Assembly: GCF_016907515.1 (NCBI RefSeq)
Contig: NZ_JAFBBY010000001.1
Span: forward strand, 1,860,001 to 1,924,000
DNA: 64,000 nucleotides
Reading direction: 5' to 3'
Source: Nocardioides nitrophenolicus
GTDB taxonomy: Bacteria > Actinomycetota > Actinomycetes > Propionibacteriales > Nocardioidaceae
This document shows positions 1 to 64,000 of this stretch, one piece after another. Below the pieces are notes generated by a model. That model made no database searches. It worked only from the letters and a program-made list of their open reading frames with translations, and was not told where the DNA came from. How positions within the stretch are numbered: position 1 is the stretch's first letter; every line of letters starts with the position of its first letter. The position numbers and the translations under genes are program-made.

Positions 1-1261
1 GGGTGGGCATGACCAGCACGTCGTGGGTCGCCAGCGGGGCGTCGTACGCCGCCGCGAGGCGCCGCTCGAGGTTGCGCGCCTTGCCGTACGCCGCGCCGTA
101 GCCCTCGCGCAGCGACCAGGTGCCACCGAGGGCGACCAGCTTGACGGTCTCGGAGAAGGCGGCCGGGTCGCGACGCCAGCGCTCGCCGTAGAACGCCATC
201 TGCTCGGGGTCGTAGCCGCCCTTCCAGTTCAGCCCGTAGGCGTTGCCCTGGACCATCTGCCAGGTCGCGCCCTCGACCGAGATCACGTCCCACAGCGCGG
301 CGCCGTGCTTGTGCCAGGGGATCGCGACCTCCTCGGCGACGTGACCGGCGGCGGTCAGCCGCTCGATCGCGTCCCGGACCACCGCGTTGACGCCGGGGTC
401 GGAGTTGGCCTGGTCGAAGCCCTCGCTCACGACGCCGATCCGCAGGCCGCGGTCGAGCCGGCCGAGCGCGGCGACGTAGTCCTCGCCGGCGACGCCGGTG
501 GGCTGGCGCGGGTCGGCCCCGTCGGCGCCGGCGAGCACGCTGAGCAGCGCCGCGGCGTCGGCCACCGTCGGCGCGATCGGGCCGAGGTGGTCGATCGACT
601 GCTCGATCGGGAAGGCGCCGGTGTAGGGCACCAGGCCGAAGCTGGGCTTGTGTCCCACGACGCCGCAGAAGGCCGCCGGGATCCGGATCGAGCCACCCTG
701 GTCGCCACCCACCGCGAGGTCCACCTCGCCGGCCGCGACGAGGGCCGCGCTGCCGCTGGACGAGCCGCCGGTGGTGCGGTCGAGGTCCCACGGGTTGCGG
801 ACCGGGCCGGTCTTCGCGGTGTGCGAGGCGCCGGAGAAGCACAGGTCCTCGCAGACCGCCTTCCCGGCGATCGTGGCGCCGGCGTCCAGCAGCCGGGTGA
901 CCACGGTGGCGTCCCGGGCCGGCACGAAGCCGCGCACCGTCTCCGAGCCGTTCATCATCGGCACCCCGGCCACGGCGATGTTGTCCTTGACCGCCACCCG
1001 CCGCCCCGCCAGTGGACCGCTGTCCGCGCCGGTCAGCTCGGTCGTGACGTACCAGGCGCCGAGCGGGTCGTCGGCCGGCTCCGCCCAGTCCCGGTCGGGC
1101 GCGCTCGGCGCCACCTCGGCGTCGTACAGCTCCTCGACGACCGCCCACGAGCCCAGCAGGCCGGTGGCCGCGGCGTGGTAGAAGTCCAGGTCCCCGTCGG
1201 CGATGCCGAGCCGCAGCTCGCCCGCCAGGTCCCTGATCGCCGTTCGGGACGGCAGCTCCAT
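1..1261 (-). CDS. Amidase (amidase signature family), C-terminus cut off by window edge
   Basis: Hydrolyses a carboxamide, or acts as a related amidotransferase-like enzyme; the substrate cannot be told. About 420 residues are visible and the frame is open to the left edge. The amidase-signature Ser-cisSer-Lys triad is present: Lys at about residue 92 (AVKDN), a Gly/Ser-rich stretch with the cis-Ser at about 167-169 (GGSSSGSAA), and the nucleophile Ser at about 191 (GGDQGGSIRIPA). The ATG at 1261 has a purine-rich upstream stretch. It is divergent from the AraC-type regulator at 1453, which may control it. The family assignment is firm; the biological substrate is not. Confidence 0.9.
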   Translation of the reverse strand, partial: MELPSRTAIRDLAGELRLGIADGDLDFYHAAATGLLGSWAVVEELYDAEVAPSAPDRDWAEPADDPLGAWYVTTELTGADSGPLAGRRVAVKDNIAVAGVPMMNGSETVRGFVPARDATVVTRLLDAGATIAGKAVCEDLCFSGASHTAKTGPVRNPWDLDRTTGGSSSGSAALVAAGEVDLAVGGDQGGSIRIPAAFCGVVGHKPSFGLVPYTGAFPIEQSIDHLGPIAPTVADAAALLSVLAGADGADPRQPTGVAGEDYVAALGRLDRGLRIGVVSEGFDQANSDPGVNAVVRDAIERLTAAGHVAEEVAIPWHKHGAALWDVISVEGATWQMVQGNAYGLNWKGGYDPEQMAFYGERWRRDPAAFSETVKLVALGGTWSLREGYGAAYGKARNLERRLAAAYDAPLATHDVLVMPT

Positions 1262-1452
1262 GGCAGTTCCTCCTCTTCGTCGTTCCTGGCGGCAGAGCGA
1301 ACGCCCGGCGCACCGGCCGGGTCAATGGCCGTGCGGGGTCGAGGAGCGGGATGGATAGGGAGAGTCAAGGGCAGGCGAGCCAGGTCCATGCCGGACGCCG
1401 GTACCCACGGAAGAGGGTTGACCGGCCCCGGGCCGGGGCGCAGGGTTGGTCC

Positions 1453-2457
1453 ATGCCAGGGTGGTTCGAGATCAACGCCGCGGATCGGCCGGCTCCTCAG
1501 CGCCCGGAGTACTGGCGCAGCGCGGTGTGCGACCAGTTCGTGCCGCTGGCGGTCGAGCCGGGCGGCGGCATGCTGCGCGGCCGGGTCGCGGGCGGCGACG
1601 TCGCCGAGCTGCGCCTGCGCCGGATCCGCGCAACCCAGCACGGGTTCGAGCGCCGGCAGCGCGACATCAGCGCGGCCGACCCGGAGGTGCTGCACCTGCT
1701 GCTGCTCGACCACGGCGAGACGCTGGTCGAGCAGGACGACCGCGCCACCTCGATGACGCCGGGCGACCTGCTGCTCTACGACAGCTCACGCCCGTTCCGG
1801 TTCCGCACGGCCGGCGAGTTCCAGTTCACGATCTGCCTGATGCCCAAGCGGCTGCTTCCCGTCCCCGAGCGGGTCCAGCGCACCTGGACGGCCCGGGCTC
1901 TTCCCAGCGCGCACGGCGTGGCGGCCGCGGTCGCCCCGCTGCTCGCCTCGCTCGCCCGCCACGGCTCCACCGCCGACGCGGCCCAGCAGCTCGCGCTCCA
2001 GCAGGCCATGGTGAGCATGTACGTCGCACTGCTCTCCGAGACCGGCGTCGAGGGGCGTCCGCCGGCGGTCAACCTCTCGCTGGCGAAGTCCTATATCGCC
2101 CGCAACCTCGGTGATCCCCGGCTCTCCCCCGCCGACGTCGCCGCCGCGTGCAGCCTCTCCCTGAGCTATCTGCACCGCCTGTTCGCCAACGACGGCAGCA
2201 CCGTCGCCGGCTACGTGCGCGAGCAGCGCCTCCAGGCCGCCCACCGCGACCTCCTCGAGGCCGCGGTGCAGCAGCCGGTCGCCCAGATCGCGGAGCGCTG
2301 GGGGATCACCGACCCGGCGCACTTCAGCCGGATGTTCAAGAAGCGGTTCGGGAGCTCGCCGGCCGAGCTGCGCCGCCGGTGGCGGGTCGACTCCCCGGGC
2401 CGGACGTACGACGACACCCGGCCCGGGAACGCGGAGCTCACGCCAGCAGCGCGTTGA
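1453..2457 (+). CDS. AraC family transcriptional regulator
   Basis: A DNA-binding regulator of 334 aa. The N-terminal two thirds looks like the AraC-binding-like sensor domain common in actinobacterial catabolic regulators (DLLLYDSSRPFRF motif near residue 100). The C-terminal about 100 residues carry two helix-turn-helix segments (AAACSLSLSYLHRLF and IAERWGITDPAHFSRMFKKRFG). I chose ATG 1453 because homologous regulators begin with a short WFE-like lead-in; the frame stays open upstream to 1351 but that part is low-complexity. It is divergent from the amidase and convergent with the aldehyde dehydrogenase, overlapping its 3' end by 20 bp. The target is probably the amidase, by position only. 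Confidence 0.88.
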   Translation: MPGWFEINAADRPAPQRPEYWRSAVCDQFVPLAVEPGGGMLRGRVAGGDVAELRLRRIRATQHGFERRQRDISAADPEVLHLLLLDHGETLVEQDDRATSMTPGDLLLYDSSRPFRFRTAGEFQFTICLMPKRLLPVPERVQRTWTARALPSAHGVAAAVAPLLASLARHGSTADAAQQLALQQAMVSMYVALLSETGVEGRPPAVNLSLAKSYIARNLGDPRLSPADVAAACSLSLSYLHRLFANDGSTVAGYVREQRLQAAHRDLLEAAVQQPVAQIAERWGITDPAHFSRMFKKRFGSSPAELRRRWRVDSPGRTYDDTRPGNAELTPAAR

Positions 2458-3946
2458 CCGACTTCTGCTCGGTGTAGGCGTCGATCGCCGACGCACCGAG
2501 CTCGCGGCCCCAGCCGGACTGCTTGTAGCCGCCGAACGGCATCGCCGCGTCGAAGGCGTTGTGGCAGTTGATCCACACCGTGCCGGCCTTGATCTGGCGG
2601 GCCGTGCGGTGCGCCTTCGTGACATCGCGGGTCCACACCGACGCCGCGAGCCCGTACGGCGTGTCATTGGCCGCCGCGGCCACGCCCCGCTCCGCGTTGA
2701 ACGGGGTGGCGACGACCACGGGACCGAAGATCTCCTCGCGGTAGACGCTGAACGAGGAGTCGACGTCGACCAGGACGGTCGGCTCGACGTAGTAGCCGGT
2801 GTCGCCGTGGCGCCGGCCGCCGGTGAGCGCCCGGGCCCCGTCGCGCAGGCCGGCGTCGACGTACCCGAGGACCCGGTCCAGCTGGGTCTGCGAGACGAGC
2901 GGGCCGACGGTGGCGGTGGGGTCGAGGCCGGGACCGAGCTTGCTGGCGGCCGCGACCTCCGCGACCTTCTCGGTGAACTCGTCGAAGATCCGGTCCTCCA
3001 CGAGCAGCCGGGTGCCGCTGGTGCAGGTCTGGCCGTGGTTGAACAGGAAGCCCGACGCGGTGCCGGGGACGGCGAGGTCGAGGTCGGCGTCGGCGTACAC
3101 GACCTGGGGGCTCTTGCCGCCCAGCTCCAGCGAGACCTTCTTCAGGTTGCCCTTGGCCGCGTCGACGATCAGCTTGCCGACCTCGGTGGAGCCGGTGAAC
3201 GCGATCTTGTCGACGTCGTCGTGCGCGGCGAGCGCGGCGCCCGCGTCGCCGTACCCGGTCACGACGTTGAACACGCCGTCCGGCAGGCCGCACTCGGCCA
3301 TGATCTCGGCGAGCCGCAGCGCGGTGAGCGGGGTGTCCTCGGCGGGCTTGAGCACCACCGTGTTGCCGCAGGTGAGCGCGACGGGGATCTTGAAGGCGGC
3401 CATGAGGAGCGGGAAGTTCCACGGCACGATCGCGCCGCAGACGCCGACCGGCTCGCGCAGCGTGTAGGCGTGCCACTGGGTGCCGGGCGCCCACGGGACC
3501 GAGACCGGGATGGTGCGGCCCTCGATCTTGGTCGCCCAGCCGGCGTAGTACTGGAACAGCTCCGCGACCCAGGTGATGTCGACGGCCTGCGCGACCGCGG
3601 CCGACTTGCCGTTGTCGAGCGACTCGAGCTGGGCGAGCTCCTCGGCGTGGTCGTAGATCGCCTCGCCGATCCTGAACAGCAGCCGCTGCCGCTGGGCCGG
3701 CGTCCACAGCGACCACTCCCCCTCGAACGCGGTGCGGGCGGCCCGGACGGCGCGGTCGACGTCCTCGGCGGCGCCGTACGCGACCTCGGTGAGGACCTGA
3801 CCGGTGGCGGGGTCGCGGGTCTCGAAGGTGCGGCCGGTCGCCGCATCCACCCAGGCGCCGCCGATGAACAGGCGCTTGGGGCGGGCGAGCCAGTCGCGCA
3901 CCTCCGGCAGCACGGCGTGGTCGGTGGGGACGAGCAGGTCGGTCAT
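2438..3946 (-). CDS. NAD(P)-dependent aldehyde dehydrogenase
   Basis: Oxidises an aldehyde to the carboxylic acid. The protein is 502 aa, normal for the family. It has the general-base Glu at about 274 (ELGGKSP), catalytic Cys at about 308 (GQTCTSG), the NAD-fold stretch PWNFPL, and the C-terminal MPFGGYKQSGWGRE. The ATG at 3946 follows a good GGAGG. It lies downstream of the alcohol dehydrogenase-moxR-VWA genes on the same strand, after a 105-bp gap that holds its own copy of the 17-bp dyad found upstream of the alcohol dehydrogenase. It therefore probably takes the aldehyde made by that enzyme and shares its activator. Confidence 0.95.
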   Translation of the reverse strand: MTDLLVPTDHAVLPEVRDWLARPKRLFIGGAWVDAATGRTFETRDPATGQVLTEVAYGAAEDVDRAVRAARTAFEGEWSLWTPAQRQRLLFRIGEAIYDHAEELAQLESLDNGKSAAVAQAVDITWVAELFQYYAGWATKIEGRTIPVSVPWAPGTQWHAYTLREPVGVCGAIVPWNFPLLMAAFKIPVALTCGNTVVLKPAEDTPLTALRLAEIMAECGLPDGVFNVVTGYGDAGAALAAHDDVDKIAFTGSTEVGKLIVDAAKGNLKKVSLELGGKSPQVVYADADLDLAVPGTASGFLFNHGQTCTSGTRLLVEDRIFDEFTEKVAEVAAASKLGPGLDPTATVGPLVSQTQLDRVLGYVDAGLRDGARALTGGRRHGDTGYYVEPTVLVDVDSSFSVYREEIFGPVVVATPFNAERGVAAAANDTPYGLAASVWTRDVTKAHRTARQIKAGTVWINCHNAFDAAMPFGGYKQSGWGRELGASAIDAYTEQKSVNALLA

Positions 3947-4011
3947 GGTTCCTCCGTTGCGGGGTGGGCGTTCGGTGCGGTGCGAGCGTCGTCCGGCCCG
4001 GGGAGCGGCGG

Positions 4012-4028
4012 TGTTCAGCTTCTGGACA
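4012..4028. promoter_or_regulatory. 17-bp operator-like dyad, copy 1 (upstream of aldehyde dehydrogenase)
   Basis: TGTTCAG-CTT-CTGGACA: 7-bp arms matching at 6 of 7 positions, separated by 3 bp. It lies 66 bp upstream of the aldehyde dehydrogenase start. The same arms occur at 7104-7120 between the alcohol dehydrogenase and the GAF/Fis-type regulator. I infer that this is the binding site of that regulator. Confidence 0.65.
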
Positions 4029-4051
4029 ATCGGCGCTGCCGCGGGGCGCGC

Positions 4052-4996
4052 TCAGGGCGCGAGCAGCCGGTCGAGGACGCCGGGCAGCTCGGCCAGCCGG
4101 TCGAGCGAGGCCATCCGGGCCCCGGCCGCGCGGGCGAAGCGGCGCGCCTCGTCGTCGTCCGAGGCGGGCGCGACGACCAGCAGCTCGTCGAGGCCGCGCG
4201 CCGCGGGCAGCGGGTCGACGTCGTCAGTGACCCGGCAGTCGGAGAGCAGCACCGTGATCCGGCGCCGGGCCCGGGCGCCGGCGAGCTGCTCGCGCGCGGC
4301 CCGCAGCGCGGCGTCGAGCGAGGTCATGCCGTGCCCGCGCAGGCCGAGCACCCGCTCGACGGTGCGCCGGGCCGGGCTCGTCGTACCGAGGGCGAGGACG
4401 GTCTCGGCGCGCCGGTCGAAGGCGACGACCGCGAGCTCGCCGCCGGACTCGGCCGAGCGCAGCGCGCACGCCGCGGCGGCCATGGCGGCGGTCGCGAGCC
4501 GCCGGCCGTCCATCGAGCCGGAGCGGTCGACGAGCAGGCACAGCGCGCTCGCGGGCCGCTCCCAGAGCGACGAGGTCAGCTCGTCGAGGGCCGGTGGACG
4601 GCCCTCGCCCCGGGCCACGGCGACCGCCTCCAGGGAGGCGTCCAGGTCGAGGTCGCCGCCGCGGTCGGCGCGGGCGGGGCGCAGTCGGCCGGCACCGATC
4701 CGGCCGTGCGGGCCGCTGCGCGCCCGCTCGATGACCAGCCGCGGCACCAGGGCCTGCACCCGCGCCCGCAGCGCGGGATCGGTGGCCCGGCTCATCAGCG
4801 CGAGCAGCGGCAGCACGTCGTCCGGGTCCTCGGCGACGGCCGCCTCCACGGCCTCGACGTCGAGCTCGCCGACCTCGGGCGAGAGCTCCTGGAAGCGCGG
4901 GTTGCGCGCCAGCTCGGCGCGGCCGTGGGTGCGGTCCGGACGGCCGCGCCGGGATGCCGGTGGTGGTTCGCCCGCCCCGGCCGGGGGCGGGCTCAG
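4052..4996 (-). CDS. VWA-domain protein, partner of MoxR ATPase
   Basis: A von Willebrand factor A protein with the metal-ion-dependent adhesion site DRSGSMDG (DxSxS) and a downstream Thr in HGMTSLDAA. MoxR-VWA pairs act as chaperones that activate or load cofactor into enzymes. The usual starts do not fit well. The only in-frame GTG (4849) would remove a plausible coding stretch (NPRFQELSPEVGELDVEAVE), while a CTG at 4996 overlaps the moxR stop codon as CTGA, so I draw the gene from there. N-terminal residues are Pro/Gly-rich and poorly conserved-looking. It is translationally coupled to moxR and precedes the aldehyde dehydrogenase. The start is uncertain; the family is secure. Confidence 0.82.
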   Translation of the reverse strand: MSPPPAGAGEPPPASRRGRPDRTHGRAELARNPRFQELSPEVGELDVEAVEAAVAEDPDDVLPLLALMSRATDPALRARVQALVPRLVIERARSGPHGRIGAGRLRPARADRGGDLDLDASLEAVAVARGEGRPPALDELTSSLWERPASALCLLVDRSGSMDGRRLATAAMAAAACALRSAESGGELAVVAFDRRAETVLALGTTSPARRTVERVLGLRGHGMTSLDAALRAAREQLAGARARRRITVLLSDCRVTDDVDPLPAARGLDELLVVAPASDDDEARRFARAAGARMASLDRLAELPGVLDRLLAP

Positions 4997-5916
4997 GCTC
5001 CCCCCGGGCTCGGCTCCTCCTGCGCGCCACTTCGCGCCGGGTCGGCACCATCTTCCGAGCCACTTTCTGCCGGGTCGGCGAAATGGGTGCGGTAGAGCTC
5101 GGTGATGATCTCCTCGGGCGAGCGGGTGGAGGCCTCGTCGACCCGGACCCGGCCGCTCAGGGCGACGAGAGCGGCGTCGAGACCGGCGTGCCAGTCGTCC
5201 TCGGCGACGCCGCGGGAGCGGGCCAGCTGGTGGTTGATGCCCGCCAGGTCGATGGTGCCGCGCACCGAGGAGCCGACCCGCAGCTCGGGGTGCTCGCGGG
5301 TCGCCCGGACCAGGGCCACGGCACGGTCCCGCCAGTCGTCGGAGGGCACCGGCGCGCGCTGCGCGAGGATCCGCGCCTCCGAGTCGGCGGACTGGTAGCC
5401 CATCGCGATCCGGCAGGTCCGGTCGTAGACGGCCGAGGAGACCCGGGCGGTGCCGACGGCGTCGTACGGGTTCATCGCGGCGACGACGGCGAAGCCCGGG
5501 GCCGCGCGCACCGCCCCGAGCCGTGGCACCACGATCTCCCGCTCCGACATGACCGTGAGCAGGGTGTTGAGGGTCTCCTCGGGCACCCGGTTGAGCTCCT
5601 CGACGTACAGCAGGCCGCCCTCGCGCATCGCGGTGAGCAGCGGCCCGTCGACGAAGACGTCCGGCTGGTAGCCCCGGCTGAGCACCAGGGCGGGGTCGAA
5701 GTGGCCGACCAGCCGGGCCGGGGTCAGCTCGGCGTTGCCCTCGACGAGGGCGAACGAGCGGTCCCGGCCGGCGGCGACCCGGCGCAGCAGGGTGGTCTTG
5801 CCGGTCCCGGGAGGCCCCTCGAGGACGACGTGGGCGCCACTGGCCAGCGCCGCCTCGAGGAGCTCGGTCTCCCGCGCCCGGTCGACGACCGCGAGCGCCG
5901 CGAGCACAGCGGTCAT
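4993..5916 (-). CDS. MoxR family AAA+ ATPase
   Basis: A 307-aa AAA+ chaperone ATPase. Walker A is GPPGTGKT at residues 34-41, Walker B is GGLLYVEELNR near 105-115, and a sensor-like AAMNPYDAVGT follows. The ATG overlaps the alcohol dehydrogenase stop as TGATG, and its own stop overlaps the VWA gene, so the three are translationally coupled. It probably remodels or activates the neighbouring dehydrogenase together with the VWA protein. The last 30 residues are unusual: two 11-residue repeats of the form ADPAxSG, encoded by DNA related to the intergenic repeat array at 36435-36690. Confidence 0.92.
   Translation of the reverse strand: MTAVLAALAVVDRARETELLEAALASGAHVVLEGPPGTGKTTLLRRVAAGRDRSFALVEGNAELTPARLVGHFDPALVLSRGYQPDVFVDGPLLTAMREGGLLYVEELNRVPEETLNTLLTVMSEREIVVPRLGAVRAAPGFAVVAAMNPYDAVGTARVSSAVYDRTCRIAMGYQSADSEARILAQRAPVPSDDWRDRAVALVRATREHPELRVGSSVRGTIDLAGINHQLARSRGVAEDDWHAGLDAALVALSGRVRVDEASTRSPEEIITELYRTHFADPAESGSEDGADPARSGAQEEPSPGGA
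5028..5093. repeat. Two 33-bp repeat units inside the 3' end of moxR
   Basis: Two tandem units begin with CAC and share the core CGGGTCGGC (cores at 5037-5046 and 5070-5079). They match the core of the 32-bp-period array at 36435-36690, but here the period is 33 bp, which keeps the reading frame and yields the ADPAxSG repeat at the protein's C-terminus. Confidence 0.75.
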
Positions 5917-7028
5917 CAGTGCTCGTGGACGACGACGCCCCGGACGTTCTTGCCGTTGAGGAGGTCGTCGTAGCCCTCGTTGACCTCGTCGAGCGTGTAC
6001 GTGCGGGTGATGATCTCGTCGAGCTTGAGGTCGCCGGACTGGTAGAGGCCGAGGATCCGCGGGATGTCGACGGTCGGGTTGCAGTCGCCGAAGAGGCTGC
6101 CGCGCAGCTCCTTGCGGTAGAGCGTGAGCACCGAGCCGGGCAGCTGGATGTTGGTCTCCTCCAGCTTGTTGAGGCCGGTCAGCACCACCTTGCCGCCCTT
6201 GCCGACGGCGTTGAAGCCGTCGGAGACGATCTCCGACGTCATCAGGCCGGGCGTGAGGATCGCCGAGTCGGCCATCTGGCCGCGGGTCAGGTTGGTGATC
6301 GTCTCCATCGCGAGCTCGGCGGACTCGAAGGCGTGGGTGGCGCCGAGCTCCATCGCCTTCTCGCGCTTGTTGGCGAGCGGGTCGATCGCGATCACGTTCT
6401 TCGCGCCGGCCAGCGCCGCGCCCTGGACCGCGTTGATGCCGATGCCGCCGATGCCCATGATCACGACCGTCTCGCCCGCCTTGACCTCGGCGGTGTTGAC
6501 GGCGGCGCCCCAGCCGGTGGGCACGCCGCAGCCGACCAGGACGGCCTTCTCGAGCGGGAGGTCGTCGTCCACCTTGACGCAGGAGTTCTGGTGGATGACG
6601 CCGTACTGGCTGAAGGTGCCGAGCATGCACATCGCGCCGTACTCGCCGGCGGGGCCGGTGATCGGGAACCGCTCGCCGGGCAGGTAGCCGTCGAGGATGG
6701 TCGCACCCATGTCGCAGATCGACTGCTGGCCGTTGGCGCAGTAGCGACAGGTGCCGCAGTTGGGGATGAACGAGCAGACCACGTGGTCACCGACCTTGAC
6801 CCGGGTGACGCCGGGGCCGACCTCCTCGATGATCCCGGCGCCCTCGTGCCCGAGGACCATCGGCAGCCGGGCCTCCAGGTCGCCGTGGGCGATGTGCACG
6901 TCGGAGTGGCACAGGCCGGCGTGGGTGTAGCGGATCAGGACCTCGCCCTCGCGGGGCTTGTCGAGGGTCAGCTCCTCGATCACGATCGGCTTGCCGGTCT
7001 CGTAGACGACTGCGGCCTTGGTCTTCAT
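5916..7028 (-). CDS. NDMA-dependent zinc alcohol dehydrogenase
   Basis: Oxidises an alcohol using a tightly bound NAD(H); enzymes of this actinobacterial family are assayed with N,N-dimethyl-4-nitrosoaniline. The protein is 370 aa. Catalytic zinc ligands are Cys40 and His61-Glu62, structural zinc ligands are Cys91/94/97/105, and the NAD-binding GIGGIG lies near residues 196-201. The ATG at 7028 follows AGGAGA. It is first in the operon with moxR, the VWA gene and the aldehyde dehydrogenase. The dyad at 7104-7120 sits between it and the divergent GAF/Fis-type regulator. The likely job is alcohol to aldehyde, with the acid made by the enzyme at 2438-3946. Confidence 0.93.
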   Translation of the reverse strand: MKTKAAVVYETGKPIVIEELTLDKPREGEVLIRYTHAGLCHSDVHIAHGDLEARLPMVLGHEGAGIIEEVGPGVTRVKVGDHVVCSFIPNCGTCRYCANGQQSICDMGATILDGYLPGERFPITGPAGEYGAMCMLGTFSQYGVIHQNSCVKVDDDLPLEKAVLVGCGVPTGWGAAVNTAEVKAGETVVIMGIGGIGINAVQGAALAGAKNVIAIDPLANKREKAMELGATHAFESAELAMETITNLTRGQMADSAILTPGLMTSEIVSDGFNAVGKGGKVVLTGLNKLEETNIQLPGSVLTLYRKELRGSLFGDCNPTVDIPRILGLYQSGDLKLDEIITRTYTLDEVNEGYDDLLNGKNVRGVVVHEH

Positions 7029-7103
7029 GAGGGTTCTCCTGATCTCGCGCCGGGGACGGCTGGGGTGACGCCCGCCACACTCGCAAGACCGGCCGCGCGT
7101 GAG

Positions 7104-7120
7104 TGTTCAGAAACTGGACA
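7104..7120. promoter_or_regulatory. 17-bp operator-like dyad, copy 2 (alcohol dehydrogenase/regulator intergenic)
   Basis: TGTTCAG-AAA-CTGGACA, the same arms and spacing as at 4012-4028. It lies 76 bp upstream of the alcohol dehydrogenase start and 67 bp upstream of the regulator's GTG, a good position for activation of one gene and autoregulation of the other. Confidence 0.7.
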
Positions 7121-7186
7121 ACCGCCTCCCAACCCTCCTCCGCATACTGTGACGGCCGCCACGACGAGCGACCCAGGGAGGAAACC

Positions 7187-8797
7187 GTGACGACCCGAGC
7201 GCAGGACCTCCGGGATCCCATCGCGGAGTCCTGGCGGCGCGCCGAGCTGGCCGGGCTGACCCCGGGCTCGGCCCTCGACCACCTGACCTACGGCGACGTC
7301 GACCACACCACGCCGCTGCAGATCGCCGCGTCGCCGGTGCTCGACGAGCTCAACGAGCAGCTCGAGGGCACCATGTTCGGCACCCTGCTCGTCGACCGGG
7401 AGGGCCGGATCGCGCAGCGCTGGTGCGGCGACACCGGCGCCCGCCGGGCGTTCGACAACCTCGGCGTCGACGTCGGGGCCTCGCTGCTGGAGGAGGCGGT
7501 CGGCACCAACGCGCTCGGCACCGTGCTGGAGACCCGGACCAGCATCTCGGTCAACGGCCGGGAGCACTTCGCGGTCGCGCTGCGCCGCTTCAGCTGCTAC
7601 GGCCACCCGATCTTCCATCCCACGACCCGCCGGATCGAGGGGGTCCTCGACATCACGGCGCTGATGGAGGAGGCCAGCCCCCTGCTGCCGCCGCTGGTCG
7701 CCCGCGCCGTCGCCGACATCGAGCAGCGGCTGCTCGACGGCAGCCGGGTCTCGGAGAAGCAGCTGCTCGCCGCCTTCCAGGCCGCCGCCAGCCGGCGGCG
7801 GGCGGTGGTCGCGATCGGCAACGACCTGCTGATGTCGAACCAGGCCGCCGCGGACCTGCTCGGCTCGACCGACGTGGCGCTGCTGCGGATGCTGGCCTCC
7901 GACGTCCGCGGCGAGGCGTCGATCGACCTCACCCTCGAGTCCGGCCTCGAGGTCCGGGTCGAGGCGGCGCGGGTCGGCGGCGCCCGCGGCGGCGCGCTGC
8001 TCCACGTCGAGCCGCACCGCGAGCCCAAGCGCCCGCGCCCGGCCACCGACGCCCCCTCCACCCACGCTCCCCTGCTCGTCGCCGGCCCACCCGGCTCGGG
8101 CCGCTCCGCCGAGGCCCGCCGGCTCGCCGACCCCCAGCCGGTCGCCGTCCTCAACGCGGCCTCGGCGCTGCTCGACGGCACCGACGCCTGGGCCCGCAAC
8201 TTCGGCGCCCTGGTCCGGGCCGGCCAGGGCTCGGTCTGCATCGACGGCATCGACCTGCTGCCCGACGACCTGGTCGACCTGGTCGCCTCCCACCTCGCCG
8301 AGCGCCGCGCCCCGCGCCTGGTGCTCGTCAGCGGCCCCGTCGACGGCCTGTCCGGGCGGGCCGCCGCCCTCGCCGGCGAGTGCACCGAGCGCCGCCTGCT
8401 CACCCCGCTCGCCAGCCGGCCCCAGGAGATCCCCGAGCTGGTCCGCGCCATGCTGGTCGACCTCGGCGCCGACCCCTCGCTCCACTTCACCCCCGGCGCC
8501 CTCGGCGCGCTGTCCTCCCAGCCCTGGCCCGGAAACCTGCGCGAGCTGCGGGCCGTCGTCGAGCACGTCGTACGCCGGCGGCGCACCGGCGCCGTCGTCG
8601 TCGACGAGCTCCCCGAGGCCTACCGCACCCAGGAGCCGGCCCGCCCGCTCGCCCCCATCGACCGGGCCGAGAGGACCGTCATCGTCGCGGCGCTGCGCGA
8701 GCACGACGGCAACAAGGTCAAGGCCGCGCAGGCGCTCGGGATCTCGCGGACGACGCTCTACGCGAAGATGCGGGCGCTGCGGATCACGGTGTACTGA
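7187..8797 (+). CDS. GAF and Fis-type HTH regulator (AcoR/MimR-like, degenerate AAA+ core)
   Basis: A 536-aa regulator of the type that in actinobacteria controls alcohol, acetoin and alkane oxidation genes. The N-terminal half carries a GAF-like sensor (VGASLLEEAVGTNALGTVLE near residue 100). The middle is an enhancer-binding-protein ATPase remnant: Walker A is GPPGSGRS with Arg in place of Lys, Walker B is SVCIDGID lacking the usual DE, and no GAFTGA loop is visible. The C-terminus is a Fis HTH (KAAQALGISRTTLYAKMR). GTG 7187 follows GGGAGGA; the frame is open upstream to 7103, but that part covers the operator. It faces the alcohol dehydrogenase operon, its likely target. Confidence 0.88.
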   Translation: MTTRAQDLRDPIAESWRRAELAGLTPGSALDHLTYGDVDHTTPLQIAASPVLDELNEQLEGTMFGTLLVDREGRIAQRWCGDTGARRAFDNLGVDVGASLLEEAVGTNALGTVLETRTSISVNGREHFAVALRRFSCYGHPIFHPTTRRIEGVLDITALMEEASPLLPPLVARAVADIEQRLLDGSRVSEKQLLAAFQAAASRRRAVVAIGNDLLMSNQAAADLLGSTDVALLRMLASDVRGEASIDLTLESGLEVRVEAARVGGARGGALLHVEPHREPKRPRPATDAPSTHAPLLVAGPPGSGRSAEARRLADPQPVAVLNAASALLDGTDAWARNFGALVRAGQGSVCIDGIDLLPDDLVDLVASHLAERRAPRLVLVSGPVDGLSGRAAALAGECTERRLLTPLASRPQEIPELVRAMLVDLGADPSLHFTPGALGALSSQPWPGNLRELRAVVEHVVRRRRTGAVVVDELPEAYRTQEPARPLAPIDRAERTVIVAALREHDGNKVKAAQALGISRTTLYAKMRALRITVY

Positions 8798-8880
8798 GTC
8801 CCGGATACCCCGCATTTCGGTGATGTTCTAGCCCTCCGACGCGATGGACGATGCCCTGACGCCGAGCGAGGGGGACCATC

Positions 8881-9879
8881 ATGCGGACGACAGGCTCAGG
8901 GCTGGCATGGACAGTGGCGGGAGGGCTCGTCGCGACCGCACTGGTGGCGCCGACGAGCGCCCCGGCCGGCGCCGCGGCGGCAGCGGCGTGCGCGCCGGCC
9001 GCCGACATCCAGGCGATCGTCGACGACTCGGGCTCGATGTCGTCGACCGACCCGGGGCGGCTGCGGGTCCAGGCGATGAACCTGCTCATCGACGCCCTCG
9101 CCCCGGCGCAGGTCCTGGGCGCTACGGAGTTCGGCTCCTCTCCGGCCGACGTCTTCGCGCCGGCTGCCGTCGGACCCAGTGCCGCGGCGATGAAGGCGGC
9201 ACTCGACGCGGCGATCCAGGCCGACAACGGCGGCACCGACTACAACCTCGCCTTCGACGCGGCCCGCACGGTCAACCCGGGCGCGAGCGTGCGGATCTTC
9301 CTGACCGATGGTGGGCACAACAGCGGGACCTACCTGAACACCCATCTCAACCCCGCTCCACCGCAGACACCGACGTACGTCATCGGCTTCAGCCCCGGCC
9401 TGGCCGGCGTCGCGGATCAGGCGCGGCTGCAGCAGATCGCCAACGAGACCGGCGGCGTCTACTACGCGCTCCCCGACGCGCAGGCGCTGCAGTCGGTGAT
9501 GAACGACATCCAGACCCGGCTCACGTGCCAGACGCCGCCGAAGACCTTCGTCGACAACATCGCCGTCGGTAAGTCGAAGAACCACGCGGTGAAGATCAAG
9601 CGCAAGTCCCGCTCCGCGCAGCTCACGCTGACCTGGACCAGCCCGCTCGACGCCTTCAAGGTCAAGAAGCTGCGGATCGTGCGCCACGGCAGGGTCGTCG
9701 CCGTCAAGGGCCGCCACCTCAAGGTGAGGACGAAGCACGGCTCGACCTATCTGGTGATCAAGGTGACCAGGCTGACCCCGGGCAAGCTGAGGTTCAAGGT
9801 GATGAACACCGCTGCCGGCTCCGGCGCACCGCAGGTGACCGTGACGACCCAGGTGAGCCAGAGCAGGTCGAAGAAGTAG
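8881..9879 (+). CDS. Secreted VWA-domain protein
   Basis: A 332-aa exported protein of unknown role. An N-terminal signal peptide (TVAGGLVATALVAPTSAPAGAAAAA) leads to a VWA domain with the MIDAS motif DDSGSMSS near residues 50-57 and the supporting FLTDGGHNSG near 140. The C-terminal about 110 residues are very rich in Lys and Arg and look like a beta-sandwich that could bind wall polymers. The ATG follows a GAGGGGG purine stretch. It is convergent with the MarR gene, only 10 bp apart. No partner gene indicates its function. Confidence 0.85.
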   Translation: MRTTGSGLAWTVAGGLVATALVAPTSAPAGAAAAAACAPAADIQAIVDDSGSMSSTDPGRLRVQAMNLLIDALAPAQVLGATEFGSSPADVFAPAAVGPSAAAMKAALDAAIQADNGGTDYNLAFDAARTVNPGASVRIFLTDGGHNSGTYLNTHLNPAPPQTPTYVIGFSPGLAGVADQARLQQIANETGGVYYALPDAQALQSVMNDIQTRLTCQTPPKTFVDNIAVGKSKNHAVKIKRKSRSAQLTLTWTSPLDAFKVKKLRIVRHGRVVAVKGRHLKVRTKHGSTYLVIKVTRLTPGKLRFKVMNTAAGSGAPQVTVTTQVSQSRSKK

Positions 9880-9889
9880 GCCGAGCCCG

Positions 9890-10393
9890 TCAGTCCGCGA
9901 AGTCTCCCGACGCCTGCCGCACCCGCCGCAGCAGGTCGTAGGCGTCGCTCTGCTGGTCGCCGCTGAGCCCGGTGACGGCGAAGTCGATCGCGGTCACCGC
10001 CGTGGTCGCCTTGCGGACCGTGGCCCGGCCCTCGGGCGTGAGCCGGGCGAGGGTGCGACGGCGGTCCTCCTCGTCGGGCACCCGGACGACGTAGCCCTGG
10101 GCCTCGAGGCGGTCGATGGCGCTGGTGACCGAGGTCGGGTGCACCATCAGCCGCTCCCCGATCTTGCTCAGGGGCAGCGAGCCGCGCTTGCTGAACAGGA
10201 GCAGCACGAGCACCTCGTAGCGGGAGAAGGTCAGCCCGAACGGCTTCAGCGCGGCGTCCAGCGCCCCGATCATCAGCTGCTGGACCCGCATCACCGAGGT
10301 GGCCAGGCGCATCGCCGTCGCGTCGCCGAAGTGCTCCTCCCACAGGTCGCCGGCACGGTCGATCGGGTCGAACGGCAGGCGGGACGCGGGCAT
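9890..10393 (-). CDS. MarR family transcriptional regulator
   Basis: A 167-aa winged-helix regulator. The core is typical: [40 protein letters not shown] for the recognition helices and [16 protein letters not shown] for the wing. It is divergent from icmF with 83 bp between them, and that gap contains a CTTGGA/TCCAAG dyad. It is probably the local regulator of the mutase, perhaps answering an acyl-CoA or branched acid. Confidence 0.92.
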
Positions 10394-10432
10394 GCGCCGA
10401 ACCCTATGACATCCCTGGGCTTTTCCAGATTA

Positions 10433-10461
10433 CTTGGACGTCCTACTATCGGAGATCCAAG
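10433..10461. promoter_or_regulatory. Dyad between MarR gene and icmF
   Basis: CTTGGA (10433-10438) and TCCAAG (10456-10461) form an inverted repeat. Inside the left arm is the 8-bp palindrome GGACGTCC (10436-10443). It is the only clear symmetry in the 83-bp divergent gap, so it is the likely MarR operator. Confidence 0.5.
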
Positions 10462-10476
10462 GAGTTTGGAGGACCG

Positions 10477-13400
10477 ATGCCCGAGCACACCCTGCACGTC
10501 CCGCAGCACCCCGTCCGCCTGGTGACGGCGTCCAGCCTGTTCGACGGCCACGACGCCTCGATCAACATCATGCGCCGGATCTTCCAGAGCCAGGGCTGCG
10601 AGGTGATCCACCTCGGGCACAACCGCTCGGTGGCCGAGGTCGTCGAGGCCGCCATCGAGGAGGACGTGCAGGGCATCGCCGTGTCGTCGTACCAGGGCGG
10701 GCACGTGGAGTACTTCGAGTACCTCACCGAGCTGCTCCGCGAACGCGGCGCCGGGCACATCAAGGTCGTCGGCGGCGGTGGCGGCGTCATCGTCCACGAC
10801 GAGATCAACCGGCTGCGCAACTCCGGCGTCACCATCTTCTCCCCCGAGGACGGACAGCGGCTCGGCCTCCCGGGCATGGTCAACACCGTCGTAGAGGCGT
10901 GCGACACCGACCTGTGGGAGACCGGCAGCGTCACCGCCGAGCAGGTCCTCAGCGGCGACCGCACCGCGCTCGCCCGCGCCATCACCGGCGCCGAGCTCGG
11001 CCGGCTCGACCAGGCCCTGCTCGAGCGCCTGTCCGAGGCGGCGGCCGCCCACGCCGTCCCCGTCCTCGGCATCACCGGCACCGGCGGCTCCGGCAAGTCC
11101 AGCCTCACCGACGAGCTCGTCCGACGACTGCGAGTCGACCAGCAGGACAAGGTCCGGGTCGCGGTGCTGGCGGTCGACCCGACCCGGCGCAAGGGCGGCG
11201 GCGCGCTGCTCGGCGACCGGATCCGGATGAACAGCCTCGACCTGACCGGCCACGGCCTGGACCGCAACCAGGTCTACTTCCGAAGCCTGGCCACCCGCGG
11301 CGCGCACGAGGTCCCCGAGCACCTCACCGACGTGCTCACCGTGATCAAGGCCGCCGGCTTCGACCTGGTCATCGTCGAGACCCCCGGCATCGGCCAGGGC
11401 GACGCCGCGATCGTGCCCTTCGTCGACACCTCGCTCTACGTGATGACGCCCGAGTTCGGCGCCGCGTCGCAGCTGGAGAAGATCGACATGCTCGACTTCG
11501 CCGACGCGGTCGCGATCAACAAGTTCGAGCGCCGTGGCGCCGAGGACGCGCTGCGCGACGTGGGCCGCCAGATGGTCCGCAACCGCGAGGCGTTCGGCAA
11601 GCAGCCCGCCGAGATGCCCGTGTTCGGCACGTCGGCCGCCACCTTCGACGACGACGGCGTCACCGCGCTCTACCAGCACCTGCGCGGCCTGCTCGTCGGC
11701 AAGGGCCTGGCCGTCTCCGAGGGCATGCTCGCGCCGGTCGAGGGCAAGAAGTCCACCCGGATCCAGCAGGTGCTGCCGGCCGACCGGGTGCGCTACCTCG
11801 CCGAGATCGCCGAGACCGTGCGCGGCTACCACGCCGACACCGAGGTGCTCGTCGAGAAGGCCCGCCGCGCGCAGCGCTTCGCCGCCGTCGCCGAGGAGCT
11901 CGCCGAGATCGAGGACCTCGCCGCCGCCGCGGCCCGCGCCAACGACGACCTGCCGCTCGACGTACGCGACCAGCTGAGGGCGTGGCCCGACGTCGTCGCG
12001 CAGTACGACGAGGACACCGCGACCAAGGGCCGAGAGTCGCTCTCCGGCAACCGCGTGCCGCGGGTCGCCGTACCCCGCTTCGCCGACCACGGCGAGCTGG
12101 TCCGCTACTGGCGCCGCGAGAACCTGCCGGGCCACTTCCCGTTCACGGCCGGCGTCTTCCCGTTCAAGCGCGCCGACGAGGACCCGGCCCGGATGTTCGC
12201 CGGCGAGGGCGACCCGTTCCGCACCAACAAGCGGTTCCGGATGCTGTCCGAGGGCCAGCCGGCCACCCGGCTCTCGACCGCCTTCGACTCGGTCACGCTC
12301 TACGGCCGCGACCCCGACGAGCGCCCCGACATCTACGGCAAGGTCGGCACCTCCGGCGTCTCCGTCGCGACGCTCGACGACATGAAGGCCCTCTACGACG
12401 GCTTCGACCTGCTCTCCCCCACGACGTCGGTGTCGATGACGATCAACGGCCCCGCGCCGACGGTGCTGGCGTTCTACCTCAACACCGCGATGGACCAGGC
12501 CCGCGAGCGCGGCATCGACCCCTACGAGGCGATCAAGTCGATCCGCGGCACGGTCCAGGCCGACATCCTCAAGGAGGACCAGGGCCAGAACACCTGCCTG
12601 TTCTCCACGGAGTTCTCGCTGCGCTGCATGGCCGACATCCAGGAGTGGTTCATCCAGCAGCAGGTCCGCAACTTCTACTCGGTCTCCATCTCGGGCTACC
12701 ACATCGCCGAGGCCGGGGCGAACCCGATCAGCCAGCTCGCGTTCACCCTCGCCAACGGCTTCACCTACGTCGAGTCGTACCTCGCCCGCGGCATGGACAT
12801 CGACGACTTCGCCCCCAACCTGTCGTTCTTCTTCTCCAACGGCATGGACCCGGAGTACACCGTCATCGGCCGGGTCGCCCGTCGGATCTGGGCGATCGCG
12901 ATGCGCGACCGGTACGGCGCCAACGAGCGCTCCCAGAAGCTGAAGTACCACGTCCAGACGTCCGGCCGCTCGCTGCACGCGCAGGAGATGGACTTCAACG
13001 ACATCCGCACCACCCTGCAGGCGCTGATCGCGATCTACGACAACGCGAACTCGCTGCACACCAACGCCTACGACGAGGCCGTCACCACCCCGTCGGCGGA
13101 GTCGGTGCGCCGGGCGCTGGCGATCCAGCTGATCATCAACCGCGAGTGGGGCCTGGCCTCCAACGAGAACCCGCTCCAGGGCTCGTACGTCGTCGACGAG
13201 CTCACCGACCTGGTCGAGGCCGCCGTACTGACCGAGTTCGACCGCATCTCCGAGCGCGGCGGCGTCCTCGGCGCGATGGAGACCGGCTACCAGCGCGGCC
13301 GGATCCAGGACGAGTCGATGCTCTACGAGCACCGCAAGCACGACGGCACCCTGCCGATCATCGGCGTCAACACCTTCCGGGCGCCCGAGTCCGGCGACGG

Positions 13401-13647
13401 CACCCCCGACGAGATCGAGCTGGCCCGCGCCACGACCGAGGAGAAGGAGTCGCAGCTGGTACGCCTGCGCGACTTCCAGGCCCGCCACGCCGACGAGGCC
13501 ACCGCCGCCATCGCCCGCCTCAAGGAGGTGGCCACGACCGGCGAGAACATCTTCGCCGCGCTCATGGACGCCGCCCGGGTCTGCTCGCTCGGCCAGGTCA
13601 CCGAGGCGTTCTTCGAGGTGGGCGGGCAGTACCGGCGCAACGTGTGA
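10477..13647 (+). CDS. icmF: Fused isobutyryl-CoA mutase (coenzyme B12, IcmF)
   Basis: Interconverts isobutyryl-CoA and n-butyryl-CoA, or a related branched acyl-CoA, using adenosylcobalamin. The 1056-aa protein has the IcmF domain order: B12-binding domain at about 1-140 with the base-off motif DGHDASIN; a MeaB-type G-protein chaperone with Walker A GTGGSGKS near 202-209 and NKFE later; then the acyl-CoA mutase TIM barrel from about 540 to the end ([28 protein letters not shown]). The ATG follows GGAGG. All three functions are on one chain, so no separate small subunit or meaB is needed. Exact substrate preference (isobutyryl versus isovaleryl/pivalyl) cannot be settled by reading. Confidence 0.95.
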
Positions 13648-13651
13648 TCGG

Positions 13652-13771
13652 TCGGGCTGTAACACGGGGTTCGCTGGTGTTCCGGACCCGCTCGGGCTGT
13701 AACACGGGGTTCGCGGGTGTTCCGGACCCACTCGGGCTGTAACACGCGGTGCGCCGGTCTTCCCGACCCGA
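13652..13771. repeat. Three tandem 40-bp repeats downstream of icmF
   Basis: Units start at 13652, 13692 and 13732, each opening TCGGGCTGTAACACG and ending near GACCC. Units 1 and 2 are nearly identical; unit 3 has diverged. They start 4 bp after the icmF stop codon. A degenerate inverted copy follows at 13816-13853. The block is not protein-coding as far as I can see. Confidence 0.85.
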
Positions 13772-13815
13772 GCCTCATGTTGCGGACCCGTACGGACGCC
13801 GTTCCGCGACGTCCA

Positions 13816-13853
13816 GGGTCGGGCAGAGCGGCGAACTGCGTGTTACAGCGCCT
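13816..13853. repeat. Inverted, degenerate fourth copy of the 40-bp repeat
   Basis: Read on the minus strand this stretch matches the 40-bp unit: CTGTAACACG occurs inverted as CGTGTTACAG at 13839-13848, with GGGTCGGG at the far end. With 13652-13771 it could form a long stem. The rest of the 325-bp gap (13648-13972) holds no gene that I can support, only the ECF promoter at 13901-13927. Confidence 0.65.
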
Positions 13854-13900
13854 CGCAACACCGCCACGCCACACCGCCACGAAAATCTTTTCGGGGTCCA

Positions 13901-13927
13901 TGTCGAAGTAGCCGTCGCCCGTTCGAC
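13901..13927 (+). promoter_or_regulatory. Predicted ECF42-type sigma factor promoter
   Basis: TGTCGA at 13901-13906 and CGAC at 13924-13927, 17 bp apart, 46 bp before the DGPF gene. As I recall, ECF42 promoters carry TGTCGA at -35 and CG(A/T)C at -10, and they control DGPF genes next to the sigma gene, exactly the arrangement here. Confidence 0.75.
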
Positions 13928-13972
13928 GTAGGTTCGTAAGTCACTCACCAACGAACCGAAGGACTGATCGAG

Positions 13973-14359
13973 ATGCCGCGTTTCATGGGACTCGTCCGGA
14001 TGGAAGACGGACAGGGCAACCCGCCGCAGGCGCTGTTCGAGGCGATGGACGCCTACATCGGCGAGCAGGCGCAGAAGGGCCACTTCCTCGACGGCGGCGG
14101 CCTGTTCGGCCTCGAGGACGCCGTGAACTTCGTGGTCCGCACCGGCGAGGTCACCCGCGTCGACGGCCCGTACGCCGAGGCCCGGGAGGCCGTCGGCGGC
14201 TGGGCGCTGCTGCAGTACGACAGCCTCGAGGAGGCGATCGCCAACCAGGAGGAGTTCGCCGCCCTCCACGCCAAGTACTGGCCCGAGTGCTCGATGGTCG
14301 CCACTCTGCGTCAGATCTCCGACGAGGCACCCGAGACCGCCGAGGCCGCTGGAGCCTGA
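13973..14359 (+). CDS. DGPF/YCII-domain protein
   Basis: A 128-aa protein of the YCII-related DGPF family, with VDGPYAEAREAVGGWALLQ near residues 64-82 giving the family its name. The biochemical role is unknown; members usually stand next to ECF42 sigma factors and belong to their regulon. The ATG at 13973 lies 46 bp after the predicted promoter and 36 bp before the sigma gene, so both are probably one transcript. Confidence 0.9.
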   Translation: MPRFMGLVRMEDGQGNPPQALFEAMDAYIGEQAQKGHFLDGGGLFGLEDAVNFVVRTGEVTRVDGPYAEAREAVGGWALLQYDSLEEAIANQEEFAALHAKYWPECSMVATLRQISDEAPETAEAAGA

Positions 14360-14394
14360 TCCGCCGTCCGTGCGGCCGGCCCTAGGCTGGCCGC

Positions 14395-15681
14395 ATGGCC
14401 GACGCCACCACCGCCGACGCGATCACCGCCACCTGGCGGGCCGAGTCGGCCCGCCTGGTCGGCGCGCTCGTGCGGATGACGCGCGACGTGGAGCTGGCCG
14501 AGGATCTCGCCCAGGACGCGCTGGTCGCCGCGCTGGAGCGCTGGCCCGAGGACGGCGTACCCGACAACCCGGCCGCCTGGCTGATGACGACGGCGAAGCG
14601 ACGCGCCGTCGACACCTTCCGGCGCGCCGAGAGCCTGCGGCGCAAGACCGAGGAGCTCGGACACGCGGCGGAGGAGGTGAGCGCGATGCCCGACCTGGAG
14701 TCCCAGGTCGACCACATCGAGGACGACGTCCTGCGGCTGGTCTTCCTGTGCTGCCATCCCGCGCTCACGCCGGAGTCCCGCGCCGCGCTCACCCTGCGCC
14801 TGGTCGGCGGGCTGACGACCGACGAGATCGCGCGCGGCTTCCTGGTGCCGAGTACCACCATGGGCCAGCGGATCTCGCGCGCCAAGAAGACCCTCGCCGA
14901 GGCGGGCGCCGAGATCGAGCTGCCGACCGGCGCCGAGCGCACCCAGCGCATCGACGACGTGATGGCGGTGGTCTACCTCGTCTTCACGGAGGGCTACGTC
15001 GCCACGGCGGGCGACGACTGGACCCGCCCCGACCTGGCCCAGGAGGGCATCCGGCTGGCTCGCCTGCTCGCGGACTTCGCGCCTGAGGAGCCGGAGGTCC
15101 ACGGCCTGCAGGCGCTGCTGGAGCTGCAGGGCTCCCGGCTGCCGGCGCGCACCGACGCCGACGGCGCGCCGGTGCTGCTCGACGATCAGGACCGCTCCCG
15201 CTGGGACCAGCTGCTGATCCGCCGCGGCCTCGCCGCGCTGCGCCGGGCGGAGGAGATCGCGGCGCGTGGCGTCCCGGTGGGCCGCTACTACCTGCAGGCC
15301 GCGATCGCCGCCGAGCACGCCAGGGCCACCTCCGCGGCGGCCACCGACTGGCCCCGCATCGCCCGCCTGTACGACGTCCTGGCCCAGGCCGCGCCCGGCC
15401 CGGTCGTCGAGGTCAACCGGGCCGTCGCCCACGGCCGTGCGGGCGGCCCGGACGCCGGTCTCGCGGTCCTCGCGGCGCTCCCGCCCGACGCGCTGCGCGA
15501 CTCGCCGCTGCTGCCGAGCGTGCGGGGCGACCTGCTGGAGCGGGCCGGCCGGCGCGCCGAGGCGGCCGCCGCGTTCGACGAGGCGGCCCGGCGCACCCGC
15601 AACGGGGACGAGCGCAGCCTGCTCGAGCGCCGGGCCCGGGCGAACCGCGCGACCCAGGACGATGCGGATCGCCTGACATAG
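14395..15681 (+). CDS. ECF42-type RNA polymerase sigma factor with long C-terminal extension
   Basis: A 428-aa extracytoplasmic-function sigma factor. Region 2 covers about residues 12-90 (DVELAEDLAQDALVAALERWP, NPAAWLMTTAKRRAVDTFRR) and region 4 about 110-170 (LTLRLVGGLTTDEIARGFLV). A helical, TPR-like extension of about 250 residues follows, which is diagnostic of the ECF42 class; that class lacks a classical anti-sigma factor and the extension is needed for activity. No anti-sigma gene lies nearby. It follows the DGPF gene and probably drives both from the promoter at 13901. Confidence 0.93.
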   Translation: MADATTADAITATWRAESARLVGALVRMTRDVELAEDLAQDALVAALERWPEDGVPDNPAAWLMTTAKRRAVDTFRRAESLRRKTEELGHAAEEVSAMPDLESQVDHIEDDVLRLVFLCCHPALTPESRAALTLRLVGGLTTDEIARGFLVPSTTMGQRISRAKKTLAEAGAEIELPTGAERTQRIDDVMAVVYLVFTEGYVATAGDDWTRPDLAQEGIRLARLLADFAPEEPEVHGLQALLELQGSRLPARTDADGAPVLLDDQDRSRWDQLLIRRGLAALRRAEEIAARGVPVGRYYLQAAIAAEHARATSAAATDWPRIARLYDVLAQAAPGPVVEVNRAVAHGRAGGPDAGLAVLAALPPDALRDSPLLPSVRGDLLERAGRRAEAAAAFDEAARRTRNGDERSLLERRARANRATQDDADRLT

Positions 15682-15690
15682 GGTGCGAAC

Positions 15691-16482
15691 GTGCGGCAGG
15701 TCAGAGTCGTCAAGCAGCCTCCCTACGCCGTGGGCTCGGTGGACCGAGCGCTGCGCGTGATCATGCTGCTGCAGGAGCGCGACGACGTCCGGCTCGCCGA
15801 GGTGGCCGACCTGCTCGGGGCGTCCCCGTCGACGGCCCATCGCATCCTGTCGACGCTGGTCTACCGGGGCTTCGCCGAGCAGGACTCGTCCCACCGGTAC
15901 CGGCTCGGTCCGCGGCTCCAGGGCTCGCGGCGTGACGCCGACCAGCTCGACGTGCTGCTCCGCAGCCATCTGACGACGCTGCGCGACGAGACGGGCGCGA
16001 CGGTCAGCGCGCTGGCGCTCGAGGGCCGCTCGGCACGCATCCTGCACACCGTCGTCGCCACCCGCGGCCACCACATCTCCGAGCGGACCGGTACGACGCT
16101 GCCGGCGGTCGAGGCGTCCGCGGGCAAGGCGCTGCTCGCCCACCTGTCCCGCGCCGATCTCCATGCCCTGCTCACCGGCCGCCACGCCGCCCTCCAGGGC
16201 GAGGGCATCACCCCCGGCCGGCTCGAGGCCCTGGAGGCCGAGCTGGCGCGGGTGCGCGAGGAGGGGGTGGCCTACAACCTGCGCCGCACGGAGGCCGACC
16301 TGGTCGCGGTGGGCTGCGCCGTACCCACCCGCGCCCGCGCCCCGTGGCTCGGCCTCGCCGTGTCGCTGCCCGCGGTCGAGGGCGATGCCGTGCGCGACCC
16401 TCGCCTGCACGCCGCGCTCTGGGAGGTGGCCCTCCGGCTGGCTCGCGACCTCGACGCGGGCTCTCAACCGGATTCCGCGTGA
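15691..16482 (+). CDS. IclR family regulator of the gentisate operon
   Basis: A 263-aa regulator with an N-terminal winged helix (VDRALRVIMLLQERDDVRLAEVADLLG, then PSTAHRILSTL) and a C-terminal IclR effector domain (LPAVEASAGKALLAHL, VAYNLRRTEADLVAVGCAV). GTG start. It lies just upstream of the gentisate genes on the same strand, with a TTCCG-N5-CGGAA dyad overlapping its own stop codon. It probably senses an aromatic acid or pathway intermediate. Confidence 0.9.
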   Translation: MRQVRVVKQPPYAVGSVDRALRVIMLLQERDDVRLAEVADLLGASPSTAHRILSTLVYRGFAEQDSSHRYRLGPRLQGSRRDADQLDVLLRSHLTTLRDETGATVSALALEGRSARILHTVVATRGHHISERTGTTLPAVEASAGKALLAHLSRADLHALLTGRHAALQGEGITPGRLEALEAELARVREEGVAYNLRRTEADLVAVGCAVPTRARAPWLGLAVSLPAVEGDAVRDPRLHAALWEVALRLARDLDAGSQPDSA

Positions 16483-16487
16483 CGGAA
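16473..16487. promoter_or_regulatory. IclR-type operator upstream of the gentisate operon
   Basis: TTCCG-CGTGA-CGGAA, perfect 5-bp arms, overlapping the IclR stop codon and 42 bp upstream of the aldehyde dehydrogenase start. The same architecture with 6-bp arms occurs at 30204-30220 in front of the second aromatic cluster. Confidence 0.6.
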
Positions 16488-16529
16488 GGTCCGGGAGCGT
16501 CCCCGTGACGCGTCCGTACCTTCCACGGC

Positions 16530-17972
16530 ATGGCTGACCACGCACCGGACCCCGCACTGCAGTACCTCGACGGCGAGCTCGTCGGCTCCGCCGCGACCGC
16601 CGAGGCGACCGATCCCGCGACCGGGACGAGCATCGGCAGCTTCGCCGACGGCGGCGCGGAGGACGCGGCGGCCGCCGTCGCCGCGGCCCGCGCGGCCTTC
16701 GACCGCACCGACTGGTCCCGCGACCGTGCGCTCCGCCACCGCGTCCTGCTCCAGATGGCCGACCTGCTCGAAGAGCGGTCCGGACTGTTCGTCGAGGCGC
16801 TGGCCCGCGAGAACGGCAAGACGCTCGGCGAGGCCGGCTTCGAGATCAGCCTGACCATCCCCAAGCTGCGCTACTACGCCGCGCTCGCGCTGACCGAGGC
16901 CGGCCGAGCGGGCGAGGTGGCGCCCGGGCTGATCCAGCGCAGCGTGCCCGAGGCGGCGGGCGTCGCCGGCGTGATCGTCCCGTGGAACTCCCCGGTCGTG
17001 CTGGCCGTCCGCTCGTTCGCTCCGGCGTTGGCCGCCGGCTGCACGGTCGCGATGAAGATGCCGGCGCAGACCGGGCTGGTCAACGGCATGCTGCACCAGC
17101 TGTTCGCCGACACCCCCGACCTGCCCGCCGGCGTGGTCAACTCCGTCACCGAGTCCGGCTCCGCGCTCGCCGAGCTGCTGGTGTCGTCGCCCGACGTCGA
17201 CGTCGTGAGCTACACCGGCAGCACCCGGGTCGGCCGGATCATCATGGCCGGCGCCGCCGCCCGGCTGAAGCGGGTCTCCCTCGAGCTGGGCGGCAAGTCA
17301 CCGATGATCGTCTTCCCCGACGCCGACCTCGACGCCGTCATCCCGACCCTCACCGCCGCGGTGACGACCTTCGCCGGTCAGTTCTGCATGACCGGCAGCC
17401 GGATCCTCGCCCACGCCGACATCGCCGAGGAGCTCGCGGAGCGTCTGGTCGCCTCGCTCGCCGCGGTCGAGGTCGGCCCCGGAGGCGACCCGGCCAGCCA
17501 GATGGGCGCGATGATCGATGCCGCCAACGCCGCACGGGTCGACGCGACCGTCCAGGCCGCATTGGACGACGGCTCGGCCACCGCGCTGCTGCGGGGCGGA
17601 CAGCGCGCCGGCACCGCCTTCTACGAGCCCAGCCTGCTGGTCGTCGCCGACGTCACCGCGCCGATCGTCCAGGACGAGGTGTTCGGTCCGGTCGCGACGT
17701 TCGAGACGTTCACCGACGAGGACGACGCGGTGGCGCGGGCCAATGCCACCGACTACGGCCTGGCCGCGTCGGTCTGGAGCCGCGACGTCGACCTCCCGGC
17801 GCGGGTCGCGAGCCGGCTCCGGGCCGGCACCGTGTGGACCAACGCGTGGGCGGTGGTGACCGACTTCTTCGAGGAGGGTGGCTTCAAGCAGTCCGGAGTC
17901 GGCCGGCTGAACGGCGTCGCGGCCCTGGGCGAGTTCCAGGAGATCAAGACCTACGTCCAGAGGTACGCATGA
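16530..17972 (+). CDS. Aldehyde dehydrogenase of the gentisate operon
   Basis: A 480-aa NAD(P)-dependent aldehyde dehydrogenase, with catalytic Glu in ELGGKSP (about residue 253) and catalytic Cys in GQFCMTGSR (about 286). Its place at the head of a gentisate operon suggests that it oxidises an aromatic aldehyde, for example a hydroxybenzaldehyde, to the acid feeding gentisate; no hydroxylase for the next step lies in this operon. Its stop codon overlaps the dioxygenase start (ATGA). It is less similar in sequence to the aldehyde dehydrogenase at 2438 than the shared family would suggest. Confidence 0.93.
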   Translation: MADHAPDPALQYLDGELVGSAATAEATDPATGTSIGSFADGGAEDAAAAVAAARAAFDRTDWSRDRALRHRVLLQMADLLEERSGLFVEALARENGKTLGEAGFEISLTIPKLRYYAALALTEAGRAGEVAPGLIQRSVPEAAGVAGVIVPWNSPVVLAVRSFAPALAAGCTVAMKMPAQTGLVNGMLHQLFADTPDLPAGVVNSVTESGSALAELLVSSPDVDVVSYTGSTRVGRIIMAGAAARLKRVSLELGGKSPMIVFPDADLDAVIPTLTAAVTTFAGQFCMTGSRILAHADIAEELAERLVASLAAVEVGPGGDPASQMGAMIDAANAARVDATVQAALDDGSATALLRGGQRAGTAFYEPSLLVVADVTAPIVQDEVFGPVATFETFTDEDDAVARANATDYGLAASVWSRDVDLPARVASRLRAGTVWTNAWAVVTDFFEEGGFKQSGVGRLNGVAALGEFQEIKTYVQRYA

Positions 17973-19114
17973 GCACCGCGCCCTCGCCCCTCCACCTCAC
18001 CGCCGTCGACGCCCCCGACCAGCCGGTCGTCAGCCCCGAGCTCGTCGCGCTCTACCGCGGCTTCGAGGACGAGCTGCTCGTCCCGCTCTGGACCGAGATC
18101 GGCGACCTCATGCCCGCCCACCCGCGCCCGCGCGCGGTACCGCACCTGTGGCGCTGGCAGGCGCTGCGCGCGCTGGCCGAGCGGGCCGGCGACCTGGTAC
18201 CGGTCGGCCGCGGCGGTGAGCGGCGCGCGATCGCGCTGGCCAACCCGGCCCTCGGCGGACGTCCGTTCGCGACCCCGACCCTCTGGGCCGCGATCCAGTA
18301 CCTGATGCCCGGCGAGGACGCCCCCGAGCACCGCCACACCCAGCACGCCTTCCGGTTCGTGGTCGAGGGCGCCGGGGTCTGGACGGTCGTCGGCGGCGAC
18401 GCCGTACCGATGAACCGCGGCGACCTCCTGCCCCAGGCCGGCTGGAACTGGCACGCCCACCACAACGCCACCCGCGAGCCGATGGCGTGGATCGACGGCC
18501 TCGACATCCCGCTGCAGTACGCGGTGGACGCCCAGTTCTTCGAGTTCGGCCGCGACACCCTCGACGAGGAGGAGCGGACCACCCCGGAGCGCTCGCGCTC
18601 CGAGCGACTGTGGGCTCACCCCGGCCTGCGACCGCTCGCCGCGACCCCGACCGGGCCGGGGACGCCTCTCCTGTCCTACAAGTGGGCACACACCGACCGG
18701 GCCCTCGCCGACCAGCTCGCGCTGGCGGCCGACGGGCACCAGGGCTGCGTCGCGCCCGGTCACGCGGCCGTCCGCTACTCCGATCCCGCCACCGGCTCCG
18801 ACGTGCTGCCCACGATCCGGGCCGAGATGCACCGGATCACCCGCGGCACCGAGACCGCGCCGGTGCGCGAGACCGGGTCGTCGGTCTACCAGGTGTTCGA
18901 CGGCTCGGGCACCGTCATGGTCGGCGACGCGACCTGGACCGTCTCCCGCGGCGACCTGTTCGTCGTGCCCTCGTGGCTGCCGTTCTCGGCCCGTTCCGAG
19001 GCCGGTGCGTCCGACTCCGACTCCGGCGCCCTCGACCTGTTCCGCTTCTCCGACGCGCCCCTCTTCGAGGCGCTCCGGCTCCACCGCACCCAGACCCACA
19101 GCAAGGACGACTGA
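17969..19114 (+). CDS. Gentisate 1,2-dioxygenase
   Basis: Opens the ring of gentisate to maleylpyruvate with Fe(II). A 381-aa double-cupin protein: the N-terminal cupin keeps the metal-binding pattern HRHTQHAFRFVVEG and a later His in WHAHHN, while the C-terminal cupin lacks the clustered histidines, as in known gentisate dioxygenases. ATG 17969 overlaps the preceding stop. The next two genes supply the hydrolase and isomerase of the same pathway, which supports gentisate over salicylate or 1-hydroxy-2-naphthoate as substrate, though these relatives are hard to separate. Confidence 0.88.
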   Translation: MSTAPSPLHLTAVDAPDQPVVSPELVALYRGFEDELLVPLWTEIGDLMPAHPRPRAVPHLWRWQALRALAERAGDLVPVGRGGERRAIALANPALGGRPFATPTLWAAIQYLMPGEDAPEHRHTQHAFRFVVEGAGVWTVVGGDAVPMNRGDLLPQAGWNWHAHHNATREPMAWIDGLDIPLQYAVDAQFFEFGRDTLDEEERTTPERSRSERLWAHPGLRPLAATPTGPGTPLLSYKWAHTDRALADQLALAADGHQGCVAPGHAAVRYSDPATGSDVLPTIRAEMHRITRGTETAPVRETGSSVYQVFDGSGTVMVGDATWTVSRGDLFVVPSWLPFSARSEAGASDSDSGALDLFRFSDAPLFEALRLHRTQTHSKDD

Positions 19115-19932
19115 TGAAGCTCGCCACCCTCCGCACCTCCTCCGGCACCCGCGCGGTCCGCCGCGACGGCGACCTCCTCGTCGACCTCGGGTACGCCGAC
19201 CTCGGCGCCTGGCTGGCCGCCGGCTCGCCCGCGGCGCCGGCCGGCGCGACGACCTGGCCGGTCGCCGGGGCCGACTTCGCGCCCGTCGTGCCCCACCCCG
19301 CCAAGGTGATCTGTGTGGGCCACAACTACACCAACCACATCAGGGAGATGGGACGCGAGCTGCCGTCGTACCCGACGCTCTTCACCAAGTTCGCCGACAG
19401 CCTGATCGGCGCCGACGACCCGCTGCGGGCTCCGGCCGAGGCGCCCGACATCGACTGGGAGGTCGAGCTGGTCATCGTGATCGGCCAGGAGGTGCGCCGC
19501 GCCACCGAGAGCCAGGCCGAGGCCGCGATCGCCGGCTTCACGGTCATGAACGACATCTCGATGCGCGACTGGCAGTTCCGCACCGTCGAGTGGACCCAGG
19601 GCAAGATCTGGGAGGCGTCCACGCCGGTCGGTCCCTACCTGGTCTCGCCCGACGAGGTCGGCGGCGTCCGGCCCGCACTCCGCGTCTCGACCACGGTCGA
19701 CGGTGAGATCGTGCAGTCCGACGACACCGGCACCCTGCTCTTCGACCCGGTCACGCTCGTGCGGTACATCTCGACGATCACCACGCTGCGCCCCGGCGAC
19801 CTGATCGCCACCGGCACCCCGGGCGGCGTCGGGCACGCCCGCGACCCGAAGGTCTACCTGCGCCCGGGCCAGACCGTGGTGGCCGCGATCGACGGTCTCG
19901 GCGCGTGCACCACGCTGGTCGAGGCGGGCTGA
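19114..19932 (+). CDS. Fumarylpyruvate hydrolase (FAH family)
   Basis: Cleaves fumarylpyruvate to fumarate and pyruvate, the last step of the gentisate pathway. A 272-aa FAH-fold protein with the metal-binding EVE triad region (DIDWEVELVIVIG) and the signature MNDISMRDWQ. The start overlaps the dioxygenase stop as TGATG, and the stop overlaps the isomerase start. Substrate is inferred from operon context. Confidence 0.9.
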   Translation: MKLATLRTSSGTRAVRRDGDLLVDLGYADLGAWLAAGSPAAPAGATTWPVAGADFAPVVPHPAKVICVGHNYTNHIREMGRELPSYPTLFTKFADSLIGADDPLRAPAEAPDIDWEVELVIVIGQEVRRATESQAEAAIAGFTVMNDISMRDWQFRTVEWTQGKIWEASTPVGPYLVSPDEVGGVRPALRVSTTVDGEIVQSDDTGTLLFDPVTLVRYISTITTLRPGDLIATGTPGGVGHARDPKVYLRPGQTVVAAIDGLGACTTLVEAG

Positions 19933-20534
19933 TGTCGCTGACCTGGATGCGGGACGGCACCTCGCTCTTCCTCGACGCCGTCGACCACCTCGGCGACGAC
20001 GACTACGCCGCGCCGAGCGGGCTGCCCGGGTGGACCCGCGCCCACCTGGTCGCCCATGTCGCCGCCAACGCCGACGCGCTGCGCAACCTCGTCCACTGGG
20101 CGGCCACCGGCGTCGAGACCCCGATGTACGCCTCGCCGCGGCAACGCGCCGACGACATCGCGGCCGGCGCCCTGCGCGCACCGGCCGACCTGCGGTTCTG
20201 GGCGCACTCGTCCGCGGCCGCCCTGGCCGGCGACCTGGGCGGCCTCGACGAGTCCCGGTGGCAGGCGTCCGTGGTCACCGCCCAGGGGCGCACGGTGCCC
20301 GCCACCGAGATCCTCTGGATGCGCTCGCGCGAGGTGTGGATCCACGCCGTCGACCTCGACACCGGCATCACGTTCGCGGACCTGCCCACGGACTTCCTCA
20401 CCCGGCTCGTCGACGAGATCGCGGCCCGGCGCGGGCTCGACGACGTCCCGGCCGGGCCGCTGGCGGACGTGGCGGCGTACCTCGCCGGGCGCCCGCACGG
20501 CCTCGACGCCGAGCCGCTGGGCCCCTGGCTCTGA
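19932..20534 (+). CDS. Mycothiol-dependent maleylpyruvate isomerase
   Basis: Converts maleylpyruvate to fumarylpyruvate using mycothiol, the actinobacterial thiol. A 200-aa DinB-like four-helix protein of the MDMPI family. The expected metal ligands are visible: a His in RAHLVAHVAANAD and a Glu and His in SREVWIHAVDLD. The ATG overlaps the hydrolase stop. It completes the gentisate route to fumarate and pyruvate. The use of mycothiol is known for the family, not shown here. Confidence 0.9.
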   Translation: MSLTWMRDGTSLFLDAVDHLGDDDYAAPSGLPGWTRAHLVAHVAANADALRNLVHWAATGVETPMYASPRQRADDIAAGALRAPADLRFWAHSSAAALAGDLGGLDESRWQASVVTAQGRTVPATEILWMRSREVWIHAVDLDTGITFADLPTDFLTRLVDEIAARRGLDDVPAGPLADVAAYLAGRPHGLDAEPLGPWL

Positions 20535-20544
20535 GCGACGGGGC

Positions 20545-21387
20545 TCAGCGCAGGACCTGGCGGATCTCGCCGATCCCCTCGACCCGCGACACGAGGACGT
20601 CGCCCGCGCTCAGGTAGCGCGGGGGCGTCCGGCCCATGCCGACGCCGTCGGGCGTCCCGGTGAAGACGACGTCGCCCGGGTAGAGCTCGACCACGCGGGA
20701 GAGCTCGGCGATGGTGTGCGGGATGCTCGAGATCAGGTGCCGGGTGCGGCCGTCCTGCACCACCTCGCCGTTGACGGTGCAGCTGAGCCGCAGGTCGTCG
20801 GGGTCGTCCAGCTCGTCGGGCGTGACCAACCACGGGCCGACCGGCGAGAAGCCCGCGAACGACTTCCAGAGGCTGAACTGCGGCGCGGGCCCGGCGAGCT
20901 GGCGGGCCCGCTCGGAGAGGTCCTGGCCGACGCTCAGGCCGGCGACGGCCGACCAGGCGTCCGCCTCGGCCAGGTCCCGGCCGCCGGAGCCGAGGATCGC
21001 GACCACCTCGACCTCCCAGTCGACGTCCCCCTCGGGCAGGTCGACGACGACGTCCGCGCCGGTCAGGCTGCTCGCGAACTTGGTGAAGACGGGCGGCAGG
21101 CCGTCGGGCCGGCCGAGACCCGTCTCGTCGGCGTGCGCCGCGTAGTTGAGCCCGATCGCGAAGATCTGGCGTGGCCGCGGCGACGGGCAGCCGAGGGCGT
21201 CGGGGCGCAGGGGGAGGTCCCAGGCGGGCTCCCAGCCGTCGTACCAGGCGACGAGCTCGCCCCAGCGCGGGTAGAGCAGGGCGGGGTCGGCGGCGAAGAG
21301 GCCGTCGCTGGAGGCGGCCAGGTCGGCTCCGAGCGTGCCGTCGGTGTTGACGAGGACCGCACGGCCCTCGAGGTTGGCGATGCGCAT
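20545..21387 (-). CDS. FAH-family hydrolase, second copy
   Basis: A 280-aa fumarylacetoacetate-hydrolase-fold protein with the metal triad region GDVDWEVEVVAILG and the later TGTPDGVGMG. Members hydrolyse or decarboxylate oxo-dienoates from ring cleavage. It is the last gene of the minus-strand aromatic operon, 16 bp after IclR, so it probably acts on a product of the extradiol dioxygenase. It is only distantly similar to the hydrolase at 19114. Confidence 0.9.
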   Translation of the reverse strand: MRIANLEGRAVLVNTDGTLGADLAASSDGLFAADPALLYPRWGELVAWYDGWEPAWDLPLRPDALGCPSPRPRQIFAIGLNYAAHADETGLGRPDGLPPVFTKFASSLTGADVVVDLPEGDVDWEVEVVAILGSGGRDLAEADAWSAVAGLSVGQDLSERARQLAGPAPQFSLWKSFAGFSPVGPWLVTPDELDDPDDLRLSCTVNGEVVQDGRTRHLISSIPHTIAELSRVVELYPGDVVFTGTPDGVGMGRTPPRYLSAGDVLVSRVEGIGEIRQVLR

Positions 21388-21403
21388 GCTGCTTCTCTCT
21401 CGG

Positions 21404-22168
21404 TCAGGGTCGCGGGCGGCGGCGATGCGCCAGGGCGACCGATGCGTTGTGCGCGAGCAGGCGCAGCTCGCGCACGTGGCGGGTGAAGTCGCGGGGCGCA
21501 TTCTCCCGCTCGACCGTCATCGCCGCGACCACCCGACCGAGGGGGTCGAGCACGGGCGCGGCGATGGCGTAGTGGTCGAGCCGGTACTCCGCCACCTCGG
21601 TGGCGTAGCCCTGGGCCCGGATCAGGCTGAGCTCGGCCCGCAGCTTCCTGGGATCGATGATGGTCTGCGGGGTGTAGCGCGGCAGCCGCAGGTCGACGAT
21701 CCGGTCGACGAGCTCGGGTGGCGAGAACGCCAGGATCGCCTTGCCCATCGCCGTGCAGTGCACCGGGATGCGCTGGCCGTCGCGCAACGGGTTCTCCGCG
21801 TGGACGTCGGTCGAGGCCTCCAGGAGGTAGAGCACCTCGTCGCCGTCGAGCATCCCGAGGGCCACGGTGCCCTGGGTCTGGTCCCGCAGGATCCGCAGGA
21901 AGGGCTTGATCTGGCGGCGGACCACCCGCACCCGCGGCACCAGCTCACCGAGCTCGAAGAGCCGCGGGCCCAGCTGGTAGGCACGGTCGGCGTGCTCCAG
22001 CACGCGGTGCCGGACCAGCGCCTGGGCGAGCCGGTAGACCGTCGTCTTGGGCAGTCCCGTGCGGGTCACCAGCTGGCCCAGGGTGAGGCTGTCCTGGTCG
22101 TGCCCGAAGGCGTCGAGGACCACGAACAGCCGGTCCAGGTAGGAGTCCGCGCCGTCGGTGGAGGTCAC
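21404..22168 (-). CDS. IclR family regulator of the extradiol/carboxylase operon
   Basis: A 254-aa regulator. Winged helix at about residues 10-65 (LTLGQLVTRTGLPKTTVYRLAQAL), then the IclR effector domain (VHCTAMGKAILAF, YATEVAEYRLDHYAIAAPV). The GTG at 22168 overlaps the upstream hydrolase stop (GTGA), so the regulator is made from within the operon it probably controls. Its likely site is the dyad at 30204-30220 in the divergent promoter region. Confidence 0.9.
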   Translation of the reverse strand: MTSTDGADSYLDRLFVVLDAFGHDQDSLTLGQLVTRTGLPKTTVYRLAQALVRHRVLEHADRAYQLGPRLFELGELVPRVRVVRRQIKPFLRILRDQTQGTVALGMLDGDEVLYLLEASTDVHAENPLRDGQRIPVHCTAMGKAILAFSPPELVDRIVDLRLPRYTPQTIIDPRKLRAELSLIRAQGYATEVAEYRLDHYAIAAPVLDPLGRVVAAMTVERENAPRDFTRHVRELRLLAHNASVALAHRRRPRP

Positions 22169-23052
22169 GGCGCGGCAGCGACCGTCCCACCCGCGACGAC
22201 CCGGTCGAAGAACGCCAGGATCCTCTCGTTGACGGCCTCCGGCCGGTCGTTCTGGCACTGGTGGCCGCAGTCCTCGAGCTCCTCGTAGGTGGCGTTCGGC
22301 AACATCGCGGCGAGCTCGCGCGCCTGGCTGATCGGCGCGAACTTGTCGTCCACGCCCCACAGCACGTGCTGGGGGAAGGTCGCCAGCTCGAGCCGCCCCT
22401 TCAGCGCGAACCGCTGCCACAGGTTGGGGTCGCTCGCCAGTCGCCGCTGGTAGGCGCCCATCGATCGCCAGGCGTCCATCGCGGCCGGCTCGGCCGCGAT
22501 CTTGACCCGGGCCTTCACGAGCTCGTCGCTCGGCGGCGTGTGCAGCAGGCCCTCGAGGAACGCGCGCAGCGGCTCCTCGGTGCCGTCGAACGCCTTGAGC
22601 GCCTGCCGGGCCGGCAGGTGGTCGGGGTTCGCGATCCCCATCGCGTAGGCCACCGTCCCCGACGAGATCGTGAACAGGCCGAGCACCTCGTCGGGGTTGT
22701 CGAGCGCGAACTTCGTGGCGACGTACGCCCCGGCCGAGTTGCCGACCAGGCCCACCGCCTCGCCGCAGACGGTGTCGACGAAGTCGCGCAGCTGACGGGC
22801 GTGCGCCTCGTGTGAGAAGTCCGCGCCCTTGGGGCGGTCGGACCAGCCGTAGCCGTAGAGGTCGGGCGCCAGCACCCGGTAGCGCTCGGCCAGCGCCGGG
22901 ATCGTGGCGGGCCAGGAGAACCGGGCGGCGGCGCCCGGTCCTCCGCCGTGGACCAGGACGAGGGGCGTGCCCTCGCCCGCCTCGAGGTAGTGGGTACGAC
23001 GCCCGTCGGCGAGCCGCACGAACCGGCTGCTCCAGCCCTCGACCGTGCTCAC
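22165..23052 (-). CDS. Alpha/beta hydrolase, likely meta-cleavage product hydrolase
   Basis: A 295-aa alpha/beta hydrolase. Oxyanion-hole motif LVHGGGPGAAARFSW, nucleophile elbow GNSAGA, acid in VLWGVDDKFAP and catalytic His in EDCGHQCQNDRPE are all in order. The HGGGPGA pattern is typical of C-C bond hydrolases acting on ring-cleavage products. Both ends overlap neighbours (GTGA), with the extradiol dioxygenase immediately upstream. Confidence 0.9.
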   Translation of the reverse strand: MSTVEGWSSRFVRLADGRRTHYLEAGEGTPLVLVHGGGPGAAARFSWPATIPALAERYRVLAPDLYGYGWSDRPKGADFSHEAHARQLRDFVDTVCGEAVGLVGNSAGAYVATKFALDNPDEVLGLFTISSGTVAYAMGIANPDHLPARQALKAFDGTEEPLRAFLEGLLHTPPSDELVKARVKIAAEPAAMDAWRSMGAYQRRLASDPNLWQRFALKGRLELATFPQHVLWGVDDKFAPISQARELAAMLPNATYEELEDCGHQCQNDRPEAVNERILAFFDRVVAGGTVAAAP

Positions 23053-23996
23053 GACAGCGTCCACTGGCCCACGGCCATGCCGAGGACGGCCCGGTAGAAC
23101 GGCTCGTACTCCAAGAAGTCCGGCTCCACGCCGTCGCCGACCGCGCCGGCCAGGACGACGGTCTGGCGCAGCTCGACCTGGCCGTGGGCCAGCAGGTCGT
23201 CCGACGTGAGCTCGGCCAGCCGCGAGCCCCGGCCGGCCCGGAGGTCGGCGACGACCTGGCGGTCGAAGTCGGCGCTGATCGAGCCGAGCGTGAAGGGCCC
23301 GTCGTAGTGCTTCCACGGATAGCCGGCCGTGAAGTGCGAGAAGCCGCCCGAGGAGTAGAGCATCACCTTGCGGTCGGGGGCGTAGGACTCGATGGCCTCC
23401 CGGATCAGCTGGCCGACGCGGTAGCAGCGGCTGGGGTTGGGCCCGGGGTGATGGATGGAGTTGAGGAACACCAGCACGACGGTGGTCTCCCCCTCGGGGT
23501 CGAGGTAGCGCAGCGGCTCGTAGTGCGCGTGGTCGCGCAGCCGGCCGTCCTCGAAGCCCTCGGTCCACGCCATGTCGACGTCGGCCTCGACGCACGTCTC
23601 GAGGATCCGGCGCGACAGCTCCTGGTCGGAGCGATAGGTCACCGGTTCGCCGGACTCCCCCGTGATGGTGAACTCCGCGCCGGTGTAGACCGCGAACTGC
23701 GGGCGCAGCGGGTCGGTGAAGTTCTCGTCCTGGTCGTCACCGACGAGCACCAGGACGTCGGGCCGGTCGGTGCGCACGGACGCGCGCAGGGCCTCGAAGC
23801 CGGCCTTGATCGGCGCGTGCCGGACCAGGTTCTCGGCCAGGGTCTCGGCGAGCGCCTCGGGCTGCTCGGCCGGCGCCGGTACGCCGTTGAGCCGCTCGTA
23901 GTTGCGCCGGGTGGCCTGGCGCCGGCGATCCCAGTCGTCGGGGGCCAAGAAGGCGTAGGCGTGCGACGACACCATCGCCTTGGTCAGGTTGGACAT
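23049..23996 (-). CDS. Class III (LigB-type) extradiol ring-cleavage dioxygenase
   Basis: A 315-aa protein of the LigB catalytic-subunit family, which cleaves catechol-type rings beside the two hydroxyls using Fe(II). Expected metal and acid residues appear in order: an early His (SSHAYAF), DDQDENF near residue 88, a His in EPLRYLDPEG/NSIHHPGP and YSSGGFSHF near 225. No separate small LigA-like subunit is seen. It sits between the hydrolase and DoxX in the operon. The exact catechol cannot be deduced. Confidence 0.85.
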   Translation of the reverse strand: MSNLTKAMVSSHAYAFLAPDDWDRRRQATRRNYERLNGVPAPAEQPEALAETLAENLVRHAPIKAGFEALRASVRTDRPDVLVLVGDDQDENFTDPLRPQFAVYTGAEFTITGESGEPVTYRSDQELSRRILETCVEADVDMAWTEGFEDGRLRDHAHYEPLRYLDPEGETTVVLVFLNSIHHPGPNPSRCYRVGQLIREAIESYAPDRKVMLYSSGGFSHFTAGYPWKHYDGPFTLGSISADFDRQVVADLRAGRGSRLAELTSDDLLAHGQVELRQTVVLAGAVGDGVEPDFLEYEPFYRAVLGMAVGQWTLS

Positions 23997-24023
23997 CTCA
24001 CTCGTTCCTCTTGGTGGTAATGG

Positions 24024-24374
24024 TCAGGGCATGGCGAGCAGCAGCAGGCCGCCCAGGACGGCGGTGTTCTTGACGAGCTGGGTGAGCTCGCGGCCGCGCT
24101 CGGCCCGGTCGGCGGCCCGCCAGAAGGCATGACCGCCGATCGTGGTGAGCACCAGCAGGACGCCCAGGCCGGAGGCCACCCAGGTGCGCTGCCAGCCGGT
24201 GACCAGGAGCAGACCGAGCACGACCATCGCCGCCCCGTTGGCGCGTACGGCGAGCAGCGGCGGGTTGCCGAACCACGCCGCCTTGGCGCGGCGCGGCTCC
24301 GGGTCGCGGGCGGTCGCCGCGCCGTTGAGGACGAACAGCAGCGCGATGAGCGACCGGGCGACCAGCTCACCCAC
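24024..24374 (-). CDS. DoxX family membrane protein
   Basis: A 116-aa integral membrane protein with about four hydrophobic helices and the DoxX N-terminal pattern ARSLIALLFVLNGA. DoxX-like proteins occur in redox and aromatic gene clusters but their role is unclear. It overlaps the Rieske oxygenase gene by 8 bp, so it is translationally coupled. Confidence 0.85.
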   Translation of the reverse strand: MGELVARSLIALLFVLNGAATARDPEPRRAKAAWFGNPPLLAVRANGAAMVVLGLLLVTGWQRTWVASGLGVLLVLTTIGGHAFWRAADRAERGRELTQLVKNTAVLGGLLLLAMP

Positions 24375-25677
24375 GGGCGGCTTCCTGGGCCCGGCGCCGG
24401 TCGGCGACCTCGGCCGCGATCCGGCGCGGGTCCTCGCCCTCGGCGATCACCCGGGCGATCACGTTGATCTCGGGGAAGCCGTTGTCCTCGGGCCGGTGCA
24501 CCGTGCCGGGCGCCGGCTCGCCGGCGTCGATCCGCTTGATCGCGTCGAGCATCGAGCGACGCAGCGCGATGACCGACCGGTCGCTGTAGCCGAGGTTCTC
24601 CTGGAGCCGGTCCTGGATCGCGCCGCCGGACTCGCAGATCACGGCGTCGTGGATCTCGAAGCCGAGGCCGAGCCCGTTGGTGGGGAGCCGGGAGGCCATC
24701 TGGGCACGGTTCTGGAGGTGGTGGTTCTCGCGGGTGCGCTTCATCCGGTAGCCGGGCAGCAGCTCGTCGACGCCGAGGAGCGCCTTGGCCAGGCGCGCCT
24801 TGTCGACCGCCTCGCTGCGGCGGAAGACCAGCACGAACTTCCAGTGGCTCTCGTCGTCGATCGGGACGTGCCAGTGCACCTGGTGCCCGTCGATCCCCTG
24901 GACGGCGCCCGGGAAGACCGCGACATTGGGCAACAGGAACGACTGGATCTTGAGGTACTTGCCTTCGGGCGCCTTCCGGGTGGTGAACTCGGTGAACCCG
25001 TAGTCGGTGTACTCCACCTCCATCTCGGGCGCCTTGTCCTCGTTGATCAGCTCGACGGCGTTCTTGGACCCGCCGGGCGCGCTGCGCTCGAGCTCCCGGT
25101 GGCTGTCCGCCTCCTCGGGATAGAAGACGTGGAGGAAGCCGAGGTGCGACTGGTCGAGGTTGCCCTCGTTGGCCTGCAGGTGGTTGCAGGCGTGGAACAC
25201 CTTGGTGACGTAGGTGTTCGCCTCGCCGTGGCGCAGGAACTCGTAGTCGGGGAACTCCGGCGGCTCGTCGTCGCCGAGATAGGCGAACAGCAGCCCGGCC
25301 CGCTCGACGACCGGCGGCGCGTGCAGCCTGATCCGGTCGGCGAAGCCGCGGCCCTCGGGCTCCGGCGGCTGCTCGACGCACTGTCCGGTCACGTCGTACT
25401 TCCAGCCATGGTAGAGACAGCGCAAGCCCTCCGGCTCGCACACGCCATAGCTCAGGTCCGCGCCGCGGTGGGCGCACAGCCGCGCCATCAGCCCTGGTAC
25501 GCCGTCCGCGTTGCGGAAGGCGACGTAGTCCTCACCGAGGATCGTCAACGGCAGCGGTGCCTGGTTGTCGACCTCCTCGGACAGCGCGACCGGCTGCCAG
25601 TAGCGCCGCATCAGCCGGCCGCAGGGGTCCTGCGGCCCGGTCCGGATCAGCTGGTCCATCACATCCTGGGCGAACAT
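24367..25677 (-). CDS. Rieske non-heme iron oxygenase, large subunit
   Basis: Hydroxylates or O-demethylates an aromatic ring. A 436-aa protein with the Rieske [2Fe-2S] ligands CAHRGAD and CLYHGWKYD (Cys-X-His and Cys-X2-His), then the mononuclear iron region NHLQANEGNLDQSHLGFLH. The size and single-subunit look resemble phthalate-type or O-demethylase oxygenases. No reductase or ferredoxin gene lies in the operon, so electrons must come from elsewhere. Confidence 0.92.
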   Translation of the reverse strand: MFAQDVMDQLIRTGPQDPCGRLMRRYWQPVALSEEVDNQAPLPLTILGEDYVAFRNADGVPGLMARLCAHRGADLSYGVCEPEGLRCLYHGWKYDVTGQCVEQPPEPEGRGFADRIRLHAPPVVERAGLLFAYLGDDEPPEFPDYEFLRHGEANTYVTKVFHACNHLQANEGNLDQSHLGFLHVFYPEEADSHRELERSAPGGSKNAVELINEDKAPEMEVEYTDYGFTEFTTRKAPEGKYLKIQSFLLPNVAVFPGAVQGIDGHQVHWHVPIDDESHWKFVLVFRRSEAVDKARLAKALLGVDELLPGYRMKRTRENHHLQNRAQMASRLPTNGLGLGFEIHDAVICESGGAIQDRLQENLGYSDRSVIALRRSMLDAIKRIDAGEPAPGTVHRPEDNGFPEINVIARVIAEGEDPRRIAAEVADRRRAQEAARG

Positions 25678-25701
25678 GCTCGTTGTCTCCGTTCTCTGTC
25701 G

Positions 25702-27927
25702 CTACCCGCGGGCCGCGAACGCCTCGGTCAGCACGCCGACGGTGGTCAGGTCGACCTCGGCGCCGACCAGCGGCGGGTCGTCGGGGCGGGAGGTCTCGAT
25801 CTCGAGGAGCCGGCCGCAGGCCGGGCAGGCGTACATCTGCGAGCGCAGGTCGCGGTGCAGCCGGATCTCGGTGCCGAGGTCGGGAGCGTCGATCGCCAGC
25901 ACGCCGGCGTACTCCTTCCAGCTCTCGGCGGCGGGCGCCAGCGCGTGCCCGCACCGGCAGACCACGACGGCGTCGTCGACCGTGCCCTCGATCCGCAGCG
26001 CGTCACCGAGCAGCGCGAGCGTCGGGCGCGGCTCGCCCGCGGCGGCGACCGGCCCCTCCTTGGCCCGTGGCCAGGCGCGGCGCAGGGCGCGCACCTCGTC
26101 ACGACGGGTCCGGGTGCGCTCCTCGTCGACCCGGCCGTCGGTGAGCACCACGCCGTAGATCTGGGTGGCGGTCTCCGCGCTGATGACCTGCTGGGCGAGG
26201 TCGGCCTGGACGTCGGCGGGGTCGCGCTCGATCGGGTCGCCCCAGCCGCCGCCGGCCTGGGGGTACCAGAAGAAGACGTCGCCGGCCTGGAGCATGAAGT
26301 CGGCGGTCTTGGCCGCGGTCTCCTCGACCGTGCCGGCCAGGACGTCCATCTCGAGCGGCACCTCGCCGCCTTCGACGTGGGACCAGAAGTCGCTCCCCCG
26401 GACGACGACCCGCGCGTTGCAGCGAGCCGGGTAGCCGCCGAAGATCCCGGACGCCGTCGGCACCTCGAAGCCGTGCCCGCCGACCGCCGCGCGCAGCCAG
26501 TGGGCGTGGTGCAGCGTCATCGCCGCCGACGCGCTCTGCCCGCCCCGCTGACGTCCGGGGCCGCCCGAATCGGGCAGCAGCCGCCGGTAGAGCCACAGCA
26601 GCGGCATGATCATCTCCTGGGCCTCGACGTTGGGCACCTGGCAGTGGCTGATGCACCGGTGTCCCTGGGGACTCAGCCCGTCGCGGTGGGCGTAGGCACC
26701 GCCGCCGGTCTGCATGGCATCGAGGACGATCCAGCCCGAGTAGTCGCCGTACTGGTCGATGCCGTTGGGGCAGAACAGGTCGGTGCCGCCGGCCGGCGAG
26801 GCCTGCGCCTCGTCGATGTACGTCGGGTGCGTGGCCATCAGCTTGGACACCGCCTCCGTCGTGGTCATCTCGGCCATCCAGATGCCGCCGAGCGGACCCT
26901 GGCTGCACGCGGCGGGCGGGAGCGAGGTCAACAGGGTGCGGTCGGGGCAGACGATCTCGATGGCCCGCAGCGCCCCGGAGTTCCACGGGATGTCGAACGC
27001 GAGCAGCGGCAGCACTCCGGCGTAGACGCCGGCCAGCAGGCCGGTGCGGGTGCAGTTGACGAAGCCGTGGGCCTCGGGATCGGTGCCGGTGAAGTCGAAG
27101 CGCAGCGCGTCGCCGGTCTTGGTCAGCTCGAGCTCGACCCGGTGCAGCGTGTTGGTGTGGCCGTCATGGTCGAGATAGGAGCGCGCCCGGAAGACGCCGT
27201 CGGGCAGCTCTCGCAGCCGCTCGCGCACCCGGGTCTCGCTCAGGTCGAGCAGGCGGTCCATCACCGACAGGACGGTGTCGAGGCCGTAGCGGGCGACCAG
27301 CTTGCCGAGCTCCGTCGTACCGACCCGGTTGGCGGCGATCAGGCCGCGCAGGTTCAGGCTGAGCGCGTCGGGCAGCCGGCTCATCCCCGTGATCATCGAC
27401 CAGACGTCGCTGCGCACCTTGCCGCCGTCGACCAGCTTGACCGGCGGGATCTGCAGCCCCTCCTGGTAGATGTCGCGGGCCTGCGGCATGAACCCGCCGT
27501 GCTCCATGCCGCCGATGTCGAGCTGGTGGCTGCACGCACCGGCCCAGGCGACCAGCCGCCCGTCGTGGAAGATCGGCTGCAGGATGCCGATGTCGGGCGC
27601 GTGGAGCGCGCCCTTGTGGGGGCTGTTGAGGACGAAGCAGTCGCCCTCGTTGATGCCCGGGTCCTCGGCGCAGTCGGCGATGACGTGCTTGACCATCTCC
27701 GACATCGACGAGGCGTGGTAGATCACCGTGCGTCCCATCGCGACCAGCTGGCCGTCGGCCCGGTAGAGACCGACGTTGAAGTCGTCGGCCTCGCTGACGA
27801 TGGGCGAGCCGGAGACCGCCTTGAGGGCGACGGCCTGCTCGGTGTTGATGGACTCCAGGCGGTGCCGGATGACCTCGAAGGTGATCGGGTCGACCTCGGT
27901 CGGGTCGGTCTGCTGCGGGGCGCTCAT
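25702..27927 (-). CDS. Acetone-carboxylase-like alpha subunit (HyuB family) with fused gamma-like zinc domain
   Basis: A 741-aa protein. Residues 1 to about 600 are hydantoinase-B/acetone carboxylase alpha type (DPITFEVIRHRLESI at the N-terminus, GDCFVLNSPHKGALHAPDIG, HQLDIGGMEHGG). The last about 90 residues resemble the small gamma subunit of acetone carboxylase: CRCGHALAPAAESWKEYA, then MYACPACGRLLEIE, four cysteines that could bind zinc. The ATG overlaps the stop of the beta-like gene (ATGA). Carboxylation of a ketone or aryl ketone is more likely than hydantoin hydrolysis because of the gamma domain, but this is inferred. Confidence 0.88.
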   Translation of the reverse strand: MSAPQQTDPTEVDPITFEVIRHRLESINTEQAVALKAVSGSPIVSEADDFNVGLYRADGQLVAMGRTVIYHASSMSEMVKHVIADCAEDPGINEGDCFVLNSPHKGALHAPDIGILQPIFHDGRLVAWAGACSHQLDIGGMEHGGFMPQARDIYQEGLQIPPVKLVDGGKVRSDVWSMITGMSRLPDALSLNLRGLIAANRVGTTELGKLVARYGLDTVLSVMDRLLDLSETRVRERLRELPDGVFRARSYLDHDGHTNTLHRVELELTKTGDALRFDFTGTDPEAHGFVNCTRTGLLAGVYAGVLPLLAFDIPWNSGALRAIEIVCPDRTLLTSLPPAACSQGPLGGIWMAEMTTTEAVSKLMATHPTYIDEAQASPAGGTDLFCPNGIDQYGDYSGWIVLDAMQTGGGAYAHRDGLSPQGHRCISHCQVPNVEAQEMIMPLLWLYRRLLPDSGGPGRQRGGQSASAAMTLHHAHWLRAAVGGHGFEVPTASGIFGGYPARCNARVVVRGSDFWSHVEGGEVPLEMDVLAGTVEETAAKTADFMLQAGDVFFWYPQAGGGWGDPIERDPADVQADLAQQVISAETATQIYGVVLTDGRVDEERTRTRRDEVRALRRAWPRAKEGPVAAAGEPRPTLALLGDALRIEGTVDDAVVVCRCGHALAPAAESWKEYAGVLAIDAPDLGTEIRLHRDLRSQMYACPACGRLLEIETSRPDDPPLVGAEVDLTTVGVLTEAFAARG

Positions 27928-30032
27928 CGGACAGCCTCCTCGGCGCTCGGGTCGGTGGGGATGTGGATCGAGAGGTCGCCGGAGGCGTGCATGAGGAAGG
28001 ACTGGCCGGGACCGACCACGGCGGTGGTGCCGGGGTACTCGACGATCGCGGGCCCGACGATCTCCTCGTCGAGCGGCACCTGGCCGGCCAGGTAGATCGG
28101 GGTGGACACCGTGCCACCGGCCTCGAAGAAGTAGACCTCGCGGGTCTTGACCGCGTCCGCGCTCTCCCAGGCGGGCCGGCGCCACGCGACGGCCGGGGTC
28201 GGGATCATCCCGTCGACCCGGACCGTCGTCACCTCGACGCCGGAGCCCTTGAGCGCGGTGCCCGCGCCGTAGATGCCCTCGTACTGCGCCTGGAAGCGCT
28301 CGACCAGCGCGTCGAGGCCCTCGGGCGTGAACTCGCCGGCGCCGATCGGCACGTAGAGCTCGTGGACCTGGAGCCGGAAGCGCATCCCGACGTACCGGGT
28401 GATCTCGACGTCGTCGCCGAGCGCCGCCCGGGCCCGGCCCTCGAGCAGGCCGACGGCCTCGCCGAGCAGGCCGGGCTCGACATGGTCGGCGAGGTGCTCG
28501 AAGCCGGCCGGGGTGTGCCGGCCGAAGGCGGCCGAGAAGGAGCGGCGGCGGTCGGCCAGCGCGCAGCCGAGCGCGGAGTGCGCCGTCGCCGTGCTCGGCA
28601 CGACGACGTGCCCGATGCCGGCGGTCGCGGCGAAGCGGTAGGCGTGGACCGGGCCCGCTCCGCCGAAGGCGAAGAGCGCGAACTCACGCGGGTCGTAGCC
28701 GGCCCGCAGCGTGGTGCTGCGCAGCACGTCGGCCATCTGGTTGTCGGCGACCTCGCGGATGCCGGCCGCGGCCTCGAGCACGCCGAGGCCGAGCGGGCGC
28801 GCGACGTGCTCCTCGATCGCCTGCTCGGCGAGCGCCCGGTCGAGCGGCATCCGGCCGCCGAGGAAGTAGTCGGGGTCGATGACGCCGAGCACGACGTCGG
28901 CGTCGGTGACGGTCGGCAGCGTGCCGCCGCGGCGGTAGCAGGCCGGTCCGGGCTGCGCGCCCGCGCTCTCGGGGCCCACACTGAGGTGGCCGTCGCGGAC
29001 CCGGGCGATGGAGCCGCCACCGGCGCCGATCGCCTCGACCCGGATGCTGGTCAGCGCCACGTGGTAGCGGCCGACCGAGCGGCTCGCCTCGAGCACCGGC
29101 TCGCCGTCGAGCACCATGCCGACGTCGAAGCTGGTGCCGCCCATGTCGGTGGTGACGACCTTGTCCAGTCCCATCCGGCGAGCCAGCTTCGCCGAGGCGA
29201 GCACCCCGCCGGCCGGGCCGGAGGTGAGCAGTCCGGCGGAGCGCTCGGCCGCCTCGGCGGCGGTCAGCACGCCGCCCGCGGAGTCCAGGATGGTCGCGGT
29301 GTCGGGCAGGCCGGCGGCCTGGACGGCCTCGTCGAGCCGGGAGACGTAGTCGTGGATGACCGGGCCCAGGTAGGCGTTGATCGCCGTGGTCGAGGTCCGC
29401 TCGTACTCCCCCAGCACCGGGATCAGCTCGGAGGAGAGCGTGACATATGCCTGGGGCGCCTCCTCCCGGATGAGCTCGCGGACCCGCTGCTCGTGGCTGT
29501 CGTTGCGGAAGGACCAGAGCAGGCTCACCGCGAAGGCGGTGACGCCCGCGTCGGCGTACGCCCGGATGGTGGCGCGGGTCCGCTCCTCGTCGAGCGGCAC
29601 GATCACCGTGCCGGTGTAGTCGACCCGCTCGTTGACCTCGCCGACCCGGTCGGGCTCGATGATCGGCGCCGGGAGCGAGCGTCGCGAGTAGTGCGAGCCC
29701 TCCGCGACGGTGAGGCCGGTCCAGCTCGCCATCGATCGCTGCAGGCGCAGGATGTCCGCGAAGCCACGCGTGGTCAGCAGGGCCGTCGGCGCGCCCTGGC
29801 GCTCGATGAAGGCGTTGGTGGCGGCCGTCGTCCCGTGGGCGAAGTAGCCGACCTGCTTCAGCAGGCCGGCGAGGTCTGCGTCGGGCGCGGCCACCGCGAG
29901 CGCGTCGAGCACGCCCCTCGTGCGGTCGTCGGGGGTGGTCGGGGCCTTCTGCACGTGCAGTGACCCGTCCGACCCGATCAGCACCGCGTCGGTGAACGTG
30001 CCACCCACGTCGGTTCCAGCTCGGTAGTCCAC
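27924..30032 (-). CDS. Acetone-carboxylase-like beta subunit (HyuA family)
   Basis: A 702-aa ATP-dependent subunit of the hydantoinase-A/oxoprolinase/acetone carboxylase beta family. The N-terminal ATPase fold is clear (GTDVGGTFTDAVLI), followed by DMGGTSFDVG near residue 285 and a later FAFGGAGPVHAYR. It is the first gene of the operon that runs to 20545, and its stop overlaps the alpha-gamma gene. ATP-driven activation of the substrate for carboxylation is the family mechanism. Confidence 0.92.
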   Translation of the reverse strand: MDYRAGTDVGGTFTDAVLIGSDGSLHVQKAPTTPDDRTRGVLDALAVAAPDADLAGLLKQVGYFAHGTTAATNAFIERQGAPTALLTTRGFADILRLQRSMASWTGLTVAEGSHYSRRSLPAPIIEPDRVGEVNERVDYTGTVIVPLDEERTRATIRAYADAGVTAFAVSLLWSFRNDSHEQRVRELIREEAPQAYVTLSSELIPVLGEYERTSTTAINAYLGPVIHDYVSRLDEAVQAAGLPDTATILDSAGGVLTAAEAAERSAGLLTSGPAGGVLASAKLARRMGLDKVVTTDMGGTSFDVGMVLDGEPVLEASRSVGRYHVALTSIRVEAIGAGGGSIARVRDGHLSVGPESAGAQPGPACYRRGGTLPTVTDADVVLGVIDPDYFLGGRMPLDRALAEQAIEEHVARPLGLGVLEAAAGIREVADNQMADVLRSTTLRAGYDPREFALFAFGGAGPVHAYRFAATAGIGHVVVPSTATAHSALGCALADRRRSFSAAFGRHTPAGFEHLADHVEPGLLGEAVGLLEGRARAALGDDVEITRYVGMRFRLQVHELYVPIGAGEFTPEGLDALVERFQAQYEGIYGAGTALKGSGVEVTTVRVDGMIPTPAVAWRRPAWESADAVKTREVYFFEAGGTVSTPIYLAGQVPLDEEIVGPAIVEYPGTTAVVGPGQSFLMHASGDLSIHIPTDPSAEEAVR

Positions 30033-30203
30033 GATCTCTCCTCATCCCCGTGCGCGCTGTGTCGCCCGGTCGCGCCGCCGCCGCCCTCTGTGGCGCCGGT
30101 CACGTTGTGCGGTGGATGGTGCCGATCGCTTGCCGCGCGCTCCAAGCGCGGGTGCCGCGTCGTGGAACCGACTCTCGGGACCGTGTCCTGAGCGCTCAAA
30201 GAC

Positions 30204-30220
30204 GTTCCGTGACGCGGAAC
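30204..30220. promoter_or_regulatory. IclR-type operator between carboxylase operon and aldolase gene
   Basis: GTTCCG-TGACG-CGGAAC, perfect 6-bp arms with 5-bp spacer, in the 230-bp divergent gap (30033-30262). It is the same type as 16473-16487 and the likely site of the IclR regulator at 21404. Nothing else in the gap stands out. Confidence 0.65.
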
Positions 30221-30262
30221 CCACTGGCGCGATGTGCTCGAAGGTGATGGTGCGATGTCGTC

Positions 30263-30958
30263 GTGAGCACCGCAGCACTGCGCGAGGAGGTCGCCCTCGC
30301 CAGCCGGGTCCTCGGCCGCGAGGTCGGCGACGACTACGTCTGGGGACACGCGTCGCTGCGCGACCCCGACGGCCGCGGCGTGTGGATGAAGCGCAACGGC
30401 ATCGGTCTCTCCGAGCTGAGCGCCGACGACGTCCTGCTCGTCGGCTGGGACGGCGCGGTGCTCGTGGGCGAGGGCCCACGCCACGTGGAGTACCCGATCC
30501 ACACCGAGGTGCTGGCCGCGCGACCCGACCTCGACGCCGTGGCTCACGTGCATCCACGGGCGGCGGTCGCCTTCGCCACGCTGGGTGTCGACCTGCTGCC
30601 GCTCTCGCACGCCGCGACGCTGTTCGCGGGCCGGCCCGTCGGTCGCTTCGACCGCACCGGCGACCTCATCGACTCCGCCGAGCTGGGGGCCGCGGTCGCC
30701 GCAGCCGTGGCCGGCGCCGAGGCCTGTCTGCTCGTCAACCACGGCGTCGTCACGGTGGGCGCCTCCCTCGCGGACGCGGTGCTCCGCGCGGTCGTCCTCG
30801 AGGAGGCCTGCCGACTGCAGCTCGCGGTCCTGGCCGCCGCGGGCGGGCGCGCCCCGGTCTGCTCGGACGCGGCCGAGGCCCGTGCCAAGCGGGACCGGGT
30901 CTGGGGACCGGCCAACCGGGAGCACGCCTGGCAGTACCTGCTGCGCCGGCACGGCTGA
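30263..30958 (+). CDS. Class II aldolase/adducin family protein
   Basis: A 231-aa zinc-dependent aldolase-fold protein. Zinc ligands are visible as HVHPRA near residue 95 and VNHGVVTVG near 157; the acidic residue EYPIHTEV precedes them. It could cleave a hydroxy-oxo acid made by the ring-cleavage pathway or decarboxylate a related acid. GTG start. It is divergent from the carboxylase operon and convergent with the SDR gene, 1 bp apart. Confidence 0.88.
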
Positions 30959-30959
30959 G

Positions 30960-31691
30960 TCAGTGCAGGTCCGCGCCCGGCCCGTCGTACGCCGTCTCGC
31001 CTCCGTCGACGTGCACCACCGTGCCGGTGACGAACGCGGCGCGCGCCGAGAGCAGGAAGGCGATCGGCTCGGCCACCTCCTCGGGCCGCCCCACCCGGCC
31101 CAGCGCGGTGAGCCGCCCGACCATCGCGACGAACTCGTCGGCCGGGACGCCCGGCGGGGCGTCACCGCGCAGCATCGGGGTGTCCACCGGCCCGGGGCTC
31201 ACGCAGTTGACCCGGATCCCCCGACCGGCGAGCTCACGCGCGCAGACCAGGCTCCACCGCACCAGCGCCGCCTTGGAGGCGGCGTAGGCGCCCATCCCCG
31301 GATAGCTGCGGTGCGCCGTGGACGACGCGACCGTCACCACCGAGGCGTCCGGCCCCAGGAGTGGAAGCAGCGCCGTGACCAGGTTGCTCGCGCCCACGAC
31401 GTTGACCGCGAGGAGCCGCTGCCAGGCCTCGGCGTCGACCTCGCCGACGCGCTGCATGTGGGCGGCGCCGGCGGTGAGCACCAGCCCGTCGAGCCCACCC
31501 CAGCACGCCCGTACGACGTCCGCCAGCCGCGCGCAGGACCACTCGTCGGTCACGTCCACCTCGGCGTCGGTGCCGGCGGACCGGTCGGCGACGAGCACCT
31601 CGGCCCCCTCCCGCCGGGCAACCGCCACCACGCCGGCGCCGATCCCCGACGCACCGCCCACCACCAGCACCCGCCTGCCCTCGAGCTCCAT
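30960..31691 (-). CDS. Short-chain dehydrogenase/reductase
   Basis: A 243-aa Rossmann-fold oxidoreductase. Cofactor loop VVGGASGIGAG near residues 10-20, catalytic Ser in SSTAHRSYPG and YxxxK as YAASK. The substrate is unknown; the setting suggests an alcohol or ketone of the aromatic pathway. I chose ATG 31691 (MELEGRR), where the Rossmann strand begins; the frame continues upstream to 31742 without support. Confidence 0.9.
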   Translation of the reverse strand: MELEGRRVLVVGGASGIGAGVVAVARREGAEVLVADRSAGTDAEVDVTDEWSCARLADVVRACWGGLDGLVLTAGAAHMQRVGEVDAEAWQRLLAVNVVGASNLVTALLPLLGPDASVVTVASSTAHRSYPGMGAYAASKAALVRWSLVCARELAGRGIRVNCVSPGPVDTPMLRGDAPPGVPADEFVAMVGRLTALGRVGRPEEVAEPIAFLLSARAAFVTGTVVHVDGGETAYDGPGADLH

Positions 31692-31802
31692 GACCCCACC
31701 GTCCGTGGCCGCCGCACCCTCCCGCCAGCCGCGGTTCCGCACGGCGGTCCTGCCCTGCGGAAGCGGGACCCCGCGGCCACCGAGCGACTGAGAGCATCAG
31801 GC

Positions 31803-33206
31803 ATGCCGTCCACCACCACGACCGAGGGGACCCGCGCTCAGTTCACGACCCTCGCGGCGATCACGGTGATCACCGGCATCGTGAGCAGCCTGGGCGCGCC
31901 GCTGGTTCCGACGATCGCGGTCGAGCAGCACGTGTCGCTGGCGACCGCGCAGTGGATGCTCACCGCCACCCTGCTCGCCGGCGCGGTCGTGACCCCCGTC
32001 CTCGGCCGACTGGCCACCGGCCGGCTGCGCCGCCCCGTGCTGCTGGCCGGCCTGGGCACCGTGCTGGGCGGCACCCTGCTGACCGCCCTCCCCCTCGGGA
32101 TCGGCACCATGATCGCGGGCCGCGCCCTGCAGGGGGTCGGGATGGCGCTGGCGCCGCTCGCGTTCGCGGTGGCCCGTGAGCTGTGGTCCGGCCAGGAGCT
32201 GCTCGCGAAGCTGGCCGCCCTCTCCGTGGCGTCGGTCAGCAGCGCGGGCCTCGGCTACCCGGCGTCCTCGCTGGTCGCCGAGCACCTCGGCATCACCGGC
32301 GCCTACCTCTTCGGCGCCCTCCTCGTCGCCGGTACGACGGCCCTCGCGCTGCGCCACCTGCCCGCCTCCGCCGACGGCGCGCCGCAACCTGTCGACGTGA
32401 CCGGTGCGGTGCTGCTGTGCACCGGCACCCTCGGCTTCCTGCTCGCCGTCAGCCAGGGCGAGCGCTGGGGCTGGGCGCAGCCGCGGACCCTGGGCGCCGG
32501 CCTCGGCGGCCTGGCCCTGCTGGCCGCCTGGATCGCCTGGAGCATGCGTGCGCCACGGCGCGACCGCCCGGTGCTGGTCGACCTGCGACTCGCCCTGCGC
32601 CCCGGCGTACGTGCTCCGAACCTGGTGACCGTCGCCATCGGGGTCAGCCTCTACGGGCTGTTCTCCCTGGTCGTCGTCCTGGTCCAGGCCGACGGGAGCC
32701 GCGGCTTCGGCCTGAACGCCGGGCTCGCGGTGAGCGGGCTGGTCCTGGTGCCCTACGCACTCGCCGGCATCGTCTCCAACCGGCTGGCCCTGCGCACCGC
32801 ACGCCGGTTCGGACCCCGTCCGCTGCTGCCGACCGGCTGCCTGGTCTTCGGCTCGGGCCTGCTGCTGCTCACCTGTTGGCACGACGCGTTGTGGCAGGCG
32901 TTCCTGGCGATGGCCGTGTGTGGGCTGGGCGGCGGCTTCACCTTCTCCTCGATGGCCGTCCTGATCGTCCCCCATGTCGCCGCGGAGGAGACCGGCAGCG
33001 CACTGGCGTTCAACCAGCTGCTGCGCTATCTCGGCTTCTCGATGGGCTCGGCGCTGACCGTGGCCCTGCTGGAGGGCTTCGGCGGCGATGCGGCGGCATT
33101 CCGGGCGACCGCGCTCAGCATGGCCGGGATCTGCCTCGTCGCGGCCGCGCTGGCCTACCGCCCGCGCAGGGTGACCGACGGCGCGACGCCGTACCGCTCG
33201 CGATAG
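31803..33206 (+). CDS. MFS transporter (drug:H+ antiporter type)
   Basis: A 467-aa integral membrane protein with about 14 hydrophobic helices. Conserved MFS elements include LGRLATGRLRRPVLLAG after helix 2 and GRALQGVGMALAPLAFA in helix 4 region. It may take up or export an aromatic compound of this neighbourhood; the direction is not known. Its 3' end overlaps the convergent AraC gene by 52 bp. Confidence 0.88.
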   Translation: MPSTTTTEGTRAQFTTLAAITVITGIVSSLGAPLVPTIAVEQHVSLATAQWMLTATLLAGAVVTPVLGRLATGRLRRPVLLAGLGTVLGGTLLTALPLGIGTMIAGRALQGVGMALAPLAFAVARELWSGQELLAKLAALSVASVSSAGLGYPASSLVAEHLGITGAYLFGALLVAGTTALALRHLPASADGAPQPVDVTGAVLLCTGTLGFLLAVSQGERWGWAQPRTLGAGLGGLALLAAWIAWSMRAPRRDRPVLVDLRLALRPGVRAPNLVTVAIGVSLYGLFSLVVVLVQADGSRGFGLNAGLAVSGLVLVPYALAGIVSNRLALRTARRFGPRPLLPTGCLVFGSGLLLLTCWHDALWQAFLAMAVCGLGGGFTFSSMAVLIVPHVAAEETGSALAFNQLLRYLGFSMGSALTVALLEGFGGDAAAFRATALSMAGICLVAAALAYRPRRVTDGATPYRSR

Positions 33207-34084
33207 GAGGCCGCGAACCGGCCGAGGTGGGCGAAGCCCCAGCGCATCGCGACCTCGGACACGCTGTCGACGCCACCGGCGAGCAGGTCGGCGTGGACCC
33301 GCTCGAGCCGGATGGAGAGCAGCTGCTGGGTGGGGGTGCGGCCCAGGTAACGCTGGAAGCCCTGCTGCAGCCGGCGGATCCCGACGCCGGACGCGGCGGC
33401 CAGCTCGGCGGCGGTCCAGTCGCGGGCCGGGTCGGCCTCCATCGCCTCGACGACGCGGGAGACGATCCGCGGCCGGATCGTGCCGCAGCCCGGCTCCTCG
33501 GGGAAGCAGGCGGCGACGAACGCGGCGGTGAGGGTGCCGGCGAGGCGGCGGCCCACCCGCTCGTCGCGGGCGAGGGCGGGATTGCGCAGGGCCTCGGTGC
33601 CGATCGAGCCGAGCAGGCCGATCCAGGCGCGGCCGCCGTCGGTGCGCAGGTCGACCTGGGCGGGCAGCCGGTCGGTGGTGAGGCCGACGAGCGCGGTGAC
33701 CTCCTCGGCGAGATAGGCGCGCTCGACCCGCATCCCGACGATCGAGCAGTCAGCCGACCAGCGGGTCATCCGGGTCTGCTCGTCGGGCGGGCAGACCGTC
33801 GCCTGCCCGTCGAGGGAGAGCACGTGGTGGCCGCCGACGTTGGCCTCCAGCACGCCGCTGCGCGGCACGTTGACCGCCCACGCGCCGGGGTGGTCGGACT
33901 CGACGGCGACCTCCGAGCCCCAGCCGATCCGGGCCAGCCGCACCGGGCCGAGGTCGACCGCGCGCAGGTCGGCCGGTCCGGCCGGACGCCGCTTGATCGC
34001 CAGGTCGTGGGGGAAGTAGGCCCGCGCGACGGCCTCGGAGAAGTCGTCGAGCTCGTGGGACGACGCCGTCAGCGTTCCCGTCAC
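33155..34084 (-). CDS. AraC family regulator of the HpaB-type hydroxylase pair
   Basis: A 309-aa regulator with an AraC-binding-like N-terminal domain (YFPHDLAIKRR, DLGPVRLARIGWG) and C-terminal HTH (LAAASGVGIRRLQQGFQRYLG, VAMRWGFAHLGRFAASYRERYG). It is a paralogue of the regulator at 36686. I chose GTG 34084 because AGAAGGGGG lies just upstream; ATG 34114 is possible but has no ribosome-binding site. It is divergent from the flavin reductase gene, and the CTGTCCGGAA dyad lies between them. Confidence 0.88.
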   Translation of the reverse strand: MTGTLTASSHELDDFSEAVARAYFPHDLAIKRRPAGPADLRAVDLGPVRLARIGWGSEVAVESDHPGAWAVNVPRSGVLEANVGGHHVLSLDGQATVCPPDEQTRMTRWSADCSIVGMRVERAYLAEEVTALVGLTTDRLPAQVDLRTDGGRAWIGLLGSIGTEALRNPALARDERVGRRLAGTLTAAFVAACFPEEPGCGTIRPRIVSRVVEAMEADPARDWTAAELAAASGVGIRRLQQGFQRYLGRTPTQQLLSIRLERVHADLLAGGVDSVSEVAMRWGFAHLGRFAASYRERYGVAPSVTLRGR

Positions 34085-34132
34085 GCCACTCACCCCCTTC
34101 TCGGTGACGCCCATCACACTACCGGCGCGACG

Positions 34133-34179
34133 CTGTCCGGAAAACGCACTCGATCCACCCCGCTGCGCATTCCGGACAG
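34133..34179. promoter_or_regulatory. Inverted-repeat operator in front of the flavin reductase/HpaB genes
   Basis: CTGTCCGGAA (34133-34142) and TTCCGGACAG (34170-34179), perfect 10-bp arms separated by 27 bp, with partial extension by CGC/GCG. It sits in the 201-bp divergent gap and is the likely AraC binding region. Confidence 0.65.
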
Positions 34180-34285
34180 TCGGTGCGCGGAGCGGATCGC
34201 CGCGGCTCCCGCACCGGCCTAGCGTCCCCGTCCACCACCCGACCCGACCCCGGCACCGACGGGGTCGCGACGACGAGGAGGAGCC

Positions 34286-34831
34286 ATGGACCCGCGCACG
34301 CTGCGCTCGACCTTCGGTCGCTTCGCGACCGGCGTCACCGTCATCACCTGCCGCACCCCCGACGGCGCCCACCACGGCGCGACCGTCACCGCCTTCACGC
34401 CGATCTCCCTGGACCCGCCGCTGGTCCAGGTCGCGCTGACCCGCACGTCGAAGGCGGCGGCGTACCTGGACGGTGCGTCCTTCGCCGTCAACGTGCTCGC
34501 AGCCGACCAGGTCGACGTGGCGATGCACTTCGCGGGCCGTCCGAGCGCGGACCCGCTGCCCTGGTGCGACGGCACGGTCGCCCCCTCCCTGCGCGGCACG
34601 GCGGCCACCCTCACCTGCCGCGCGCACCGCACCGACGACGGCGGCGACCACCTGCTGTTCCTCGGCGAGGTGGTCGACGTGGTCAGCACCGACCGGCGTC
34701 CGCTGCTCTTCCATGACAGCGCCTTCCACCAGATCGGCCGCCGTTCGTCCGACGTCGTCTGGCTCGGCTGCCAGGACGACCCCCACACCAGCTGGTTCGG
34801 CGCGCTCGTGCCGGCCGACACCCACTACTGA
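34286..34831 (+). CDS. Flavin reductase, small component of two-component monooxygenase
   Basis: A 181-aa flavin reductase of the HpaC/ActVB type ([21 protein letters not shown] at the N-terminus, [20 protein letters not shown]). It supplies reduced flavin to the hydroxylase encoded 10 bp downstream. ATG after GAGGAGG. Confidence 0.92.
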
Positions 34832-34841
34832 GGAGATTCCG

Positions 34842-36434
34842 ATGACCGACACCCTCGCGCCCGAGTCCGCGCCCGCCCACGACGACGGGCCGCCGACCGT
34901 CAACCCGGCCGCCGGCTCGCCGGCCAACCAGCAGGCCAACTTCGCCTCCCGGCCGATGACCGGCGACGAGTACATCGAGAGCCTCCGCGACGGTCGCGAG
35001 ATCTACCTACAGGGCGAGCGGGTCGAGGACGTCACCACGCACCCGGCGTTCCGCAACCCGATCCGGATGACCGCCCGCCTGTACGACGCCCTCCACACCG
35101 GCCCGCACGTCGACGAGCTCACCGTGCCCACCGACACCGGCAACGGCGGCGTCACCATGCCGTTCTTCAAGACGCCCACCTCGTCGGCCGACCTGCTCAA
35201 GGAGCGCGACGCGATCGCGCGCTGGGCCAAGATGACCTGGGGCTGGATGGGCCGCAGCCCCGACTACAAGGCCAGCTTCCTCGGCACCCTCCACGCCAAC
35301 AAGGAGCTGTACGCGCCGTTCGAGGCCAACGCCGAGCGCTGGTACCGCGAGTCCCAGGAGAAGGTCCTCTACTGGAACCACGCGATCATCAACCCGCCGG
35401 TCGACCGCAACCTGCCGCCCGACGAGGTCGGCGACGTCTACATGAAGGTCGAGAAGGAGACCGACGCCGGTCTCGTCGTCTCGGGCGCCAAGGTGGTCGC
35501 CACCGGCTCGGCGATCACCAACTACAACTTCATCGCCCACTACGGCCTGCCGATCCGCAAGAAGCAGTTCGCGCTGATCTGCACCGTCCCCATGGACGCG
35601 CCGGGCGTGAAGCTGATCTGCCGGACGTCGTACACCCAGCAGGCGGCGCAGAACGGCACCCCGTTCGACTACCCGCTGTCGAGCCGGATGGACGAGAACG
35701 ACACCATCTTCGTGTTCGACAAGGTGCTGGTGCCCTGGGAGAACGTCTTCATGTACGGCGACGTCGACCGGATCAACGCGTTCTTCCCCCAGTCCGGCTT
35801 CCTGCCCCGGTTCACCTTCCAGGGCTGCACCCGGCTCGCGGTCAAGCTCGACTTCATCGCCGGCCTTCTGATGAAGGCGCTCGACACCACCGGCTCCGGC
35901 GACTTCCGCGGCGTACAGACCCGGGTCGGCGAGGTCATCGGCTGGCGCAACCTGTTCTGGTCGCTCACCGAGTCCATGGCCCGCGACCCCGAGCCGTGGG
36001 TCGGCGACGCGGTCATCCCGAAGCTGGAGTACGGGCTGACCTACCGGATGTTCATGATCCACGGCTACCCGCGGGTCAAGGAGATCATCGAGCAGGACGT
36101 CGCCTCCGGCCTGATCTACCTGCCGTCCGGCTCCGCCGACTTCAAGTCCGCCGAGGTGCGCCCGTACCTCGACAAGTACGTCCGCGGCTCCAACGGCATC
36201 ACCGCCGTCGACCGGGTCAAGGTGATGAAGGCGCTGTGGGACTCCATCGGCACCGAGTTCGGCGGCCGGCACGAGCTCTACGAGCGCAACTACTCCGGCA
36301 ACCACGAGAACGTGAAGGCCGAGCTGCTCTTCGCCGCCCAGAACCGCGGCATCGTCGACCAGATGAAGGGCTTCGCCGACGAGTTCCTCGGCGAGTACGA
36401 CCTCGACGGCTGGACCGTCCCCGACCTGTTCTGA
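34842..36434 (+). CDS. 4-hydroxyphenylacetate 3-hydroxylase-type flavin monooxygenase (HpaB family)
   Basis: A 530-aa FADH2-dependent aromatic hydroxylase that adds a hydroxyl ortho to a phenol. Family motifs include [17 protein letters not shown] at the N-terminus, KASFLGTL near residue 143, and the FAD/acyl-CoA-dehydrogenase-like core ([27 protein letters not shown] near the end). The flavin reductase is directly upstream with GAGGAG as ribosome-binding site. The phenol is unknown; the cluster suggests a lignin-derived one. The stop codon lies at the first unit of the 32-bp repeat array. Confidence 0.92.
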
Positions 36435-36690
36435 CCGACCCGGCTCGAAAGTGCGCGTGTTTTCCGCCGACCCGGCTCGAAAGTGCTCCGGATTTGCGCC
36501 GACCCGGCTCGAAAATGCACGCCAAACCCGCCGACCCGGCGCGAACTTCGCGCCGGGTCGGCGTCATTTCGGCGCACTTTTCTGCCGGGTCGGCGCAACA
36601 CCAGCGCGACTTTCTGCCGGGTCGGCGCAACACCAGCGCGACTTTCTGCCGGGTCGGCGCAAGACCAGCGCGACTTTCTGCCGGGTCAGC
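36435..36690. repeat. 32-bp-period inverted repeat array filling the gap between convergent genes
   Basis: Four forward units with the core GCCGACCCGGC (GACCCGG starting at 36437, 36469, 36501, 36533) are followed by five inverted units (CCGGGTC at 36553, 36585, 36617, 36649, 36681). The period is exactly 32 bp throughout. Three inverted units are almost identical over the full length, while the forward units share only about 18-20 bp. The array can fold back on itself about a centre near 36546. It starts at the HpaB stop codon and runs into the AraC stop codon. No gene lies in it. Confidence 0.9.
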
Positions 36691-37654
36691 GGTGGGCGGA
36701 GGGTGGCTCGCCGTAGCGCCGGCGGTACGCCGCGGCGAACCGGCTGGCGCTGGAGAAGCCCCAGCGAGCCGCGACCTCCCCGACGGTCGGCGGCGGCTGG
36801 GCGGCGAGGTCGGCGCGGGCCCGGCGCAGCCGGATGTCGAGGAGGTACGCCGACGGGGTGCAGCCGAGCCACTGCTGGAATGCCTCCTGCAGCCGCCGCA
36901 CGCTCGTGCCGGCCAGGGCGGCCATCTCGGCGGCGGTCCAGGCCCGGGCGGGGTCGTCGTGGAGCTGCTCGACGACGCGGCGGACGTGCCACGGTCGGGC
37001 CGGCGGGCTGGCGACTTCGGGGGCGCGGCACAGGTCGACCAGGCCGGCGACCAGCGCGCCGGCGAGCTGCTGGCGCACCAGGTCGCTGTCGGCGAACAGG
37101 TGGGGATCGTGCAGGTTGGTGGCGAGGCTGGTGACCAGCTGGCGCCAGGCCCGGCCGCGCCCCTCGTCGAGGCGCAGCTGGTCGGGCAACAGCTCTCGTA
37201 CGCCGACCCGGTCGGTGCCGAGCAGCCGCTCGGCCTCCACGTCGAACCAGGCGCTGTCGAACTTCACGCCGAGCACCGTGCAGGTCGCGTCCCAGTGGCT
37301 GATCAGCGACGGGGCGTCGGCGCGGAACACCGTGCCCTGCCTGGCGACCGAGGTGATCGGGCCGTGCCGCCCCCGGCTCTCGAGGTGTCCGGTGATCGGC
37401 AGGTTGACCTCGTAGGCGCCGGGGTAGTCGCAGTCGATCGCGACGTCGGCGCCCCAGCCGACCTGGCCGATCATGACCGGCCCGAGGTCGAGGGTGCGCA
37501 GCGTCAGCCGCGGCTCGTGGACTCCGCCGACGAGCCGGAGCTCGTGGGGGAAGTAGGCCGCCGCGACGACCCGGGAGGCACTCCCCCAGTCACGCGGCGA
37601 CCGGCCCCGGACCCGCTCGGACACGCTGCGCAATCTACCTGAGACGGAGGTCAC
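36686..37654 (-). CDS. AraC family regulator of the guaiacol demethylase genes
   Basis: A 322-aa regulator, paralogous to the one at 33155: AraC-binding-like N-terminal domain ([25 protein letters not shown]) and C-terminal HTH ([43 protein letters not shown]). It is divergent from gcoA, and two 14-bp direct repeats lie between them. The GTG at 37654 is the first start; a second GTG 30 bp inside is also possible, and neither has a good ribosome-binding site. The stop codon is in the last unit of the repeat array. Confidence 0.88.
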
Positions 37655-37661
37655 AAATCGC

Positions 37662-37695
37662 CCGCGCGATCCGTGCCGGGACCGCGCGATCCGTG
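37662..37695. promoter_or_regulatory. Direct-repeat operator upstream of gcoA
   Basis: CCGCGCGATCCGTG occurs at 37662-37675 and again at 37682-37695, exactly 20 bp apart, about two helical turns. AraC-family proteins bind such direct half-sites. It lies in the 113-bp divergent gap, 73 bp before the gcoA start. Confidence 0.7.
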
Positions 37696-37767
37696 TCGCC
37701 GCCGTCCGCCCGCCGACCTACCTTCGTCGCACTTCCGCAGCACCCGCACCCTCCCGAGGAGCACCCG

Positions 37768-39000
37768 ATGACCGCCGTACAGCAGCCGACCACGCCGGAC
37801 CTCTCCTGGCTGGAGTCGGTCTCGATGTCCCAGCTCGAGCGCAACCCCTACCCGACCTACGAGCGACTGCGCCGCGAGGCCCCGCTGGCCTTCGTCCCCG
37901 TCCTCGGCTCGTACGTCGCCTCGACCGCCGAGGTCTGCCGCGAGGTCGCCACGAGTCCCGACTTCGAGGCCGTGATCACCCCGGCGGGCGGGCGCACCTT
38001 CGGCCATCCCGCGATCATCGGCGTCAACGGCGACATCCACGCCGACCTGCGCGGCATGGTCGAGCCGCAGCTGCAGCCGGTCGAGGTGGACCGCTGGGTC
38101 GACGACCTGGTCCGCCCGATCGCGCGCCGCTATCTCGAGTCCTTCGAGGACGCCGGCCGCGCCGAGCTGGTGGGCGAGTACTGCGAGCCGGTCAGCGTGC
38201 GCTCGCTCGGCGATCTGCTGGGCCTGCAGTCGGTGTCGTCCGACCAGCTGCGCGACTGGTTCCACAAGCTGAGCCGCTCGTTCACGAACGCCGGCGTCGA
38301 CGAGAACGGCGAGTTCCTCGACCCCGAGGGCTTTCGCGAGGGCGACGAGGCGAAGGCGGAGATCCGCGCGACCGTCGACCCGCTGATCGACCGGTGGATC
38401 GCCGAGCCCGCGGACACCGCGATCTCGCACTGGCTGCACGACGGGATGCCGCCCGGCCAGACCCGCGAGCGCGAGTACATCTACCCCACGATCTACGTCT
38501 ACCTGCTCGGCGCCATGCAGGAGCCCGGCCACGGCCTGGCCTCGACCCTGGTCGGCCTGTTCAGCCGGCCCGAGCAGCTCGAGGAGGTCGTCGACGACCC
38601 GACCCTGATCCCCCGCGCGATCTCGGAGGGGATGCGCTGGACCTCGCCGATCTGGTCGGCCACCGCGCGCATCTCGACCCGCGAGGTCACCGTCGCCGGC
38701 GTCGACCTGCCGGCCGGGACGCCCGTGATCCTGTCGTACGGCGCCGCCAACCACGACACCGGCCGCTACGACGCCCCGACCGAGTACGACCTGCACCGTC
38801 CGCCGCTCCCGCACCTCGCGTTCGGCGCCGGCAACCACGCCTGCGCGGGGATCTACTACGCCAACCAGGTGATGCGGATCGCGATGGAGGAGCTGCTCGA
38901 GGCGATCCCGAACCTGGAGCGCGACACGTCCGAGGACGTCGAGTTCTGGGGCTGGGGCTTCCGGGGCCCGACCTCGCTGCACTGCACCTGGGAGGTGTGA
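37768..39000 (+). CDS. gcoA: Cytochrome P450 guaiacol O-demethylase (GcoA, CYP255A type)
   Basis: Removes the methyl group of guaiacol-type aryl ethers to give catechols. The 410-aa sequence follows Amycolatopsis GcoA closely as I remember it, offset by three residues. The haem Cys is Cys359 in [10 protein letters not shown], ExxR is EGMR, and the three Phe residues that line the GcoA pocket (75, 169, 395) correspond to Phe78, Phe172 and Phe398 here. The I-helix reads GAMQEPGHG, lacking the usual Thr, as in GcoA. ATG after GAGGA. The reductase gene follows 1 bp later. Confidence 0.95.
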
Positions 39001-39001
39001 G

Positions 39002-40036
39002 GTGACGATCACCGTCGGCGAGCGCCGGGTGGAGGCCGCCGCCGACCAGACGGTCCTCGAGGCGCTGCTGCGCGCCGGGGTGTGGATGCCGAACTCCTGC
39101 AACCAGGGCACCTGCGGCACCTGCAAGCTGCAGGTGGTGTCCGGCGAGGTGGACCACCGCGACTCCCCGCTCGACACCCTCACCCCCGACGAGCGCGCCG
39201 CCGGCTTGGCGCTGGCGTGCCAGGCCCGCCCCTGCGGCGACACCGAGGTGGCGCTGCGCGGCGCGGACAGCGGCCGGACCACGCACCCGCTGCGGGACCT
39301 GACCGCCACCGTGATCGCCGTCGAGGACATCGCCCGCGACACCCGGCGGATCCTGCTGGGGCTCGACGAGCCGCTGGCCTTCAGCGCCGGACAGTACGTC
39401 GAGCTGGTGGTCCCCGGCAGCGGCGAGCGCCGTCAGTACTCGTTGGCCAACACGGCCGAGGAGGACAAGGTCCTCGAGCTCCACGTCCGCCGGGTGCCGG
39501 GCGGGATCGCCAGCGACCGCTGGCTGTTCGGCACCGTCGCCGTCGGCGACCGGGTCGAGGCGATCGGCCCGCTGGGCGACTTCCACGTGCCCGCCGCGGA
39601 CGCCGACGAGGGCGAGCCGATGGTGCTGATCGGCGGCGGCACCGGACTGGCGCCCCTGGTCGGCATCGTCCGGACGGCGCTCGCCCGCCACCCCGAGCGG
39701 GAGGTGGTGCTCTACCACGGGGTCCGTGGCCGCGCCGACCTCTACGACCTGACCCGGTTCGAGGAGCTCGCGGCGGTGTACCCGGGCTTCCGGTTCGTCC
39801 CCGTCCTCTCCGACGAGCCCACCGGGACCGGCGGCGACGGCACGTCGTACCGCCACGGCTTCCCGACCGACGTCTTCGTCGACGACGTGGCCAGCGCCCG
39901 CGGCTGGTCCGGCTGGCTGTGCGGCCCGCCGCCGATGGTCGAGGCCGGTGTGCGAGCGTTCAAGCGGCGCCGGATGGCGCCGCGGCTGATCCACCGCGAG
40001 AAGTTCACCCCCGCCGACAGTGCCCAGGAGGCCTGA
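39002..40036 (+). CDS. gcoB: GcoB reductase: [2Fe-2S] ferredoxin fused to FAD/NADH reductase
   Basis: Passes electrons from NADH to GcoA. The 344-aa protein has the order seen in GcoB: N-terminal plant-type [2Fe-2S] domain with Cys33, Cys38, Cys41 and Cys73 (NSCNQGTCGTC, LACQARP), then the FAD domain (RQYSLAN) and the NADH domain (IGGGTGLAPLVGI, WLCGPPPMVEAGV). GTG start right after the gcoA stop. Close similarity to known GcoB over the whole length supports the name. Confidence 0.95.
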   Translation: MTITVGERRVEAAADQTVLEALLRAGVWMPNSCNQGTCGTCKLQVVSGEVDHRDSPLDTLTPDERAAGLALACQARPCGDTEVALRGADSGRTTHPLRDLTATVIAVEDIARDTRRILLGLDEPLAFSAGQYVELVVPGSGERRQYSLANTAEEDKVLELHVRRVPGGIASDRWLFGTVAVGDRVEAIGPLGDFHVPAADADEGEPMVLIGGGTGLAPLVGIVRTALARHPEREVVLYHGVRGRADLYDLTRFEELAAVYPGFRFVPVLSDEPTGTGGDGTSYRHGFPTDVFVDDVASARGWSGWLCGPPPMVEAGVRAFKRRRMAPRLIHREKFTPADSAQEA

Positions 40037-40037
40037 G

Positions 40038-40334
40038 ATGCCCACGTTGACCGTCCTCTACGGGATCCCGAGTGACCCTGACGCCTTCCGCCGCCACTAC
40101 GACGAGGTGCACGTCCCGCTCGCGAGGGCGCTGCCGGGCGCGACCGCGCTGCGGTACTCGCTCGCCGTGGAGACGCTCGCCGGCGAGCACCCCGTCTTCG
40201 CCAGCTTCCACGCGGAGTTCCCGACCCGGGAGGCGCTCGACGCGGCGCTCGCGTCGCCCGAGGGCCAGGCGGCTCAGGCCGACGTGCCGGCGTTCGCCAG
40301 CGGCGGGGTGACCATCCTGGTCGAGGGCGACTGA
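40038..40334 (+). CDS. EthD family protein
   Basis: A 98-aa dimeric alpha-beta-barrel-type protein of the EthD family (FRRHYDEVHVPLARALPGA). EthD-like proteins are needed with the P450 in ethyl tert-butyl ether O-dealkylation, though how is unknown; one next to a GcoAB pair is suggestive of a helper role in O-demethylation. The start is 1 bp after the gcoB stop, and the 3' end overlaps the convergent MFS gene by 61 bp. Confidence 0.85.
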   Translation: MPTLTVLYGIPSDPDAFRRHYDEVHVPLARALPGATALRYSLAVETLAGEHPVFASFHAEFPTREALDAALASPEGQAAQADVPAFASGGVTILVEGD

Positions 40335-41542
40335 GGCGGCACCGGGCTGAGGACGGCGTTCAGCACCCCCGCCGCGACGACCACCAGGGCCGCGACGACC
40401 GGCAGGAAGAGCGCGGCGGAGGTGCCGAACCGGTCGGCGACCTCCCCGGTCACCGCCGAGGCGAGCGACTGGCCGACGATCACGGCCGAGCCGAGGATCG
40501 TCATCACGGTCGCGGACCGGCCGGCCGGGCTGCGCAGCGCGCCGAGGCTGTACTGGGTCACCATGGTCGGGCCGATGCCGCAGCCGATGAGCAGCAGCAC
40601 CCCGCACATCGCCGCGACCGACGACACCAGCGGCAGCAGCGCCGCCCCGGCGAGCATGGTGCCGCCGAACACCAGCCACCGGGCCCGCAGCGAGAAGGCG
40701 GCCGGGAACAGGGCGACGCCGAGGGCCAGGGTCGCGGAGCCGATGCCCATCACGCCGTACACCAGGCCGGCGGAGGCCGGCTCGCCGTGGTCGGCCATGA
40801 ACGCCGTCAGCGAGGTCAGCATCGAGCCGAAGAACAGCCCCACCCCGAAGATCCCGGCGACCACCGCGAGCAGCGGCGGGCGCGCGATCTCCCGAGCCGG
40901 CGCCGGCCGGGTGGCCCGCTCGTCCGCACCCGCCGCGGCCAGGGCCGAGGGGTGCAGCGCGAAGGCCGTCACGAAGACCAGGGTGAGCACCGCCGCGCCG
41001 GCGACCGGCGCCCACGGGTCGAGCATGGTGCCGAGCAGGCCGACCACGAACGGGCCGACGATGAACACCAGCTCGTCGGCCGCGGACTCGTGGGCCATGG
41101 TCGCGTCGAAGGTGCGCGACCGGCGGCCCGGCGCGATCCGGGCGCCGATGATCTGCACCAGACGGCTGCGCGACATCGGCGCGATCTGCGGCGCACTGGC
41201 CCCCACGACGTACGCCACCGCCAGCACGGCCACCGCCGGCAACGGGCTGTAGACGACCCACGCCATCAGGCCCAGCGCCGTCGTCGACGCGACACCGCTG
41301 ACCAGCAGCACCCGGCGCTGCCCGAACCGGTCGGCCGCCGCACCCAGCAGCGGCCCGACGGTCGCCGCGCCGAGGCCGACGACCGCGGAGTTGAGGCCGC
41401 CGAAGGCGAGCGAGTCACGGCCGGCGACGACCAGGGTCAGCACGCCGACCACCATCATCGCGTAGGGCAGCCGCGCGACCAGCGCGATCGGGAAGTACGA
41501 CGCACCGGCGGCCCGCACCAGCGTCGGGGAGTGATCAGGCAT
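40274..41542 (-). CDS. MFS transporter
   Basis: A 422-aa membrane protein with about 12 helices (LLGAAADRFGQRRVLLVSG after helix 2). ATG 41542 (MPDHSPTL) is chosen; upstream residues in the frame are not hydrophobic and cover a dyad. Position beside gcoAB suggests uptake of an aromatic ether or export of a product, by context only. The C-terminal about 20 residues are coded opposite the EthD gene. Confidence 0.87.
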   Translation of the reverse strand: MPDHSPTLVRAAGASYFPIALVARLPYAMMVVGVLTLVVAGRDSLAFGGLNSAVVGLGAATVGPLLGAAADRFGQRRVLLVSGVASTTALGLMAWVVYSPLPAVAVLAVAYVVGASAPQIAPMSRSRLVQIIGARIAPGRRSRTFDATMAHESAADELVFIVGPFVVGLLGTMLDPWAPVAGAAVLTLVFVTAFALHPSALAAAGADERATRPAPAREIARPPLLAVVAGIFGVGLFFGSMLTSLTAFMADHGEPASAGLVYGVMGIGSATLALGVALFPAAFSLRARWLVFGGTMLAGAALLPLVSSVAAMCGVLLLIGCGIGPTMVTQYSLGALRSPAGRSATVMTILGSAVIVGQSLASAVTGEVADRFGTSAALFLPVVAALVVVAAGVLNAVLSPVPPQSPSTRMVTPPLANAGTSA

Positions 41543-41549
41543 GTCCTTC

Positions 41550-41578
41550 GTCCAAGGGGTCGAGGTGCCGCCTTGGAC
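41550..41578. promoter_or_regulatory. Dyad upstream of the MFS gene
   Basis: GTCCAAGG (41550-41557) and CCTTGGAC (41571-41578), perfect 8-bp arms, 13-bp spacer, 8 bp upstream of the MFS start in the 145-bp gap shared with the thioesterase gene. It is a candidate operator or transcript-leader hairpin; the binding protein is unknown. Confidence 0.5.
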
Positions 41579-41687
41579 CGCCGGGCGAGCCGACGCGAGG
41601 TAGATACACGCAGTGGATCTGTCGGCCCAGGATACGCCGCGGGGTGGGCTGCTCACCAATCCCGACGGGGTTCAGTAGGGTCCGAGC

Positions 41688-42185
41688 ATGAGCACGCAGC
41701 CGACCTACGACCAGCTCGTCACCCTGCCCGCCTACGCGGTCCAGCCGGTCCCCAGCGCGTTCGAGGACAGCAACGGCTTCCTCAACGTGCGCCACTACCT
41801 CGGCATCGGCAGCGAGGGCCTCGACGAGTCCCTCTACGACATCGGGATCCCGTTCAACTGGCCCGTGCTCAGCGGCTTCGCGTGCCTCTCGGCCGAGCAC
41901 CACCTCACCTACCTGCACGAGCTCAAGACCGGCGACCAGATGTCCGTGCGGGTGCGCCTGCTCGGCCGCTCCGAGCGCGCGGCGCACGCCCTCGTGTTCG
42001 TCCTCGACGACACCAACCAGCGGGTCGCCTGCGTCTTCGAGGAGATCTTCCTCTGCGTCGAGATCGCCGACCGCAAGACCGCGCCCTGGCCCGCTGAGAT
42101 CGCCGCGGGGCTGGACCAGCGGGTCGCGGAGCACGCCGCCATCGGGTGGGAGCCGGTGACCTCGGGGTGTCTCAAGCTGCGCTAG
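41688..42185 (+). CDS. Acyl-CoA thioesterase, hot-dog fold
   Basis: A 165-aa hot-dog protein of the 4-hydroxybenzoyl-CoA thioesterase type. EDSNGFLNVRHYLGIGSEG carries the conserved D-x-N-G-x-x-N pattern with the catalytic acid; HHLTYLHELKTGDQMSVRVRL follows. It probably releases a free acid from an acyl-CoA. ATG start. It is divergent from the MFS gene. Confidence 0.88.
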   Translation: MSTQPTYDQLVTLPAYAVQPVPSAFEDSNGFLNVRHYLGIGSEGLDESLYDIGIPFNWPVLSGFACLSAEHHLTYLHELKTGDQMSVRVRLLGRSERAAHALVFVLDDTNQRVACVFEEIFLCVEIADRKTAPWPAEIAAGLDQRVAEHAAIGWEPVTSGCLKLR

Positions 42186-42215
42186 TTGTGTGATTTTGGC
42201 TCGCTTCGCTCGCAT

Positions 42216-42317
42216 GTTGGGCGCGCTTTGACGCGTGGTCTTCCGTCGCTCCGCTCGCTTCCTCGCTAGCGCTCGGTCGCTCGCTCCACTCAGTCCAGAC
42301 CACGCGGCGCGCCCAAC
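42216..42317. repeat. Long imperfect inverted repeat after the thioesterase gene
   Basis: Left arm 42216-42241 and right arm 42297-42317 pair over 21 bp (GTTGGGCGCGC and CGCGTGGTCT on the left), interrupted by a 5-nt bulge TTTGA on the left. The loop is rich in GCTCGCT-type short repeats and contains CGCTAGCG. It lies 31 bp after the stop codon and may act as a terminator; the 240-bp gap (42186-42425) holds no gene. Confidence 0.75.
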
Positions 42318-42425
42318 GACAAACCCCCCTCGGCGGCATGGCTGCGTGATCACGCCGGCTTCGGCGCGACGGAAACCCTTCGGCCTCACCTGTCGGGCTG
42401 GTCGGCTGTCGCTAGGCTCCCTGCC

Positions 42426-43643
42426 GTGAGCGACCTGCCCGTCCTGACGGCCGAGGAGCAGCGCGTCCTGGGGAGCCTCCTGGAGAAGGAGGTGACGGTG
42501 CCGGCGTCGTACCCGATGACCGTCACCGCCGTGCGCACCGCCTGCAACCAGCAGAGCAGCCGGGAGCCGGTCGTCGACTACGACGACGACCTCGTGCACC
42601 ACGCGCTGCGTGAGCTGAAGCGGCTCGACCTGGTCGGGGTGACCTGGGAGGACCACGGGCGGCGCACGCTCAAGTACGTCCAGACGCTCTCGGTGCGGCT
42701 CGGCCTCGCCGACGACGAGCGGGCGCTGTTGACCGTGCTGCTGCTGCGTGGCCCGCAGCCGCCGGGCGCGCTCCGCACCCGCACCGAGCGGCTGTTCGCG
42801 TTCCCCGACCGGGGCGCGGTCGAGGCCTGCCTGCAGCGGCTCGCCGAGCGCGAGCAGCCGCTCGTCCAGGTGCTGCCGAGGCAGCCGCGCGAGCAGGATG
42901 CCCGCTGGGTCCATCTCCTCGGCCCCCTCGACCTGCCGGCGGCCGGGGCCGGCTCACCGGCGCCGGCGGTCGACCGCGACGCCGTGCTCGCGGAGGGTGC
43001 CGAGGCGCGGGACGCGAAGGTGCGCGCGGCCTATGCCGCCATCGCGCGACCGTACGCCGACGCGCTGGGCGGCGAGCTCGAGGACCTGCCGTTCGAGCGC
43101 TGGCTGCTCGACCGGGTCGCGGCGCACGCCGGCGCCGAGCCCGTCGTCGAGGTCGGGTGCGGGCCGGGCCACGTCACGGCGTACCTCGCCGAGGCGGGCG
43201 CGGACGCGACCGGTCTCGACCTGACCCCCGAGATGGTCGAGCAGGCGCGGGAGCGCTACCCCGACGGGGTCTACGAGGTCGGCGACCTGCGCGCGCTGAT
43301 GCGCCCCGTCAACGGCTCGGGCTGGGCGGCCGTCCTGGCCTGGTACTCGCTGATCCACCTCGCCGCGTCCGAGCTTCACGGTGCGCTCGTCGCGCTGGCC
43401 CGGCCGATGCGCCCCGGCGGCCTGCTGGTGCTGGCGCTCCATGCCGGCGCGGAGGTCCGCCACCACGACCGGTGGTTCGACCACGAGGTCGACCTCGACG
43501 TGGTGCTGCACGAGCCGGCCGAGGTCGTCGCCCTCGTCGAGCGGGCGGGCCTGGTCGACGTCGAGTGGTACCGGCGCGGCCCCGTCGCCGCCCGCGGCGA
43601 GACCACCGAGCGGCTCTACGTCGTGGCCCGTACGCCGGCCTGA
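42426..43643 (+). CDS. DUF480 (YceH) domain fused to SAM-dependent methyltransferase
   Basis: A 405-aa two-domain protein. Residues 1 to about 180 are the YceH/DUF480 winged-helix pair (LTAEEQRVLGSLLEKEVTVPASYPMTV at the N-terminus, YDDDLVHHALRELKRL). Residues about 195-405 are a class I methyltransferase (VVEVGCGPGHVTAYLAEAG for SAM binding, VLAWYSLIHL). YceH is normally a stand-alone protein of about 200 aa with unknown function. GTG start. The fusion joins a putative DNA-binding part to a methyl-transfer part; the target is unknown. Confidence 0.9.
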   Translation: MSDLPVLTAEEQRVLGSLLEKEVTVPASYPMTVTAVRTACNQQSSREPVVDYDDDLVHHALRELKRLDLVGVTWEDHGRRTLKYVQTLSVRLGLADDERALLTVLLLRGPQPPGALRTRTERLFAFPDRGAVEACLQRLAEREQPLVQVLPRQPREQDARWVHLLGPLDLPAAGAGSPAPAVDRDAVLAEGAEARDAKVRAAYAAIARPYADALGGELEDLPFERWLLDRVAAHAGAEPVVEVGCGPGHVTAYLAEAGADATGLDLTPEMVEQARERYPDGVYEVGDLRALMRPVNGSGWAAVLAWYSLIHLAASELHGALVALARPMRPGGLLVLALHAGAEVRHHDRWFDHEVDLDVVLHEPAEVVALVERAGLVDVEWYRRGPVAARGETTERLYVVARTPA

Positions 43644-43660
43644 CGGCCGCCGCCGGACGG

Positions 43661-44569
43661 CTACTTCCAGACCCGCACCCAGTCCACGGTGGTCGTGGCC
43701 GAGGTGGGCGTCTGGTCGGTGATCGCGTTCCAGCCACCGCCGAAGACCTGGGTGAGCACGACGTAGAACGGCTGGTCGAACGGCTGGGGTGCGACCAGCG
43801 GCGCGGACGGCGTCCAGGAGTGGGTGAAGCAGACCTTGTCGTCGTAGAGGAAGCGCATCGAGGTGCGCGTCCACTCCACGGCGTAGCGGTGGAAGCGGGT
43901 GCCGGAGTCGGCGACGGGGCAGTTGAAGCCGGTGCTCAGCATCGGGTTCTCGCCGGCGTAGTGCACCGAGGGATAGACCTTCTCCGCGCCGCCGCTGAAC
44001 CACTCCGCCACGTCGATCTCGCCGGAGCTCGGCCAGGCGCCGTAGGTGTGCTTCTGGGGGTAGAGCCACAGCGCGGAGTGCACGCCCTGGATCGTGGTGT
44101 CCGGCAGCTTGGCGCGGAACTCGAAGCGACCGTAGGCCTGGGTGAACAGCCCCCAGCTGGCGATGGTCGCGGCGGTGCGGTCGGTCGTGTAGTCACCGTA
44201 CGGGCTGCGGCAGACGAACGGCTCCGCCTCCTTGCGGGAGGTGAGGTAGACCAGGCCGGAGTCGACCCGGACGTTGTCGGGGTCGTCGACGTAGCAGCCG
44301 CTCTGGCCGGCGTGGAAGCCGCTGAGCGAGGTGTCCTGGACCACCCACTTCGAGCGGTCCAGCGAGGTGCCGTCGAAGTCGTCCTCGAAGGTGCAGGTGT
44401 AGCGGCCGCCGCCGGGCTTGGCCGGCCGCTCACCGCCGCAGGCCCCCTTGCTCAGCCCGGACACGCCGGCCGTGGGGGCCGCGACGGTCGGGCCGGCGGT
44501 CACCGGAGCGAGTGCGGTGCCGGCGGCGAGAGCCGCCCCCAGGGCGCACAGGAGTCGGACTCGGAGCAT
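43661..44569 (-). CDS. Secreted glycoside hydrolase family 16 protein
   Basis: A 302-aa exported beta-glucanase-type enzyme. Signal peptide at residues 1-30 (LLCALGAALAAGTALAPVTA), then the GH16 jelly roll with the catalytic ExDxxE as GEIDVAEWF. It probably cleaves a beta-1,3- or mixed-linkage glucan or a similar polysaccharide; which one is not clear. It is convergent with the methyltransferase fusion gene, 17 bp apart. Confidence 0.92.
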   Translation of the reverse strand: MLRVRLLCALGAALAAGTALAPVTAGPTVAAPTAGVSGLSKGACGGERPAKPGGGRYTCTFEDDFDGTSLDRSKWVVQDTSLSGFHAGQSGCYVDDPDNVRVDSGLVYLTSRKEAEPFVCRSPYGDYTTDRTAATIASWGLFTQAYGRFEFRAKLPDTTIQGVHSALWLYPQKHTYGAWPSSGEIDVAEWFSGGAEKVYPSVHYAGENPMLSTGFNCPVADSGTRFHRYAVEWTRTSMRFLYDDKVCFTHSWTPSAPLVAPQPFDQPFYVVLTQVFGGGWNAITDQTPTSATTTVDWVRVWK

Positions 44570-44722
44570 GACGGACCTTTCTCTCCCCCGATGCGATCCG
44601 GCTCAGCCGGCGGCTTCCCATGGCCGGATCGCGAGGTCGGACCCGATCTTGGCCCATGGAACGTGTTACTGGCTAGGGGCGATGGTTCGAACGGGGTGGC
44701 CCGAACGGACTACGGTGGGCCC

Positions 44723-45475
44723 GTGGCCAGCCTTCCCGTCGACGACCTCGGCGCCGAGGTCCCGCTCGACGGCCCGGCGCGCCGGATCGTCTCCCTCGTC
44801 CCCTCGATCACCGAGGCCCTCGCGAGCGACGTACCGGACCGGCTGGTCGGCGCCACCGACTGGTGCACCCATCCCGGCGACCTCGACGTCACCCGGGTCC
44901 GCGGCACCAAGAACCCCGATCTCGCCGCCATCCGCGCGCTCGCGCCCGACCTGGTGGTGGCCAACCAGGAGGAGAACCGGGAGCTCGACGTACGCCGCCT
45001 GCGCGCGGACGGCGTCGCCGTCTGGGTCACCGCGATCGAGACCGTGCCGCAGGCCCTGGCCTCCCTCACCCGCCTGTACGACGAGGCGCTGGGCCTGGCC
45101 GCTCCCCCGTGGCTGACCCGGGCCCACCAGCTCTGGTCGGGGCCGCCCGCGGAGCCGCGCGGGCGGGTCGCCGTACCCGTGTGGCGCGATCCGTGGCTGG
45201 TCGTCGGGCCGCGGACCTACACCGGCGACCTGCTGCACCGGCTCGGCTGGAGCAATGCCCACGACACCGGCACGGACCGTTACCCGAAGGTCGACCTGGC
45301 CGAGCTGGACCGTGCCGACCTCGACCTGGTCCTGCTGCCCGACGAGCCCTATGTGTTCACGGCCGACGACGGGCCGGAGGCGTTCACGCGGGTGCCGACC
45401 CGGCTGGTGTCGGGCCGGCTGCTGACCTGGTACGGCCCGGCGATGGTGGAGGCGCACGAGACTCTGTCACGCTGA
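44723..45475 (+). CDS. Helical-backbone metal/cofactor receptor (BtuF-like)
   Basis: A 250-aa protein of the periplasmic-binding-protein fold (RIVSLVPSITEALASDV, NPDLAAIRALAPDLVVANQEENR), the group that binds cobalamin or iron chelates. No signal peptide or lipobox is visible, and no ABC transporter gene lies beside it, so it may be cytoplasmic. I chose GTG 44723 as the start next to the first conserved strand; an earlier GTG at about 44697 is possible. Confidence 0.82.
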   Translation: MASLPVDDLGAEVPLDGPARRIVSLVPSITEALASDVPDRLVGATDWCTHPGDLDVTRVRGTKNPDLAAIRALAPDLVVANQEENRELDVRRLRADGVAVWVTAIETVPQALASLTRLYDEALGLAAPPWLTRAHQLWSGPPAEPRGRVAVPVWRDPWLVVGPRTYTGDLLHRLGWSNAHDTGTDRYPKVDLAELDRADLDLVLLPDEPYVFTADDGPEAFTRVPTRLVSGRLLTWYGPAMVEAHETLSR

Positions 45476-45479
45476 CCGT

Positions 45480-45755
45480 GTGCGGATCCTGCTGCTGCTC
45501 CTCGCCCTGGTCGTGGTCGGGTGCGTCGCGCTGCCCGTCAGCGCCTTCCTCCTCGACGGCACCGACACCGGGGAGAACCTGATCGTCCCCGTCCAGGTGC
45601 TGGTCACCGCGGCGGTGGGCGCCGTCCTCGGCAGTCGGCTGCTCGCGTCCTCGTCGCGGCGCCGGGCGCTCACCGGCGCCGGGCTCGGCGTACTCGGCGC
45701 GGCGGTCGGCGTCGGGGTGTTCTTCCTACTGCTCAACGGCGTCGACGGCGCCTGA
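45480..45755 (+). CDS. Small hydrophobic membrane protein, unknown
   Basis: A 91-aa protein with three hydrophobic stretches (residues about 2-23, 35-55, 65-87). It is in step with the receptor gene, 4 bp after its stop. I do not recognise the family. Confidence 0.7.
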   Translation: MRILLLLLALVVVGCVALPVSAFLLDGTDTGENLIVPVQVLVTAAVGAVLGSRLLASSSRRRALTGAGLGVLGAAVGVGVFFLLLNGVDGA

Positions 45756-45859
45756 GCGCCGCCGGGAGTGTCGCGAGTGTCGCGCGGCTCACAGGCCAGG
45801 TCATCGACTCGTAACCGACGCGCGGTCGGCTCGAAACCTCCCGGTTGGAGGCTTGAGCC

Positions 45860-46075
45860 ATGAAGAAGACGACCTCTCCTGAGACCCAGACCGCAGGGCG
45901 TCACCTCGAGTCCGTCGAGGACCTCGACGCCGTGGACCGCTCCCTCGCCCGCCGTACCGCCCTGCGTGATCGCCACGCACAGGGCCTCTCGCGCCTGATG
46001 GACGAGCGCACCGACCTGCGCGGCGTCCACCCGCTCGCCGACTTCGTCGACGACGCCATCCGCTGGTCCGCCTGA
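45860..46075 (+). CDS. Small hypothetical protein
   Basis: A 71-aa acidic/basic soluble protein (KKTTSPETQTAGRHLESVEDLDAVD; HPLADFVDDAIRW near the end). The ATG has TTGGAGG at a good distance, which supports expression. It is followed by a strong 17-bp stem-loop. I do not recognise it. Confidence 0.65.
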   Translation: MKKTTSPETQTAGRHLESVEDLDAVDRSLARRTALRDRHAQGLSRLMDERTDLRGVHPLADFVDDAIRWSA

Positions 46076-46093
46076 CCTGCCCATCCCCCCAGT

Positions 46094-46132
46094 GCCGCCG
46101 GGCGGCTCCTCACGCAGGAGCCGCCCGGCGGC
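46094..46132. terminator. Strong stem-loop between convergent genes
   Basis: Perfect 17-bp arms (46094-46110 and 46116-46132) with a 5-nt loop. It lies 19 bp after the 71-aa gene's stop and 8 bp before the HerA-like gene's stop on the other strand, so it can terminate both. No long T-run is seen, as is usual in GC-rich actinobacteria. Confidence 0.8.
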
Positions 46133-46139
46133 GTCGTTC

Positions 46140-47858
46140 CTAGCGGCGCCGGCGGGCGGTGCCGAACATCCCGCGGGCGATCTCGGCGGCGGCGGTGCGC
46201 ATGAACTGCTTGAACGCCGAGGACTTCACCACGTCCTTGACGATCTCGCCCGCGGCGTTGCCGTCGTCCTTCTTCCTCGGCGCGGCCTTGCCCTTGGCGG
46301 CGGGCTTCTCGGCCTTGTCGGCCTGCTCCCCGGCCTTCGCCTTCGCGCCCTCCTCCAGCTTCTTGGCGAGGATCTCGCGGGCCGACTCCCGGTCGACCAC
46401 CTCGGCGTACTTCGCCTGCCGGGGGCTGGCCTTGACCGTCGCCTCCATCGACTCCGCGCTGGACGGCGCCATCAGCGACTCCGGCGCGCGCAGCCGGGTC
46501 CAGGCGACCGGCGTCGGCGCGCCCTTCTCGCCCATCACGGTCACGATCGCCTCGCCGATGCCGAGCGTGGTGATCACCTCGCCGAGATCGGCGTACGCGC
46601 TCTTGGGGTAGGTGTTGACGGTCGCCTTGAGCGCCTTCGCGTCATTGGGGGTGTGGGCGCGCAGCTGGTGCTGGATCCGGGAGCCGAGCTGGGCCAGCAC
46701 GTCGTCCGGTACGTCGGTCGGGCTCTGCGTCACGAAGAAGACGCCCACCCCCTTCGACCGGATCAGCCGCACCGTCTGGGCGATCGACTCCAGGAACGGC
46801 TTCGAGGCGTCCTTGAACAGCAGGTGCGCCTCGTCGAAGAAGAACACCAGCTTGGGCTGGTCGATGTCGCCGACCTCGGGCAGGTCGTGGAACAGGTCGG
46901 CGAGCAGCCACATCAGGAAGGTCGAGAAGATCGCCGGCCGGTCCTGCAGGTTGGGCAGCTCGACCAGGTTGACCAGCCCGCGCCCGTCGGATGCCTGCTG
47001 GAGCAGGTCGGCGGAGTCGAACTCCGGCTCGCCGAAGAACGCCTCGGCGCCCTGGTCGGCGAACGCGATCAGCTCGCGCAGGATCACGCCCGCGGTCGCC
47101 GAGGACAGCCCGCCAAGGTCCTTGAGGTCGGGCTTGCCCTCGTCGCTGGTGAGGTGCTGGACGACGGCACGCAGGTCCTGCAGGTCGAGCAGCGGCAGGC
47201 CCTGCTTGTCGGCGTAGTGGAAGACCAGGCCCAGGCTGGACTCCTGGGTGTCGTTGAGCCCGAGCACCCGGCTGAGCAGGATCGGCCCGAACGACGACAC
47301 GGTCACCCGGATCGGGATGCCGATGCCCTGGCCGCCGAGCGCGTAGTACTCCACCGGGAAGGCCGTCGCCGTCCACTCCTGGCCCACCGACTTGGTCCGG
47401 GCCAGCAGCTTGTCGTTGGCCTCGCCGGCGGTGGCGATGCCGGACAGGTCGCCCTTGATGTCCGCCGCGAAGACGGGTACGCCGGCCGCGCTGAGCTGCT
47501 CGGCGAGCAGCTGGAGGGTCTTGGTCTTGCCGGTACCGGTCGCACCGGCCACCAGGCCGTGCCGGTTGAGCATCGCCAGCGGGATCCGGATGGTGCTGGC
47601 CGAGAGCTGGTCGGGGCCGGTCATCAGGCCGCCGAGCTCGAGCGCCGGGCCCTCGAAGGCGTACCCGGGGGCGATCGCCTGCTCGATGGGGTCGGTCGGC
47701 ACGGCGGCGGGGGCCTCGGCGGCGGGGGCCTCGGCGGCGGGGGCCTCGGCGGCGGGGGCCTCGGCGGCGGGGGCCTCGGCGGCGGGGGCCTCGGCGGGGA
47801 CCGCCGGGGCCGTGGTGTCAGGTGCTGCGTCGGGAGTGGGCGTCTGCTCCTGCGTCAT
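46140..47858 (-). CDS. HerA-like ATPase (DUF853 family)
   Basis: A 572-aa P-loop ATPase of the helicase-HerA/DUF853 type. After a low-complexity N-terminus (EAPAA repeated) come Walker A GATGTGKT near residue 105 and Walker B LVFFFDEAHLLF near 348, with QSPTDVPDDVLAQLG following. Lys/Ala-rich C-terminal tail. It is thought to act in DNA or chromosome processing, but members are poorly characterised; no nuclease gene lies adjacent. Confidence 0.88.
   Translation of the reverse strand: MTQEQTPTPDAAPDTTAPAVPAEAPAAEAPAAEAPAAEAPAAEAPAAEAPAAVPTDPIEQAIAPGYAFEGPALELGGLMTGPDQLSASTIRIPLAMLNRHGLVAGATGTGKTKTLQLLAEQLSAAGVPVFAADIKGDLSGIATAGEANDKLLARTKSVGQEWTATAFPVEYYALGGQGIGIPIRVTVSSFGPILLSRVLGLNDTQESSLGLVFHYADKQGLPLLDLQDLRAVVQHLTSDEGKPDLKDLGGLSSATAGVILRELIAFADQGAEAFFGEPEFDSADLLQQASDGRGLVNLVELPNLQDRPAIFSTFLMWLLADLFHDLPEVGDIDQPKLVFFFDEAHLLFKDASKPFLESIAQTVRLIRSKGVGVFFVTQSPTDVPDDVLAQLGSRIQHQLRAHTPNDAKALKATVNTYPKSAYADLGEVITTLGIGEAIVTVMGEKGAPTPVAWTRLRAPESLMAPSSAESMEATVKASPRQAKYAEVVDRESAREILAKKLEEGAKAKAGEQADKAEKPAAKGKAAPRKKDDGNAAGEIVKDVVKSSAFKQFMRTAAAEIARGMFGTARRRR
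47706..47795. repeat. Six tandem 15-bp repeats coding EAPAA
   Basis: The unit GGCGGGGGCCTCGGC starts at 47706, 47721, 47736, 47751, 47766 and 47781 with no substitution visible. It codes the N-terminal EAPAA repeats of the HerA-like protein; the unit is a multiple of three, so copy-number change would keep the frame. Confidence 0.9.
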
Positions 47859-47925
47859 GCCCGGAACTCTAGGCCGAACACGCCGTCGCAGTCAGGCGCG
47901 GCCCCGCCCCGTAGACTCCGAAGCC

Positions 47926-48222
47926 GTGATCTTCAAGCGCGTGGGGGACGGGCGTCCCTACCCCGACCACGGCCTCACCTCCAAGGGGTGGGCCGCCGTG
48001 CCCCCGCGCCAGGTCCGCCTCGACCAGCTGGTCACGACCAAGGACACGCTGCAGCTCTCCTCCCTGCTCGACGAGGACTCCACCTTCTTCGGCGACCTGT
48101 TCGCCCACGTCGTGCTGTGGCGCGGCGACTACTACCTCGAGGACGGGCTGCACCGGGCGCTGCGGGCCGCGCTGCAGCAGCGCAACGTGCTGCACGCCCG
48201 TGTGATCCGGATGGAGGGCTGA
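47926..48222 (+). CDS. Conserved actinobacterial small protein (VapB-antitoxin-like annotation)
   Basis: A 98-aa protein conserved in many actinobacteria (MIFKRVGDGRPYPDHGL, RQVRLDQLVTTKDTLQL, DLFAHVVLWRGDYYLEDG). It is often labelled VapB-family antitoxin, but no VapC-type PIN-domain toxin lies next to it here, so I doubt a toxin-antitoxin role. GTG 47926. The LytR_C gene follows 5 bp later, a pairing I recall from other actinobacteria. Confidence 0.8.
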   Translation: MIFKRVGDGRPYPDHGLTSKGWAAVPPRQVRLDQLVTTKDTLQLSSLLDEDSTFFGDLFAHVVLWRGDYYLEDGLHRALRAALQQRNVLHARVIRMEG

Positions 48223-48227
48223 GCGCG

Positions 48228-48770
48228 ATGGAAGGCCTCGACGTCAAGGCGGGCAGTCGGTCGGCGGTGACCCTGGGGGCGCTGGCGGTGGTCTTCGTGG
48301 CCAGCGCGGCCTGGGGCTGGGCCAAGGTGACCCAGCCCTTCCCCGAGAAGGTCGAGGCTGCTCCGTGCACCGACACCCTGATCTCGGAGGGCGACGACCT
48401 CGCCCCGCCGCAGGTGATGGTCACGGTCCTCAACGGCGGCGGCGCCAACGGGCTGGCGAGCAAGACCATGGACGACCTGATCGGCTACGGCTTCGCCCAG
48501 GGCGACACCGGCAACGCACCCGACACCGGCGGTCCGGTGTCGGCGCAGGTGTGGGCCGACGACCCCGGCGACCCGGCGGCGATCCTGCTGGCGTCGTACC
48601 TCGGCGCGGACGTCGACATCGTCGACCAGCCGTCCGGGTACCCGGGCGTGACGATCGTGGTCGGCAAGAGGTTCCAGGGCGTCGTCGAGGGGCACCCGAC
48701 GGTCACCGCGCGCAAGGACGCCTACGTCTGCACGCCCCCGCTCAGCAGCCAGCCCGACGCGCCGAGCTGA
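48228..48770 (+). CDS. LytR C-terminal domain protein, membrane-anchored
   Basis: A 180-aa protein with an N-terminal transmembrane segment (AVTLGALAVVFVASAAWGWA) and an extracytoplasmic LytR_C domain (VMVTVLNGGGANGLASKTMDDLIGYGF). LytR_C domains usually accompany wall-polymer ligases; here it stands alone. ATG after a weak GGGCTGAGCG. Likely a cell-envelope role. Confidence 0.88.
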   Translation: MEGLDVKAGSRSAVTLGALAVVFVASAAWGWAKVTQPFPEKVEAAPCTDTLISEGDDLAPPQVMVTVLNGGGANGLASKTMDDLIGYGFAQGDTGNAPDTGGPVSAQVWADDPGDPAAILLASYLGADVDIVDQPSGYPGVTIVVGKRFQGVVEGHPTVTARKDAYVCTPPLSSQPDAPS

Positions 48771-48782
48771 TCGCTCCCCGCG

Positions 48783-50276
48783 TCATTCCTCGAGCCACTG
48801 CGCGAGCCGGCCGCCCTGGCTGACCTGGCGCAGCCGCTGCTCGGTCGCCTCGCGCAGCTTGCGGGGCGTGACCACGATGAGGTCGTCGCCGTGGCGCAGG
48901 ACGGTACGCCGCTCCGGCACCAGGGTCCGGCCCTCCCGGACGACCATCGACACGTTCGCGCCCAGCGGCAGCCGCAGCTCGCCGACCTCGACGCCGTGCA
49001 GCTTCGAGACCGGACTGATCGTGATCTGCAGCAGGTCGGCGGCCACCCGGTCCAGGGGCGCGGCCTCGACCTCGATGCCGCGCGGCTCCGAGCGCCGGGC
49101 GACCCGCAGGATGCGCGCGGTCAGGGGCAGCGAGGGCGCGGTGATCAAGGTGTCGAGCACGACGAGGACGAAGACGATGTCGAAGAGCCGGGTCGCGCCG
49201 TCGACCCCCTCGGCGAGCGGGATGGTGGCGAGCACGATCGGCACCGCGCCACGCAGTCCGGCCCAGGAGATGAAGGCCAGCTCCGCCCACTTCATCGGCC
49301 GTACGACGGCACTCACCACGACCGACACCGGCCGGGCGACGAAGGTGAGCAGGCTGCCGGCGACGACCGCCATCCCGATCACCTCCCACGACAGCCGGTC
49401 CGGCGAGAGCAGCAGGCCGAGCATCACGAACAGCCCGATCTGGGCGAGCCAGGCGAGACCTTCGACGAAGGAGCGGGTGGCGACGCGGTGCGGGAGCTCG
49501 GTGTTGCCGAGGACCAGCGCGGCGACGTAGACCGCGGCGAACCCGCTGGCGTGCACGGCCGCGGCGCCGCCGTACCCGATCAGGGTCAGGCAGAGCACGG
49601 CGATCGGGTACAGGCCGGACGACGGCAGCGCCGCGCGGCGCATCACCCAGGCGCCCCCGAAGCCCGCGGCGAGACCGAAGGCGACGCCGGCGACCAGCTC
49701 GTAGAGCACGATCCCGGTGGTGCCGAGCAGGCCGTGCTCGCCGACCGCGCCGGAGGAGACGAGGGTGACCAGGACGACGGTCGGGGCGTCGTTGAGACCG
49801 GACTCGGCCTCGAGGGTGCCGGTGATCCGCTTCGGCAGCGGCACCACGCGCAGCACCGAGAACACCGCGGCGGCGTCGGTCGGCGAGCAGACGGCGCCGA
49901 GCAGGATGGAGAGCTGCCAGGACAGGCCGAGCAGGAAGTGCGCGCCGACGGCGACGATGCCGATCGACACGAGTACGCCCAGGGTGGCCAGCGACAGGCC
50001 CATCCGCATGGCCGGTCGGGCGTCGCGCCAGTTCGTCGTGAGACCGCCCTCGGCGAGGATGATGGCGAGCGCGCCGAAGCCGATCGCGTGCGCCAGCTCG
50101 GCGTTGTCGAAGTCGATCCCGAGCCCGGAGTCGCCGAGGGCGACGCCCATCAGCAGGTAGACCAGGAGGCTGGGGAGGCCGACGCCGGACGACATCCGGA
50201 CCGCCAGCACCGCGAGGAAGGTGACTCCGGCGCCGATCAGCAGGAAGGTGTCGAGCTGGTGGACGTCGAAGGTCAT
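48783..50276 (-). CDS. K+/H+ antiporter (CPA1 family) with C-terminal TrkA_C domain
   Basis: A 497-aa membrane transporter with about 12 helices. Na+/H+-exchanger motifs are visible (GDSGLGIDFDNAEL, ESGLNDAPTVVLVTL with the ND pair of the ion path). The last about 75 residues form a cytosolic TrkA_C domain (VGELRLPLGANVSMVVREGRTLVP, LRHGDDLIVVTP). Potassium efflux in osmotic or pH control is the likely role. It is divergent from the KstD-like gene. Confidence 0.92.
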   Translation of the reverse strand: MTFDVHQLDTFLLIGAGVTFLAVLAVRMSSGVGLPSLLVYLLMGVALGDSGLGIDFDNAELAHAIGFGALAIILAEGGLTTNWRDARPAMRMGLSLATLGVLVSIGIVAVGAHFLLGLSWQLSILLGAVCSPTDAAAVFSVLRVVPLPKRITGTLEAESGLNDAPTVVLVTLVSSGAVGEHGLLGTTGIVLYELVAGVAFGLAAGFGGAWVMRRAALPSSGLYPIAVLCLTLIGYGGAAAVHASGFAAVYVAALVLGNTELPHRVATRSFVEGLAWLAQIGLFVMLGLLLSPDRLSWEVIGMAVVAGSLLTFVARPVSVVVSAVVRPMKWAELAFISWAGLRGAVPIVLATIPLAEGVDGATRLFDIVFVLVVLDTLITAPSLPLTARILRVARRSEPRGIEVEAAPLDRVAADLLQITISPVSKLHGVEVGELRLPLGANVSMVVREGRTLVPERRTVLRHGDDLIVVTPRKLREATEQRLRQVSQGGRLAQWLEE

Positions 50277-50324
50277 GAAGTTGGCACTCGGCTCTCGTCG
50301 GGTGGCGGGGATCTAGTCTATCGG

Positions 50325-50338
50325 TAGAACATGTTCTA
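50325..50338. promoter_or_regulatory. KstR-type operator
   Basis: TAGAACATGTTCTA, a perfect 14-bp palindrome matching the KstR consensus TnnAACnnGTTnnA at every fixed position. It ends 11 bp before the GTG of the flavoprotein gene. KstR is the TetR-family repressor of the actinobacterial cholesterol regulon; its gene is not in this window. Confidence 0.8.
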
Positions 50339-50348
50339 GATTTCCCTC

Positions 50349-51827
50349 GTGGCATCTGCGATCCCCAACGTCCCGGCCGGCCTGGCTCTTCCCGACGTAC
50401 TCCCGGCGAGCGTGCTCGGCGCGGACGCCGAGCGCTTCGACGTGGTCGTGGTGGGCTTCGGCATCGCCGGCGGCTGCGCCGCCCTGGAGGCCGCGCGTGC
50501 CGGCGCGCGGGTGCTGCTGCTCGAGAAGGCGGCGGTCCACGGCGGCACCTCCTCGATGTCGGGCGGGCACTTCTACCTCGGCGGCGGTACGGCGGTCCAG
50601 CAGGCCACCGGGCACGACGACTCGGTCGAGGCGATGACGGCGTACCTCATGGCGTCGACGAAGGACCCCGACGAGGAGAAGATCCGCGCCTACTGCGAGG
50701 GGTCGGTCGCGCACTTCGACTGGCTGGAGTCGCTGGGCTTCGCGTTCGAGCGCTCGTACTTCCCCGGCAAGGCGGTCATCCAGCCCGGCACCGAGGGCCT
50801 GATGTTCACCGGCAACGAGAAGGTGTGGCCCTTCCGCGAGCAGGTCGCGCCCGCACCGCGCGGCCACAAGGTGCCCGTCCCCGGCGACACCGAGGGCACC
50901 CGGATCGTGATGGACCTGCTGCGCACCCAGGTCGAGGAGGCCGGCGTCGAGGTCCGCTACGAGACCGGTGCGACCAACCTGGTCGTCGACGGCGACGGCG
51001 ACGCCGTGGTCGGGCTGGCCTGGCGCTCCTTCGACCGGACCGGCGTCATCGCGGCGCGGGGCGTGGTCATCGCCGCCGGCGGGTTCGTGATGAACGCCGA
51101 CATGGTCGCCCGCTACACCCCCGCACTCGGGTCCAAGCTGTTCACCCTCGGGTCGACGTACGACGACGGGCTGGGCATCCGCCTCGGCGAGTCCGTCGGC
51201 GCGGCCCTGGAGAACATGGAGGAGCCGTTCATCACCGCGCCCTTCTACCCGCCGTCGTCGCGGTGCAAGGGGATCATCGTCAACCGGGCCGGCGAACGGT
51301 TCGTGGCCGAGGACAGCTACCACGCGCGGACGTCGTACCACGTGATGCAGCAGCCCGACGCGGTCGCGTACCTCATCGTCGACAGCGAGCACCTCGGCGA
51401 GGACCACATGCCGCTGGTGCCGCTCAAGGACGGCTTCGAGACGCTCGAGGAGATGGAGGCCGGACTCGGCATGCCCGCCGGGGCGCTGGTCGCGACCGTC
51501 ACCCGCTACAACGAGAACGCCGCCGACGGCAAGGACCCCGACTTCCACAAGCACCCCGACTGGATCGCGCCGCAGACCACCGGACCGTGGGCGGTGCTCG
51601 ATCTGTCGCTCGGCGTCGCGCTGTACGCCGGGTTCACCATCGGCGGGATGGCCACCACGGTCGACGGCCAGGTCCGGCGTACCGACGGCTCGGTGATCCC
51701 CGGCCTGTACGCCGCCGGCGCCTGCGCCTCGAACATCGCCCAGGACGGCAACGGCTACTGCTCGGGCACCCAGCTCGGCGAGGGCTCGTTCTTCGGCCGC
51801 CGGGCGGGGCGGCACGCGGCGGGGTGA
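50349..51827 (+). CDS. KstD-like FAD-dependent dehydrogenase
   Basis: A 492-aa flavoprotein of the 3-oxosteroid 1-dehydrogenase/fumarate-reductase group. FAD loop VVVVGFGIAGGCAALEAARAG near residues 34-54, GGTSSMSGGHFYLGGG near 70, and the C-terminal GLYAAGACASNIAQDGNGYCSGTQLGEG. Together with the KstR box just upstream it is probably part of steroid catabolism, acting on a 3-oxosteroid or a ring-degradation intermediate. GTG start very close to the operator, so it may be a leaderless or short-leader transcript. Confidence 0.9.
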   Translation: MASAIPNVPAGLALPDVLPASVLGADAERFDVVVVGFGIAGGCAALEAARAGARVLLLEKAAVHGGTSSMSGGHFYLGGGTAVQQATGHDDSVEAMTAYLMASTKDPDEEKIRAYCEGSVAHFDWLESLGFAFERSYFPGKAVIQPGTEGLMFTGNEKVWPFREQVAPAPRGHKVPVPGDTEGTRIVMDLLRTQVEEAGVEVRYETGATNLVVDGDGDAVVGLAWRSFDRTGVIAARGVVIAAGGFVMNADMVARYTPALGSKLFTLGSTYDDGLGIRLGESVGAALENMEEPFITAPFYPPSSRCKGIIVNRAGERFVAEDSYHARTSYHVMQQPDAVAYLIVDSEHLGEDHMPLVPLKDGFETLEEMEAGLGMPAGALVATVTRYNENAADGKDPDFHKHPDWIAPQTTGPWAVLDLSLGVALYAGFTIGGMATTVDGQVRRTDGSVIPGLYAAGACASNIAQDGNGYCSGTQLGEGSFFGRRAGRHAAG

Positions 51828-51915
51828 CAGAATCGCCGGTCGACCGGCGATTCCCTCACTTGTCGGCCGTTGCAACGCCCGACAAGTGACAGTTTCGCCG
51901 GTCAACCGGTGATTC
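51825..51915. repeat. Triple palindrome element between flavoprotein and aminotransferase genes
   Basis: Three palindromes in series: a perfect 22-bp palindrome at 51831-51852 (core CGCCGGTCGACCGGCG), a near-perfect 34-bp one at 51856-51889 (arms TCACTTGTCGG/CCGACAAGTGA around CGTTGCAACG), and a degenerate copy of the first at 51894-51914. The outer two lie in 29-bp direct repeats starting TGACAG (51825-51853 and 51887-51915, 25 of 29 identical). The first starts on the flavoprotein stop codon. Confidence 0.85.
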
Positions 51916-51935
51916 ATGTGACTGGAGGGACCCAC

Positions 51936-53105
51936 GTGACCGACCGCCTCAGTGCCGCCACCCGGGCGAACGTCCCGCCGTTCTACGTGATGGACCTGCT
52001 CGCCGCGGCAGCGGAGCGGCAGCGCACCCACGGCGACCTGGTCAACCTGGTCGCCGGGCAGCCCAGCACGGGCGCGCCGGCGACGGTCAACGCGGCGGCG
52101 GTGCGGCTGCTCGGCAGCGGCGACCCGCTGGGGTACACGACCGCCACCGGCATCCTCGAGCTCCGTACGGCGATCGCGGGCCACTACGCCCGCAGCTACG
52201 GTCTCGCGGTCGACGCCGAGGACGTGGTCGTCACCACCGGCTCCAGCGGCGGCTTCCTGCTCGCCTTCCTCGCGGCGTTCGACGCCGGGGCGCGGGTGGC
52301 GATCGCGCGACCGGGATACCCCTGCTACCGCAACGTGCTGGCGGCCCTGGGCTGCGCGGTGGTCGAGATCCCCACCGGCCCCGGGACCCGGTTCCAGCCG
52401 AGCGTGGCGCAGCTCGCCGAGGCGCACGCGAAGGAGCCGCTCGACGGCCTGGTCGTCGCCAGCCCCGCGAACCCGACCGGCACCATGCTGTCGCCGGAGG
52501 AGCTCGCCGCGATCGCGCGCTGGTGCGACGACAACGGCGTGCAGCTGGTGTCCGACGAGATCTACCACGGCATCCAGTACGCCGGCGCCCGGGCGAGCTG
52601 TGCCTGGGAGACCTCGCGCGAGGCGGTCGTGTTCGGCTCGTTCTCGAAGTACTTCTCGATGACCGGCTGGCGGCTGGGGTGGATGCTCGCGCCGGAGCGG
52701 CTGCGCCGCCCGGTCGACGTGCTGACCGGCAACTTCTCGATCTGCCCGCCCGTGCTCGCCCAGCATGCCGCGCTCGGCGCCTTCGAGGACGCGGCGTACG
52801 CCGAGCTCGACGCCCACGTGCAGCGCTACGCCCGCAACCGGGGCCTGCTCCTGGACGGCCTGCAGCGGCTCGGCATCGAGCGGCTGGCGCCCGCCGACGG
52901 CGCGTTCTACGCCTACGCCGACGTCGGTCACCTCACCACCGACTCGATGGCCTACTGCCGCGACCTGCTGGCCCGCACCGGCGTCGCCGTCGCGACCGGC
53001 ATCGACTTCGACACCGTCGACGGCGGCCGCTTCCTGCGGTTCAGCTTCGCCGGCACCGCCGACGACATCCTCACGGCACTGGACCGCCTCGAGGGCCGAC
53101 TGTGA
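51936..53105 (+). CDS. PLP-dependent aminotransferase (class I/II)
   Basis: A 389-aa fold-type I aminotransferase. PLP-binding Lys lies in FGSFSKYFSMTGWRLGW, with ASPANPTGTMLSPEEL and SDEIYHGIQY upstream and an RFSF near the C-terminus for the substrate carboxylate. Specificity is unknown. GTG 51936 follows TGGAGGGA; the open frame upstream to 51870 lies in the palindrome element. Its stop overlaps the next start (GTGA). Confidence 0.92.
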   Translation: MTDRLSAATRANVPPFYVMDLLAAAAERQRTHGDLVNLVAGQPSTGAPATVNAAAVRLLGSGDPLGYTTATGILELRTAIAGHYARSYGLAVDAEDVVVTTGSSGGFLLAFLAAFDAGARVAIARPGYPCYRNVLAALGCAVVEIPTGPGTRFQPSVAQLAEAHAKEPLDGLVVASPANPTGTMLSPEELAAIARWCDDNGVQLVSDEIYHGIQYAGARASCAWETSREAVVFGSFSKYFSMTGWRLGWMLAPERLRRPVDVLTGNFSICPPVLAQHAALGAFEDAAYAELDAHVQRYARNRGLLLDGLQRLGIERLAPADGAFYAYADVGHLTTDSMAYCRDLLARTGVAVATGIDFDTVDGGRFLRFSFAGTADDILTALDRLEGRL

Positions 53106-53791
53106 CCGACCGCGGGGAGCTGGAGCGGCGCAACGACACGACCCACGCGGAGCACCGGGCCGCCCTCGCCCGCGGCGAGGAGCGGGTGCTGCGGCTGACG
53201 AGGACCGGCGAGCTGCACAGCTACCTGCCCGACGAGATCGGCCTCGAGCCGCGCGGCACCGGCCGCGAGGTGACCAGCTGGTGGGGCCTGGCGATCATGA
53301 CGACGCTGTTCGGCGCGCTCTTCGTCGCGTCCTGGCTGGTCATCCTCGGACCGGTGGTCCGCGACGGTGACCCGCCCTATTGGGGCGGCCTGGCGCTCAC
53401 GGCGCTGAGCGGCGCCCTCGGCGGGTGGACCCTCCTGCTCGCCCGGGAGCAGTACCGCGCCCGCGCCGTCCGCCGCCGCCGTGGCGCCCCCGAGCCGAGC
53501 GACGCCCCGGTGCCCCACCGCTGGCGCGATCCCGCGCCCGAGCCGCGGCCCCGGGCCCCGCATCCGCGGGCCGGCCGGTGGCGCAAGCGGCCGTGGTGGT
53601 GGGTCGTCGTACGCGGCGTGCTCGCGGGCCTCCTGGTCCTCGGCGTGGTCGGCACCCTCCTCGAGCCCGACGGCGACACCGGGTCGGTGCTGGTCACCAC
53701 CGGCATCGGTCTGGCGCTGACGGTCGGGCTGCCGCTGGCCCTGGCGGTACGACGGGTCCGGCGGGCGGGAACGGCTACCGCGGCACGATGA
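53102..53791 (+). CDS. Membrane protein of unknown function, four predicted helices
   Basis: A 229-aa protein with two hydrophobic segments near residues 60-82 and 92-110 (LAIMTTLFGALFVASWLVI) and two more after a charged, Pro-rich loop (VVRGVLAGLLVLGVVGTLL; VLVTTGIGLALTVGLPLALAV). GTG start overlaps the aminotransferase stop. It converges with the next gene, overlapping by 17 bp. I do not recognise a family. Confidence 0.75.
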   Translation: MTDRGELERRNDTTHAEHRAALARGEERVLRLTRTGELHSYLPDEIGLEPRGTGREVTSWWGLAIMTTLFGALFVASWLVILGPVVRDGDPPYWGGLALTALSGALGGWTLLLAREQYRARAVRRRRGAPEPSDAPVPHRWRDPAPEPRPRAPHPRAGRWRKRPWWWVVVRGVLAGLLVLGVVGTLLEPDGDTGSVLVTTGIGLALTVGLPLALAVRRVRRAGTATAAR

Positions 53792-54395
53792 CGACGTAGG
53801 CGACGACGAGAGCCACGCCGCCGAGCACGAGCAGCAGGTTCAGCAGCCAGCGCCCACGCGGCGCAGCGGGCGGGAGTGCCGGGGCCCGGTGGGCAGCCGT
53901 GGGCGGCGGGGGTGCGGGCGGCCGGGGCACGGGCGGCGGCGCGGCGAGCGGCAGCGTGGCGGGCCGGGGCACCGGGGGCGTCGGCGGCGGCGTGGGCGCC
54001 GGCGCGCCCGACGGGAAGGCGGGCAAGGCACCCTGTCGTACCGCGGCGTCACGTCGACGCAGCACCTCCTCGGCCCCGACCAGCCCCAGCGCATGTCCCA
54101 GCGCGGCCAGCGCCCAGGCGGCGCTGGCACTCTCGCCGGTGCCGCGGTCGCGCGCCAGGAGTGCCGCCTGGGCGTCGAGTGCCGACGACGGCGGCGCGCC
54201 GTGCCCGATCTGGTCGCCGAGCCGGCTCACCGCGCCCAGCCGCACGGCGTCGACGAGCAGGTTGAGCTCGCCCCGCGTCACCGCCCGCTCGTCCAGGTAG
54301 TCGTCGAGCGCGGCACGGAACGACTCGACGTCGTCGAGAAGCCGTGGCCCCGAGACGGCCACGAGGTCACGCAACGTCACATGGAGGCCGGACAC
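53775..54395 (-). CDS. Pro-rich, single-helix membrane protein, unknown
   Basis: A 206-aa protein: an Ala/Leu-rich helical N-terminal part (about 1-115), then a Pro-rich linker (PAPTPPPTPPVPRPA and similar), then one C-terminal transmembrane helix (LLNLLLVLGGVALVVAYVVIV). It could be tail-anchored with the helical domain in the cytosol. It is divergent from the WXG100-like gene; 75 bp separate them. Confidence 0.7.
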   Translation of the reverse strand: MSGLHVTLRDLVAVSGPRLLDDVESFRAALDDYLDERAVTRGELNLLVDAVRLGAVSRLGDQIGHGAPPSSALDAQAALLARDRGTGESASAAWALAALGHALGLVGAEEVLRRRDAAVRQGALPAFPSGAPAPTPPPTPPVPRPATLPLAAPPPVPRPPAPPPPTAAHRAPALPPAAPRGRWLLNLLLVLGGVALVVAYVVIVPR

Positions 54396-54470
54396 CCGGT
54401 GATCATCACACGCGGATCAGGCGGTCGATCGCATAGGTTGGGCATCGACCATCCGGGAGGCCATCGACTC

Positions 54471-54923
54471 ATGTACGGCGACAGCGAGATCATCCGGCGT
54501 CGTGCCACCCAGCTGCGGGACCAGGGGGCCGACGTCCGCGCGCTCGCCGACGAGCTGGTCGCGCGGGTCGAGGGCCTGGGCTGGACCGGGCGGGCGGCGG
54601 AGGCGATGCGGGAGCGGGTGACCGACCGCGCCAGCCATCTCCGGGTCGCGGCCGAGCGCCACACCGGCGCCGCCGACGCGCTGGCCGACCACGCCGAGAG
54701 CGTCGACGCCGTCCGGGAGGAGATCGCCACCACCGAGGCGCGGGTGAGCGCGCTGGTGGCCGACGCCCGGGCCCGGATCGCCGCCATCGCGGCGCGCAAC
54801 GAGGCCGGCGACGGCCTGCAGGTCACGCCCGACCCGCTCGACGAGACGCTCGCCGCCTTCTCGCCGCCACCGCCGGGCCACCGCGACTGGCTCGCGGTCG
54901 ACGTACCCGGGCTGGAGCGCTGA
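54471..54923 (+). CDS. WXG100-like helical protein
   Basis: A 150-aa all-helical protein. The WXG motif is W38-T-G40 (GLGWTGRAAEAMRERV) in the turn between two long helices, as in ESX/type VII substrates, but it is longer than the usual 100 aa, with a Pro-rich tail. The ATG overlaps nothing upstream; the stop overlaps the next start by 1 bp. No EccC-type ATPase lies in the window. Confidence 0.75.
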   Translation: MYGDSEIIRRRATQLRDQGADVRALADELVARVEGLGWTGRAAEAMRERVTDRASHLRVAAERHTGAADALADHAESVDAVREEIATTEARVSALVADARARIAAIAARNEAGDGLQVTPDPLDETLAAFSPPPPGHRDWLAVDVPGLER

Positions 54924-55858
54924 TGCCGACCATCGACCTGACCTCGATCACGCCCGCGCCCTCCTCCCGCGGCGGCGACGCGCTGGCCGCGGCGCCCCGA
55001 CGGATCGGGCTCAACCTCGCCGAGCTCCAGTACGCCGCCCGCCTCGCCGGCGACGCTCCCCTGCCCTTCGAGGTCGCCGCGCCGCCCACGGCCGACGCGA
55101 TGCAGGCCCGGCTCGGCCAGAGCCCCGCGACCCTCGACGACCAGGCCTTCCGGGCCGCCGTCGCCGCCCTCCACGATCCGGCCGACGCGCTGGAGCGCCG
55201 CGGCCTGACCGTCGACGGGGTGCCCGACGCCGGCCTCGCCGGCGCGATCGGCCTGCTCGCCTCCCCGCGCTTCGCACTCGACGTCGACGTCGCCATGGGT
55301 GGCGTCCAGGCCAAGGTCTGGCACCGCCAGGGCGGCGGCGCCGTCGCCTCGCTGGCGACGGTCGACGGGATCGTCTTCGAGCTGGGCTGGTTCGGCTCCG
55401 ACGCCTGGGCCGCCGAGCTCGCCCGGGTCGCCGCGATCTCGGAGGAGGTCGTGCTCGGTCCGACCGACGTGCCGGCGTACGTCGACCTGCCGTACGAGCT
55501 CGCCGACGCCGCCGCCGAGGCCGGCGGCTCGGGCCGTGGCGACCTGCTGCCGGTGCTCGCGGCCCGGCATCGCGGAGCCGTGCGTGGACCGGACGGCCCG
55601 CTCGACGACGCCTCGGTCGTCGGGCTGCTCGCCGCCCTGGCGAGCGAGGCCCGGGGCCGGCTGCGGGCGCTGGTCGCCGACGTCTCCGGCGCCGAGGTCG
55701 ACACGGTCGGCGTCGTGTCCTGGACCCTGCTCGCCGACGGCTGGCGGGCGCTGCGCCCCCACCACGACGACGGCGTGCTCCGGCTGGAGCTGCGCGCCGT
55801 CGCGCCCGACGAGCTGGGCGCGGTCGTCGCCCCCGTCCTCGGGGAGGCGGCCCGATGA
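54923..55858 (+). CDS. Hypothetical protein of the WXG100-like cassette (EspG-like shape)
   Basis: A 311-aa mixed alpha/beta soluble protein. The order of features (an FALDVDVAMG strand, then a tryptophan-bearing VWHRQGG strand and helices, then beta strands at the end) reminds me of EspG, the cytosolic chaperone of ESX substrates, but I cannot be sure. It is coupled by overlap on both sides, so it acts with its neighbours. Confidence 0.55.
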   Translation: MPTIDLTSITPAPSSRGGDALAAAPRRIGLNLAELQYAARLAGDAPLPFEVAAPPTADAMQARLGQSPATLDDQAFRAAVAALHDPADALERRGLTVDGVPDAGLAGAIGLLASPRFALDVDVAMGGVQAKVWHRQGGGAVASLATVDGIVFELGWFGSDAWAAELARVAAISEEVVLGPTDVPAYVDLPYELADAAAEAGGSGRGDLLPVLAARHRGAVRGPDGPLDDASVVGLLAALASEARGRLRALVADVSGAEVDTVGVVSWTLLADGWRALRPHHDDGVLRLELRAVAPDELGAVVAPVLGEAAR

Positions 55859-57192
55859 GCACCGACGAGCGGCCGCTGACCGCGGTCGAGGCGGCGGACC
55901 TGGCCGACAAGTACGACCAGATGCTGCGCCTGGCCGACCTGTTCGACGACGCCGGCGCCCAGATGCGGGAGTGGTCGCAGCTCGGCAGCGACGTGCTGGC
56001 CGACCCGGACGTGGCCGACTCCGCGCCGCTCTCGCCGACGACGTGGAGCACCGCCGAAGAGGAGGTGCGGGCCGCGACCACGGGCAAGGGCGGGCTGCTG
56101 AGCCGGTCCATCGAGCTCGACGCCGATGCGCTCGTGCTGCGCGCGACCGTGATGACGTACCGCTGGATCGACGAGCTCCAGGCGGCGGCGTACGAGACCC
56201 TCGGCTCGATCGCCGGGAAGGCGATCGGCTATCTCGCCCCGGAGGTCAACCTCGGCGGCGCGATCGTCGCGGCCGGGCTGATCGAGACCGATGCACTCGA
56301 CCGCGACGGCGTGGCGGCCTACCTCGGCGAGCTGGCCGAGGCGAACCCCGAGCTGATGGAGCACGTCACCACCGGTGGCGGCGTGCTCGACAGCCTGCAG
56401 ATGCGGGGCCTGCTCACCGCGGGCGTGCTCGCCGGTGAGTCCGGACGGTCCGCACGGGTCGGCGGGCTGCGCGCCACCGGCATCGCGCCGCTGGCCGACG
56501 ACTGGGGTGCCGCGCTGCGCGATGTCGCCGTGGGCCTGACCGAGGCGGCGCCGGCCGCGCCGACCACGCCGGCCCCCGCCGCGAGCGTCGACGAGGGCGC
56601 CGCGCTGCCCGCGGGCCTCGGCGACCTGATGACGATGCTCGCCGAGGACGGCACGGTCCGGGTGCTGCGCACCGCGCCCGGCCGCCTGCTCGCCTTCCTG
56701 CCCGACGCCACCCCGGTCGCCGCGCCCGCCGGCCGGCTGCGGCTGGTCACCGGCGACGTGTCGAGCGGGGCCTCGGCCGCGATCCGCGCGCTCGGCGCCG
56801 CGATCGAGCCCGGCGGCGAGCCGGCCCGGGTGATGCTGGTCGGCCGGGGCAGCGGCGGGACCGCCGCGCTCGAGCTGGCGACCCGCGCCGATCTGCCCGG
56901 CTTCGTCGTCGACCAGGTGGTCACCGCCGACGCCCCCGCGACCCAGCTCGCGGTGCTGCCCGACGGCGTCCGGCTGCTCTCGCTCGAGGACCGCAGCGAC
57001 CCGGTCGCGCTGCTCGGCTCGCTGATCAACGCCGGCGCGGCCAACCGCCTGACCGTCGTGTACGACGCCGGCTGCGACCCCGACGTACCCGCCCTGGTGG
57101 CCGGCGGCCGGGCCGCGGACCGGGCCGAGCATCCCGAGCTGGTCGCGGCGCTCGCCCGCTGGCGCGCCGAGGGCTTCCTGCGCGGGGCCTGA
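55855..57192 (+). CDS. Hypothetical protein with ESX-effector-like N-terminus and degenerate alpha/beta-hydrolase-like C-terminus
   Basis: A 445-aa protein. Residues 1 to about 130 are helical (YDQMLRLADLFDDAGAQMREW, ATVMTYRWIDELQAAAYETLGSI). Residues about 275-445 resemble an alpha/beta hydrolase: VMLVGRGSGGTAALELA would be the nucleophile elbow, but it reads R-G-S-G-G rather than G-x-S-x-G. A Pro/Ala linker separates the halves. It overlaps the preceding gene (ATGA). It may be the effector or receptor of the cassette. Confidence 0.6.
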   Translation: MSTDERPLTAVEAADLADKYDQMLRLADLFDDAGAQMREWSQLGSDVLADPDVADSAPLSPTTWSTAEEEVRAATTGKGGLLSRSIELDADALVLRATVMTYRWIDELQAAAYETLGSIAGKAIGYLAPEVNLGGAIVAAGLIETDALDRDGVAAYLGELAEANPELMEHVTTGGGVLDSLQMRGLLTAGVLAGESGRSARVGGLRATGIAPLADDWGAALRDVAVGLTEAAPAAPTTPAPAASVDEGAALPAGLGDLMTMLAEDGTVRVLRTAPGRLLAFLPDATPVAAPAGRLRLVTGDVSSGASAAIRALGAAIEPGGEPARVMLVGRGSGGTAALELATRADLPGFVVDQVVTADAPATQLAVLPDGVRLLSLEDRSDPVALLGSLINAGAANRLTVVYDAGCDPDVPALVAGGRAADRAEHPELVAALARWRAEGFLRGA

Positions 57193-57287
57193 CGTCGCGC
57201 GGGCGCGCGGGCGGCACCACCGAGCGATCCAGGTCACATCCGAGCGGGCTCCCCTCCCGCCGATCGGTCCGTCTTCGGCCGAACTGC

Positions 57288-57327
57288 TTGACAAAACCGG
57301 GGTCAATGTACGCAACATGGTGTTGCG
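57288..57327 (+). promoter_or_regulatory. Promoter with overlapping TetR-type operator before the diiron oxygenase operon
   Basis: A perfect -35 box TTGACA at 57288-57293 is followed by CGCAACA-TGG-TGTTGCG (57311-57327), perfect 7-bp arms with 3-bp spacer, where a -10 box would lie. This is what a repressed promoter looks like. The TetR gene at 60087 is in the same operon. Confidence 0.7.
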
Positions 57328-57375
57328 CTAACAACGTGCACGCTCCCGATTTCGATGACGAGAACGGACTGGACC

Positions 57376-58380
57376 ATGACTGCGACCGCTGACGCCCCGA
57401 TCGACACCCCCGCCGCCCACGAGCTCGACGGGCTGAGCTACCAGGAGACGCTCCGCGTGCTCTCCGAGGCGTCGGTCCACCAGCACTTCGACGCCTTCTT
57501 GGACATCGCGTGGGACAGCCCGGAGTTCGAGGTCGTCCCCGACGACCCGCGCTGGGTGCTGCCGGAGATCGACTCGCTGGGCGGCACCGACTGGTACCGG
57601 TCGCTGCCCCTGGAGCGGCAGATCGAGATCGGCCAGTACCGCCTCGCCAACATCATGAAGGTCGGCCTGCAGTTCGAGCAGGTGCTGATCGGCGGCATCA
57701 TGAGCCACCTCATCCCGATGGGCAACAACCGTGCGGAGTTCCGCTACTCCACCCACGAAGTGACCGAGGAGTGCCACCACACCCAGATGTTCCAGGAGGG
57801 TGTGAACCGGATCGGCGTCGACGTGAAGGGCGGCCCCGGCTGGTTCATCAAGGTCGCGCCGTTCCTGTGCCTGGCCGGCGGCCCGCTGCCCAACATCTTC
57901 TTCTTCGGCATCCTCGCCGGCGAGGAGCCGATCGACTACCTGCAGAAGTCGGTGCTGCGCTCGGGACACGAGCTGCACCCGATCGTCACCCGGGTGATGC
58001 AGATCCACGTGGCCGAGGAGGCCCGCCACATCGGCTTCGCCCACACCTACCTCGTCGAGCGCTCCAAGGACTACGGCCGCATCCAGCGCTTCGGCCTGTC
58101 GCTCGCCTACCCGCTGATCATGCGGGTGCTGTGCGACGTGATCATGAAGCCGACCAAGCAGATGCAGAAGGACCTCGACATCCCCAAGGACGTCATGCGC
58201 GAGGTCTACTGGAAGTCGGAGAAGTCCCAGAAGCTGCTGCGCGACACCTTCGGCGACGTGCGGATGCTCGCCGAGGAGCTCGGCCTGATGAACCGGGTCT
58301 CGCGCCTGGTGTGGCGCGCGCTCGGCATCCACGGCAGCCCGTCGCGCTTCCGCAGCGAGCCCAAGTCCGCCGCGGTCTGA
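57376..58380 (+). CDS. Diiron oxygenase, AurF-like (Rv0885-type)
   Basis: A 334-aa protein of the AurF/p-aminobenzoate N-oxygenase family. Diiron ligands are visible as LQFEQVL, STHEVTEECHHTQMF and QIHVAEEARHIGF (two E-E-x-x-H-like motifs). Known relatives oxidise amines; the substrate here is unknown. I recall the same pairing in mycobacteria, where Rv0885 stands next to fprB. ATG 57376 has no strong ribosome-binding site. Confidence 0.88.
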   Translation: MTATADAPIDTPAAHELDGLSYQETLRVLSEASVHQHFDAFLDIAWDSPEFEVVPDDPRWVLPEIDSLGGTDWYRSLPLERQIEIGQYRLANIMKVGLQFEQVLIGGIMSHLIPMGNNRAEFRYSTHEVTEECHHTQMFQEGVNRIGVDVKGGPGWFIKVAPFLCLAGGPLPNIFFFGILAGEEPIDYLQKSVLRSGHELHPIVTRVMQIHVAEEARHIGFAHTYLVERSKDYGRIQRFGLSLAYPLIMRVLCDVIMKPTKQMQKDLDIPKDVMREVYWKSEKSQKLLRDTFGDVRMLAEELGLMNRVSRLVWRALGIHGSPSRFRSEPKSAAV

Positions 58381-58383
58381 GCG

Positions 58384-60066
58384 ATGGCGTACGTCGTCAC
58401 GCAGTCGTGCTGCGCCGACGCCTCGTGCGTCGTCGCCTGCCCGGTCAACTGCATCCACCCCGCGCCGGGTGAGCCCGGCTTCGGCACCACCGAGATGGTG
58501 TACGTCGACGCGACCGCCTGCGTCGGCTGCGGCGCCTGCGCCACGGCCTGCCCGGTCGGGGCGATGGTGCCGGATGCCGCGCTGACGACGAAGCAGCTGC
58601 CCTTCCTCGACCTCAACGCCGCCTACTACGACGCCTTCCCCCACGCCGACCGCACCCCGGTCGCGCTGGTGCCGCAGCAGCGCCGGCTCACCCGCCCCGG
58701 ACCGTTCCGGGTCGCCGTGGTGGGGGCCGGTCCGGCGGGGCTCTACACCGCCGACGAGCTGCTGAAGCACCCCGAGGTCGCCGGCGTCGACGTCTACGAC
58801 CGGCTGCGCACGCCGTACGGCCTGGTCCGCCACGGCGTCGCCCCCGACCACGCGTCGACCAAGCTGGTCACCCGGCTGTTCGAGGCGATCGAGCGGCAGC
58901 CGCGCTTCCGCTACTTCCTCGACGTCGAGGTCGGTGCGCCCGGCGCCATCACGCTCGCCGACCTGCGCGCCCACTACGACGCCGTGGTCTACGCCGTCGG
59001 CGCGTCGTCCGACCGCAGCCTCGGCATCCCCGGCGAGGAGCTCGCCGGCTCGGTCGCCGCGACCGCGCTCGTGGGCTGGTACAACGGCCACCCCGACCAG
59101 CAGGCGCTCGACGTACCCCTCGACCACGAGCGGGCCGTCGTGGTCGGCAACGGCAACGTGGCGCTCGACGTCGCCCGCATCCTGTCCCGGCCGCTCGACG
59201 TCCTCGAGCGCACCGACCTGGCGCCCGGACCGCTCGACCAGCTGCGCGCGAGCAAGGTCCGCGAGGTCGTCGTCCTCGGCCGGCGCGGCCCGGCGCAGGC
59301 CGCGTTCACCGTGCCCGAGCTGATCGGCCTGGCCGCGCTCGACGACGTCGACGTGGTGGTCGAGGCCGACCCCGCACTGCTCAGCGGCGACGACCAGCGC
59401 AGCGTCCTGCTCCGCGAGCTGGCCGAGCGACCCGTCGACCCGGCCTCCACCCGGCGCCGGATCGTGCTGGCCTTCGCGGCCTCCCCGGTCGAGATCCTCG
59501 GCAACGGCGGCCGGGTCACCGGCGTCCGGGTGGCCCGCAACGAGCTGGTCACCGACGCCGACGGCAGCGTGCGCGCCGTCGCCACCGACGACATCCGCAC
59601 CCTCGCCGCCGGCCTGGTCGTCCGCTCGGTCGGCCACCGCGGTACCCCCGTCGCCGACCTGCCGTTCGACGAGCGCACCGCCACCGTCCCCCACCACCAG
59701 GGCCGGGTCGAGCCCGGCATCTACGTCGTGGGCTGGATCAAGCGCGGCCCGGTCGGCTTCATCGGCACCAACAAGACCGACGCCCAGGAGACGGTCGAGA
59801 CCATCCTCGACGACCTCGACGCCGGTCTGCCCGCCCCCACCGGGAGCGCGGGCGCCATCGGCGCGCTGGTCTCCGAGCGACACCCCGGGTCCGCCGACCT
59901 CGCCGCCTGGCAGCGCCTCGACGCCGCGGAGCGCGAGCGGGGCGCCCGCGCCGGCCGGCCCCGCGCCAAGATCACCGATGTCGCCGAACAGCGCACGCTC
60001 GCCGCCCCGCCGGCCGGCGTACGCCGTCGCGGGCTGCTGCGGCGTACCGTGTCGCTCACATCGTGA
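58384..60066 (+). CDS. fprB: Ferredoxin-NADP reductase fused to ferredoxin (FprB type)
   Basis: A 560-aa electron-transfer protein. Residues 1-65 form a seven-iron-type ferredoxin (CCADASCVVACPVNC and CVGCGACATACPVGA). Residues about 107-535 form an adrenodoxin-reductase-like FAD/NADPH domain (VAVVGAGPAGLYTADELL, then VVGNGNVALDVARIL). It would reduce the diiron oxygenase encoded just upstream, 3 bp away. Its stop is followed by the TetR gene's AGGAGGT. Confidence 0.92.
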   Translation: MAYVVTQSCCADASCVVACPVNCIHPAPGEPGFGTTEMVYVDATACVGCGACATACPVGAMVPDAALTTKQLPFLDLNAAYYDAFPHADRTPVALVPQQRRLTRPGPFRVAVVGAGPAGLYTADELLKHPEVAGVDVYDRLRTPYGLVRHGVAPDHASTKLVTRLFEAIERQPRFRYFLDVEVGAPGAITLADLRAHYDAVVYAVGASSDRSLGIPGEELAGSVAATALVGWYNGHPDQQALDVPLDHERAVVVGNGNVALDVARILSRPLDVLERTDLAPGPLDQLRASKVREVVVLGRRGPAQAAFTVPELIGLAALDDVDVVVEADPALLSGDDQRSVLLRELAERPVDPASTRRRIVLAFAASPVEILGNGGRVTGVRVARNELVTDADGSVRAVATDDIRTLAAGLVVRSVGHRGTPVADLPFDERTATVPHHQGRVEPGIYVVGWIKRGPVGFIGTNKTDAQETVETILDDLDAGLPAPTGSAGAIGALVSERHPGSADLAAWQRLDAAERERGARAGRPRAKITDVAEQRTLAAPPAGVRRRGLLRRTVSLTS

Positions 60067-60086
60067 GGATCGCAGGAGGTGTCGGC

Positions 60087-60797
60087 ATGGGGACGCCGAA
60101 GCGGGACCAGACCGACGGTCGCAAGCGCCGCTGGCAACAGCACAACGCCGACCGCCGGCAGGCCGTGATCGACGCCGCGCTCACCGTGCTGGCGCGCGAC
60201 CTCGAACCCGGCGCCGAGCTCAGCGTCCAGCAGATCGCCGACGAGGCGTCCGTGCACCGCACCGTGCTCTACCGCTACTTCGAGGACCGCACCGACCTCG
60301 ACGTCGCCATCCAGCAGGAGATCTGCAACCGCGCCGGTGCCCTGCTCCTCGCCGCCGTCACGCTCGAGGGCACGCCGCGCGACATCGTGCACCGCATCAT
60401 CGACGCGTACGTCGGCTGGGGCGCCGAGAACGTCGCGCTGATGCGCTTCGCCGAGCGCGACATCCCCGGCGCCGCGTCCAAGCCGCTCGACGTCGCGATC
60501 GGCCAGATCGCCGAGCAGATCGAGCTGGTCATCGGTGGCTTCCTCGCCATCCTCGACGCCGAGGTCGACGACGACGACCGCGACGCCCTCACGCCGTACG
60601 TCCACCTGCTCGTCGGCGGCGTCATCGCCGCCGTCCGCAGCTGGAGCTCGCGCGAGCGGCTGCTCCCCCCGGCCCCCGTGTTCACCCGGCTGCTCGCCGA
60701 CGTGACCTGGCTGCAGATCGAAGGTCTCGCAGCGTCCCGCAGGATCGAGGTGCCCGACCTCCCCGTCGAGCAGCTCCTCAACTTCAAGGAAGCCTGA
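60087..60797 (+). CDS. TetR family regulator
   Basis: A 236-aa regulator with an N-terminal HTH at about residues 22-68 (AVIDAALTVLARD, IADEASVHRTVLYRYFEDRTDLD) and a ligand-binding C-terminal domain. I chose ATG 60087 because AGGAGGT lies 6 bp before it; an earlier GTG at 60063 overlaps the fprB stop. It probably binds the dyad at 57311. Confidence 0.92.
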   Translation: MGTPKRDQTDGRKRRWQQHNADRRQAVIDAALTVLARDLEPGAELSVQQIADEASVHRTVLYRYFEDRTDLDVAIQQEICNRAGALLLAAVTLEGTPRDIVHRIIDAYVGWGAENVALMRFAERDIPGAASKPLDVAIGQIAEQIELVIGGFLAILDAEVDDDDRDALTPYVHLLVGGVIAAVRSWSSRERLLPPAPVFTRLLADVTWLQIEGLAASRRIEVPDLPVEQLLNFKEA

Positions 60798-62252
60798 ATG
60801 AGCGACACCACGCACCTCGACGTGCTGATCATCGGCGCCGGGCTGTCCGGCATCGACGCGGCGTACCACGTCTCGAAGGCGTTCCCGGACAAGACCTATG
60901 CGGTGCTGGAGATGCGCGACTCGCTCGGCGGCACCTGGGACCTGTTCCGCTACCCCGGCATACGCTCCGACTCCGACATGCACACCCTCGGCTTCGGCTG
61001 GAAGCCGTGGAAGGGCAGCAAGGCCATCGTCGACGGGCCCGACATCCTGGCCTATCTCAAGGAGGCGGCGGCCGAGAACGGCATCGACCAGCACATCCGC
61101 TACCACCACAGGCTGGTGCACGCCGAGTTCTCGACCGAGGACGCGCGCTGGACCGTCACCGTCGAGCGCACCGACACCGGCGAGACCGTCGAGCTGACCG
61201 CCGGCTTCCTGTGGTCCACCTCCGGCTACTACCGCTACGACGAGGGCTTCACCCCCGCCTTCGCCGGCGCCGAGGACTTCGAGGGCCGGATCGTGCACCC
61301 GCAGCACTGGCCCGAGGACCTCGACTACGCCGGCAAGCGCGTGGTCGTGATCGGATCCGGCGCCACCGCCGTCACCCTGATCCCCGCGCTCGCCGACTCC
61401 GGCGCCGGGCACGTCACGATGCTGCAGCGCACGCCGACCTACATCATCAGCCAGCCGGCGTACGACAAGGTCTCGGCGCAGATGTACCGCCGGCTGCCCG
61501 ACAAGCTGGCCCAGAAGCTGGTCCGCACCCGCTACCTCACCAGCCGGATCGCGTTCTACGAGTTCTGCCAGGCCCGGCCCAAGGAGTCGCGCGCGCTGCT
61601 GCGCAAGCTGCTCGAGCGCCAGCTGCCCGACGACGTGAGCTTCGACGAGCACTTCAAGCCGCCGTACGACCCGTGGGACCAGCGGCTGTGCGCCGTCCCC
61701 GGCGGCGACCTGTTCAAGGCGCTGCGCCAGCACACCGTCGACATCGTCACCGACCACATCGACCGGTTCACGCCGAAGGGCATCCTGCTGAAGTCGGGCA
61801 AGGAGCTCGAGGCCGACATCATCATCACCGCCACCGGCCTCAACCTGCAGATCTTCGGCGGCGCCACCCTCGGCGTCGACGGCGCCGCGGTGAAGCCCGC
61901 CGACACCATGGCGTACAAGGGCCTGATGCTCAGCGACATCCCCAACTTCGCGTTCATCATCGGCTACACCAACGCCTCCTGGACGCTGAAGGCCGACCTG
62001 GTGTGCGAGTACGTCGTCAAGCTGCTGCGGCGCATGGACGAGACCGGCACCCGGACGGTCGTCCCCCGCCGCGACCCGGCGGTCGCCGAGGAGCCCTTCC
62101 TCGACTTCGAGGCGGGCTACGTCATGCGCTCGATCGACTCGCTGCCGAAGCAGGGCGCGACGTTCCCGTGGCGGCTGAAGATGAACTACTTCAAGGACTT
62201 GCTCGTGTTCCGCAAGCCGGTCGAGGACGAGACCTTGGAGTTCACGGCCTGA
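60798..62252 (+). CDS. Flavin-dependent Baeyer-Villiger-type monooxygenase
   Basis: A 484-aa monooxygenase. FAD loop IIGAGLSG at residues 11-18, the Baeyer-Villiger fingerprint FEGRIVHPQHWPED near 161-174, and the NADPH loop VVVIGSGATAVTLIPAL near 185-201. It could oxidise a ketone to an ester or act as an FMO-type enzyme. ATG directly follows the TetR stop. Confidence 0.9.
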   Translation: MSDTTHLDVLIIGAGLSGIDAAYHVSKAFPDKTYAVLEMRDSLGGTWDLFRYPGIRSDSDMHTLGFGWKPWKGSKAIVDGPDILAYLKEAAAENGIDQHIRYHHRLVHAEFSTEDARWTVTVERTDTGETVELTAGFLWSTSGYYRYDEGFTPAFAGAEDFEGRIVHPQHWPEDLDYAGKRVVVIGSGATAVTLIPALADSGAGHVTMLQRTPTYIISQPAYDKVSAQMYRRLPDKLAQKLVRTRYLTSRIAFYEFCQARPKESRALLRKLLERQLPDDVSFDEHFKPPYDPWDQRLCAVPGGDLFKALRQHTVDIVTDHIDRFTPKGILLKSGKELEADIIITATGLNLQIFGGATLGVDGAAVKPADTMAYKGLMLSDIPNFAFIIGYTNASWTLKADLVCEYVVKLLRRMDETGTRTVVPRRDPAVAEEPFLDFEAGYVMRSIDSLPKQGATFPWRLKMNYFKDLLVFRKPVEDETLEFTA

Positions 62253-62261
62253 GCCGTCCGG

Positions 62262-62286
62262 CCGGGGTGATGAGATGTCACCCCGG
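62262..62286 (+). terminator. Hairpin downstream of the monooxygenase gene
   Basis: Arms CCGGGGTGA (62262-62270) and TCACCCCGG (62278-62286) with a 7-nt loop, 9 bp after the stop codon. It is a likely terminator. The rest of the 216-bp gap (62253-62468) is GC-rich and holds no gene I can support. Confidence 0.6.
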
Positions 62287-62468
62287 CCCCGCCCCCGTTC
62301 GGGTGACAAATCGGGCCGTCGGGCCCGGTTCCGGCCCGTCACCCTCACGATCCTCAGCATTCTTGGCCCGCCGTCGCCGTCCGGGCGCGACGGCCGAGGC
62401 CGATGGGGGCCTCGTCCACGACGCCGCGCGGAGCGCGGCACCGAACCCAGGACTGAGGTACAGGGGAC

Positions 62469-64000
62469 ATGAGCTCACACATCCCGCTGTGGAGGGCCGC
62501 GCTCGGCCGCCACGCGAGCCGGGCCGTCGCGGCGGCGCTCGTCGCCGGGTCCGCGACCGTGCTGTCGGCGACCGCCGCGCACGCGGCCACGACCACGATC
62601 ACGGTCGACTCGCTCGACGTGACCGACCTGCAGGACGCGATCGCCCAGGCCAATGCGCTGCCGGCCGGTGATCCGATCCTGATCAACTTCGACGCTGGCC
62701 TGGCCGGTGACATCGAGCTCCCCAACGCCGGTCCGGTGATGCACAACAGCTCGATCACGCCGTCGAGCACGCCGATCCAGGACTACCTCGACCCGAACGG
62801 GTCGTTCTTCTACGTCGACGCCGCGAACCCGGTGACCATCGACTTCGGCAACAAGGTCGGGGTGGTGTCCCAGGGCGACGCGGCCTACGGCGCGTTCGCG
62901 ATCAAGTCCGCGGACGTCACGATCACCAACTTCACGAACATCCGCGCGGGCGAGGGCGGGGTCACGATCGGCGCGGCCAACGCGACAGTCAGCAATGGCG
63001 CCTTCAGCGACCCGGACTCCATCATCGCGGAGGTAGGTGTCGGCCTGACGGACGGCGCGACCGGCGCCACCATCGACAACGTCACCTTCGAGGGCATGCA
63101 CGGCTTCGGCGTCTACTTCGACGACTGCACCACCGTCGCTGACACCACCATCTCCGACTCCACGTTCGACAACCCCGGCGCCTATGGCGACGTCTACGCC
63201 GAGCAGGGCTGCAGCACCGCCGACCCGACCGAGATCAACGGGCTCGACATCACCGGCTCGACGTTCAGCAGCACCGGCCAGTCCGTCGGCAACGTCGCGC
63301 TGGACTTCTTCACCGACGTCGACGACCTGGTCATCGACGACTCCACCTTCGACGGCGCCGACAACCGGGCGATGTACCTCGGGAACGACTCCTTCACCAA
63401 CGGCCTCGTGGTGAAGAACAGCACCTTCACCGGCACCGGCTACGCCTGGGAGGAGGCCGGTCGCACGACCCACACCGGGACCCAGATCATCGACAACGTG
63501 TTCACGGGTCAGCTGCTGCACGCCCTGGTGATGCGCCAGGCCAACCACATCGACAACGTCATCTCGGGCAACGAGTTCGTCGACCAGCGGGGCAACGCGC
63601 AGGCGACCATCTGGCTCACCCGGCAAGCCGCCCGGACGGACGCCGGCAACGTGATCGACGGCAACACCTTCCTCCAGAACGAGGGTGAGGACGCCGACCG
63701 CTGGGCGGTGTTCTTCGAGGTGGCCGTCGCCGCGAACGGCGACGACTCCGGATGGGCGATCACCCGCAACGACATCGACGGCTACGACGGCACCACGGAC
63801 GCGCCGATCGTCATCGGTGAGGGCTATGCCCGCACCAAGGTCTGGGGCAACACCTTCGGGACGCGGACCGACGGTACCGCCGTCGCGGCCGAGTCCGAGG
63901 CCGGACGACAGTGGTTCGTGTGGAACAACGGGCTCTCGAACGCCAAGCTGCAGACCTGGCGGCCGGCCAACGCCTCCTTCGCGGGCGGCAAGGTCTCCTT
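62469..64000 (+). CDS. Secreted right-handed beta-helix protein, C-terminus beyond window
   Basis: At least 510 residues, open at the right edge. Signal peptide at about 1-40 (VAAALVAGSATVLSATAAHA), then many short beta-helix turns of the NxFxG/DSTFD type (VTIDFGNKVGVVS, TISDSTFDNPGA, NGLDITGSTFSS, VIDDSTFDGADN, ISGNEFVDQRG). The fold is shared by polysaccharide lyases and surface proteins; no catalytic residues can be assigned. ATG follows CAGGGGAC. Confidence 0.88.
   Translation, partial: MSSHIPLWRAALGRHASRAVAAALVAGSATVLSATAAHAATTTITVDSLDVTDLQDAIAQANALPAGDPILINFDAGLAGDIELPNAGPVMHNSSITPSSTPIQDYLDPNGSFFYVDAANPVTIDFGNKVGVVSQGDAAYGAFAIKSADVTITNFTNIRAGEGGVTIGAANATVSNGAFSDPDSIIAEVGVGLTDGATGATIDNVTFEGMHGFGVYFDDCTTVADTTISDSTFDNPGAYGDVYAEQGCSTADPTEINGLDITGSTFSSTGQSVGNVALDFFTDVDDLVIDDSTFDGADNRAMYLGNDSFTNGLVVKNSTFTGTGYAWEEAGRTTHTGTQIIDNVFTGQLLHALVMRQANHIDNVISGNEFVDQRGNAQATIWLTRQAARTDAGNVIDGNTFLQNEGEDADRWAVFFEVAVAANGDDSGWAITRNDIDGYDGTTDAPIVIGEGYARTKVWGNTFGTRTDGTAVAAESEAGRQWFVWNNGLSNAKLQTWRPANASFAGGKVS

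Follow-up and report, generated by a model that had tools for sequence, protein, structure and literature searches.

An array of 32-bp units between two convergent genes

In the 64-kb window analysed here, a contiguous stretch of the Nocardioides nitrophenolicus genome, two convergent genes enclose an array of short repeats that extends from position 36434 to 36690. The left flanking gene (34842..36434, plus strand), recognised both as an ORF and by a hexamer gene call and present in other Nocardioides genomes, encodes what we take to be a 4-hydroxyphenylacetate-3-hydroxylase-like protein. The right one (36686..37624 on the minus strand according to the gene call, with the start placed at 37654 in the ORF list) presumably encodes an AraC-type regulator.

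The array comprises four forward units, marked by GACCCGG at 36437, 36469, 36501 and 36533, and five inverted units, marked by CCGGGTC at 36553, 36585, 36617, 36649 and 36681; a recount confirmed these positions and the exact 32-bp step inside each arm, the step between the arms not being 32 bp. Both arms were also recovered independently by Tandem Repeats Finder with a period of 32 (scores 131 and 212). Forward units 1 to 3 (36434..36465, 36466..36497 and 36498..36529, plus strand) are followed by a central hairpin at 36530..36562, in which forward unit 4 and inverted unit 1 stand back to back as GCCGACCCGGCGCGAA-C-TTCGCGCCGGGTCGGC, i.e. as a 33-nt palindrome with a single central base. Inverted units 2 to 5 follow on the minus strand at 36563..36594, 36595..36626, 36627..36658 and 36659..36690. 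The core of the first unit, ACCGACCCGGC, begins at 36434 and overlaps the final base of the left gene's TGA stop codon (36432-36434), and the core of the last one, GCTGACCCGGC, reaches 36690 and spans the right gene's stop codon (TCA, 36686-36688). Thus, the array runs from stop to stop, and both edges bear out the original prediction that it fills the convergent gap.

The tails of the central pair (GCGAA on both sides) match each other, unlike those of the remaining units, which read TCGAA in the forward arm and AGAAA in the inverted arm; the same array centre is found in genomes G187 and G188. Three inverted units had been described as nearly identical and taken as a sign of recent amplification. 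Indeed, units 3 and 4 are identical and unit 5 differs by two bases, and a single 32-bp unit separates G187 from G188 at this locus, the distance between these two genomes in the rpoB tree being a zero branch length. The predicted capacity to form a very long stem is likewise confirmed: as RNA the array folds into one rod (-178 kcal/mol, z -15.2), and the opposite strand folds at -195 kcal/mol (z -13.9). In the whole window the core occurs 48 times with at most one mismatch, against 16.8 copies expected, a number reached in 0 of 100 shuffles. Two other tandem repeats were noted in the window, a 40-bp repeat in three copies (13652-13770) and a perfect 15-bp repeat in 6.4 copies (47702-47797).

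The array family in the source genome

The earlier description of the array itself stands, but it missed that this array is one of many, and that it belongs to a family found across the genus, the members of which differ in their tails and fall into several period classes. In the complete source genome of the window (G000, 5.8 Mb) the exact 11-base core is present in 443 copies, compared with 86 for the reversed control, and 74 pairs of cores lie exactly 32 bp apart, compared with none in the control. For an inventory of units we used a weight matrix derived from 118 seeds (score of at least 12) on an 864-kb sample, of which 424 kb are contiguous and include the window, the remainder having been picked around known hits. 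It reported 181 units, with about 2 expected from second-order Markov sequence, and is conservative, as it reports six of the nine units in the window. A typical unit consists of the core GCCGACCCGGC, a tail of about 12 bases (majority AGAAAGTGGCTC) and about 9 variable bases.

The 181 units fall into 34 clusters of 2-9 units, nine of them in the contiguous 424 kb, and not one solitary unit was found among the clusters of the 864-kb sample. A forward arm followed by an inverted arm is seen in 30 of the 34 arrays, and one more is an overlapping palindrome. The other three have units of a single orientation, two of them (4794629 and 4795797) being halves of one array split by a gene. In this split array (L060, contig positions 4794629-4795957) a 323-aa minus-strand gene separates the forward arm from the inverted one, as though it had entered the array at its central loop; the N-terminus of its product presumably resembles AbiEi-type antitoxin domains. 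The third is a degenerate pair of units with a step of 33 in the window (5015..5080, minus strand), located at the C-terminal end of ORF 4993-5907 (minus strand), the product of which we take to be an AAA-type ATPase. The reading frame of this ORF runs on through both units, which suggests a lost stop codon.

Arrays lie downstream of genes

Analysis of the genomic neighborhood, based on gene calls from a hexamer model built for this work rather than on a published annotation, revealed a positional bias. In G000, 25 of the 34 arrays occupy convergent gaps, eight lie between co-directional genes and one is inside a called ORF, at its 3' end, so that 33 of 34 are outside called genes. Among the 814 adjacent gene pairs of the sample 161 are convergent, 155 divergent and 498 co-directional; the convergent excess has a binomial p of 2e-11 and the absence of arrays from divergent gaps (0 of 34) a p of 8e-4. 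Seven of the eight co-directional arrays lie within 25 bp of the 3' end of the upstream gene, and the remaining one is 101 bp off. In seven other Nocardioides genomes, 28 clusters of at least three cores are distributed among convergent (15), co-directional (12) and divergent (1) gaps, and 18 loci from other genera of the family, with gene calls trained on G000, are divided into nine, seven and two, respectively. In the contiguous 424 kb of G000 only 6 of 65 convergent gaps contain an array; because of this low occupancy, and because many orthologous gaps have no array, the arrays are dispensable.

Conservation at orthologous gaps

We identified 60 adjacent gene pairs common to G000 and the sampled relatives. 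Arrays are present in both species in eight gap pairs at seven G000 loci (two with G188, four with G139, one each with G014 and G098), and in one further pair, with G202, only G000 has an array, its gap measuring 176 bp as compared to 32 bp. The eight shared pairs are not to be read as a rate, since the G139, G014 and G098 regions were chosen for their arrays, which the G188 stretch was not.

Eight pairs were aligned, namely six of the shared gaps and the window locus in G187 and in G188, which are near-identical genomes. Identity amounts to 492/519 (95%) in the cores, 361/505 in the tails, 180/322 (56%) in the spacers and 87/105 in other array bases, compared with 402/460 in the 30 bases of gene on either side. 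Thus, the core is better kept than the adjoining gene ends and the spacer drifts, with the contrast between core and spacer somewhat inflated by an aligner that anchors on cores.

Two loci were followed across a larger set of genomes. The left gene of the window locus or a homologue was found at 30 loci, with an array after its stop codon in six (G000, G187, G188, G227, G014 and G132) and none in the other 24, some of which are distant homologues. The array has 3+4 units in G187 and 4+4 in G188; in G227, G014 and G132 it follows the left gene, but the neighbouring gene is a different one, and G168 has the same neighbour (judged by eye) with a plain hairpin in place of the array. At the second locus, where the flanking gene was found in 24 of 30 genomes, arrays or units are present in G000, G169, G139, G132, G014, G098, G234 and G227; G008 and G024 have them with different cores and tails. 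Of the 24 genomes, eleven have neither array nor units there, and three (G021, G200 and G113) were left unjudged, because it was not clear that the match extended to the end of the gene.

The innermost pair covaries, the second pair out does not

Covariation between the two arms was assessed in 30 of the 34 G000 arrays, after removal of the three single-orientation arrays and the overlapping palindrome. The tails of the innermost pair are complementary at 0.77 of positions, compared with 0.65 between arrays (0 of 10000 permutations), and the second pair out shows no covariation in the same arrays (0.68 vs 0.72). Adjacent units of one arm in G000 are more alike than expected by chance (0.77 vs 0.72), which indicates that local homogenisation exists; off-centre forward/inverted pairs in G000 are not more alike than chance.

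When 71 hairpins from seven genomes were pooled, a set that includes a few non-array hairpins (38 from G000 as compared to the 30 clean ones), complementarity exceeded the control in tails (0.763 vs 0.684, 0 of 5000) as well as in cores (0.935 vs 0.923, 2 of 5000). Taken singly, G000 (0 of 1000) and G139 (32 of 1000) are significant and the other five genomes, with 2-6 hairpins each, are not. We counted 38 double complementary changes, in 22 of the 71 hairpins, vs 161 single or non-matching changes. At one gap in G227 and G234 the core itself has changed on both sides, GACCCGT being paired with ACGGGTC, and an outer unit in G227 shares the GACCCGT-type change. Template switching at quasi-palindromes could yield matching arms without selection. 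Arrays in which all units point the same way (three of the 34 in G000, one in G014, and L369 and L373 in G443) indicate that the hairpin is not obligatory.

As regards intrinsic termination, the hairpin is kept by compensatory change (pooled set, G000 and G139), and no T-run directly follows the central hairpin. A terminator scan returned no more than a pair of weak, overlapping 5-bp stems followed by a T-rich tail (36557-36580, on one strand); they start in the end of the central hairpin, and 0.6 such hits are expected by chance.

Period classes and tail dialects

The spacing of units was examined in 113 core-bearing tandem gaps, any lag from 12 to 60 bp being allowed, in regions that in many genomes had been chosen because pattern hits lay there. 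The dominant period is 32, with 71 of the 113 gaps (31 in G000, 14 in G139, 8 in G014, 6 in G153, the others spread over five more genomes). Its neighbours are 33 (4 gaps, G152), 31 (5 gaps; G099, G001 and G152) and 30 (2 gaps); shorter and longer periods are represented by 21 (4 gaps, G025), 22 (9 gaps, five in G021 and one in each of four others), 23 (1 gap) and 44 (1 gap, G152). The remaining 16 gaps have lags of 12-19 (12), 28 (1; in G033, where it belongs to a different repeat family) and 51-56 (3). The main classes lie near two, three and four turns of B-DNA; such phasing is suggestive and is given modest weight, since the classes are few and related by descent. In one array of G152 (L164, 14391-15012) the left arm has a period of mostly 44 bp and the right arm of 33 bp, so that pairing of arm with arm cannot set the period there.

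Tails differ among genomes to a variable extent. Mean tail identity within a genome is 0.52 for G000, 0.67 for G014, 0.73 for G153, 0.59 for G139 and 0.50 for both G098 and G188. Between genomes it drops to 0.34 for G000-G014 and for G000-G153, and is 0.54 for G000-G139, as high as within G000. Thus, dialects clearly separate some species and not others. Despite their tail identity of 0.34, G014 and G000 have arrays at one shared gap and behind two further shared genes. G306, a member of another genus of the family, has two kinds of unit in one array.

Distribution in Nocardioides and beyond

Pairs of GACCCGGC at 32 bp occur six or more times in 18 of 215 Nocardioides genomes, the highest control count being 5. 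In the rpoB tree, which took 28 of the 30 chosen genomes (G183 and G213 were left out), a clade of ten that includes G000 consists entirely of carriers of such pairs. Pairs of CCGACTCGG, for which any gap from 8 to 32 bases was allowed, reach a count of at least 10 in 44 of the 215 genomes (highest control count 6); G000 has none, and G172 alone belongs to both sets. A looser pattern, applied to a sample of the order, added six genomes of the genus with counts of at least 10 (G025, G198, G113, G116, G145 and G013). By these pattern counts, with the sequence inspected in some genomes only, related arrays are present in at least 67 of 215 Nocardioides genomes. They share the core GCCGACCCGGC or GCCGAGTCGGC, and their tails differ among many species. 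Most Nocardioides genomes show no array by these patterns, which could miss arrays with other cores.

Outside the genus, counts of at least 10 were obtained in a sample of 391 genomes of the order for all three genomes of genus g14 and for one of ten genomes of g12, a genus of the same family (G454, count 10). G083 also has a count of 10, but its ten pairs are a simple 13-bp repeat. Among the matches listed, most named records that contain three spaced cores belong to Nocardioides, including N. albus, N. luteus, N. gansuensis, N. glacieisoli, N. iriomotensis, N. silvaticus, N. flavescens, N. carbamazepini, N. speluncae, N. ungokensis and others; isolated arrays appear among these matches in a Streptomyces, a Curtobacterium and three MAGs of other groups. 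The arrays in Curtobacterium (L300) and Streptomyces antnestii (L266), outside the family, are isolated, have a period of about 32 bp and contain GCCGACTCGGC or GCCGGGTCGGC. G208 has 133 core pairs at 32 bp genome-wide, yet no array was noticed in the 100 kb examined. In G033 convergent gaps (L136-L138) are filled by another repeat family, GTTGGTCGAGGAGG...CGTCTCGAGACC, with dominant lags of 28 and 55.

Relationship to known repeats and terminators

The original prediction knew of no named element like this one, and we found none either: literature searches, including searches by the letters of the core, gave no description of these arrays among the matches listed, and the main text of three repeat surveys (PMC12306157, PMC3733652, PMC2267715), as far as consulted, does not name Nocardioides. 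Comparison with Rfam yielded 11 hits, all below the gathering cut-off, the best being MIR8670 (42.4 bits vs 150, E 7.7e-7), which we read as a hairpin look-alike. A recombination site and a small structured RNA, two of the functions initially suggested, found no support, given the lack of an Rfam match at the gathering threshold and the retention of arrays at several orthologous gaps. A plasmid or phage origin was rejected, as plasmid and phage records, from which near relatives may be missing, contain no similar DNA.

A close analogy is provided by REP/BIME elements of the GTAG and CGTC super-families, described in part of a survey as short, palindromic, extragenic high-copy repeats found mainly in convergent and co-directional gaps (PMC3733652). 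The arrays resemble them in being extragenic and downstream of genes (33 of 34 outside called genes, none in divergent gaps), but they differ in having direct tandem units of fixed period, two inward-facing arms, no solitary copies and differing tails. The RAYT-type Y1 transposase (PF01797) was found in only one of 215 genomes of the genus, G182, which has no arrays by either pattern, and is absent from G000 and from the 18 genomes rich in 32-bp core pairs; in the same search 5 of 14 control genomes were positive, E. coli among them. Neither a GTAG nor a CGTC tag is the majority reading of the unit consensus (118 seeds). Membership in REP/BIME is therefore rejected on account of the missing transposase, the absent tags and the different architecture, and we call the arrays elements of the extragenic-palindrome kind that fall outside REP/BIME and form a new type, no earlier description of which appeared among the literature matches listed.

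With respect to termination, the consulted part of a Streptomyces clavuligerus study reports strongly structured transcript ends without a U-tract, and bidirectional ends with long stems (PMC8269248). The likeness to such bidirectional or U-lacking (I-shaped-like) terminators of high-GC actinobacteria consists in a strong GC hairpin, which here too would end transcripts of both strands, whereas the fixed repeated core and phased outer units of our arrays are not described in that part of the study (PMC8269248). The DNA uptake sequences (DUS) of Neisseriaceae, according to the portion of the source used here, also form dialects with a shared core, and their inverted pairs are linked to terminators, but there are 2245 to 5918 copies per genome and intragenic ones are common (PMC3630211); the units described here number a few hundred, are clustered in phased arrays, are hardly ever genic and, in the 34 clusters of the G000 sample, are never solitary. 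Regular repeats with variable spacers are reminiscent of CRISPR, from which the arrays differ by their spacers of about 9 bp, two opposed arms and position at gene ends. In N. dokdonensis, part of the genome report states, CRISPRFinder detected ten arrays without adjacent cas genes (PMC5526307). These ten CRISPR-like arrays may be of the present kind.

In animals, Sal-box/TTF-I arrays downstream of ribosomal DNA are tandem, oriented protein sites that follow gene ends and block the polymerase. This is a eukaryotic Pol I system, and the protein for our arrays is hypothetical; to our knowledge, Sal-box/TTF-I arrays have no bacterial counterpart.

A possible role at the ends of converging transcripts

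In the reading that we favour tentatively, the observed anatomy, 3'-end location, conserved cores and spacing, covarying central pair and species-differing tails are those of a cis-acting bidirectional terminator or insulator, which combines a U-poor hairpin with phased protein recognition sites. The innermost forward and inverted units would pair into a hairpin, GC-rich and poor in U, at which transcripts arriving from either side end, and the outer units, approximately whole turns of B-DNA apart, would act as oriented recognition sites for a sequence-specific protein. Once bound, this protein might strengthen the block to transcription, e.g. as a roadblock. Termination or insulation of converging transcripts is the most likely job of the arrays in view of their location, the covariation at the centre and the precedent for U-poor and bidirectional transcript ends in the consulted part of the Streptomyces study (PMC8269248), which supports the terminator among the functions originally proposed. 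A hypothetical protein that reads the units is suggested by the conservation of outer cores and spacing without covariation of partners, by single-orientation arrays, by arms of unequal period and by changed tails at fixed positions. Termination of transcription by the arrays, the reading of their units by a protein and a joint change of this protein and the tails are all inferences on our part.

A bolder version, which we regard as rather doubtful, is that the arrays are landing platforms for a new sequence-specific protein, which would terminate or insulate converging transcription via helically phased, oriented sites, and that a change in the specificity of this protein rewrote the tails at many loci, with positions fixed, giving rise to species dialects. 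That such platforms represent the bacterial counterpart of roadblock terminators is a proposal we put forward with equal reserve.

The same features might be explained by structure only, a somewhat unlikely solution in which the array is an over-grown bidirectional hairpin terminator, the outer units arose by 32-bp slippage and add extra stem at most, and no protein is involved. The folding of the whole array as one rod agrees with this, as do the variation in unit number (by one between the near-identical G187 and G188), the plain hairpin in the G168 gap with the same neighbour gene (by eye), the covariation of the central pair and the similarity of adjacent units within an arm. However, slippage alone would not keep cores at 95% and spacers at 56% identity in orthologous arrays, even if this contrast is somewhat inflated, and the second symmetric pair does not covary, single-orientation arrays exist, and the two arms of one array differ in period (about 44 and 33 bp). 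A selfish or neutral dispersed repeat, homogenised by gene conversion and building up in the space between converging genes because it is least harmful there, would be patchy in occurrence, present and absent at the same gap and variable in its tails, as observed, and could account for the two kinds of unit in one G306 array. We consider it unlikely, because no solitary units occur among the 34 arrays, the same gaps are occupied in different species, the Y1 transposase is confined to one of 215 genomes (G182, without arrays), plasmid and phage records contain no match, and conversion would need to copy the core yet not the spacer.

Some E. coli BIMEs bind gyrase, and convergent location and spacing by approximately whole turns would suit a topological or nucleoid site, bound by gyrase or a nucleoid protein at places where positive supercoils accumulate from converging transcription. 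Differing tails would not be accounted for if the units were read by a conserved enzyme like gyrase, and only 6 of 65 convergent gaps in the 424 contiguous kb have an array, which makes this quite improbable in our view. Least credible, and hardly to be expected at all, is an uptake signal, in which a competence receptor would bind the units and biased transformation would have spread them, as with the DUS of Neisseriaceae. DUS are reported to come in dialects around a common core and in terminator-linked inverted pairs, but they number 2245 to 5918 per genome and are often intragenic, as stated in the part of the source used (PMC3630211), as opposed to a few hundred clustered units with 33 of 34 arrays outside called genes.

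If the terminator/insulator reading with protein recognition sites is true, a large actinobacterial genus contains many species in which some converging transcripts end at a repeated DNA module that a protein can read, rather than at a plain hairpin, and the wording of this module changes in concert within a genome; a new kind of termination or insulation factor could then be sought, and high-GC hosts would gain compact insulators that work from both sides. Should the arrays be purely structural, they still provide, with periods near two, three and four helical turns, dialects and orthologous gaps that contain a plain hairpin, a natural series for studying why bacterial gene ends gather repeats.
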